Source: a virus. From it: a stretch of 29,198 bases of DNA. The stretch covers positions 1 to 29,198 of IMG/VR virus record IMGVR_UViG_3300030090_001955. One strand, written 5' to 3'. The position numbers and the translations under genes were made by a program. Under the pieces are notes generated by a model, which saw only the letters and a list, made by a program, of their open reading frames with translations, had not been told where the DNA came from and ran no database searches. Positions 1-29,198 of the stretch are shown piece after piece; positions within the stretch are counted from its first letter, which is position 1; the number at the start of each line of letters is the position of its first letter.

Positions 1-209
1 GATGTCTTGTCATTTTGGATCAGATGCTTAGACTTCATCGTCTGTGAGCGTCCTGCTTTGTACAACTTCTCCTGCTCTGCTAAGGAACGTACACCATAGA
101 TCACTCCAAAGTCCACAGAACTCAGCTTGATAGCTTCTTTTACGGTGTCAACAAGAAGAGGGTTTACTCCCTCTAACTTTTCTAGGCTTCTACTTGATAA
201 TTTAAACAT
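1..209 (-). CDS. M15-type peptidoglycan peptidase (endolysin), 5' part only
   Basis: Open frame running off the left edge; about 69 N-terminal residues are present. The sequence starts MFKLSSRSLEKLEGVNP and continues with LVDTVKEAIKLSSVDFGV, YGVRSLAEQEKLYKAG and SKHL. This is the N-terminal pattern of the VanY/L-alanyl-D-glutamate peptidase family (Peptidase_M15_4) used as endolysin by many phages; the His/Asp zinc ligands mostly lie beyond the edge, apart from the S-x-HL histidine. It would cut peptide cross-links of the cell wall at lysis. I chose ATG at 209 because a GGAG lies 7 nt upstream; an in-frame ATG at 230 has no visible ribosome site. It is the last visible gene of the leftward lysis operon, after the holin-like gene. 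Family confident; completeness unknown. Confidence 0.8.
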   Translation of the reverse strand, partial: MFKLSSRSLEKLEGVNPLLVDTVKEAIKLSSVDFGVIYGVRSLAEQEKLYKAGRSQTMKSKHLIQNDKT

Positions 210-231
210 TGGGATACTCCACTTTGCCATT

Positions 232-306
232 TTAAAATAATACAGCTACCACTATACAACCAAACACGAACATACAGCAGTGGGTAAGTATAGCTTGTTT
301 GTTCAT
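232..306 (-). CDS. 24-aa membrane microprotein between holin-like and endolysin genes
   Basis: Tiny ORF whose ATG overlaps the TGA of the holin-like gene (ATGA arrangement). The product MNKQAILTHCCMFVFGCIVV... is almost entirely one hydrophobic segment with three cysteines (10, 11 and 17). Position and coupling suggest it is translated with the lysis genes; it could modulate the holin or act as a small spanin-like factor, but no family is recognised. The ORF is short enough to be chance, so the support is mainly the exact stop-start overlap and the lack of any other gene in this gap. Confidence 0.5.
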   Translation of the reverse strand: MNKQAILTHCCMFVFGCIVVAVLF

Positions 307-662
307 TTCTTTCTCATATTAAACAACTTACTCGCAGACCGTGTGGCAAAACTTGCGCTTACGATAGCTCCTAACGCAATCTGATACCACTGCGGCATAC
401 CTGCCAAAGCGGTAAAGCCGTCTGCTACTATGCCCCTTCCCCATTCACCACAAAAGCTCAGTACTAGCGGTATGCTGAACAATAGTGTCAGCCACTCGTC
501 CTTCCACGAGGATTGCGATGCCCTCATAGCAGCTAAGTCCCAGTCGATCTCCCCTGTTGCCTCTTTCATCCTAATCGTGGCTTCAGCCTTTTGTATGGCT
601 GTCTTACCTTCGATGTAGGACGATGCTAAATTAGAAATAGAACTAAATATTGTTCCGATCAT
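303..662 (-). CDS. Holin-like protein (GTA-type 3-TM holin family)
   Basis: 119 aa from ATG at 662, which overlaps the TAA of the upstream gene (TAATG); a GTG at 668 is in frame but inside that gene. An N-terminal helical half (SYIEGKTAIQKAEATIRMKE) precedes WKDEWLTLLFSIPLVLSF, then a second hydrophobic stretch around GIVADGFTALAG, and PQWYQIALGAIVSASFATRS. This order, with the W-KDEW motif before the first membrane segment, is what I know of the 3-TM holins found in gene transfer agents and marine phages. It would form the membrane lesion that lets the adjacent M15 peptidase reach the wall. Operon partner of the genes on both sides. Confidence 0.65.
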   Translation of the reverse strand: MIGTIFSSISNLASSYIEGKTAIQKAEATIRMKEATGEIDWDLAAMRASQSSWKDEWLTLLFSIPLVLSFCGEWGRGIVADGFTALAGMPQWYQIALGAIVSASFATRSASKLFNMRKK

Positions 663-964
663 TACCACTTAACCTTGTCTGCCCAATACGCTGCTGACAT
701 TGGACCTTTTGCTATGTTCTTCGCGTGACGAGCTTTGAAACTCTTACGCTTCATCTTCATGGTTCTGGACTCTCCTGCTTTTGGCTTTCCTGCCGTACCG
801 CTTACTGTGCCAACTTTCTTGCCCTGCTGTCCAAATCGTATTGTCTTTATCTTGCCTTGACTCTTAGCCACAACAATGTGTGACTTTGTTGGATGCCCCG
901 GTGTTCGCTTTGGCTTGTTAAAACCAGAAACACCTGCTCGTTTTATTCTTGGGTCACCTGCCAC
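662..964 (-). CDS. Conserved basic phage protein (MAGDPRIKRAG family)
   Basis: 100 aa, strongly basic and rich in Lys, Arg and Gly. It starts at GTG 964, overlapping the TAG of the preceding small gene by one base. The N-terminus MAGDPRIKRAGVSGFNKPKR and the C-terminus MSAAYWADKVKW match, from memory, a small protein recurrent in marine podo- and siphoviruses (I believe DUF6321). The charge suggests DNA or RNA binding or a packaged basic protein; its function is not established. No membrane segment. It lies between small lysis-region genes and the holin-like gene, so it is co-expressed late. Confidence 0.7.
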   Translation of the reverse strand: MAGDPRIKRAGVSGFNKPKRTPGHPTKSHIVVAKSQGKIKTIRFGQQGKKVGTVSGTAGKPKAGESRTMKMKRKSFKARHAKNIAKGPMSAAYWADKVKW

Positions 965-1038
965 TATACGCAGTCGCAGTCATCGTGGCACTTCTTGTTC
1001 CACAATGCACACCATAGTCTTTTGAAATACTTTCTCAT
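964..1038 (-). CDS. 24-aa Cys- and Trp-containing microprotein
   Basis: ATG at 1038 overlaps the TGA of the 75-aa gene (ATGA) and the TAG overlaps the GTG of the next gene (TAGTG), so the ORF exactly bridges two genes. The product is MRKYFKRLWCALWNKK followed by CHDDCDCV: a basic amphipathic first half and a Cys/Asp-rich tail with C17, C21 and C23, which could bind a metal. A longer reading of the same frame up to 1239 overlaps a recognisable gene and was not used. Function unknown. Confidence 0.5.
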   Translation of the reverse strand: MRKYFKRLWCALWNKKCHDDCDCV

Positions 1039-1262
1039 CGTTCTTCCCTTTCCATTCTTTTGGGTTCGGACTTTTCTGCTCCCATCCATATGGCGAAACT
1101 CCCAGTCATCGCCCCAGTAATTACTGATACCAGTCCTGCTTGTTGTGTCGTCAAGTCGGGCTGACTCAAAGCCCATTCTATACAGCGAATATAAACTCCT
1201 GTCATCACTAGCATCATAAGTCTTGGTAGGATTTTCCATCTATCTAGCATTTCTGGTGTCAT
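1035..1262 (-). CDS. Small membrane protein of marine phages, holin-adjacent
   Basis: 75 aa, MTPEMLDRWKILPRLMMLVM..., with hydrophobic stretches at about 13-27 and 42-60 (GLVSVITGAMTGSFAIWMG) and a charged tail KSEPKRMEREER. I recall near-identical short proteins next to lysis genes in many marine phages; two membrane spans with a short linker would fit an auxiliary holin. ATG at 1262 lies inside the 3' end of the upstream gene (23-nt overlap). Its TGA overlaps the start of the 24-aa microprotein. Role inferred from context only. Confidence 0.7.
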   Translation of the reverse strand: MTPEMLDRWKILPRLMMLVMTGVYIRCIEWALSQPDLTTQQAGLVSVITGAMTGSFAIWMGAEKSEPKRMEREER

Positions 1263-1521
1263 AGGAACAGTATCCTCTGGGTCTATCGGGATCTAAAACA
1301 TCTTCCCGATTTAGGTGTCCTTCTAGGTACAAGGCTCGTTCTACATGGTCTAGGGTGTACAGGTTTCCAGTTTTTGCATAGATAGCTTGTCGAATATAGA
1401 ACACATCTGATTTAGGAATATGAAGTCTTTGTACTTTACTAGGTTTGTTTTGACTAACCGCTTCGTAGAACTCATCTAGGACGTTTTCAGATGAATATAG
1501 TTTTACTTTATTTTTACTCAT
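1240..1521 (-). CDS. Hypothetical phage protein, first gene of the leftward operon
   Basis: 93 aa from ATG at 1521; a TTG at 1527 is in frame but there is no reason to prefer it. Sequence features: KVKLYSSENVLDEFYEAV, then a basic segment KVQRLHIPKSDVFYIRQAIY, then LDHVERALYLEGHL. No cysteines, no membrane segment; mixed helical, mildly charged. I do not recognise a domain. It is the first gene behind the strong minus-strand promoter at 1641-1669, with a leader of roughly 110 nt containing the operator-like palindromes. No good Shine-Dalgarno is visible ahead of the ATG. Confidence 0.65.
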   Translation of the reverse strand: MSKNKVKLYSSENVLDEFYEAVSQNKPSKVQRLHIPKSDVFYIRQAIYAKTGNLYTLDHVERALYLEGHLNREDVLDPDRPRGYCSYDTRNAR

Positions 1522-1567
1522 TGTCAATAGTTAATTTAGGAAAGTTTACATTGGGTAGTTTTAACAT

Positions 1568-1649
1568 ATAGTTATAACTATTATTAAGTTAATATTATAT
1601 AAGTTATAACTTAATGTCTTGACTTAAAAGTCTTAACTTAGTTATACCA
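1568..1649. promoter_or_regulatory. Operator-like palindromes at the leftward promoter
   Basis: Two copies of the perfect palindrome AGTTATAACT lie at 1570-1579 (within a 14-bp palindrome, 1568-1581) and 1602-1611 (within a 12-bp palindrome, 1601-1612), 32 bp apart, about three helical turns. A third, imperfect copy (AGTTATACCA, 8 of 10 matches) at 1640-1649 covers the -10 element. This arrangement suggests a dimeric repressor; no repressor gene was recognised in the window. Confidence 0.45.
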
Positions 1650-1669
1650 TGTTTTTTAGATTCTGTCAA
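1641..1669 (-). promoter_or_regulatory. Sigma70-type promoter for the leftward lysis operon
   Basis: On the minus strand TTGACA (1669-1664) is followed after exactly 17 nt by TATAAC (1646-1641): a perfect -35 and a 5/6 -10 at optimal spacing. The predicted start is near 1634, reading toward the first leftward gene at 1521. This fits use of host RNA polymerase. Confidence 0.7.
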
Positions 1670-2042
1670 GTCGAAAAATCCACTTCTGTGTATTTGCACA
1701 TACATATATACTGTATATGGGGGGGTGTCCCACGCACTATCACGCGCGTAGGCGGATTCTCGGCAGCCACGCACACAAAATTTTTTGCTGTATTTCTGCG
1801 ATAGGTTTTTAAAAATGCGGTAATTCAAGCGGTTTATTATTTTGTTTTTACTGTATTTCTAAACTAATTATTTATTCGTTGAGTCTATTTCATGATCAAA
1901 AAAAGCATACCCTACCGACTCCGCGTGTTTATCCAAAAAATATCTACAATGGCCACACTACTATTTATAAATAGTTGGTAGACAATAACCGCACCAAAAG
2001 AAAAAACTGGACTCTTGCGTTATTTTTTGAGACACTTGTCCT
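1670..2042. other. Divergent non-coding region with GC-rich island
   Basis: I see no gene I can support here. Contents: a GC-rich block at about 1719-1776 inside otherwise very AT-rich DNA, starting with seven G and carrying an 8-bp direct repeat CCACGCAC (1730-1737, 1767-1774); a 10-bp direct repeat CTGTATTTCT (1788-1797, 1851-1860); a 14-bp palindrome CTATTTATAAATAG (1961-1974). It separates leftward late genes from rightward early genes, so it probably holds promoters and operators, and possibly an origin or attachment site. Confidence 0.5.
1943..1971 (+). promoter_or_regulatory. Possible rightward early promoter
   Basis: TCTACA (4/6) at 1943-1948, 17-nt spacer, TATAAA (5/6) at 1966-1971, the latter inside the palindrome CTATTTATAAATAG. 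It is the best candidate I found ahead of the early cassette starting at 2112, but the match is moderate and AT-rich DNA gives chance hits. Confidence 0.3.
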
Positions 2043-2111
2043 ATGATAAATATTAACCAACATTTAGCACTTAATGATTCGCTTTATGTATCAACTATTG
2101 GAGAAAACAAA

Positions 2112-2561
2112 ATGAACACTTTTGAAAAAATCGAAAACGCAATATCAACCGCTACTGTTAATGGTAATTTTAATTCTGATCTTATTGAGGATAAAGAGTT
2201 GAGAAGACTCGCGTTATTAACCTACATCAATAAAACAGTTAAGCAGAATCCAGACTCCGCATTGCGCGAATACCAAACTGCGGACGCATACGTCTATTCT
2301 GAAGTAGCGCATTATGATCATGATCAAAAGGAGAAGACTCAAAAAGCGGTCAAGCTTGACTCTTCTACTATTATCCTTGGTGGAAAAATTGCCTTGGTTA
2401 TCGAAAAAAGTGATAGCTATATTTTAGGAAAATTCGACAATCCAACATTTTCCGATAAACCATATTTTACTATTGGTTATTTCGATGACTCATATTTTGG
2501 CGGTCACTATGATTTATCACTAGTGGACGCGACTAATGATTTTGTAAATCGTAACAAGTAA
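2112..2561 (+). CDS. Unknown early protein, 149 aa
   Basis: Start chosen at ATG 2112 because GGAGAAAACAAA precedes it; the same 16-nt leader recurs exactly before the gene at 3111. An upstream in-frame ATG at 2043 lacks a ribosome site. Residues 1-50 are helical and charged (MNTFEKIENAISTATVNG, ELRRLALLTYINKTVKQNPD); the C-terminal third is rich in Asp, Phe, Tyr and Gly (PYFTIGYFDDSYFGGHYD) and looks beta-rich. No cysteines, no membrane segment, overall acidic. I recognise no family. As first gene of an early cassette with unusual base composition it may act in host takeover or anti-defence, but that is inference. Confidence 0.75.
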   Translation: MNTFEKIENAISTATVNGNFNSDLIEDKELRRLALLTYINKTVKQNPDSALREYQTADAYVYSEVAHYDHDQKEKTQKAVKLDSSTIILGGKIALVIEKSDSYILGKFDNPTFSDKPYFTIGYFDDSYFGGHYDLSLVDATNDFVNRNK

Positions 2562-2603
2562 TTGAGTTTTAATTTTAACCTTCCATACTTACGAGGTGAA
2601 AAC

Positions 2604-3047
2604 ATGGAAAAACAAATTTTAAAATCAGGTTATAACGTAGTCGGTAAAAGAGTTTATACAATGGTTAATAGTTCTCAAATTATTAATCCGCTATTTCGCA
2701 AGCTTTACGAAATGGATGATTTAAACGAAACTCAAATATTACGTTTAATCCAGACTGAGTATAAGCCAGTTAGAGTCCGCACTAATAAAGATCTCAAACC
2801 AAGTGAGATTATTATTAACGGAGTAAAAACCGCTAATAAATTTGATATATGGATTACTAGCGGTAAAAGATCAAAAGAGGGATTCTTTGTGATCAGAACT
2901 GGAGTCAATGTTTACTATTTCGCGAACTACATTAGAAATAATAAACCGCGTAATTACCCTTACACATCTTTTAAAGCTTTTCAGGATTTACGAAAAGACT
3001 CAAAAAAGTTTGGTAAGTTTGTGACTAGTATTTTAAGAGTAGCTTAA
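2604..3047 (+). CDS. Unknown early protein, 147 aa, basic
   Basis: Start at ATG 2604, preceded by GAGGTGA at 2593-2599; an in-frame TTG at 2562 directly abuts the previous stop and has no ribosome site. The protein is basic. Segments: KSGYNVVGKRVYTMVNSS, a helical part PLFRKLYEMDDLNETQILRL, then alternating beta-like stretches DIWITSG, GFFVIRTG, NVYYFANYI, and a helical Lys-rich end AFQDLRKDSKKFGKFVTSIL. No Cys and no membrane segment. It could bind nucleic acid on charge grounds, but no domain is recognised. Followed by a perfect 10-bp hairpin in the 63-nt gap to the next gene. Confidence 0.75.
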   Translation: MEKQILKSGYNVVGKRVYTMVNSSQIINPLFRKLYEMDDLNETQILRLIQTEYKPVRVRTNKDLKPSEIIINGVKTANKFDIWITSGKRSKEGFFVIRTGVNVYYFANYIRNNKPRNYPYTSFKAFQDLRKDSKKFGKFVTSILRVA

Positions 3048-3056
3048 ACAATAACA

Positions 3057-3090
3057 GCGGAGTCTAGTACATAAGGATATTAGACTCCGC
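3057..3090 (+). other. Perfect 10-bp RNA hairpin between early genes
   Basis: GCGGAGTCTA (3057-3066) pairs without mismatch with TAGACTCCGC (3081-3090) around a 14-nt loop. No T-run follows, so it is not a standard rho-independent terminator. It lies directly before the GGAGAAAACAAA leader of the next gene, suggesting mRNA protection, processing, attenuation, or a DNA inverted-repeat site. Each arm contains the GASTC motif enriched in this cassette. Confidence 0.65.
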
Positions 3091-3110
3091 ACCATTTCGG
3101 AGAAAACAAA

Positions 3111-3212
3111 ATGATAATAGATAGTTTAAAATTTTTAGTATTCGTAATATTACCGCTTGGAATCTTGTTAGCTATTCCCGAACAGTTAGCACCGCATACA
3201 CTAGGAGTTTAA
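3111..3212 (+). CDS. 33-aa single-span membrane microprotein
   Basis: The start has the leader GGAGAAAACAAA seen before the 149-aa gene, which strongly supports translation. The product MIIDSLKFLVFVILPLGILL followed by AIPEQLAPHTLGV is one N-terminal hydrophobic helix (about 7-22) with a short polar tail. Unknown role; early membrane peptides of this size are often involved in superinfection exclusion or host membrane interference, but nothing in the sequence shows which. Confidence 0.65.
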   Translation: MIIDSLKFLVFVILPLGILLAIPEQLAPHTLGV

Positions 3213-3216
3213 GAAA

Positions 3217-3384
3217 ATGGATTTACTACATTTAATTTATTCAAGCAATTTTCTTTTAACATATGCAACAATAACCGCTGTTTTAATTGTGATAATGGTA
3301 GTTATAAACGTTTATGATTATTACACTATTCAAAAAAGATTTAATGATATTGAAAAGAAATATAAAGATAAGAGGAGTCAATAA
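3217..3384 (+). CDS. 55-aa membrane-anchored microprotein with charged tail
   Basis: ATG at 3217, four bases after the previous stop; the TAA overlaps the next ATG (TAATG). A hydrophobic helix spans about residues 11-32 (NFLLTYATITAVLIVIMVVI) and is followed by a Lys/Asp/Glu-rich cytoplasmic-type tail IQKRFNDIEKKYKDKRSQ. The geometry suggests a single-span anchor with an amphipathic helix. No recognised family. Probably translated with the flanking genes. Confidence 0.65.
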   Translation: MDLLHLIYSSNFLLTYATITAVLIVIMVVINVYDYYTIQKRFNDIEKKYKDKRSQ

Positions 3385-4091
3385 TGCCTTTAGATTATAC
3401 AAATCTTGAAAACACTATTTATAAAAAGAGTATTAAGAATTTATCTAATTATAAATACAATGTAATTAAACCTAGTAAGAATAAAAAACTAGGCAGTAAT
3501 AAAAAAGCGATAGTTAAAAAAGGCAGTTTTAAAGACTACCGCATGTATACTTTGACTCTTGAAGAACGCGCAACGTGTCCTAAATCATGTTTCCATTGGT
3601 CTACATGTTTTGGAAATAATATGCCTTTCGCGCATAGAATATCACACTTTAACCAAGATCTATTAGAACAAAAAATAATTAGCGATTTAGATTTATATTG
3701 CTCTAAACAATTTGGAGTCTTATTGCGGACTCATGTACTAGGAGATTTTTTTAATATTCGTTATGTTCTATTTTGGGAGTCTATGCTTAATAAATATCCT
3801 AACCTTGCGCTTTATGGTTATACTGCTTATTTGCCAGAAGACTCAAACAAACAATATTCGGAAATAGGTATTGAGATAAAACGATTAGTTAAAAAGTTTG
3901 GTAATAGATTTGCAATAAGGTTTTCTAATTCTTTTAAAGAATCCTTTTCCGCTAATAGTACCGATATAATGAAAATGGTAAAAGGCGAGTCTATAGTTTG
4001 TCCTGAACAAACCAAACAAACTGATAATTGTACAACGTGCGCTTTATGTTGGGATTGTCCAAGTAAAAAGATTTTATTTATAACGCATTAA
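3384..4091 (+). CDS. Cys-rich putative Fe-S or zinc protein (resembles phage GP88-type proteins)
   Basis: 235 aa, with GAGGAG at 3372-3377 before the ATG. Nine cysteines: C65-x3-C69-x5-C75 near the N-terminal third (TCPKSCFHWSTCFGNNM), C106, C206, and a C-terminal C216-x2-C219-x2-C222-x2-C225. The centre holds LLRTHVLGDFFNIRYVLFWE and LALYGYTAYL, which recall the H-x-x-GDF...W...YT pattern of phage GP88-type proteins, themselves somewhat radical-SAM-like. The cysteine spacing suggests one or two metal clusters. Lys-rich N-terminus (residues 14-50). Last gene of the early cassette, followed by a terminator. Enzymatic function unknown; the family link is from memory and moderate. Confidence 0.7.
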   Translation: MPLDYTNLENTIYKKSIKNLSNYKYNVIKPSKNKKLGSNKKAIVKKGSFKDYRMYTLTLEERATCPKSCFHWSTCFGNNMPFAHRISHFNQDLLEQKIISDLDLYCSKQFGVLLRTHVLGDFFNIRYVLFWESMLNKYPNLALYGYTAYLPEDSNKQYSEIGIEIKRLVKKFGNRFAIRFSNSFKESFSANSTDIMKMVKGESIVCPEQTKQTDNCTTCALCWDCPSKKILFITH

Positions 4092-4113
4092 AGAACGTTT
4101 TCTCCTCAAACTT

Positions 4114-4149
4114 TGGGAGTCGATAACGACCAAGACTCCCACTTTTTTT
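4114..4149 (+). terminator. Rho-independent terminator of the early cassette
   Basis: TGGGAGTC (4114-4121) pairs with GACTCCCA (4134-4141) around a 12-nt loop, followed by C and seven T. It lies 23 nt after the stop of the Cys-rich gene and closes the cassette at 2112-4091. Confidence 0.8.
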
Positions 4150-4187
4150 ATTTTTAAAAAATTTTTGAGGGTTTACTATCATCAAAA

Positions 4188-4202
4188 TAGGGTAGGGTAG
4201 GG
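4188..4202 (+). repeat. Three tandem TAGGG units
   Basis: TAGGGTAGGGTAGGG in the non-coding gap before the nucleotidase operon, with a further TAGGG at 4237-4241. Telomere-like direct repeats with three, or with the distant unit four, G-tracts; could be protein-binding iterons. Function not known. Confidence 0.6.
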
Positions 4203-4217
4203 TTCGAAAAATAAAAC

Positions 4218-4247
4218 TTGACCGAATCATTTTTAGTAGGGTAAAAC
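4218..4247 (+). promoter_or_regulatory. Possible promoter for the nucleotidase operon
   Basis: TTGACC (5/6) at 4218-4223, 18-nt spacer, TAAAAC (4/6) at 4242-4247. A promoter is expected here because a terminator lies just upstream at 4114-4149 and a new run of genes starts at 4275, but the -10 match is weak. Confidence 0.35.
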
Positions 4248-4274
4248 TAAGTATAGAAAATAAAAGGAGAAAAA

Positions 4275-4811
4275 ATGAAAGATAGCATGATTAAAATAGG
4301 GATGGTTTACATCGACATGGATGGTGTTTTGGCTAACTTCTTTCAAAGATTAGCAAAGCTATATGGGATGCATCATTGGAAAGATATACCCTCATCAGAG
4401 GACACAGTTAAAAGGCTATCGGGTACGGACTTCTTCAATACACTAGAACCCTTCCCAACTACACATCAACTACTTAGGGATGTGCATAGGCTAACAGAGG
4501 GTAACTGGTCAATACTTAGCACACCTCTAAAAGGAGATGAACAGAATAGCATCTATTGGAAAAATCGTTGGCTAGATAGAATACTGGATGAACTAGAGGG
4601 TATACAGCCAGTATGCAGATTTTACTCTCACCACAAGCATAACTTTGCAATAGAAAAGAGATTGCTTAAAGACGTACCAAATCTTCTGATCGATGACCGC
4701 CCACACAACCTAAAAGCCTTTATAGAGAGGGGCGGTGTCGGTCTGAGGTATCAAGCAGACGAGTCGAACTACGATAAACTAATAACCAAACTAGAAAAGG
4801 AGTTATTTTAA
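4275..4811 (+). CDS. HAD-superfamily 5'(3')-deoxyribonucleotidase
   Basis: 178 aa, AAGGAG at 4264-4269. The HAD nucleophile motif is VYIDMDGVLANF with D14 and D16; the second-motif serine/threonine is in WSILSTPL (82-83); the acidic motif IV is LLIDDRPHNL with D140 and D141. This matches the NT5C/deoxy-5'-nucleotidase family (PF06941) common in phages, which removes phosphate from (deoxy)nucleoside monophosphates. It would act with the ribonucleotide reductase at 17502 to shape the dNTP pool. First gene of the long rightward operon; its TAA overlaps the next ATG (TAATG). Complete length for the family. Confidence 0.85.
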   Translation: MKDSMIKIGMVYIDMDGVLANFFQRLAKLYGMHHWKDIPSSEDTVKRLSGTDFFNTLEPFPTTHQLLRDVHRLTEGNWSILSTPLKGDEQNSIYWKNRWLDRILDELEGIQPVCRFYSHHKHNFAIEKRLLKDVPNLLIDDRPHNLKAFIERGGVGLRYQADESNYDKLITKLEKELF

Positions 4812-5188
4812 TGTTATTAAATAGAAAAATAGTAAAAGATCTTAGATCAATATTAGACGATGTACTTAACGACAATGAAAGTCTTGAGCAGTTTAATGTT
4901 GAGATAGGTAACGCAAACTTTAATGACACAGAGGTTACATTTAAAGTAAACCTACGTTTAAAAGGCGCAAAGTCGCAATCTCAGAAGGATTTAGAGGATT
5001 TTGCACAGATGTATAAACTTGACCTCACAAAGATTGCCAAGCTTGATGGGAAGGATTTTAGCCTGTCTGGATACAGACGCAAAGCCAGAACCAAACCTTT
5101 TTTAATTCAAGACTTGAAAAATGGTGGGGAATATATTATAACTACTGCTACAGCTAAGAAGTATTTTGGAAAAGGAGAATCAGCATGA
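4811..5188 (+). CDS. Conserved hypothetical marine-phage protein, 125 aa
   Basis: Starts inside the stop of the nucleotidase gene (TAATG) and ends over the next start (ATGA). The N-terminal half is acidic and helical (IVKDLRSILDDVLNDNESL); the C-terminal half reads LSGYRRKARTKPFLIQDLKN and then EYIITTATAKKYFGK. The ending (kaRxxPF...dl.nGkeY...v.kyFG) recurs in hypothetical proteins of marine phages as I remember them. No catalytic motif or cysteine. Function unknown; coupled to nucleotide-metabolism genes. Confidence 0.75.
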   Translation: MLLNRKIVKDLRSILDDVLNDNESLEQFNVEIGNANFNDTEVTFKVNLRLKGAKSQSQKDLEDFAQMYKLDLTKIAKLDGKDFSLSGYRRKARTKPFLIQDLKNGGEYIITTATAKKYFGKGESA

Positions 5189-5520
5189 GAGCAATACTTA
5201 TAGACCCATTTGCCAAAGAGATCACAGAAGTTGACTACGATGGCGATTATAAAAAGATATATGACCTCATTGATTGTAAGACATTTGATGTGGTCAACGT
5301 CCCAAGCGGTAACGATGGCATCTACGTTGATGACGAGGGATTGTATGCACCGAAAAAAGCATGGTTTACCTATCGATTCAATGCCCACCCAATGCACCAG
5401 AATATACCATTAGTGAACAAAGCATTGGTTGTGGGTTGCGATGAAGAGGGCAACTCGACAGAAACGACAGATACTGTCAATGCCATCAAAGGGCGAATCA
5501 CTTGGGGATTGTTAAGATGA
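5185..5520 (+). CDS. DUF3846-like protein
   Basis: 111 aa. MRAILIDPFAKEITEVDYDG, then IYDLIDCKTFDVVNV, a DGIYVDDEGLYAPKKAWF segment, and near the end NKALVVGCDEEGNS. This order (Ile-Asp-Pro start, an acidic YVDDEG loop, a final alvvG-D-eG strand) is that of the DUF3846 family spread among phages and plasmids; function unknown. ATGA overlap upstream, and its own TGA overlaps the next ATG. No membrane segment. Confidence 0.7.
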   Translation: MRAILIDPFAKEITEVDYDGDYKKIYDLIDCKTFDVVNVPSGNDGIYVDDEGLYAPKKAWFTYRFNAHPMHQNIPLVNKALVVGCDEEGNSTETTDTVNAIKGRITWGLLR

Positions 5521-5720
5521 TGATGTTTAAAAATGAATTACCACTAGATCACACTAGAAGTATAGAGTTCATAATCGATATTTGGACAAAGGAGATACAA
5601 GAAGAAAATAGAGATCGTGACATGGGAGTCGGTTGGGACTCTTGTAATGAAACCGCATGGCGAGAACTTGTATGGTGGTTAGAAGACTATGGTTTGGAGT
5701 TCGTAGAAGAAGATGCCTAA
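5517..5720 (+). CDS. Small acidic hypothetical protein, 67 aa
   Basis: Three consecutive ATG codons (5517, 5520, 5523) follow the previous stop; the first overlaps it in ATGA form and was taken. A longer TTG-started reading (5502) lies inside the previous gene. The product is rich in Trp and acidic residues (FIIDIWTKEIQEENRD, GWDSCNETAWRELVWWLEDY, ending FVEEDA). Soluble, helical; no known family. The acidic, Trp-rich character is reminiscent of inhibitor-type phage proteins, which is only a guess. Confidence 0.6.
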   Translation: MMMFKNELPLDHTRSIEFIIDIWTKEIQEENRDRDMGVGWDSCNETAWRELVWWLEDYGLEFVEEDA

Positions 5721-5886
5721 AGTATATTACAAAAAGGTAAAACCCTCGAAACCGCGTAACCCAATGTTTGTGCGTAGGGCAACTGTATCCATCAAAGATA
5801 AGAGGGAGAAGGTTGCCAAGCGCAGACACGAACACGAGATGTTTCAAGCAAAACTTTTAAGGAAGGAGCTAAAAGATGGGGAATAA
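5713..5886 (+). CDS. Small basic hypothetical protein, 57 aa
   Basis: MPKVYYKKVKPSKPRNPMFV, then a Lys/Arg-dense helix (RREKVAKRRHEHEMFQAKLL-like stretch). Its ATG lies 5 nt before the previous stop and its end overlaps the next gene by 11 nt, so both neighbours support it. Very basic, no Cys, no membrane segment; nucleic-acid binding is plausible. Related short Arg/Lys proteins occur in marine phages, but I cannot name a family. Confidence 0.6.
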   Translation: MPKVYYKKVKPSKPRNPMFVRRATVSIKDKREKVAKRRHEHEMFQAKLLRKELKDGE

Positions 5887-6085
5887 TAAACCATTACCAA
5901 ATGACGTTAGCAACGCTTTGTTCAATATCCTTGATGTTGAGAAAACAATAAAAGCTAATGGACTTTGTAACACTAAGCGTGTGCATGGTGGCACAGACAA
6001 TGAAGACACGCTTGGAGATTTAGTAGAAGAGTTAGTATATTTTATAACTGAATTAGATAATATTTATGGAGCGCACAATGAGTAA
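5876..6085 (+). CDS. Hypothetical protein, 69 aa
   Basis: AAGGAG at 5860-5865 precedes the ATG. MGNNKPLPNDVSNALFNILD followed by a helical C-terminus TLGDLVEELVYFITELDNIY. Soluble and acidic, one Cys. No recognised domain. It overlaps the genes on both sides (11 nt upstream, 8 nt downstream). Confidence 0.65.
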   Translation: MGNNKPLPNDVSNALFNILDVEKTIKANGLCNTKRVHGGTDNEDTLGDLVEELVYFITELDNIYGAHNE

Positions 6086-6242
6086 AGAATTTGATCACGA
6101 CTGGTTTGACAGTCATGTTATTATAGACTTGGGTGGATTTAATAACAAAGAAGAAAAGAATAAAGCAGAGGAGACTCTGAAAGATAAACTAAAAGAAAAA
6201 TTAGAAAAGGAGTTCAAGAGTGACAGCCAGAGAGATGATTAA
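6078..6242 (+). CDS. Hypothetical charged protein, 54 aa
   Basis: ATG inside the end of the previous gene. MSKEFDHDWFDSHVIIDLGG, then a long Glu/Lys helix (NKEEKNKAEETLKDKLKEKL) that could form a coiled coil. No family recognised. Overlaps the next, GTG-started gene by 23 nt. Confidence 0.55.
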   Translation: MSKEFDHDWFDSHVIIDLGGFNNKEEKNKAEETLKDKLKEKLEKEFKSDSQRDD

Positions 6243-6390
6243 GATACTGATAAAGTTAGACGATCTAAATACCAAGATAGATTTTAGATTACCAATAAAA
6301 TTCTATGGTCAAGATCAAGATTTACTTTTGCGTTATAATTGTGTATTCTACGAAAACGATTCGATAATTATAGGTTTTAAGGAGAGATGA
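6220..6390 (+). CDS. Hypothetical protein, 56 aa, GTG start
   Basis: GTG at 6220 is placed by AAAAGGAG at 6206-6213. The product MTAREMIKILIKLDDLNTKI...LPIKFYGQDQDLLLRYNC... ends at TGA one base before the methyltransferase ATG. Mixed alpha/beta, soluble; no family recognised. An in-frame ATG at 6235 is an alternative start. Confidence 0.5.
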   Translation: MTAREMIKILIKLDDLNTKIDFRLPIKFYGQDQDLLLRYNCVFYENDSIIIGFKER

Positions 6391-6391
6391 T

Positions 6392-7567
6392 ATGTATAAA
6401 GTGGTGGCAAGTTTTTTTGATGGTTTCTCTGGTACGATGATTGCTTTAGACAAGCTAGGCATTACACCAGACGAGTACCATGCTTTTGAGATTGACCCTT
6501 ATTCAAGTGCGGTTAGTCGATACAATTATCCTAACATCATTCGTCATGGCGATGCACGAAATTGGGAAGTTCTCAAGGGTAAGAAGATTGATCTATTGGT
6601 TGCAGGTTTTCCATGTCAAAGCTATTCGGTTGCAGGATTGCGGAAGTTCCAAGAAGATCCACGAGATATGTCTAAGGTTTTGCTTGATGCTATTAAAGGG
6701 TTAGACGTAGATAAGATATTGATAGAGAATGTTGCATCTATGCCAAAGGTTTGGAAAGACTATTTTACTGAGATGTTTCAGCGTGTTTTTCCAGACGTTG
6801 TATGCCACGAGATAAATAGTTCTTTAAAAACTGCTCAATCAAGAAAGAGATTATATTGGACAAACATTGACTTTGATTTAATGACAGATATGGGGATAGT
6901 GATGGACTCCATTCTTGAAGATGGTGCTATATCTGATCGTGACAAGTCGTTGTGTATTGATGCCAATTACTTCAAGGGGGGTAATATGCAGATGTATTAT
7001 GGCAAGTCCAAACGTCAGATAGCTTACGTTGACGAGCCTACTACTGGTTGTAAGCAAGTTGGTGTCGCAGATATCAAAGGCTATGATATCATTCGCAGAG
7101 TATACAGTCGTTATGGCAAAGCACCATCGTTGACCACTATGCAAGGCGGTCACAGAGAACCAAAGGTTGAGTGCGGTAGGATTATCAATCGCAAGATCAA
7201 CCCTAAGACTGGCAAGAGAGATGACTACAACCCAGACATACAGCCACAATCACGAGTAGAGTTGCGGTCAGACAGTAAGACCAATACACTATCCACAGTA
7301 CAGAAAGACAATGTAGTGGTTCGTAATTGGGAAAACGTCAACCCAGAGCAGTTCTATTGGAGAGCCTTGACTCCTCTTGAGTGCGAGAGGTTGCAGACTG
7401 TTCCAGACAAGTATACTGAGTATGGTAGATATGTTGAGAAAGATAAAGACACGGGATTTCGTGTACATAAGAACAAACCCATCAGTAAGTCACAGCGATA
7501 CAAGATGCTTGGCAATGGATTTACTGTAGATGTAATAGCGCATATACTGAAAGGAGTAGACGCATGA
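6392..7567 (+). CDS. DNA (cytosine-5) methyltransferase
   Basis: 391 aa with the ordered C5-MTase motifs: motif I SFFDGFSGTMIAL (8-19, SAM binding), motif II around FEIDPY, motif IV GFPCQSYS with catalytic Cys75, motif VI IENV (111-114), motif VIII QSRKRLYWTN (149-158), a variable target-recognition region of about 170-310, motif IX RALTPLECERLQTVPD, and motif X GNGFTVDVIAHI (about 374-385). The FFDG start resembles the DNMT3-like subgroup common in phages. It would methylate phage DNA to 5-methylcytosine, probably evading host restriction; target sequence unknown and no partner endonuclease is next to it. ATG preceded by AAGGAG at 6379-6384; ATGA overlap downstream. Confidence 0.9.
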   Translation: MYKVVASFFDGFSGTMIALDKLGITPDEYHAFEIDPYSSAVSRYNYPNIIRHGDARNWEVLKGKKIDLLVAGFPCQSYSVAGLRKFQEDPRDMSKVLLDAIKGLDVDKILIENVASMPKVWKDYFTEMFQRVFPDVVCHEINSSLKTAQSRKRLYWTNIDFDLMTDMGIVMDSILEDGAISDRDKSLCIDANYFKGGNMQMYYGKSKRQIAYVDEPTTGCKQVGVADIKGYDIIRRVYSRYGKAPSLTTMQGGHREPKVECGRIINRKINPKTGKRDDYNPDIQPQSRVELRSDSKTNTLSTVQKDNVVVRNWENVNPEQFYWRALTPLECERLQTVPDKYTEYGRYVEKDKDTGFRVHKNKPISKSQRYKMLGNGFTVDVIAHILKGVDA

Positions 7568-7788
7568 GTGATGATGACGTAAAGCAACAAGCACTAGAGC
7601 AAGCACAACAGGCATACGGATTGTTTATCTGGTTTGTTAAATGGTTTAGTTATGTAATGATATTTATGATTGTTCTGATGTTCATGAATAACTGGTTTGA
7701 CGATGGTACTGGCAGTATGTTTATGCCAGACGAGATATACGAAGATCAATATGACCCAAAGGGATTAAACAAGAAGAAGGGAATATAA
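7564..7788 (+). CDS. Single-span membrane protein, 74 aa
   Basis: ATGA overlap with the methyltransferase gene. N-terminal acidic/Gln-rich helix MSDDDVKQQALEQAQQAY, a hydrophobic segment of about 21-43 (LFIWFVKWFSYVMIFMIVLM), then a polar tail with DDGTGSMFMPDEIYEDQYDP. No family recognised. First of a run of short membrane proteins up to 9123. Confidence 0.65.
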   Translation: MSDDDVKQQALEQAQQAYGLFIWFVKWFSYVMIFMIVLMFMNNWFDDGTGSMFMPDEIYEDQYDPKGLNKKKGI

Positions 7789-7790
7789 GA

Positions 7791-7970
7791 ATGTGGAGAA
7801 TAATAAAAGGACATAGTGTTGATGGTAGTGTTGAGTATCAAGTATCAGATGGTGATGTTGATGAAAGAACAGAGTCCTACGATTTTTCTAGTCTAAATGA
7901 TGCTAAAATAATGTTAAATGAACTAAATAAAGAAGTGTTACCAAAGATAGCATATGGAGATAAGACATGA
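7791..7970 (+). CDS. Hypothetical soluble protein, 59 aa
   Basis: ATG two bases after the previous stop, and ATGA overlap with the next gene. MWRIIKGHSVDGSVEYQVSD, acidic loop GDVDERTESYDF, then helix LNDAKIMLNELNKEV. Looks like a small alpha/beta fold; no family recognised. Confidence 0.6.
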   Translation: MWRIIKGHSVDGSVEYQVSDGDVDERTESYDFSSLNDAKIMLNELNKEVLPKIAYGDKT

Positions 7971-8191
7971 ATAAACCATATCATAATCAAGGCTTTGGTA
8001 CAGCTTTCCTAGTTATTGCATTGGCATTTTTTGTACTGCCAGTCGTGTTAATGATGATGATGGACGATACCTTTGAGAGATTTACCAACAAGTATTTTCC
8101 AAAAGCAGAATGTTGGGAAACCGCCAAACACGAGAGAGTGTGTAAGCGATTCAATAACTGCAAGTTTATGAGGAACTTTTGCCATGACTGA
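7967..8191 (+). CDS. Membrane-anchored Cys-rich protein, 74 aa
   Basis: Hydrophobic segment of about 11-32 (GTAFLVIALAFFVLPVVLMM) followed by a tail with four cysteines (AECWETAKHERVCKRF, NNCKFMRNFCHD). If the tail is periplasmic, two disulfides are possible. Unknown function. Overlaps both neighbours (ATGA upstream, 8 nt downstream). Confidence 0.6.
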   Translation: MNKPYHNQGFGTAFLVIALAFFVLPVVLMMMMDDTFERFTNKYFPKAECWETAKHERVCKRFNNCKFMRNFCHD

Positions 8192-8282
8192 GGGATACAC
8201 ATTAATAGCAACAATAGTAATTCTAGTCGTTGGCACTTTGGTGTTAAATGGGTGTGCTAATCTTTTTGTGAGGATAATGTAA
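8184..8282 (+). CDS. 32-aa membrane microprotein with lipobox-like Cys
   Basis: MTEGYTLIATIVILVVGTLV followed by LNGCANLFVRIM. One hydrophobic helix ends in L-N-G-C, close to but not a standard lipobox (Asn is unusual before Gly). Stop overlaps the next ATG (TAATG). Could be a tiny lipoprotein or a membrane peptide. Confidence 0.5.
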   Translation: MTEGYTLIATIVILVVGTLVLNGCANLFVRIM

Positions 8283-8434
8283 TGAAAGAGAGGATAAAAA
8301 GTTCTTTGACAAAAGACAAGAAAAAGGCAAGAGATTTTTTTCAAGACCTCTTGGTGGCGGTAATAGTAATTTTTATTGTGGGTGGTATGCTTGTGTATGC
8401 TCACTTTGACATTGTATCCATAGTGGAGGGTTAA
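8282..8434 (+). CDS. 50-aa membrane microprotein with basic N-terminus
   Basis: A Lys-rich amphipathic start (MKERIKSSLTKDKKKARDFF) is followed by a single membrane span of about 23-40 (LLVAVIVIFIVGGMLVYA) and a short tail. Start coupled to the previous stop. The charge distribution predicts N-terminus in, C-terminus out. No family recognised. Confidence 0.55.
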   Translation: MKERIKSSLTKDKKKARDFFQDLLVAVIVIFIVGGMLVYAHFDIVSIVEG

Positions 8435-8435
8435 A

Positions 8436-8543
8436 ATGGAAGAAGAATTTATTGATGATTTATTTGATGATATGGTAGATGATTCAGAGGTGGATAAGAT
8501 AAAATCTATACCATATGAAATAGAAAGGGAGTTAGAAGAATGA
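8436..8543 (+). CDS. 35-aa acidic microprotein
   Basis: MEEEFIDDLFDDMVDDSEVD then KIKSIPYEIERELEE: about half acidic residues, no hydrophobic span. ATG one base after the previous stop, and ATGA overlap with the SleB gene. Could be a DNA-mimic or a binding peptide; unproven. Confidence 0.5.
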   Translation: MEEEFIDDLFDDMVDDSEVDKIKSIPYEIERELEE

Positions 8544-8968
8544 TACTTGAAACAGCATTGATGTGCATGGCTTTCAATATCTACCATGAAGCAAACAACC
8601 AGTCTATGCTTGGGCAGATCGCAGTCGGGCAAGTAGTTATGAACAGAGTAGAGGACAGTCGTTTTCCCGATACAGTATGTGAGGTGGTCAAGCAAGCGGT
8701 GACATACAAAGGTACAGACAAACCAGTCTTACACAAATGTCAGTTCTCGTGGTACTGCGATGGTAAAAAAGACGAGCCAAACTACGACAGCAAATCGTGG
8801 TCAAACGCATTGAAATATGCAGTAGTAGTATTGGGCGGTGATATAACGCTTGACTTTACAGATGGTGCGACTCATTATCATGCCACCTATGTGCGTCCTG
8901 CGTGGGCAAAGACCAAGACTCGAACCACGCGGATTGACAGACATATATTCTATAGGTGGGAGAGATGA
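8540..8968 (+). CDS. SleB-type cell wall hydrolase
   Basis: 142 aa matching the Hydrolase_2/SleB domain over its whole length: AFNIYHEANNQSMLGQIAVG with the expected catalytic Glu17, VVMNRVEDSRFPDTVCEVVK, KCQFSWYCDG (67-74) and GATHYHATYVRPAWA (109-123). The family comprises lytic transglycosylase or amidase-like peptidoglycan hydrolases. There is no signal peptide or membrane anchor, so export would need a holin or release at lysis. It is unusual in sitting in the early/replication operon while an M15 endolysin lies in the lysis operon. It may be a second lysin, a virion-associated enzyme or wall-remodelling factor. Overlaps both neighbours. Confidence 0.85.
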   Translation: MILETALMCMAFNIYHEANNQSMLGQIAVGQVVMNRVEDSRFPDTVCEVVKQAVTYKGTDKPVLHKCQFSWYCDGKKDEPNYDSKSWSNALKYAVVVLGGDITLDFTDGATHYHATYVRPAWAKTKTRTTRIDRHIFYRWER

Positions 8969-9045
8969 GCAAAGAATTTAGATTGTTTATTATTTTAGTA
9001 ACAGTGTGTTATTTGTTAGATTTATTATTTAAAACTTTACTTTAG
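8965..9045 (+). CDS. 26-aa membrane microprotein
   Basis: ATGA overlap with the SleB gene. MSKEFRLFIILVTVCYLLDL then LFKTLL: one hydrophobic helix with a short charged start. Possibly a helper of the adjacent hydrolase; support is the coupling only. Confidence 0.45.
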   Translation: MSKEFRLFIILVTVCYLLDLLFKTLL

Positions 9046-9054
9046 GAGATTTTT

Positions 9055-9123
9055 ATGCGACTATTCATTTGGGATTTAATGGCAGTAATAACTATGGTAT
9101 GGATGTGTTTTTATGTATTCTAA
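9055..9123 (+). CDS. 22-aa membrane microprotein
   Basis: AGGAG at 9044-9048 precedes the ATG. MRLFIWDLMAVITMVWMCFY then VF: entirely hydrophobic. The 3' end overlaps the integrase start by 11 nt, so it may mainly couple translation into the integrase. Confidence 0.4.
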   Translation: MRLFIWDLMAVITMVWMCFYVF

Positions 9124-10036
9124 TATAAAACAGATAAAGACAGTCGGGGATATGGTGCAGTATTACCTTCACAGTCCTCAATTTTTGGCTCTTAGACCGC
9201 GTTCACAGAAGGATTACGAGTATACCCTTACAAAAGCGTTAAAGACCTCTGTGAGCGTTTCTAAGACGCTTGAGAGTGTACGCATCTCAAAGGTATCGGT
9301 ATCAGATTGTAAAGTTATCTATCAAGATTGGTTGCTGAGAGGTAAAAGAATGGCAAACAACATCGCTACTATACTCTCTGTGGTGTTCAACATGGCAGAG
9401 GAGTTAGAACTTTTGGCAAGCAACCCTATGCGAAGGGTAAAAAAGGCAAAGCAAGACGTTAGGAGAGTGATGTGGTCAAGAGATCAAGTAAAATTATTCC
9501 TTGACACGGCATATGGCGAGTACAAGTGGCGCAGTATAGGTCTTATTGTGCATATGGCTTACGAATTTGCACAAAGAGTCGGTGATATGCGTCTTTTAGA
9601 GTGGAAAAGTGTCGATTTAGATGGTGCAAGGCTTGATTTGGTGCAGTCTAAGCGTAGAGCAGAGGTGCATATACCTATCAACCCTAAGTTATTGGCTATG
9701 CTAAAGACACAGCATGAGGACTTTGGGTTTCAAGACTACGTTGCACCTAATGTAAGACCTATTGATGGACATCACAAGCCGTACAATGAGTTTGATATAT
9801 CTATCTTAGTCAATGAGGTCAAAGCACAAGCTAATTTACCCAAAGAACTGACCGCTATGGATATGCGTAGGACAGCCATTACAGAGATGGTTGAGGCGGG
9901 TGTGGATACCACGCAGATCATGTCGGTGTCTGGACACAACTCACCACAATCGATGCGACCCTACATCAAGCACACATTTAGATCAGCTAATAACGCACTA
10001 GCTAGAAGGGACACATACAAAGATGAAATTTCTTGA
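9113..10036 (+). CDS. int: Tyrosine recombinase (phage integrase)
   Basis: 307 aa. N-terminal SAM-like core-binding domain (about 8-105), then the catalytic domain with box I EFAQRVGDMRLLEW (R155), the beta-hairpin Lys in VQSKRR (K180), box II MDMRRT (R252), SVSGH (H275), and nucleophile RPYIKH (Y284). The usual H of H-x-x-R is Met249; that position is variable in active members, so it does not prove inactivity. It would catalyse site-specific integration or excision, or resolution. Lies directly upstream of, and overlaps by 14 nt, the primase gene, so it appears to be expressed with replication. No attP core was identified. Confidence 0.85.
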   Translation: MYSNIKQIKTVGDMVQYYLHSPQFLALRPRSQKDYEYTLTKALKTSVSVSKTLESVRISKVSVSDCKVIYQDWLLRGKRMANNIATILSVVFNMAEELELLASNPMRRVKKAKQDVRRVMWSRDQVKLFLDTAYGEYKWRSIGLIVHMAYEFAQRVGDMRLLEWKSVDLDGARLDLVQSKRRAEVHIPINPKLLAMLKTQHEDFGFQDYVAPNVRPIDGHHKPYNEFDISILVNEVKAQANLPKELTAMDMRRTAITEMVEAGVDTTQIMSVSGHNSPQSMRPYIKHTFRSANNALARRDTYKDEIS

Positions 10037-10790
10037 GGAACTAAACTTAGAAGAGGGCAGAACCTTAACAATGGATTGTCCAGTCTGCAAAGGTAAGAAA
10101 AAGTTTACAGCGACTAGGGTGGAAGACGCTATTTTATACAACTGCTTTAGGAATAGTTGCACTGTTAAGGGTAGAAGAAAGGTAGGTAGAACTGTGGAGA
10201 GTATTAGAAAGAAAATGAATGGACAATCTGCGGTCAGAAAGATATCGGAGTTTGAAGTTCCTGAATATTTTTCTCATGATCTAACGGATTGTGACGAGTT
10301 TATTATGAGATGGGATCTGTTTAACATACAGTTATTCCATGATGTTAAAAACGATAGGGTCGTATTCCCTATCGTGCGTAAAGGTAAGATTATTGATGCC
10401 ATAGGTAGATCGTTAAATGCTGATTCTTTTCCTAAGTGGTACAAGTATGGTAACAATATGTCTTATTATGCGTATAGAGGAGATGGTGTGGATAGAAATG
10501 TGGCAGTGGTGGTAGAGGACGTTATATCAGCTATAACTGTGGGTAGTCACTTTCCAGTTATAGGGTTTGGTTTGCTAGGCACAGCACTACAGCAGGAACA
10601 TCTATACACTCTTTCTAATTTTGATAGGGTCGTAGTCGCTCTTGACCCTGACGCATCTAAGAAGTCGCTAGAACACGCAAAAGATTTATCTAACTATGTT
10701 TCAGACGTTAGGGTGTTAAAACTAATAGACGACTTAAAATACAAAAACATAGAAGATTTTAAAAAACTAGAGGAGGTTTTGAATGGCTAA
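10023..10790 (+). CDS. T7-like DNA primase (zinc finger + TOPRIM)
   Basis: 255 aa. Zinc-binding site C19-x2-C22 (CPVCKGKKKF) and C41-x4-C46 (YNCFRNSC), a middle segment with VVFPIVRKGKIIDAIGR, and a TOPRIM core with VVVEDVISAI (E164) and VVALDPDASKKS (D207, D209). This matches the primase half of T7 gp4. Here it is a separate protein; the helicase half is a separate gene at 11342. It would synthesise lagging-strand primers with that helicase. Overlaps the integrase gene upstream and the GIY-YIG gene downstream by 8 nt. Confidence 0.85.
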   Translation: MKFLEELNLEEGRTLTMDCPVCKGKKKFTATRVEDAILYNCFRNSCTVKGRRKVGRTVESIRKKMNGQSAVRKISEFEVPEYFSHDLTDCDEFIMRWDLFNIQLFHDVKNDRVVFPIVRKGKIIDAIGRSLNADSFPKWYKYGNNMSYYAYRGDGVDRNVAVVVEDVISAITVGSHFPVIGFGLLGTALQQEHLYTLSNFDRVVVALDPDASKKSLEHAKDLSNYVSDVRVLKLIDDLKYKNIEDFKKLEEVLNG

Positions 10791-11379
10791 ACATTGCATG
10801 GATTGTGGAGTAGAGTTAGACGTTACTAAAAATTGGTATGAAGCGTCTGAGCGTGATCGTCACTATAGGTGTAAGAAGTGTGCTTGCGTCAATCAGAGAG
10901 CAACCAGTGCTAAACACAATAAGTTACAGATGTATGTTAATGGTAAGTATGTATCCAGAAAACATCCCTTATACAAACCGGGAAAATATAAAACTTTTAA
11001 CGATGCTGCTTTTTCTTCCTTGATTAATTATGTGAAATGTGTTAAGGGTGAAGTATACATTATTAGTAACCCTGCATGGAAGACTTGGTACAAGATTGGC
11101 AAGGCTGTCGATTCTACGGATAGATGTAATCAGTATCAAACAAGCAGTCCTCATAGAGACTATGAATTGGTATCAAACATTAGTGTATCTAATAGAGGTA
11201 TTGGAGAGAAGATAGCGCATACTCTAGCAGAGGGCATGAGTAGAGAGAGAAGTAACGAGTGGTTTCGTATAGAGAATTTAGAGAAAGAGGACTTTGATAA
11301 GTTCTTGAGTTTGGTAAAGACACTTACAGAGGAGAAGGTGAATGGTGGAGTTAGCACTAATAAGAAGTCTGCTAGATAA
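10783..11379 (+). CDS. Zinc-finger + GIY-YIG-like (T5orf172/MUG113-type) protein
   Basis: 198 aa behind a strong AGGAGG at 10771-10776. N-terminal C5-x2-C8 ... C30-x2-C33 zinc ribbon (HCMDCG, YRCKKC), a linker, then KGEVYIISNPAWKTWYKIGK, where VYI (91-93) and YKIG (103-106) form the GIY-YIG core, R114 in DRCNQYQT and E142 in GEKIAHTLAE. This is the T5orf172/MUG113 branch. It may be a DNA nuclease, possibly a free-standing homing endonuclease, because it lies between the primase and helicase genes. Alternatively it processes DNA in recombination. It overlaps the helicase gene by 38 nt. Confidence 0.7.
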   Translation: MAKHCMDCGVELDVTKNWYEASERDRHYRCKKCACVNQRATSAKHNKLQMYVNGKYVSRKHPLYKPGKYKTFNDAAFSSLINYVKCVKGEVYIISNPAWKTWYKIGKAVDSTDRCNQYQTSSPHRDYELVSNISVSNRGIGEKIAHTLAEGMSRERSNEWFRIENLEKEDFDKFLSLVKTLTEEKVNGGVSTNKKSAR

Positions 11380-12577
11380 AGACTTCTATGGAGATCATAA
11401 GGGTACACGTTGCCCCGATGAATTGTTTAGCAAAGATATACGTAAGATAAAGAAGACAGTAGACTTTGCCATGCAGAACTATGGTAAGGACAGTATTACT
11501 GTGCGTGAGTTAGAGGGTTTGTTTTTTGCTCACAACAGCACTCTCACTACATCATCTAAGCAAATGTTCAAAGAGTTGTTTTCTAAGTTAGAGAGAGAGC
11601 AAGCTATGGACAAGGAGATAGCTAAGGATGTACTCTCTAAGTTGTTTCAACAGCATGTAGGGGAGAAGGTAGCCAACATAGGGTTTGATTATGTTAATGG
11701 CGAGGGTTCTACACTAGAGCCACTACGCAAGATTATCAGCGATCATCAAGACAACTTCCTACCTAACTTCAAGATAGAGTGGGACGATATTAGTTTTGAC
11801 AGCATATTGGAGCAAGCTAATCAAAAGTCAAAGTGGAAGTTCAATATACCCTCTCTCGCCAGAAGACTACAGGGCATAAGCGGTGGTCAGCTTATCATAG
11901 TGGGTGCAAGACCCAACACTGGTAAGACAAGCTTTCACGCTAGTATCATCGCATCAAGAGGTGGTTTTATAGATCAAGGTGCTAAGTGTCGAGTCTTGTG
12001 TAATGAAGAGCCGTACTATAGAGTTGCATCTCGTTACCTTTGCAATAGAGCAGAGTTGTCGTTGGCAGAGATAGGTAGTGGTAGAGCTAATCACACTTTG
12101 GCGATGGAGAGATACAATAAGATCAGGCACAGCATAAAGATCAAGGATGTCACTGGCAAGAAGATGGATTGGGTAGAGAGTATGGTCAAAGTAGAAAGAC
12201 CCGACATTGTTGTGCTAGATATGGGCGACAAGTTCGCCAACAAAACTGGAGAGAGGATGGACTTATACCTGAAAGAGGCGGCAATTCACGCGAGAAACAT
12301 TGCAAAGGAGTATGACTGTGCTATAATCTGGATGTCTCAGCTATCTGCTGAGGCAGAGGGTAAGGTCAATGTAGATCAATCTATGCTTGAGGGCAGTAAG
12401 ACTGGTAAGGCGGCAGAAGCGGATTTGATGTTGTTACTCAGTAAAAACCCGACTATTGAGGGGCAGGAAGATAATGATACACAGCGACACATTATCGTAG
12501 CAAAGAACAAGATAAACGGATGGCATGGAAAGATCCATGTTGAGTTAGATGTAGAGAGAGGTAGATATACTGCATGA
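11342..12577 (+). CDS. Replicative DNA helicase (DnaB/T7 gp4 type)
   Basis: 411 aa. RecA-like helicase core: Walker A GARPNTGKT (188-196), NEEP (221-224) with the catalytic-type Glu, Walker B PDIVVLDMGD (287-296), then IIWMSQLSAEAEGKV as motif H3 with its Gln, and a downstream VAKNKINGWHG. The first 160 residues are helical and divergent, taking the place of the primase half of T7 gp4. It would unwind the fork as a hexamer together with the primase at 10023 and the polymerase at 12574. GGAG at 11333-11336 precedes the ATG; ATGA overlap with the polymerase gene. Confidence 0.88.
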   Translation: MVELALIRSLLDKDFYGDHKGTRCPDELFSKDIRKIKKTVDFAMQNYGKDSITVRELEGLFFAHNSTLTTSSKQMFKELFSKLEREQAMDKEIAKDVLSKLFQQHVGEKVANIGFDYVNGEGSTLEPLRKIISDHQDNFLPNFKIEWDDISFDSILEQANQKSKWKFNIPSLARRLQGISGGQLIIVGARPNTGKTSFHASIIASRGGFIDQGAKCRVLCNEEPYYRVASRYLCNRAELSLAEIGSGRANHTLAMERYNKIRHSIKIKDVTGKKMDWVESMVKVERPDIVVLDMGDKFANKTGERMDLYLKEAAIHARNIAKEYDCAIIWMSQLSAEAEGKVNVDQSMLEGSKTGKAAEADLMLLLSKNPTIEGQEDNDTQRHIIVAKNKINGWHGKIHVELDVERGRYTA

Positions 12578-14640
12578 AGATTATACTAGACGTAGAGAAC
12601 ACAACGACTAAACGAGATGGTAAGTTACATCTTGACCCTTTTGAGCCTGACAATTCTTTGACGCTCGTGGGTGTCCAAGACTGGCTAGAAGAGGAGTCAA
12701 CTGTTTTCGTGTTTGACCACAAAGAAAGAGTGATAACAGACGATGATGCAGACAAAAGACTACAAAAAGTTCTTGACAACACAACATTATTGATAGGACA
12801 TAACCTTCAGTATGATCTACAATGGCTCTGGGAGTGCGGTTTTAGGTATGATGGTGCAATATATGATACAATGTTAGGTGCATACATACTACAGAGAGGT
12901 CAAAAAGGCTCTGTTAGTCTAGAAAACTGTGCTGAGAGGTATGGTCTTGACATAAAGAAGTCAGATACACTCAAAGATTACTTTAGAAGAGGTTTTCAAA
13001 CGGACGAGATACCTCTTGACGAGTTATCGGAGTATCTACGGCAGGATTTAGCGGTTACACAGCAGTTATATTGGAAGTTACAGGAAGAATATGATAAGGA
13101 TGAGTCCAAATCACTGGCTACAGTATGTGATGTAACAAACAAAGTATGCAAAGCTCTGACTAAAATGTATATGAAGGGCATTGCCATAGACAGAGATGCT
13201 CTAGCTCAGGTGAAGAAAGACTTTGTTCAAGAGTTGAACGATATAGAAGGACGGTTGCAAGGGCATGTGAAGCGACTGATGGGAGACACACCTATCAACC
13301 TCAACTCACCAGAGCAAGTCAGTCAGGTTATCTTCTCTAGGATTGTCAAGAACAAAAAAGAGTGGGCATTGGCTTTTGAAAATGTTATTGACAAAGATGA
13401 CTTTCGCAAAACAGTCAAAGAAAACAGTAGCTTAATGGTGAAAACTAAAGCAAGTATATGTGAAGCGTGTAACGGTAAGGGTAAAGTTTTCAAGACCAAG
13501 AAGGATGGGACACCGTTTCTCAAGCCAAATCGTTGTCCCGAATGTGACACCAGAGGGTACAAGCTTGCCAAGTCAAATCAGATGGCAGGTCTTGGGTTCT
13601 TCCCCTTGTCCAAGGATTGGGTGAGTGCTAATGGTTTCTCCACAAGCAAAGGCAATCTGGAGACACTGATAAACATATCCAAGTCAAAGGGTATGACAGA
13701 TGCAGAGAACTTTCTTACCGATCTCAAGAGACAAAGTGCTGTGTCCAGTTATCTATCCTCTTTTGTTGAGGGTATTGAAGCGTATACAAAGCCAGATGGT
13801 AAGCTACATGTGTCTCTCACTCAGCATGTCACAGCCACTGGACGTTTCAGTGGACGCAACCCTAACATGCAAAACATGCCAAGGGGCGGTACGTTTCCAG
13901 TTAAGAAAGTGTTTGTATCACGTTGGAACTACCATCAGTTTGGACTGAAGGGTAAGATACTTGAAGCAGACTTTGCACAGTTAGAGTTTAGGGTTGCAGC
14001 ATTTTTGTCACAAGACAAGGTTGCGATGGAGGAGGTCAGCACTGGCTTTGATGTTCACTCCTACACTGCTAAGATTATATCTGATGCAGGACAGCCAACG
14101 ACACGACAAGAAGCTAAAGCACACACCTTTGCCCCTCTGTACGGTGCTACTGGCTTTGGTAGGACAAAAGCTGAGGCAGAATATTACACACACTTCATGG
14201 ACAAGTATAGAGGTATAGCAAAGTGGCACAAGCGTCTAGGAGATCAAGCGTTGAACGATGGCTACATCATGATACCATCAGGACGACAGTACGCTTTTCC
14301 AGACGTAGAGCGTAGAGCCAGTGGTTCACCCACACACTTTACCATGATAAAGAATTATCCAGTGCAGGGATTTGCTACTGGGGATATTGTTCCCATAGTA
14401 TTTCTGGAGATAGACAAGAAGTTAGAGAGTATGCAATCTTGTCTTGTTAATACGGTGCATGACTCCGTTGTTATTGACGTACACCCTGCAGAAGAAGAGC
14501 AAGTTATTCGCATCATAAAAGATGTAAATGACAACCTAATTGACATCATAAAAGCCTACTATGATGTTACCATAAATGTACCAATGGTGCTTGAAGCTAA
14601 GATAGGAAATAATTGGCTTGACACCAAGGACGTTATGTAG
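12574..14640 (+). CDS. polA: Family A DNA polymerase with inserted DnaJ-type zinc segment
   Basis: 688 aa. The 3'-5' exonuclease has Exo I LDVENT (D6, E8), Exo II GHNLQYD (N77, D81), and Exo III YLRQD (Y154, D158). A DnaJ-like insert follows: CEACNGKGK (C296, C299) and CPECDTRGY (C321, C324), the HMO-2011-group signature. Polymerase motif A is EADFAQLEFR (D466-R473); motif B is R511-x3-K515-x3-F519-x3-YG, so the residue equal to E. coli F762 is Phe; motif C is VNTVHDS (D630), with Ser replacing the usual Glu after HD. It is the replicative polymerase. Complete domain set; no 5'-nuclease domain, as usual for phage enzymes. A promoter lies in its last 25 bases. Confidence 0.93.
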   Translation: MKIILDVENTTTKRDGKLHLDPFEPDNSLTLVGVQDWLEEESTVFVFDHKERVITDDDADKRLQKVLDNTTLLIGHNLQYDLQWLWECGFRYDGAIYDTMLGAYILQRGQKGSVSLENCAERYGLDIKKSDTLKDYFRRGFQTDEIPLDELSEYLRQDLAVTQQLYWKLQEEYDKDESKSLATVCDVTNKVCKALTKMYMKGIAIDRDALAQVKKDFVQELNDIEGRLQGHVKRLMGDTPINLNSPEQVSQVIFSRIVKNKKEWALAFENVIDKDDFRKTVKENSSLMVKTKASICEACNGKGKVFKTKKDGTPFLKPNRCPECDTRGYKLAKSNQMAGLGFFPLSKDWVSANGFSTSKGNLETLINISKSKGMTDAENFLTDLKRQSAVSSYLSSFVEGIEAYTKPDGKLHVSLTQHVTATGRFSGRNPNMQNMPRGGTFPVKKVFVSRWNYHQFGLKGKILEADFAQLEFRVAAFLSQDKVAMEEVSTGFDVHSYTAKIISDAGQPTTRQEAKAHTFAPLYGATGFGRTKAEAEYYTHFMDKYRGIAKWHKRLGDQALNDGYIMIPSGRQYAFPDVERRASGSPTHFTMIKNYPVQGFATGDIVPIVFLEIDKKLESMQSCLVNTVHDSVVIDVHPAEEEQVIRIIKDVNDNLIDIIKAYYDVTINVPMVLEAKIGNNWLDTKDVM

Positions 14641-14646
14641 TATAGT
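14618..14646 (+). promoter_or_regulatory. Sigma70-type promoter at the end of polA
   Basis: TTGACA (6/6) at 14618-14623, 17-nt spacer, TATAGT (5/6) at 14641-14646. Predicted start near 14653, 23 nt ahead of the ATG of the probable SSB gene, which has AAGGAG before it. It would let SSB, nuclease and later genes be expressed independently of upstream read-through. Confidence 0.6.
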
Positions 14647-14675
14647 CAACTGATTCGTTTTAAGGAGTTTAATAT

Positions 14676-15557
14676 ATGGAAAATAATTTAGCTATTATCG
14701 GAACAGAAGAAAACCTAGCAGACATCATGGGTATGTCCAACACTGTCCCATCATCTCGCTCTGCCCTTGCGGAGATCAAGCAGGTACACCAGAATATTAT
14801 GGGTACTAAGGAAGTTGATGGGGAAAAGATGGAAGTAGCTGTGATAAAAGCAGGTGCTTATTCAGTAGTGTTCCCTGACGAGACTGTGTATTACAGTGAC
14901 AAGATCACCATAAGAACCTTCATGCAAAGGTTTCAGTGGGAGAGATGGGATGACAACTTTACCAGACCAGATGGCGGTTCTGGAAGGATGCTCCGATCTG
15001 TCATGGGTAAGTCTCTCAGTGTGGACTTAAAGGATAACTATGGAGGTTTTAACTGCGGTAGACCTTCTGGTTATGTCAAAGACATTTCGTCTTTGCCACA
15101 AGAAACGCAGGACATCATGAAAAGTACTAAGCGGTACAAGATTGTGTTTGGACTGTGTACACTTGACAACGCTAAGGATGCCAATGGTAAATCTGTTGAT
15201 GTTAAAGAGTTCCCTTTCTTTATGCGTATTAAAAACAAAGATAGTTTCAAAGCTATGGTAGATGTTTTTAAGATGATAAGACGGAATAACCGTTTTCCTA
15301 TTCAGTACAATCTGAGTTTGTTTAGCGAATTAAAGAGTATACCTAGTGGTGCTACTTACGCAGTGGTTAAAGTATCTCTAGGTAATGAAGTAGAGATTAC
15401 TGCTGAGGACAAAGAGACACTGAAAAGTTTTGTCGAGTGGGTTGAATCTATGAACTCAATCACTCTTTCTAAGTGGGAAGAGAACAGAAGACCAGAGGAG
15501 TTGTCTGAAGCAGACGAGGAGATTGTGTCTTCTATTGTTGAGATTGAGGACGAGTAG
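14676..15557 (+). CDS. Probable single-stranded DNA-binding protein
   Basis: 293 aa. No motif I can name, but the position between polymerase and exonuclease and a strongly acidic C-terminus (RPEELSEADEEIVSSIVEIE-type tail, last 25 residues) are the marks of phage SSBs such as T7 gp2.5, whose acidic tail contacts the polymerase. The central part looks beta-rich with aromatic residues (VVFPDETVYYSDKITIRTF, RFQWERWDDNF). Two isolated Cys (C126, C156 region) do not form a zinc site. It begins a unit behind the promoter at 14618-14646. Alternative: a recombination mediator. Confidence 0.5.
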   Translation: MENNLAIIGTEENLADIMGMSNTVPSSRSALAEIKQVHQNIMGTKEVDGEKMEVAVIKAGAYSVVFPDETVYYSDKITIRTFMQRFQWERWDDNFTRPDGGSGRMLRSVMGKSLSVDLKDNYGGFNCGRPSGYVKDISSLPQETQDIMKSTKRYKIVFGLCTLDNAKDANGKSVDVKEFPFFMRIKNKDSFKAMVDVFKMIRRNNRFPIQYNLSLFSELKSIPSGATYAVVKVSLGNEVEITAEDKETLKSFVEWVESMNSITLSKWEENRRPEELSEADEEIVSSIVEIEDE

Positions 15558-16436
15558 ATGAACCATCCTGCAGAGTTGGCGATACACGAGTTCCTACAGA
15601 AAGTTTCTCTTGGTAAAGCCAAGATGAACAAGGCTACCCTCCACCACATAGCCAAAGATGTAGAGGACGCTTTGTCTCGCCAATTCTCAGGGGATAAGCG
15701 GAAGTTTAGACTTCGTATGTCTAACATTGGACGTAAGAAGTGTCAGCTTTGGTTTGAAAAGAACCACCCTGAGAAAAAGCAACCAGACTCCCCTTACTTC
15801 TTAATAAATATGATACTAGGAGATATCGTTGAGGCGGTGTTCAAAGGTCTTCTTAGAGCCTCTAAAGTTAAGTTTGAGGACAGTAAGAAGGTTGTATTAA
15901 AGACAAAGAAGAAAGATATAGAGGGCAGTTATGACTTAGTTCTAAACGATAAGGTAGATGACGTAAAGTCTACATCACCTTGGTCTTACGAAAACAAGTT
16001 TGTAGATTTCAACACGTTAAAGAGTAAAGATAGTTTTGGTTACGTTGCACAGTTAGCAGGGTATGCTAAGGCTAGAGGAGTAAAAGCAGGTGGTTGGTGG
16101 GCAGTCAATAAAGCCAACGGAAACTTCAAGTATGTTGATGCTGACGATCTCAACATGCAGGAAGAACTTAAAAAGATAGATGATACTATAGCCTACATAG
16201 AGGACGATGCACCTTTTGAAAGATGTTACGAACCGATAGAGGAAACGTACTACGGAAAAGCAAGCGGTAATCTAAAGCTAGGCATTGAGTGTAGTCTTTG
16301 TTCTTTTAAAGATGCTTGTTGGTCAGACTTACAAGTCTTACCTTCAAAGGTTTCTAAATCTGCAAACCCTCCTTTGATTAATTATGTAAAGGTTGCAAAT
16401 GGCGAAACTGAAGTTAAAGAGCAAGTTCGAGTATGA
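15558..16436 (+). CDS. Cas4/RecB-type PD-(D/E)XK nuclease with Fe-S cysteines
   Basis: 292 aa, ATG directly after the previous stop. Nuclease core: IEGSYDLVL (D126) ... DDVKST (D135-x-K137), and the RecB-type AQLAGYA (Q165...Y169). A conserved cysteine, C62 (RKKCQLWFE), and the C-terminal C245-x2-C248-x5-C254 (CSLCSFKDAC) have the spacing of the 4Fe-4S cluster in Cas4 and AddB. Such phage enzymes are 5'-3' exonucleases used in recombination or host DNA breakdown. There is no CRISPR context, so a Cas4 role in spacer uptake is not implied. Overlaps the endonuclease I gene by 38 nt. Confidence 0.8.
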   Translation: MNHPAELAIHEFLQKVSLGKAKMNKATLHHIAKDVEDALSRQFSGDKRKFRLRMSNIGRKKCQLWFEKNHPEKKQPDSPYFLINMILGDIVEAVFKGLLRASKVKFEDSKKVVLKTKKKDIEGSYDLVLNDKVDDVKSTSPWSYENKFVDFNTLKSKDSFGYVAQLAGYAKARGVKAGGWWAVNKANGNFKYVDADDLNMQEELKKIDDTIAYIEDDAPFERCYEPIEETYYGKASGNLKLGIECSLCSFKDACWSDLQVLPSKVSKSANPPLINYVKVANGETEVKEQVRV

Positions 16437-16788
16437 TGTAGCAAAATGGCTAAGGTCAGTAAAACAAAAGGTGAGGTATGAAGAAATCAGAATTAAATAC
16501 GCTGTTATTCGACACCGATACTATAAGCCTGACTTTATTCTTAACAATGGTATTATTATTGAAGCGAAAGGGTGGTTACGTCCAAGCGATAGAACGAAAC
16601 ATTTGTTAATAAAAGAGCAGTATCCTGACTTAGATATACGGTTTCTATTTCAAAATGCAAACAATCTTTTACGCAAAGGATCTAAGACTCGATACTGCGA
16701 CTGGTGTGACAAACACGGCTTTCTCTACGCACATAAAGAAATACCAAAACAATGGTTGACAGAAAGAAAAAAGAGGATAAAACTATAG
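16399..16788 (+). CDS. T7-type endonuclease I (Holliday junction resolvase)
   Basis: 129 aa from ATG 16399; an in-frame TTG at 16393 is less likely. Catalytic residues keep the T7 gp3 spacing: E11 (KFEYD), D45 (YKPDFIL), E55-A-K57 (IIEAKG); in T7 these are E20, D55, E65 and K67. The C-terminal half has a CDWC pair (100, 103). It cuts branched DNA, resolving replication or recombination junctions before packaging, and can degrade host DNA. Pairs with the Cas4-like exonuclease just upstream. Confidence 0.85.
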   Translation: MAKLKLKSKFEYDVAKWLRSVKQKVRYEEIRIKYAVIRHRYYKPDFILNNGIIIEAKGWLRPSDRTKHLLIKEQYPDLDIRFLFQNANNLLRKGSKTRYCDWCDKHGFLYAHKEIPKQWLTERKKRIKL

Positions 16789-16792
16789 GCTC

Positions 16793-17122
16793 ATGAGAAA
16801 ATATATTAAAAAAGATGACTATGCTCTAGTCGTTCAAGTTGATACGGATGATCGTGGTAGGGCAACTGGTGAAAGCACATTCAATCTGTTATATAGTGAT
16901 GACAACAAGTGGGATAAAGTAACGCACGATGGTGTCATTGATATGTTGACAATTATGATGGAAGTTGTTAGAATGATGGAGATAGATCCTGAGTTCAGAG
17001 AAATGATGGCTACCTTCTTGAAGAAGCACACACCAAGAGTTCCTAAGCTTGAGATTGTTGAAAGCAAAGACAATGTTATTAAATTAGATTGGAGCAAAAA
17101 AGATGACAGACGAGGTAAATAA
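16793..17122 (+). CDS. Hypothetical protein, 109 aa
   Basis: MRKYIKKDDYALVVQVDTDD, then GRATGESTFNLLYSDDNKW, a Met-rich helical part MLTIMMEVVRMMEIDPEFRE, and a Lys/Asp tail. No known motif. It overlaps the DUF3310 gene by 20 nt. A promoter-like element lies inside it (16946-16974). Soluble; function unknown. Confidence 0.65.
   Translation: MRKYIKKDDYALVVQVDTDDRGRATGESTFNLLYSDDNKWDKVTHDGVIDMLTIMMEVVRMMEIDPEFREMMATFLKKHTPRVPKLEIVESKDNVIKLDWSKKDDRRGK
16946..16974 (+). promoter_or_regulatory. Candidate internal promoter ahead of DUF3310 and reductase genes
   Basis: TTGACA (6/6) at 16946-16951, 17-nt spacer, TAGAAT (5/6) at 16969-16974, within a coding region. Start predicted near 16981, about 120 nt before the ATG at 17103. 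Could boost the DUF3310 and ribonucleotide reductase genes. Confidence 0.4.
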
Positions 17123-17336
17123 TCCACCACACTACAACAAAGGCGGTATGGAGTGTATTGACTACATAAGGCAACAACTAGGAGATAACTTTAGATATTA
17201 CTGCGAGGGCAACGTACACAAGTATCTACACAGATTTGACTACAAGAACTCTATGGTAGATTTAAAGATACAAGACTTGAAAAAAGGTAAATGGTATCTA
17301 AATAGATTAATAGAAGAGTTAGAGAAAGACTCATGA
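17103..17336 (+). CDS. DUF3310 family protein (often annotated nucleotide kinase)
   Basis: 77 aa: NPPHYNKGGMECIDYI, GNVHKYLHRFDYKN, then KKGKWYLNRLIEEL. This is the complete DUF3310 pattern (N-P-x-H-Y-x-x-G-x-E-x-I ... GN-x-x-KYL-x-R ... K-x-x-W-Y). Members include a region of T7 gp1.7, reported as a nucleotide kinase; short stand-alone members like this one have uncertain activity. Its place just before the ribonucleotide reductase supports a role in nucleotide supply. Confidence 0.8.
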   Translation: MTDEVNNPPHYNKGGMECIDYIRQQLGDNFRYYCEGNVHKYLHRFDYKNSMVDLKIQDLKKGKWYLNRLIEELEKDS

Positions 17337-17509
17337 AGTTTACAGTGAACATGACCATAGAAGTAGACGAGGAAGAGAATATATTACCTGTCAACTATAA
17401 TGGTAAAGAGGGAGATGAACAAGCTCTTAAAGATATATTAAGAGATTATCTATTCGATATTGATGGTATAACATTATTAGAGGGAGTGAAAGTAAAGAAG
17501 CATGAATGA
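17333..17509 (+). CDS. Hypothetical acidic protein, 58 aa
   Basis: ATGA overlap with the DUF3310 gene and an 8-nt overlap with the reductase gene. MKFTVNMTIEVDEEENILPV, then GDEQALKDILRDYLFDIDGI, ending in a basic VKVKKHE. Predicted beta-alpha-beta; no family recognised. Confidence 0.65.
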   Translation: MKFTVNMTIEVDEEENILPVNYNGKEGDEQALKDILRDYLFDIDGITLLEGVKVKKHE

Positions 17510-19388
17510 TTATCAAAAGTTTATAGCAATATCTAGGTACGCTAGATGGATGGATGATGCAGGACGTAGAGAAACGTGGGAAGAAACAGTATCCCGATAT
17601 GTAGATTACATAACAGAGAAAGTAAAAGGACAGCTACCTAAAACAGAAATGTTTGACGCTATACATAATTTAGAAGTGATGCCATCTATGAGAGCGTTGA
17701 TGACAGCAGGATCAGCTTTGGAAAGAGATAACACAGCAGGATACAACTGTAGCTATCTACCAATAGATGACCCAAAAGCTTTTGATGAAGCTATGTATAT
17801 CTTGTTATGTGGCACTGGTGTTGGCTTCTCTGTAGAAAGACAATATGTGAATCAGTTGCCTGAGATACCACAAAGCATAGAAGATGTAGATACAGTTATT
17901 GATGTACAGGACAGCAAAGAAGGTTGGGCAAAAGCTCTGCGTAAACTAATAGGACACTTATATATGGGTGAAGCACCAAGTTGGGACACATCTAAGGTTA
18001 GACCTGCAGGGGCGAGACTAAAGGTGTTCGGTGGTAGAGCAAGTGGTCCTGCTCCTTTGATAGATCTTTTTACCTTCACTACATCACTGTTTAAACACAA
18101 TGCAGGACGTAAGCTGTCTAGCTACGATTGTCATAACTTAATGTGTAAGGTTGGAGAGGTTGTAGTATCGGGCGGTGTTAGACGTTCTGCCATGATAAGC
18201 TTGTCTAATCTATCAGATGGACGCATGAGACACGCAAAGTCGGGACAGTGGTGGGAGACAGCACCACAGATGGCACTATCTAACAACTCTGTATGCTACA
18301 CAGACAAGCCTGATGGAGAGACATTCCTACGAGAGTGGACATCTCTAGTGGAGTCAAAGTCAGGAGAGCGTGGTATATTTAACAGACTATCTGCAAAGGA
18401 ACAAGCAAAGAAGTTTGGCAGAAGAGATGCTGACCATGAGTTTGGTACTAATCCTTGTAGTGAAATAATACTTAGACCCTATCAGTTTTGCAACTTAACA
18501 GAAGTTGTGATACGAGAAAAAGATAAGTTTGATGATTTGAAGAGGAAGGTAAGGCTTGCCACGATACTTGGTACAGCACAGTCCACTCTTACTAAGTTCC
18601 CCTACCTCAGGAAGATATGGCAGAGAAACACAGAAGAAGAAAGACTCCTTGGTGTCAGTCTCACTGGCATCATGGATAACGAACTAACTAGCGGAAGGAA
18701 ACACGGACTTGATAAAACACTTGAAGAACTTAGGAAAGTTGCTGTGGAAACGAACAAAGAATGGTCAGCAATCTTTGGAATCCCACAAAGCACCGCCATC
18801 ACTTGCGTCAAACCAAGTGGGACAGTATCACAGCTTGTTGACTCAAGCAGTGGCATCCACCCTCGTCATAGTAGTTATTATATCCGTACTGTCAGGGGCG
18901 ATAATAAAGATCCTCTTACTAACTTCATGGTAGATAGCGGTATACCTAGCGAACCAGACGTAATGAAGCCTGATACTCAGACAGTATTTAGCTTCCCTAT
19001 GAAGTCACCAAAGAAATCGGTCAAGAGGGACGATATGACAGCCATACAACAGCTACAAACGTGGCTCACATATCAGAGGCACTGGTGTGAACACAAGCCG
19101 TCAGTGACCGTTTCTGTGAGGGATGATGAATGGATGGAAGTTGGTGCGTTTGTGTTTAAACATTTTGACGAGATGTCAGGTGTTTCTTTTTTACCACATT
19201 CAGACCATACTTATCAACAAGCACCCTATCAGGACTGCACAGAAGCTGTATACAATGAGTTTAGCGGTAAATTCGGAAATATAGATTGGAAGTCCTTTAT
19301 TAATTATGAAAAAGAAGATAACACAAAGTCGTCACAAACATTCGCGTGTTCTGGTGACAGTTGTGAAATCGTAGATATAGGAGCGTAG
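17502..19388 (+). CDS. nrdJ: Class II (adenosylcobalamin-dependent) ribonucleotide reductase, monomeric
   Basis: 628 aa, RTPR-type. Active-site elements: C83 (AGYNCSYLP) and C330 (CNLTEV) as the redox pair, C319 in NPCSEI as the thiyl-radical cysteine with E321, GGVRRSAM (225-231), VKPSGTVSQL, and the C-terminal C616-x4-C621 shuttle pair. It reduces ribonucleoside triphosphates to deoxy forms with coenzyme B12, needing host or imported cobalamin. Shorter than the Lactobacillus enzyme (739 aa), typical for marine phages. It serves dNTP supply for the polymerase, alongside the 5'-nucleotidase at 4275. No intein or split seen. Confidence 0.92.
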   Translation: MNDYQKFIAISRYARWMDDAGRRETWEETVSRYVDYITEKVKGQLPKTEMFDAIHNLEVMPSMRALMTAGSALERDNTAGYNCSYLPIDDPKAFDEAMYILLCGTGVGFSVERQYVNQLPEIPQSIEDVDTVIDVQDSKEGWAKALRKLIGHLYMGEAPSWDTSKVRPAGARLKVFGGRASGPAPLIDLFTFTTSLFKHNAGRKLSSYDCHNLMCKVGEVVVSGGVRRSAMISLSNLSDGRMRHAKSGQWWETAPQMALSNNSVCYTDKPDGETFLREWTSLVESKSGERGIFNRLSAKEQAKKFGRRDADHEFGTNPCSEIILRPYQFCNLTEVVIREKDKFDDLKRKVRLATILGTAQSTLTKFPYLRKIWQRNTEEERLLGVSLTGIMDNELTSGRKHGLDKTLEELRKVAVETNKEWSAIFGIPQSTAITCVKPSGTVSQLVDSSSGIHPRHSSYYIRTVRGDNKDPLTNFMVDSGIPSEPDVMKPDTQTVFSFPMKSPKKSVKRDDMTAIQQLQTWLTYQRHWCEHKPSVTVSVRDDEWMEVGAFVFKHFDEMSGVSFLPHSDHTYQQAPYQDCTEAVYNEFSGKFGNIDWKSFINYEKEDNTKSSQTFACSGDSCEIVDIGA

Positions 19389-19389
19389 T

Positions 19390-19629
19390 ATGGCTACCAT
19401 AGTTATTTATGCCACCATATTTGTGGCAGGTATAGTCAGTGTAATAGAATACAAAGGAGATACTTTCATAACAAATGAGGATTGTATATCGTATCTCCAG
19501 ACTTACAACGATCATATCAATCAAACACTACAAGATCATTTAAACAAAAAAGAAAAGGGTGCTACAGTTCTTTTTATAGGATGTTCAGAAAGAAGTAAAT
19601 TTATTAATGGAAACGACCAAACAACATAA
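19390..19629 (+). CDS. Hypothetical exported or membrane-anchored protein, 79 aa
   Basis: AGGAG at 19379-19383 precedes the ATG. Hydrophobic N-terminus (ATIVIYATIFVAGIVSVI) that could be a signal anchor, then a polar part with two Cys (C32, C65; FITNEDCISYLQTY, LFIGCSERS) suitable for one disulfide if periplasmic. Small proteins of this layout occur in marine phages; function unknown. Confidence 0.6.
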   Translation: MATIVIYATIFVAGIVSVIEYKGDTFITNEDCISYLQTYNDHINQTLQDHLNKKEKGATVLFIGCSERSKFINGNDQTT

Positions 19630-19858
19630 AAAAGAACGACCCTTTACTTTAGGATTCAGAGTCTTTAGAAAAGGTTTACTAAAAACTAATTCTAAGATGC
19701 TGAAGGGCAACCCATTTTACCCGAACACTGTATCGTTCAAAGAATGGGAGCGTGGCTTCAATGTCGCATATTATCGAAACTTGGAGAGGTTGGATGAACA
19801 AAGCGAGGCAAGAAGCAGAAAAAGCTTTCAAAAAATCGGAGGTGAAGATGGAAAGTGA
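19607..19858 (+). CDS. Small protein weakly resembling ribosome modulation factor
   Basis: 83 aa, basic. KGNPFYPNTVSFKEWERGFN then VAYYRNLERL recalls the C-P-Y-x5-R-x2-W-x-x-G-W core of RMF, which dimerises ribosomes, but the usual Gly-rich N-terminal part is not obvious, so this is a weak similarity. The ATG overlaps the previous gene by 23 nt with only a poor purine run before it. Its 3' end overlaps the next gene by 11 nt. Confidence 0.55.
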   Translation: METTKQHKKERPFTLGFRVFRKGLLKTNSKMLKGNPFYPNTVSFKEWERGFNVAYYRNLERLDEQSEARSRKSFQKIGGEDGK

Positions 19859-20087
19859 AATCAGTCTTGAGGATATGGCAAAGGAAATCAATGAGTTGGA
19901 TACCCAACTTAGAGATATGAAAAAGGCTTATCGTGAAAAAAAGATGGCAGGTCTAAAGTCTGCTATGGAAGCACGTAAGTCTGCCGATGAAGCTGTACGC
20001 GAGGAGCTAAAAGCTCTTGGTGTATCAGGCTATTCGTCCTCATGGTCTAGTTTAGATCCACTTAAACTTTATACCAAATGGTATTAA
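19848..20087 (+). CDS. Hypothetical helical protein, 79 aa, last gene of the rightward operon
   Basis: Start set at ATG 19848 because of GGAGGTGA at 19839-19846; a longer frame from GTG 19752 would overlap most of the previous gene. An ATG at 19794 with GGAGAGG is a second choice. MESEISLEDMAKEINELDTQ is followed by a Lys/Arg/Ala helix likely to form a coiled coil, and a C-terminus GVSGYSSSWSSLDPLKLYTK. No family recognised. Terminator follows directly. Confidence 0.65.
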   Translation: MESEISLEDMAKEINELDTQLRDMKKAYREKKMAGLKSAMEARKSADEAVREELKALGVSGYSSSWSSLDPLKLYTKWY

Positions 20088-20090
20088 TTG

Positions 20091-20116
20091 AGAGGGGCGA
20101 AAGCCCCTTTCTTTTT
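20091..20116 (+). terminator. Hairpin terminator between convergent operons
   Basis: AGGGGC (20093-20098) pairs with GCCCCT (20103-20108) around a GAAA tetraloop, extendable by further pairs, followed by TTCTTTTT. It ends the rightward operon and also lies just before the stop of the leftward virion operon, so it may act in both directions, better rightward. Confidence 0.85.
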
Positions 20117-23100
20117 AATTAGTAGTTCTCTTAATATAATCGTCACTACCGTCCATATAAGCTTCCAAAAACTCAAGCTGTTTATAATTTAGTTCATCTA
20201 AATCCTGATCGTACTTCAGGTCTTTTATAGCTTTTCGTATTTCAGAATCTCTATACTTTTTATCAATACTGTACATAGCCAGTAGTTCTCTATCTTCTAT
20301 GATTATAGAGCTTTTTATGTCTCTCTTAACATCTGCTTTAGCTAATCGTAGTATAGCATCTATCTTTTGTTTTCTTTGTTTTGTATTAAATTTCTTAAAC
20401 TCGTCTGACGTTATTGTCTGTTTAGCTCTTCTCTCAAGATGAAAGAATAATTTACTATTTAACTTAGCATCTGCTTCTGGTACACCACCAAAAAACCCAA
20501 CTCTCCAGTTTGGCTTTCCTATAATGTTAAACATTCTTTCAGTATAGGACTGTTTTCCAACCTCTCTATACCCAACAACTTTACCTATACCTGTAGGCTT
20601 ATCCAAGTCTGTGGTAGCCATTTGTTTTTCGTTCATTTCTAGACCAAAGAGATTGTCAAAAACTCTATCTACATAACGTATAGAGTTGTTAAAAAATTTA
20701 TTGCCTTGTCTTCTGTCTGCGTTTACAAAGTTTTCTCCCTCTGCAAAAGCTACAACTTGATTGATAGGATCTAAAGGTCTGGTTGCACCTGCTATCGCGG
20801 TTTGTCCTATATCTCCAGTAATTCTACCAAAAGTATCCATGACACCCTCTAAGTCTCCGCTTACCGCGGCATGAGCTAAGTTTGATATACCTCTCTCATA
20901 CACACCAAGACTTCTATCTGCTTGACCTAAACCAAACACATCCCAAAAAACTTTCCACATCTCTCTAGGTGGCTCTTCTCCTCTTTGTCTATGCGCTTCA
21001 AGTCGGGCAACATATTTAAATAGTGATGCAGGATAGTCATACTGCTTAGTTACAAGAGTAGCACCGCTTCTTTGTTGATCCCAAGCTAATCCCTCATCTA
21101 TGGCTTCTTTTTCTTCTTCTGCTTTTGCCAAAATCCAAGAGATTCCTACTGCACCCTTAATAAACTTTTCTGTGGCTTCTCCCTCTACGTACTTATGTCT
21201 TCGGGTCTGCTCTATATATTCATCAATTCTGTCGGTAGGTATGCCCTTTTCTTCCATGACCTTTCGTATCTTTGGGTCAGTGTACATCTTTTCAATTTTG
21301 TTTCTTCCTTTGTTCCAAGTGCTATGTATAGCTCCTGCACCACTGTAGTCCATCATGAAGGCTACGGTGTTGTTGAAGAACTGACCAAAAGGCATTGACA
21401 ATCCTATAATAGGTATCTTTCTAAATTCCTCAATAAAATTAGCGGTCTTTTGTACATAGGAAGCTTCTTTGCCTGTTTTACCAAACTTCTTACCAAAGAC
21501 TGCTTTCATAGTATCATCCACAGCCCTTCCTTCTATGTTTATATAGTCCTGTTTACTCATCAGGGTGTCTAACTCTCCAGACTCTAGCAGTTCGTTATAA
21601 GACTTCCCATACTTTATTCTCATCTGCTTGTCTATATTGTACATAAACTCTATAGACTTTGTGATAACGTCTTGTGCTTTTGTAGCGTACAAAGTCTGAA
21701 AGAAGTTAGTATACTTTTCTCCATACTTTAGCACACCCTCATCTGGATTAAATCCTAGCTTTTTTACCACCTCTTCGGAGTCCACACCTCCTGCTATGTA
21801 CCGCATCATCTTGTCCATGACTTCAGGACGAGCATCCAAGTAAGACATAAAAGACTCATGCGTAGTGTCATAGTCTAATATATTTCTAACCTTTTGTCTT
21901 TGAAGACCCATAAGGTTTTTAGCTTTTTGTAGATTATCCCCTTTGCCTCTCATTACATCCATAAAGGCTCCCGGCAAATACAGAGCAGCCCTAGTCATAT
22001 CTGTAACTGATTGTAGAGAAGAATAGTTAAACCAACCTATCACGTTTAACGCGGTTGTACCGGGGTTTGTAACTAGGTTTCGTATAATTGTTCTCTGAAA
22101 GTATTCACCTTTTCTGGCTAGAACTTGTAGCTGATCCTCTCGTAAAGGTTGTAATGCTTTTTCCAGACCTTTTTCTGCATCTAACTCAAGTTTACCCTTT
22201 GCCCCAAGTATCTTGTCTCCATGCTGAAGCAGTTGTAATCTTCTACCTGCTTGACTAAAGTGTGCAGCAAATGAGTCAGCAAACCATGTTAGGTAGTCAC
22301 TGTCTCTCATGCGTATTACACCATCTGCATCTCTTTTTATTGACTTATTATTATCTTGTAGCCACCTACTTATTTCTCCATCATAGTCAGGAAAACGCTT
22401 TCTAATATCTGCAGATTTTAGTGTTGCAACAAAAGTCCTCATGTCAGGTTCACTCATGTTCTGTATTATACCTGCAAGAAAACTACTAAAGCTGTCTACA
22501 TCTTTTCTACCACCCATTTGTTTGAGTTGCTCTGCTGTGGATTTTTCATAGCGTATACCCATCCTGTTTAGAACATGGACTAGACCTTCAACGCCAAGAT
22601 GATCGTTACCAAACATAAAGTTTTCCCAAAAGGTATCTGCGGCATAAGTGTCATATCCTTTCATGTACTCTATCTGAGCTTTACCTTCTAAAGCACGTTC
22701 TTTTGTAGTAAACTGTATGCCCTTCTTCATTGTGTCAAAGAAATCATTGAAGTGGGTGCTAAATGTGTTTTTACTTTCTTTAAGAGCTTTTAGTTTCTTT
22801 TCCTGCTCTCTTGCTATTACTTCGTCTATATCTCCTTTTGGTGGCTTACCTAAGATATTTCTATTAGCTATAGTCTTGCCTGTCACTGATATAGCAGGAG
22901 CTATCATGCCAAACATAGCAGACAAACCTGTCTGAAATGCACTATAGTCTTCCTGTTGCATTGACTTTATCATACCGTTCTGATATGCCATATCAACCAA
23001 GATTGCTGAACTGGTATCGGTTAGTGCTGTTACACCAAGTTCTCTGCTTATAAGTTTTTTAGACTCTTGTTCCTTAAACTCTTTTAATGCGTCCTTTGCA

Positions 23101-23777
23101 AACCTACGTTCCCCCTCTTTTGCTACTTTTTTTATAGCCTGTCCTTCAGCTACGTCTGCAGTAATATCTTTACCACCCTCTTTTAACAACTTGTCTTTAG
23201 CGGCTTGTATAGCTTTTTTCTTTAAAACACTAGCACCTTTTTTTGCTGCTAGAGATACAGCAAGTTTACCTGCACCCAAACTTATTATGTTTGCAGGATC
23301 TATTATGGCTGCCCTAGCGTAGTCTGTAACACCGTCTAATCTTTCTAAGAAAGTGCTTCTCTTACCTGTAAAGATGTTCTCCATATTGTCAAATACAGCA
23401 TAGGCTTCCCCTGCAGACTGACGCTTATCGTCATCCGCTTTGTTTAGCCACGCTACTTCTCCAAGGGTAACAACAGACTGACCTGCACTGAACCTTCTCA
23501 TGTTATTAACATAAGCTTCAACTAGCTCTTCATCGGTATAGCCTGACATTTCATCTATACCAAAGCGGTCATCCATGTATCTTTTTATTGTATCAAAGGT
23601 TTCTTCGTCTTCAAGCAAATCGCTTTTGGTCAGCTTTGGTGCGTCTGCCTTTAAAGCTTTCTTTTGTTTTAGCTCGTTTTCATAGTCTTCAAAGCTAGAA
23701 CCTGTACCTGAAGGCACGGCAGTGGGTTTGTTTACAGTGGTTAAAGACTGCTCATAATCTTCAAAGGTAGAAGCCAT
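20115..23777 (-). CDS. Very large internal virion protein (probable DNA-ejection protein)
   Basis: 1220 aa from ATG 23777, preceded by AGGA 8 nt away; an ATG at 23807 lies inside the previous gene. The N-terminus has the motif FEDYE twice (5-9, 29-33). Mostly helical and charged; hydrophobic or amphipathic stretches near 560-580 (NLVTNPGTTALNVIGWF) and near 790-810 (MPFGQFFNNTVAFMMDYSGA). It contains no lysozyme motif. Size, helical nature and position at the end of the virion operon match the large internal core proteins of podoviruses (as T7 gp16), which form the channel for DNA entry. Function by analogy only. Last gene before the convergent terminator. Confidence 0.65.
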   Translation of the reverse strand: MASTFEDYEQSLTTVNKPTAVPSGTGSSFEDYENELKQKKALKADAPKLTKSDLLEDEETFDTIKRYMDDRFGIDEMSGYTDEELVEAYVNNMRRFSAGQSVVTLGEVAWLNKADDDKRQSAGEAYAVFDNMENIFTGKRSTFLERLDGVTDYARAAIIDPANIISLGAGKLAVSLAAKKGASVLKKKAIQAAKDKLLKEGGKDITADVAEGQAIKKVAKEGERRFAKDALKEFKEQESKKLISRELGVTALTDTSSAILVDMAYQNGMIKSMQQEDYSAFQTGLSAMFGMIAPAISVTGKTIANRNILGKPPKGDIDEVIAREQEKKLKALKESKNTFSTHFNDFFDTMKKGIQFTTKERALEGKAQIEYMKGYDTYAADTFWENFMFGNDHLGVEGLVHVLNRMGIRYEKSTAEQLKQMGGRKDVDSFSSFLAGIIQNMSEPDMRTFVATLKSADIRKRFPDYDGEISRWLQDNNKSIKRDADGVIRMRDSDYLTWFADSFAAHFSQAGRRLQLLQHGDKILGAKGKLELDAEKGLEKALQPLREDQLQVLARKGEYFQRTIIRNLVTNPGTTALNVIGWFNYSSLQSVTDMTRAALYLPGAFMDVMRGKGDNLQKAKNLMGLQRQKVRNILDYDTTHESFMSYLDARPEVMDKMMRYIAGGVDSEEVVKKLGFNPDEGVLKYGEKYTNFFQTLYATKAQDVITKSIEFMYNIDKQMRIKYGKSYNELLESGELDTLMSKQDYINIEGRAVDDTMKAVFGKKFGKTGKEASYVQKTANFIEEFRKIPIIGLSMPFGQFFNNTVAFMMDYSGAGAIHSTWNKGRNKIEKMYTDPKIRKVMEEKGIPTDRIDEYIEQTRRHKYVEGEATEKFIKGAVGISWILAKAEEEKEAIDEGLAWDQQRSGATLVTKQYDYPASLFKYVARLEAHRQRGEEPPREMWKVFWDVFGLGQADRSLGVYERGISNLAHAAVSGDLEGVMDTFGRITGDIGQTAIAGATRPLDPINQVVAFAEGENFVNADRRQGNKFFNNSIRYVDRVFDNLFGLEMNEKQMATTDLDKPTGIGKVVGYREVGKQSYTERMFNIIGKPNWRVGFFGGVPEADAKLNSKLFFHLERRAKQTITSDEFKKFNTKQRKQKIDAILRLAKADVKRDIKSSIIIEDRELLAMYSIDKKYRDSEIRKAIKDLKYDQDLDELNYKQLEFLEAYMDGSDDYIKRTTN

Positions 23778-23778
23778 A

Positions 23779-25020
23779 CTAAATTCCTGCTCGTAATTTT
23801 TGTACATACTCAGGAGATGCCACTACTGGATTACCTCCCTTAGGAGGATTGCTAACCATGTATTCTCCTGCTTCCAACTCTCCATTCTTTAGTTTCTCTA
23901 TTACGCTTTCTATCGTAGGTAGTGTACTAGCATCCGTGCCACCTGTGGGGGGCTGTTGTCCCTTATCCTCTAGCGCAATATTCGCTACTTTGGCAGCCTC
24001 TAGTATGTTCTGTCTACCAAACTTATTAACAGCATCTTCATCATTTAGTAGTAGTTTAAGTGCTTCTGCTCTAAGAGGCTTTGACAACAATATAGACCTA
24101 GTGTAATTAAACAAATCGTTTTCCTGCATTATTAAATCTTTTAAAACTTTAGCACCATACTCTTTTTCCATCTTGCCTACAATATCTGGTCTACCCTCAT
24201 TATACGCTTTTTGATCTAATTCTAGTTCTGTAGCTTCCGCGTTTGCTTCGTCTCTCTCTTTCTTTCCACTAGCTGTCGCTCCTATTCTTCGTAGTTCTTT
24301 TATCCTAGCGTCAAGAGATGTGCCAACATTTAATGCTATAGCATCTTTAACATTTTTTTCTTTTCTAGCGTCAAAAGGAGTTGGGAAGTAACTGGTATCT
24401 AACACACCTGTCGCTGCATTTATAGGTACATACTCACCGCCTGTTGACATTCTGTATAGATCGCCCACACTCAGATCACCTACCATCATCTCATCTAGTT
24501 TAGCTTGTTCTTTTCTGTGAGCGTCAACACCCATGAGAGAGAATATTATGTTAGTCTCCATATCTGATGGATCTTTTTTCTCTTTGTCTAGGTTTGTGTT
24601 TCTAACAACAGTACCTGCCGCTTCTTTAGCCGCCTCTTCAAAAGTCATGCCCTCTTTTTCACCAACTAAGTCTAGGTTGCCTATCAAGCCGTTTATTCTT
24701 TGTGGTGTTATTTTTACATTCGGGTATTTACGTGAGAAATTAGTTATGAAAGTATCGGCAGCAAGTAACAACTCAGGGTTGGTAACTAGCTTTGCTATGT
24801 TCTGCTTTGTTTCATCTGTTTCTCCACCAAGCTTACTCAGTTTGTTAGCAATGTTTAGATACTTCTGGTAATTAGCTTGTCTCTTTTGATAAGTCTTTAG
24901 ACCTACAGTTTCAGCTATACGCTCTTTTCTCTTTCGTTCTTCTCTAGCTTCGGCTCTTCTTTCGGTAATGTTTTTAGTCATACCCTCCAAGAACGCGGTA
25001 GCAAAACTTTTAAAAGACAT
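23779..25020 (-). CDS. Virion-associated helical protein, 413 aa
   Basis: GGAGAGGTGA precedes the ATG, which overlaps the previous stop by one base (TAATG). N-terminal Arg/Glu-rich coiled-coil segment (NITERRAEAREERKRKERIA), helical middle, a region with GDLYRMSTGGEYVPINAATG, and a flexible Pro/Gly stretch near 360-375 (DKGQQPPTGGTDAST). No catalytic motif and no membrane segment. Between two structural genes in an overlapping operon, so probably a structural or internal core protein (comparable in place to T7 gp15). The identification is by context. Confidence 0.6.
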   Translation of the reverse strand: MSFKSFATAFLEGMTKNITERRAEAREERKRKERIAETVGLKTYQKRQANYQKYLNIANKLSKLGGETDETKQNIAKLVTNPELLLAADTFITNFSRKYPNVKITPQRINGLIGNLDLVGEKEGMTFEEAAKEAAGTVVRNTNLDKEKKDPSDMETNIIFSLMGVDAHRKEQAKLDEMMVGDLSVGDLYRMSTGGEYVPINAATGVLDTSYFPTPFDARKEKNVKDAIALNVGTSLDARIKELRRIGATASGKKERDEANAEATELELDQKAYNEGRPDIVGKMEKEYGAKVLKDLIMQENDLFNYTRSILLSKPLRAEALKLLLNDEDAVNKFGRQNILEAAKVANIALEDKGQQPPTGGTDASTLPTIESVIEKLKNGELEAGEYMVSNPPKGGNPVVASPEYVQKLRAGI

Positions 25021-25595
25021 TATTCACCTCTCCTTGCCATTAAACCCACTGGCTTTTCCTCCACCGTAGCCTCTTCTTCTTGTTCCTCAGGAGCTTCTAC
25101 AGGCTCTTCTTTTCTATTTTCTTCTAAAAATTCCTGTGTTTGCTCTAATATCTCTGTACCCTCATCAGGTGTTTCCATTTTGTCTATGGCTCTCTGAAGT
25201 CGGGACACAAGCATTTGCTTCTCTTTCTTATTCATTTCTTCTTTCTTGTCTTTTGCGTGTAATCTTATATTCTTTAGACCGCCTAATGTAGCCTGAGCGT
25301 GGACAAGTTCCACAAGAATAGGATGTATTAGAAGACTTATATCTATAGAATGTATGCCCTCCATGACACCATTACTAAGTATAGACTTGATAAGAAGGTC
25401 TAAAGGGAAGCCTTCATCTAGTGCAGTAAATATATCATCTGAAATCTGTGGTTGACTAAGACTATTCATGTAGAAAGCCATAGCGTCTTCTACTTTATCT
25501 ATCTGTGGTGGTCTTTCCCAAGCGTATCCTCTTGGCTCTGTAGTTAGAGATTGTCCCGGAATAGGAGCATCAAATGTTACGTTATTCTCTATCAT
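25020..25595 (-). CDS. Conserved virion-region protein, 191 aa
   Basis: Starts with NVTFDAPIPGQSLTTEPRGY then AWERPPQIDKVEDAMAFYM; the P-G-Q-S-L-T-x-E-P...W-x-x-P-P opening recurs in a protein next to internal virion genes in many marine podoviruses, as I remember. The middle is hydrophobic-helical without clear spans (LLIHPILVELVHAQATLGG); the end is acidic (about 150-185, EEP/EEE-rich). ATGA overlap upstream. Structural or assembly role inferred from neighbours. Confidence 0.65.
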   Translation of the reverse strand: MIENNVTFDAPIPGQSLTTEPRGYAWERPPQIDKVEDAMAFYMNSLSQPQISDDIFTALDEGFPLDLLIKSILSNGVMEGIHSIDISLLIHPILVELVHAQATLGGLKNIRLHAKDKKEEMNKKEKQMLVSRLQRAIDKMETPDEGTEILEQTQEFLEENRKEEPVEAPEEQEEEATVEEKPVGLMARRGE

Positions 25596-25984
25596 GCTTT
25601 CCTCACTATTACTTTACCCTCTAATCTCTCTGTGTTGTTTGCATTACAAGCTCTGAACTCAGAAAGACACATACCATACATCGCAGCTATTTCATCATCC
25701 TCTGCGGTGGGATCTACAGTTTTCACTGTGTACTCCTCTAAGTTTTCCTCGTAATAGTCTCTAAAATCTTCTTCTAAAAGGTCTGTGGTTAAAAATGCCA
25801 TCTTTTTTATGGGCGACAACTCTTCCGTGTCAGGTGTTTCTTTATCTGCCACTCTCTTAGGTGCAGCCCCAATACCCATCTTTAGTATATCATCTATTTC
25901 TTGCTTCTCGCCTGTTTTATCGTAGACATCTTTACCTTTTAGATACTGTCCTAATGTAGCTCCTGCTTGTTCAAACCAACTCAT
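25592..25984 (-). CDS. Virion-region hypothetical protein, 130 aa
   Basis: ATG 9 nt after the stop of the 1028-aa gene. MSWFEQAGATLGQYLKGKDV, then an acidic middle (LLEEDFRDYYEENLEEYTV), and a C-terminal MYGMCLSEFRACNANNTERL with two Cys. No motif recognised; it recurs, to my memory, beside the PGQSLT-type gene in related phages. Overlaps that gene by ATGA. Probably a structural or assembly factor. Confidence 0.6.
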   Translation of the reverse strand: MSWFEQAGATLGQYLKGKDVYDKTGEKQEIDDILKMGIGAAPKRVADKETPDTEELSPIKKMAFLTTDLLEEDFRDYYEENLEEYTVKTVDPTAEDDEIAAMYGMCLSEFRACNANNTERLEGKVIVRKA

Positions 25985-25992
25985 GTTCTATC

Positions 25993-28900
25993 CTATCCGA
26001 AAAAGTATTTAGGGTTATCAAATATACCACCAACTATAGCACTGGCAAAACCACCGAGTGCAGACATAAAAGCGTTGTCACCCGATACCTCTGACTTTAG
26101 ATCATTTAGTATTAGCTCTTGTCTTCTACCTGCGGCACTTTCTGCAGAAGCAAACGCATAAGCCATCAAGTCACGCTCTTTCTGCCATATCTCATCAAGA
26201 CCTTTTTGTGTGAGGTTGTTTGCTTGTAGTGCGTTCTGTCTGTTCGCATCATTTAGGGCAGCATTGTTTATTGTAGCTAACTGCTGTCGCCACTGTGCGT
26301 TAGCCTGTGCTATGATAAGCTGATTTTGAGCGTTAAACTGGTCACGTTGATTGTTTATTTGCTCCTGAAAGATCTCTAATGCGTTGTCTTCTTTAGCATT
26401 AAACTGGTTCATAGCATTAATCTGAGCAGAGTTAAACTGCTGTACCTGCGTTCTAAGGTTAGCAAAGAACTGATTAGTCTGATTTTCACTTGAAGCGTTA
26501 AACTGTGACGCGGCATTTTGTGCTGAAGCGTCTGTAAATATACTTTGTATAACCGACTGGTTCTTAAACATATCTGCTTGCTGTGATATATCTAAGTTAC
26601 GCATATCCATTTGCAGGAAGTTCATTGCGTTCTGCACTGCAGCTTGTTGTCTGTTGCTGAGATTAGCCATATCAGCCTGTGCTATTGCAGAAGCCTGAGC
26701 CATGATCACGGCTTGTCTATTACTGAGGTTTGTTAAATCTACAGTCTGTGCTAGTCTGGCATTTTCAAGAGCTATCTGTTGCTCTGCAGAGAAGTTCATG
26801 TTAGCTATGTCAGATATTTTAGAAGCGTTTTGAACTCTTGCTTGAAACGTCTGATCAAACTCCATGCCAAGGAATGTAGCTCTTTGTTGGGCTGCCAACA
26901 TTGCACGTTGTTGTCTATTACTGAGATTTTGTGCCTCAAATTGTGCTACTGTCTGTGCGTCTTGTAGAGCAATAGGTATTGCGCTTTCCATAGCAGCCTG
27001 TACGATAGCTTGTCCTGCCATAGAACTTGCAGCCATGCCTCTCTGTGCCATGATAGCGGTGGCTTGACGCATAGCTCCTGCAGCCCAAGGCGGTGGTGTA
27101 CCACCCTCAAAGTCTGCCATTAGATTTGTTAATTGACCTTGAACTGTGGCGGCAGATGATGGCGAACCAGTAGCTGCCTCAATACCTTCTAAAAACTGAG
27201 AGGCTTTTTCTGCGTTGGCTGCCCCTGATACAAGCTCTCCTTGCTTCAAAGCTCGTGCAGATGGTGATGTTACCTGTTGTCCTGTGCCTTGAGCGGCTAA
27301 TACATCTCTTACATTAAGGTCTTGTGTTGCCTGTTGTTGTGCATTTATGACAGCGTTCTTTGATATTTCACCAAAACGTTCTTGTGGCACATAATTTCTT
27401 ATATCGTTTACTGTCGTGGTTACATCTGCTTTAGAAGTAACCATAGGATCAGGACCTTTTGCAATAACCGTCTGTGCTGTTGTACCTTCTGCTGTTATGT
27501 CCCCTGATACCTGCCCCTCTTTAGGTCCTATTATTTGTCCTGTAGTTTCTACAATCTTATCTACAGGCTGTCGTGTTATTAAATCAGCAGGAGCAGATAC
27601 AGTAGCTCCCACGGCTTCTGCAGCAGTAGGTATGGCAGATGATTGAAATGCTTGAGAAGCGTTAGCTACGGCAGCCTCGGCTCGTGTTATCTTAGGCATA
27701 GCCTGATTAATCTGCTCTATTATTTTGTTTCTAGTAGCTTCATCCCCTATGGGTGTATTAGCTAGTTGTTGCTGTAATGCAGATACCTTTCCTTGCTCTT
27801 CTGATAGTTGTGCTTGTGCCTCGTTCAGTTTAGACTTAACGTCTGCTACTATCGGTTGTATAGTGGTAGGCGGTGTTGGTAGTGGATCTCTTCTTTGTGG
27901 TGGAGGTGGAGGAGTAGGGAAAGGAAGAAAGGTAGGTTCTCGAAACCTACTACCTAAACTCTCACCTGTCTCAGCATCATACAAGGCATCACTTCTTAGA
28001 TCACCTACTACCATCCTACCGAATTTTTCACTATAGAAAGGTGTTTGATCACTAATAAACGCAGGGGATCGTCCTTTTCTTTGTGGTAAGGCAAGTAAAC
28101 CTGTATCTACAACTTTCTGACCTCCTCTAAAATAGGGATTAGGACCTTCACCTCTAATAAACTCTTTGTCAGGATTTAACCTAAATATATCGTCCATGCC
28201 TCCTTCTCTGACAGACAATGCTCTTTGGCTTTGTCTTTGTTCATCCATACCAAAGCCTTTTCCTTCTGTTGTTAATAAAGAACCACGAGGAGCAACTTGT
28301 GAGCTAGGATCTGGTACAAGTCTCTGTCCTCCTGCGATAAGAGAGTTAGGGTCTGCTTCGTATTTAAATCCTTTAGGAGGGTTACTATAAGGGTTTTTTC
28401 CCTGCTCATACATCATACTACCAAACAATCCTCTTGGGCTTTGTCTTTGTGTTGCTAAGTCAACTTGTTGACGTTGACGCATATCAGCAGGTTCTGTTCT
28501 TGGAGGTGGTGGTGTATAACCCTCTATAGGCTTGCCTTGTTTGTCAAACCCCGGCAAAGGCATAAATCCCGGTGTACCTAAGCCTCCACCAGTTATGTAG
28601 TTTCCTTGATCGTCTACTAGAGCAGGTCCTGAGTCGTATCCTATATGTCTACCATCTTTATCAATAACCATACCCATAGACGCTCTAACAGGTCCTCCCT
28701 GTTGATATCCTTGCAATGGATCAGCAGTGGTAGGATAAACCATTGTTGGTCTACCGCGAGTTTCTATCACGTTGTCTAGATATCGTTGTACTTCAGGAGA
28801 CTTAGGCTCTGTGCTTGCGGATCTCCTGACCGCAGCATCAAATAGTTTGGTAGACCTGTCATCAAAGCCTCCTACAGAACCGCCATATTGAAAGGCTTTT

Positions 28901-29079
28901 ACTTGAGAGTCCATCAACATCTGCTCTGCTTTGTCTGACATGGCACTAAGGTATACTGCCGCCTCACGACTATTTGGTTTCAGCCCTTTTGCTGTTAGTA
29001 GTTTTTCTACTTGTTGCGGTGTAAAACCTGCAAACACTCTCATGTTTGTCTTTTGTTTAACTGTTGGTTCTTCTATCAT
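25993..29079 (-). CDS. Large virion structural/internal protein with 11-residue repeats, 1028 aa
   Basis: Domains from the sequence: 1-62 helical (FTPQQVEKLLTAKGLKPNSR); 63-410 low-complexity, rich in Pro, Gly, Gln and Arg (YQQGGP, a poly-Pro run near 390-394, repeated QRQS and N-P/S-x3-GGQ motifs); 411-470 Ala/Gln coiled coil; 471-700 mixed; 718-937 Asn/Gln/Ala-rich helix with 11- and 22-residue periodicity; then a Gly-rich hydrophobic end (FMSALGGFASAIVGGIF). Position in the virion operon and composition suggest an internal virion or DNA-ejection protein. No enzyme motif. Its ATG overlaps the previous stop (ATGA). Product name inferred; the repeat structure is observed. Confidence 0.65.
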   Translation of the reverse strand: MIEEPTVKQKTNMRVFAGFTPQQVEKLLTAKGLKPNSREAAVYLSAMSDKAEQMLMDSQVKAFQYGGSVGGFDDRSTKLFDAAVRRSASTEPKSPEVQRYLDNVIETRGRPTMVYPTTADPLQGYQQGGPVRASMGMVIDKDGRHIGYDSGPALVDDQGNYITGGGLGTPGFMPLPGFDKQGKPIEGYTPPPPRTEPADMRQRQQVDLATQRQSPRGLFGSMMYEQGKNPYSNPPKGFKYEADPNSLIAGGQRLVPDPSSQVAPRGSLLTTEGKGFGMDEQRQSQRALSVREGGMDDIFRLNPDKEFIRGEGPNPYFRGGQKVVDTGLLALPQRKGRSPAFISDQTPFYSEKFGRMVVGDLRSDALYDAETGESLGSRFREPTFLPFPTPPPPPQRRDPLPTPPTTIQPIVADVKSKLNEAQAQLSEEQGKVSALQQQLANTPIGDEATRNKIIEQINQAMPKITRAEAAVANASQAFQSSAIPTAAEAVGATVSAPADLITRQPVDKIVETTGQIIGPKEGQVSGDITAEGTTAQTVIAKGPDPMVTSKADVTTTVNDIRNYVPQERFGEISKNAVINAQQQATQDLNVRDVLAAQGTGQQVTSPSARALKQGELVSGAANAEKASQFLEGIEAATGSPSSAATVQGQLTNLMADFEGGTPPPWAAGAMRQATAIMAQRGMAASSMAGQAIVQAAMESAIPIALQDAQTVAQFEAQNLSNRQQRAMLAAQQRATFLGMEFDQTFQARVQNASKISDIANMNFSAEQQIALENARLAQTVDLTNLSNRQAVIMAQASAIAQADMANLSNRQQAAVQNAMNFLQMDMRNLDISQQADMFKNQSVIQSIFTDASAQNAASQFNASSENQTNQFFANLRTQVQQFNSAQINAMNQFNAKEDNALEIFQEQINNQRDQFNAQNQLIIAQANAQWRQQLATINNAALNDANRQNALQANNLTQKGLDEIWQKERDLMAYAFASAESAAGRRQELILNDLKSEVSGDNAFMSALGGFASAIVGGIFDNPKYFFG
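26269..26928 (-). repeat. Coded 22/11-residue (hendecad) repeat array in the 1028-aa protein
   Basis: Residues 718-937. NLSNRQ-type units start at 718, 762, 784, 806 and 828, all multiples of 22 apart. Further on, Phe occurs at exactly 860, 871, 882, 893, 904 and 915, every 11 residues, with Ile at 937. Eleven-residue periodicity predicts a long amphipathic helix or a right-handed coiled coil. Confidence 0.85.
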
Positions 29080-29198
29080 TTAATATCCCTACTCAACACT
29101 CTATCTAATTTATCTTCTAATCTGTGTAGTGCATCCATGACATGTTGCATCTCATCTTTTACTTCTGCTCGTGATGCGTAGTCCTCTCGTGTTCTATT
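29076..29198 (-). CDS. C-terminal part of a helical hypothetical protein (cut by window edge)
   Basis: Open frame entering from the right edge; 40 residues end at TGA overlapping the ATG of the 1028-aa gene (ATGA). The visible part includes REDYASRAEVKDEMQHVMDA followed by LHRLEDKLDRVL, a regular heptad pattern typical of a coiled coil. Coupled to the virion gene. Start and full length lie outside the window. Confidence 0.65.
   Translation of the reverse strand, partial: NRTREDYASRAEVKDEMQHVMDALHRLEDKLDRVLSRDIK

Follow-up and report, generated by a model that had tools for sequence, protein, structure and literature searches.

The first early operon of a marine HMO-2011-type phage is covered by an island of GANTC sites, and the chances that this island works through adenine methylation of GANTC appear about even. 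The best reading of the sequence is that it may be an early-operon epigenetic tag, set through GANTC methylation by the phage or its host. The window analysed is the whole of the 29,198-base virus record IMGVR_UViG_3300030090_001955 (positions 1 to 29,198). By gene content it is an HMO-2011-type phage, since homologs of its F25 gene occur in Puniceispirillum phage HMO-2011 and in seven Roseobacter CRP phages; polymerase, helicase, RNR and structural genes, in the core gene order, are common to this phage type and the CRP phages. The host is presumably an alphaproteobacterium.

GANTC excess in the early cassette

Beyond F25 the cassette forms the first rightward unit, which is closed by a terminator-like hairpin after the GP88-like gene (Table 1). 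A family search with ORF1 gave no match, nor did a fold search with the GP88-like protein at E values up to 0.001. The original prediction had counted 22 GASTC and 6 GAWTC sites between positions 1861 and 4260 and about three GASTC in the polymerase gene, and our recount gave exactly these numbers, with three in the polymerase gene. The enrichment it described was confirmed against dinucleotide expectation, codon shuffles and simulated genomes. No 5-mer in the cassette is more strongly enriched than GACTC/GAGTC, with 22 occurrences where dinucleotide composition predicts 1.8 (z 15). In synonymous-codon shuffles of the cassette ORFs, the control that had been proposed with the prediction, the excess persisted: the shuffles averaged 4.0 sites with a maximum of 10, and none of 2000 reached the 15 observed. 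Across 100 simulated genomes z never exceeded 8.7, whichever 5-mer and window were taken.

Table 1 Features of the early region and the cytosine methylase gene in the window
Feature	Position	Strand	Remarks
F25 gene	1240..1527	-	Divergent neighbour of the cassette; HMO-2011-type marker
GANTC island	1861..4149		Single early transcription unit; 22 GASTC and 5 GAWTC, both strands; boundaries judged by site positions and the terminator-like hairpin
ORF1 (family G45)	2043..2561	+	Likelier start ATG 2112; 5 GASTC
ORF2 (family G3)	2604..3047	+	147 aa; in 12/15 island rows
Inverted repeat GCGGAGTCTA / TAGACTCCGC	3057..3090		Holds two sites
Small ORF (family G46)	3217..3384	+	55 aa
GP88-like protein gene	3384..4091	+	phrog_2554, E 2.3e-20; PF17338, E 6.8e-5, slightly below the curated cut-off; 6 GASTC
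Terminator-like hairpin GGGAGTC / GACTCCC, then T7	4115..4149	+	Holds two sites; read from sequence
C5-cytosine DNA methylase gene	6392..7567	+	Examined and rejected as the motif's cause

GASTC occurs on both strands (9 GAGTC, 13 GACTC), in all reading phases and in spacers. Alignment of the 22 sites gave no consensus longer than GASTC, and their scattered spacings revealed no fixed pair distance. The 8-mer GACTCCGC noted earlier was found at 1917, 3083 and, reversed, at 3057, and the copy reported at 2252 begins at 2253. Outside the cassette, in the other 26.8 kb of the window, both forms of the motif are depleted (GASTC 31 against ~49 expected, GAWTC 17 against ~52). Because GAWTC is likewise enriched in relatives, up to 3.8 times, GANTC with a preference for S is a better description of the motif than GASTC alone; the earlier focus on GASTC as opposed to GAWTC was a partial misreading. 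GANTC is the methylation site of CcrM and serves the presumed hosts as a methylation mark.

Islands, deserts and site turnover among relatives

We fetched 68 viral loci with a GP88-like gene and 80 with F25. The resulting early-region table, restricted to loci with at least 1.5 kb of early region, comprises 51 rows of relatives and isolates, among them near-duplicates (at least L078/L079, L082/L084, L102/L103, L087/L088, L119/L124 and L148/L149). The ratio of observed to expected GANTC was zero in 18 rows, 0.11-1.34 in another 18 and 3.1-6.3 in 15, with none of the 51 falling between 1.34 and 3.13. The 15 island rows represent 12 distinct phages, and the island adjoins F25. Most islands total 22-30 sites in up to 2.4 kb, independent of the split between GASTC and GAWTC (22+5 in the window, 13+15 in L082); lower totals belong to L090 (16, in a shorter stretch) and L152 (13). 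In whole-contig profiles the island forms one sharp peak of 11-17 sites/kb at its top against ~0-6 elsewhere, the peak of L152 reaching only 7 sites/kb. The closest GP88 relative, L005 (77%), has a GP88 gene devoid of GASTC, and other words are enriched in it. On the polymerase tree, where the island phages are partly related, the island/non-island state needs at least two and at best three changes, and the island-bearing L152 is placed among desert CRP phages.

Comparison of island cassettes revealed turnover of individual sites. GASTC was conserved above the average of identical 5-mers in all five cassette pairs, from the window and L073 (14/22 shared, average 0.41) and L075/L076 (16/23, average 0.34) down to the weakest pair, L079/L092 (7/15, average 0.39). 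Site totals within the five pairs were similar (22/22, 23/22, 15/13, 15/14 and 11/13), and losses and gains balanced. Such excess sharing combined with balanced turnover points to selection acting on GANTC density rather than on fixed sites.

The opposite state is equally pronounced. The first 4 kb of six roseophage isolates hold 5 GANTC against 75.4 expected, making it the most depleted of the 16 XYNY'X' classes there; beyond 6 kb, five of these phages hold 427 against 726 expected. This early desert is weaker in CRP-9 and absent from HMO-2011 itself. T7-like alphaproteobacterial phages avoid GANTC nearly everywhere (Cd1 0/168, HTVC011P 1/99). An excerpt of PMC9516812 describes part of the pelagiphages as depleted of GANTC genome-wide and interprets this as co-evolution with the host mark.

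The idea that each cassette carries its own switching motif was abandoned, having conflated CCCGA tandem runs, palindromic operator arrays and GANTC islands. The CCCGA runs occupy spacers of L008-L014 and L016, and the arrays of neighbouring phages at the same place are TGACGGA-N3-TCCGTCA, GTATGTAGTACATAC and CCCAAGTTGGG.

A methylase-like gene and the islands

Several genes were considered as determinants of the motif. The C5-cytosine methylase looked promising on three sequences and failed on a wider set: it is missing from islands L079, L082 and L092 within the 10 kb examined, and L083 has the gene without the motif. G3 was likewise rejected, as the L102/L103 and L152 islands lack it and L164 and L168 carry it with no island. 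N6-methylases of families PF01555 and PF02086 occurred in 0/32 records. Contrasting eight island with eight desert contigs, we found a phrog_799 gene that is absent from all the desert contigs and present in six island contigs, that is, in all except the window and L073, both of whose records stop shortly past F25. A full search located this methylase-like gene in six of 50 records, every one of them an island record. Among HMO-type records of >= 45 kb it is present in 5/5 with an island and in 0/14 without (Fisher 8.6e-5); the all-record Fisher value of 2.9e-4 takes in hand-picked records and is to be discounted. The gene occupies two different genomic positions. It is absent from the window's 29-kb record, which stops 1.24 kb past F25, short of the place ~1.9 kb past F25 where L074, second-closest at F25 and 88% identical to the window, has its copy. 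Another gene without a family match, at 16793-17122 of the window, is likewise island-only, being present in 7/8 island contigs, so that the linkage between methylase and island may reflect shared ancestry.

The methylase-like protein is 176-186 aa long, matches phrog_799 with an E value of 2e-31 and contains the motifs EPCAGDG and NPPW; EPCAG (38-42) and ITNPPW (91-96) are invariant in 18/18 aligned sequences. With a predicted SAM-binding motif and NPPW, it has the core of a class I adenine-N6-DNA-methylase. Its predicted fold matches the adenine-N6-DNA-methylase M.TaqI among other methylases; a sequence search of the PDB returned nothing usable. It shares a weakly similar methylase core with the GANTC enzyme PhiLM21_p027 (hmmsearch E 4e-4, BLASTP E 0.008). 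Other phage methylases with NPPW/F/Y are described as GANTC-specific by HinfI protection in excerpts of PMC5537653 and PMC7139368.

The phrog_799 family is found in 42 phage records, mostly with alphaproteobacterial hosts, from which we chose 12 isolates for spread and size. Three carry an island, in CRP-6 (32 sites against 5.3 expected in 2 kb), DSS3P8 (27 against 5.9) and RcXuper (33 against 8.5), and in each of them GANTC ranks first of 16 word classes; the other 9/12 have the gene and no GANTC island. The three island isolates have Rhodobacteraceae-type hosts, as listed, and the nine others infect rhizobia and relatives, Caulobacter or Labrenzia, or are listed under Microcystis. A GP88-superfamily gene lies within each isolate island and is assigned to PF17338 in CRP-6 and, in DSS3P8 and RcXuper, to phrog_2554, the PHROG that these two share with the window's GP88-like gene. 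Seventeen records lacking the methylase gene had no GANTC window with z above 2.1. With metagenomic records G041-G045 set aside, islands occur in 9/18 gene carriers (6/6 HMO-type, 3/12 isolates) and in 0/17 records without the gene; G041-G044 had been picked for peaks already seen and so give no independent support, G042 and G045 are partial records, and G046 was scanned in part. A crude scan of 71 phrog_799 loci found no general GANTC excess (three with z >= 5, compared with seven for GCNGC), and generalising the island to all methylase-gene loci is therefore unsupported. All islands cluster together on the methylase tree, in a group of 16 that also holds three non-island members and a partial record.

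Possible function and known systems

Among related phages early GANTC is either avoided or heaped up, and the heaped form accompanies a phage adenine-methylase-like gene. Of the three origins offered by the original prediction, tuning to methylation fits best, and the combination of island and phage gene suggests a phage-side epigenetic tag. The island may be methylated by the phrog_799 enzyme or by host CcrM. The phrog_799 enzyme, with or without CcrM, would methylate GANTC, so that the early operon would already be densely methylated when virion DNA enters; a phage unable to guarantee methylation would keep its early region free of GANTC. At entry a host protein able to tell methylated from unmethylated GANTC, the first candidate being the sigma-70 cofactor GcrA, would read the mark, or the mark would exclude a silencing protein. 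One or other of these is the most likely, if unproven, mode of action, and early transcription would be favoured from parental over freshly replicated DNA. Counting against GcrA, the island sites are spread all through coding sequence, in contrast to the known GcrA promoters. Excerpts of the literature describe GcrA as binding methylated GANTC and recruiting RNA polymerase (PMC9836097) and report a possible GcrA homolog in 5/6 phiCbK-like phages (PMC3556154). The complete chain, in which the phage methylase marks the GP88-operon island, a GcrA-like host reader recruits RNA polymerase at entry and methylase-less phages keep the operon GANTC-free, is a tentative proposal that we would expect to fail in at least one of its parts. 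Methylation also leaves the strong S preference unaccounted for.

A repressor or nucleoid-like phage protein from in or near the cassette could instead bind GASTC along the operon in the manner of a stoperator array. Such a GASTC-reading protein, as proposed originally, is conceivable, G3 being present in 12/15 island rows and relatives carrying palindromic operator arrays of their own in the same place. Yet phages with other arrays carry G3 as well, and island and G3 are found without each other in the phages named above; the sites have neither the longer consensus nor the fixed half-site spacing of stoperators, and sister phages' avoidance of GANTC in exactly this region goes unexplained, which makes the array unlikely. 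Equally hard to sustain is the view of the island as an origin of replication or packaging region under methylation control, comparable to P1 pac or oriC. The clustered methylase sites at P1 pac provide a precedent, the island lies at the junction of late and early arms, and that of CRP-6 follows the terminase genes; however, 2-3 kb of sites over coding genes far exceeds the size of a pac site or origin, the boundaries coincide with the operon, and in CRP-207 the terminase genes are several kb away.

We also doubt, quite strongly, a restriction logic by which early DNA would either avoid GANTC or, premethylated, use an abundance of sites as decoy or shield against a GANTC-directed nuclease. 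Avoidance is indeed strongest in the early region, and near-total in the T7-like phages Cd1 and HTVC011P, but escape from restriction requires no 4-6-fold enrichment, and PMC9516812 describes its Pelagibacterales genomes as having no restriction systems. Finally, a by-product of composition or a recent import from an AT-rich genome, which the cassette's G+C content (31% vs 39% overall) might recall, is very improbable: it is contradicted by the dinucleotide and synonymous-shuffle controls, many desert relatives are equally AT-rich, the CRP-6, DSS3P8 and RcXuper islands are not, and the suggested origin in another genome does not account for the shuffle result or for a steady density with site turnover.

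For the question of why alphaproteobacterial phages carry CcrM-like methylases, a dense island of candidate targets over one early operon, missing in gene-less sister phages, offers a concrete place to look; as islands occur in isolates whose hosts are in culture (Ruegeria pomeroyi DSS-3, Rhodobacter capsulatus and strain FZCC0042), the idea of an epigenetic tag is testable. No regional GANTC island was found in titles and abstracts of the literature on phage GANTC and methylases or on HMO-2011 and roseophages, which is not proof of absence. Phage P1 couples Dam methylase to a GATC-dense pac site and thus, as putatively here, pairs a phage methylase with clustered targets of that enzyme in a functional region; P1 has few sites in a short stretch, compared with ~27 over 2.3 kb and several genes. 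The HIP1 iterated palindromes of cyanobacteria likewise heap a short word in coding and spacer DNA and are linked to methylases, but are genome-wide, whereas the island is limited to one operon. Stoperators of cluster A mycobacteriophages are scattered regulatory words, and relatives use different ones; they are ~13 bp, oriented and intergenic, unlike the 5-bp intragenic sites on both strands described here.

Closer in kind are PhiLM21_p027, Phi2LM21_p21, Phi3LM21_p21, PhiOC_p213 and the Paracoccus JCM7686 enzymes, CcrM-like GANTC methylases of alphaproteobacterial phages. Like the phrog_799 candidate, whose GANTC specificity is putative, they are phage adenine methylases from the same host class, several with NPPW/F/Y and some of only 179 aa; the excerpted papers describe no target island for them and leave their role open (PMC5537653, PMC7139368). 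The pelagiphages of the PMC9516812 excerpt also split by GANTC density, but there genome-wide density differs between phages, whereas the contrast described here is a regional one that extends to a strong excess.

An ORF of the GANTC-island contigs

An open reading frame of the window (table) was present in seven of eight island contigs, whose early region is packed with GANTC, the CcrM site, and in none of eight desert contigs, where the same region is nearly GANTC-free.

Features located in the window and in the viral locus L005
Feature	Location	Length	Family match
ORF	window 16793-17122	109 aa	none
ArdC-like antirestriction gene	L005 3882-4907		

Avoided words

Across the full record of the window, avoidance of CCAGC (0 versus 34 expected), CCAGG (0 versus 31) and GGCC (1 versus 41) is near-total. 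TCAGA occurs three times in phage CRP-603 (124 expected), and GGGAC is absent from CRP-345 (41 expected). No GANTC was found over 41 kb of Caulobacter phage Cd1 (L175 1-41000), against 168 expected.

Repeats and word clusters at the early locus and elsewhere

In eight relatives (L008-L014 and L016), the spacers on either side of the GP88-like gene carry CCCGAAC in near-tandem runs with a period of ~7 bases, at 15-28 copies per 2.4 kb. The early regions of L087, L104, L164 and L168 contain scattered palindromes (TGACGGA-N3-TCCGTCA, AACGTATGTAGTACATACGTT, GTCCCAAGTTGGGAC and GTTCCCAAGTTGGGAAC), some copies lying within coding frames; these are probably operators. ACAGG and AGSCT are over-represented at L005 2700-6200, the counterpart of the window's locus. 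Caulobacter phage RW has a CTNAG cluster at ~5751-7750, with 40 sites versus 6.4 expected in 2 kb. In the metagenomic record G044 (L333), which carries the small adenine-DNA-methylase-like gene (phrog_799), AGNCT and CCNGG cluster at ~751-3500 in place of GANTC, perhaps reflecting a different specificity.

Follow-up and report, generated by a model that had tools for sequence, protein, structure and literature searches.

Several described DNA-ejection systems bear on the locus analyzed here. The pilot protein H of phiX174 contains hendecads in its DNA-translocating tube, and 18 of the 23 inward-facing residues of that tube are Asn, Gln or Arg (PMC7354561). A gp14-gp15-gp16 operon has been described for podophages (PMC8954989), and in Pseudomonas phage DEV the helical ejection proteins gp73, gp72 and gp71 form a pore and a tube (PMC10925440). 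HMO-2011-type phages have been described as being among the most abundant and widespread marine viral groups (PMC9038755). No account of how these phages deliver their DNA was found in the literature searched.

The stretch of DNA analyzed here (the window) is a 29,198-base virus record. It encodes a family A DNA polymerase, a DnaB-type helicase and a B12-dependent ribonucleotide reductase on the strand opposite the structural genes, which is a gene trait of HMO-2011-type phages, and no capsid, portal or terminase genes were found within it. Based on its genes and their homologues, the window was assigned to an HMO-2011-type podophage. A C-5 cytosine DNA methylase (6392-7567) and a phage integrase (9113-10036) are also encoded. 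The minus-strand open reading frame at 25993-29079 yields a protein of 1028 amino acids (aa), of which about aa 510-1028, roughly the C-terminal half, are conserved, and the N-terminal half varies. Scans of the 1028-aa protein against Pfam and PHROGs gave no match, while a few of its relatives matched assorted families once or twice each. The following features were located in the gene.

25993..29079, minus strand: gene of the 1028-aa protein, HMO-2011 gp25 family
26932..27150, minus strand: conserved N-flank (ATVQGQL...PPWAAGAMR...RGMAASS...PIALQDAQ; aa 644-716, invariant alignment columns)
26290..26976, minus strand: hendecad array of 20 units (aa 702-930)
26911-26928, minus strand: third NLSNRQ unit (aa 718-723)
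26647..26730, minus strand: two NLSNRQ units at a spacing of 22 (aa 784-811)
26335..26502, minus strand: Phe ladder (aa 860, 871, 882, 893, 904, 915; aa 860-915)
26110..26292, minus strand: conserved C-flank beginning with WRQ/WRR (anchor 2), with conserved Trp and Arg (aa 930-990)
26020..26073, minus strand: Gly/Ala-rich hydrophobic tail AFMSALGGFASAIVGGIF (aa 1003-1020)

The six Phe residues originally predicted to form an exact 11-residue ladder are indeed present at these positions. A six-Phe run at a spacing of 11 did not occur in any of 200,000 shuffles of aa 717-937, nor did such a run at any period from 3 to 30 in 3,000 shuffles of the same segment. The NLSNRQ-type units that had been noted upstream were found starting at aa 718, 784 and 806, and an NLDISQ variant starts at aa 828; all intervals between them are multiples of 22. 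Autocorrelation of aa 680-960, the check that had been suggested for the repeat, gave peaks at 11, 22, 33 and 44 residues only (z of 5.8, 6.8, 5.0 and 5.0, respectively); the 11-residue period was absent from the two other stretches tested, aa 1-680 and 560-700. The repeat had been placed at 26269-26928, which correctly corresponds to aa 718-937, and had been estimated at about 220 residues. The period is real, but the array is longer than estimated, extending over about aa 702-958.

The array consensus is Q-[IM]-[AED]-[LQM]-[FA]-N-[AL]-[SQ]-N-[RE]-[QN]. Across the family, the ladder is one of Asn, which reaches about 60-80% at one repeat position among the larger length classes; at the neighboring position, Phe is the most frequent residue in some length classes. 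In the window protein, Phe at the ladder position is found mainly in the last third of the array. The Asn ladder, which lies at another position of the repeat than the Phe ladder, is the stronger feature of the two. Tandem Repeats Finder detected no tandem array in the DNA encoding the repeats, leaving just a few short, diverged repeat pairs. A recent tandem duplication of DNA was therefore rejected as the source of the repeats; the 11-residue period is old and maintained by selection acting on the protein.

Homologues of the protein were found in phages of Roseobacter, SAR116, Pelagibacter, Rhizobium, Sinorhizobium, Pseudoalteromonas, Vibrio and Aeromonas, as well as in hundreds of virus contigs. 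The family is already present in public records, as hypothetical proteins, with the exception of one unannotated record and one record named "huntingtin". The latter, from Podoviridae sp. ctYwJ313 (1424-4015 of the examined stretch), probably owes its name to its Gln-rich sequence. HMO-2011 gp25 and its homologues share the flanks, the repeat and the neighboring genes with the window protein, which carries both flank signatures of the family (PxWA...RGM..SS...PIAxxDA and N.xWRx).

Array length was measured as the distance from the P of PIA in the N-flank (anchor 1) to WRR/WRQ, with both anchors located by profile columns. In 254 homologues, the distances were 151, 162, 173, 184, 228, 239, 305, 316, 317, 360, 371 and 426 residues. 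The comparison of repeat number among relatives, which had also been proposed as a check, showed that the distance equals 8 modulo 11 in 253 of the 254 homologues (11 lengths). The window protein follows the rule, with a distance of 228 (20 × 11 + 8). The lone outlier of 317, one residue too long, is on contig IMGVR_UViG_3300050343_000028; its extra residue may reflect an error of sequencing or assembly, or may be a real skip residue. Isolates and metagenome-assembled contigs contributed two more distances, 217 and 338 (19 and 30 repeats), both 8 modulo 11, for which the second anchor was placed by profile column without an intact WR motif. Overall, 13 of 14 distance values from more than 250 homologues belong to one class, and arrays in the family contain 13 to 38 hendecads. 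By our arithmetic, if lengths were free, ten further distinct lengths would all fall into one class of eleven with a probability of roughly 1 in 11^10.

In a 100-member tree based on the flanks alone, the repeat number changed at least 11 times and was stable inside clades. As the array changes almost only by whole units, the hendecad is structurally indivisible, as expected of a helix that keeps register with its neighbors. Such strict quantization predicts that insertions and deletions of 11 residues are tolerated and that those of other lengths are not, and it would make helix packing and conduit length accessible to genetics. The hendecad repeat also offers a simple sequence signature with which to find such proteins among hypothetical phage genes. 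We considered whether the array is a simple ruler of the host envelope; this was rejected, as the number of units is 14 in one lineage of Pelagibacter phages and 28 in another.

Several lines of evidence suggest that the array is alpha-helical. The array in the window contains 221 residues without Gly or Pro. Its helix propensity of 0.39 kcal/mol is close to that of the phiX174 H alpha-tube (0.41 kcal/mol) and unlike that of the P22 tailspike beta-helix (0.63 kcal/mol). Likewise, Gln makes up 18% of the array versus 19% of the phiX174 H alpha-tube, while the P22 tailspike has 13% Gly. Monomer structure prediction, another of the checks originally proposed, was run using AlphaFold2 with 78 sequences; it returned helix over nearly all of aa 686-1008, albeit at low confidence (mean pLDDT of 58, pTM of 0.24). 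A Foldseek search with this low-confidence helical model gave no meaningful fold match.

At 98.2 degrees per residue, the hydrophobic moment of the family had a mean z of 0.2 for the first harmonic and 5.0 for the second, and the z of the second harmonic exceeded 3 in 109 of 114 nonredundant family members; as the second harmonic corresponds to a period of 2.2 residues, the two-faced reading holds only if the array is helical. On an 11/3 helix, the angular order of repeat positions is Gln (0), Phe/Ala (4), Asn/Gln/Ala (8), Ile/Met/Ala (1), Asn (5), charged (9), charged (2), Ala/Leu (6), Gln/Asn (10), Leu/Met/Gln (3) and Ser/Gln (7). This order would place two hydrophobic seams between an amide face and a charged face, a pattern that fits helices packed between two neighbors, whether in a barrel, a tube or a layer. 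An angle of about 166 degrees separates the seams, which would also suit a flat layer or large ring. A count of tube subunits calculated from the seam angle (formally about 26) was dropped, as the error of the angle is estimated at some tens of degrees.

The gene of the 1028-aa protein is followed on the same strand by four further genes.

25592..25984, minus strand: open reading frame of 130 aa, no family match
25020..25595, minus strand: protein of 191 aa with the N-terminal motif PIPGxSLT..P...WExPP
23779..25020, minus strand: protein of 413 aa at the position of the middle (gp15-like) ejection gene, no family match
20115..23807, minus strand: protein of 1230 aa at the position of the large (gp16-like) ejection gene

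Nearly identical sets of phage records contained the hendecad protein and the PIPG protein. For the 191-aa PIPGxSLT protein, a helical domain was predicted confidently (mean pLDDT of 82, above 95 for about aa 30-110), and a fold search of the PDB with this model gave no match. In the isolates examined in full, the gene order was hendecad protein, small gene(s), PIPG protein, a protein of 300-800 aa and a protein of 800-1670 aa, after which most had genes on the opposite strand. This constant order was seen in phages of Vibrio, Aeromonas, Rhizobium, Sinorhizobium, Roseobacter, SAR116 and SAR11. The arrangement and the protein sizes are similar to those of the gp14-gp15-gp16 operon (PMC8954989), the first protein being an exception in size.

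Peptidoglycan hydrolases are encoded in the cassettes of several relatives. In HTVC103P, a phage lysozyme domain lies at the C terminus of the large last protein (E of 8.5e-9); among the large last proteins, this domain was found in HTVC103P only, and none was detected in the 1230-aa protein of the window. The gene directly after the hendecad gene encodes a cell wall hydrolase in CRP-603 (E of 1.4e-23) and an SLT/tail-lysozyme-like protein in CRP-13 (SLT E of 1.5e-4). Together, the gene order and the hydrolases of relatives indicate that this is probably an ejection cassette. The original prediction had proposed a use of the hendecad helix in DNA ejection, and such a use is supported by the phase-locked repeat number, the helix-type composition and the gene neighborhood.

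Other enzymes were also observed next to the hendecad gene. In Pelagibacter phage HTVC115P, gp46 (2905-3354 of the examined stretch), directly after the hendecad gene, is an HlyC-type lysine acyltransferase (PF02794, E of 1e-15). Pseudoalteromonas phage vB_Pun_Y3 has a distant relative (5512-7071 of the examined stretch) that shares the N-flank and has a weaker hendecad pattern; it is followed by a GNAT acetyltransferase gene (7079-7531), and the final gene of this cassette, about 10 kb long, is annotated as a DdrB-like ParB domain protein. Acylation of an ejection protein is a possible modification.

We propose that the 1028-aa protein is a component of the DNA-ejection apparatus in HMO-2011-type podophages and that its hendecad helices pack into the oligomeric tube of a DNA conduit, a tentative reading whose chances we place just short of even. 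The protein would probably act as a tube or core subunit that carries DNA through the bacterial envelope. In this model, aa 702-930 would make up one alpha-helix of 20 hendecads, continuous or nearly so and about 340 angstroms long at 1.5 angstroms per residue, and copies would stand side by side via the two opposite seams to build the tube. The lumen would be lined by the amide-rich face, with Gln, Ser and Asn at positions 0 and 7, and the charged face (positions 2 and 9) would point outward, while the hydrophobic positions 4/8/1, with the Phe ladder at 4, and 6/10/3 would hold neighbors and set the register. Asn at position 5, beside one seam, may help to hold neighbors and fix the register. 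The Gly/Ala-rich C-terminal tail, whose mean hydropathy is 1.65 in the window protein and exceeds 1.2 in 46 of 113 family members, is a candidate membrane-inserting segment that could anchor one end in a membrane. After adsorption, the protein would exit the head together with the other proteins of the cassette and form one section of the envelope conduit. The label "virion protein" that the original prediction gave to the product is presumptive, and the literature searched contained no proteomic evidence for the family in virions.

The main rival reading, which we regard as unlikely though worth serious consideration, is an internal core protein that remains in the head, where its long helices would form a ring or layer around the portal and organize the last turns of DNA, with no tube across the envelope. 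A large ring or flat layer would agree with the two opposite seams, the gene lies inside a probable ejection cassette, and DEV gp72 is a 200-angstrom ring around the portal prior to ejection (PMC10925440). However, the Gly-rich hydrophobic tail of some family members points to a membrane step, and the core proteins of T7 and DEV are themselves ejected, so that the difference from the tube reading is mainly one of final state. Less probable still is a tail rod or fiber made of a parallel two- or three-stranded right-handed coiled coil, one of the options originally raised. Hendecads are classic for fibrous coiled coils, such as NadA3 (PMC6191539), and the tail-fiber genes of HMO-2011 lie just upstream. 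In contrast, a dimer or trimer requires one hydrophobic face, and the family's null first and strong second harmonics disfavor it; moreover, the downstream neighbors are ejection-type genes with peptidoglycan hydrolases.

The same moments disfavor the second original option, an amphipathic 11/3 helix lying on the membrane. An 11-residue period is also known in such helices of the synuclein or apolipoprotein type, but the array has no one-sided hydrophobic face, is rich in Asn and Gln and contains few large hydrophobic residues, which makes this the least probable of the readings. A beta-solenoid with 11-residue coils, in which Asn and Phe would stack as ladders and alternate residues would point inward, is only marginally more credible and very unlikely. 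It was retained as a rival because hydrophobicity peaks most strongly at periods of 11/4 and 11/5 residues rather than 11/3; beta-helices typically show ladders of Asn and Phe, and whole-coil insertions and deletions would also produce the modulo 11 rule. However, Gly and Pro are nearly absent from the array and Ala, Gln and Met are abundant, its composition is that of the phiX174 H helix and unlike that of the P22 tailspike beta-helix, and AlphaFold2 predicted helix almost throughout, if with low confidence.

The proposed tube subunit shares with phiX174 H (PDB 4JPP), an alpha-helical DNA tube and DNA-ejection protein, its hendecads, Gln at positions 0 and 7 in matching register, and a nearly equal composition with almost no Gly or Pro. 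Indeed, H was the only tested ejection protein outside the family with a clear 11-residue period; none was found in T7 gp14, gp15 and the N-terminal part of gp16 or in P22 gp7, gp16 and gp20. The original statement that no described phage protein has this ladder was too strong as regards hendecads, which H possesses (PMC7354561), yet H has neither an Asn nor a Phe ladder nor an array of such length, as only three hendecads precede a transition and heptads. H also belongs to a single-stranded DNA phage, and the analogy is imperfect, as its hendecads (only 33 residues) were one-faced in the hydrophobic-moment test, whereas the window family is two-faced. A profile search of solved-structure (PDB) sequences gave no match for the family, to H or to any other structure, at E values up to 1.

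As in T7 (gp14/gp15/gp16) and P22 (gp7/gp20/gp16), the cassette consists of consecutive podophage genes of which the last is the largest, and T7 has a muralytic domain on its large last protein, as does HTVC103P, a relative of the window. However, the first protein has about 200 aa in T7 and P22 and 460-1028 aa in the hendecad family, and a profile comparison indicated that T7 gp14 is unrelated to the family (probability of <1%). A resemblance around "SSM" motifs was also dropped. As no homology to phiX174 H or T7 gp14 was found, the hendecad protein was not placed in either family. DEV is likewise a podophage whose helical ejection proteins gp73, gp72 and gp71 form a pore and tube, a tube being only proposed for the hendecad protein. 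It differs in that the profile search of solved structures gave no sequence match to its ejectosome and that the available part of its description mentions no hendecad array (PMC10925440). A search covering few subscription journals found no paper on this Asn/Phe hendecad repeat. It is conceivable, though we consider it rather less probable than the tube itself, that an ocean-abundant double-stranded DNA phage lineage uses a single protein, of a length that comes in 11-residue quanta (13 to 38 units, about 21 to 63 nm), to build its DNA conduit. Such a conduit would be an independent counterpart to the phiX174 H tube, and its hendecads, laddered with Asn and Phe, would pack along two seams in a new way.
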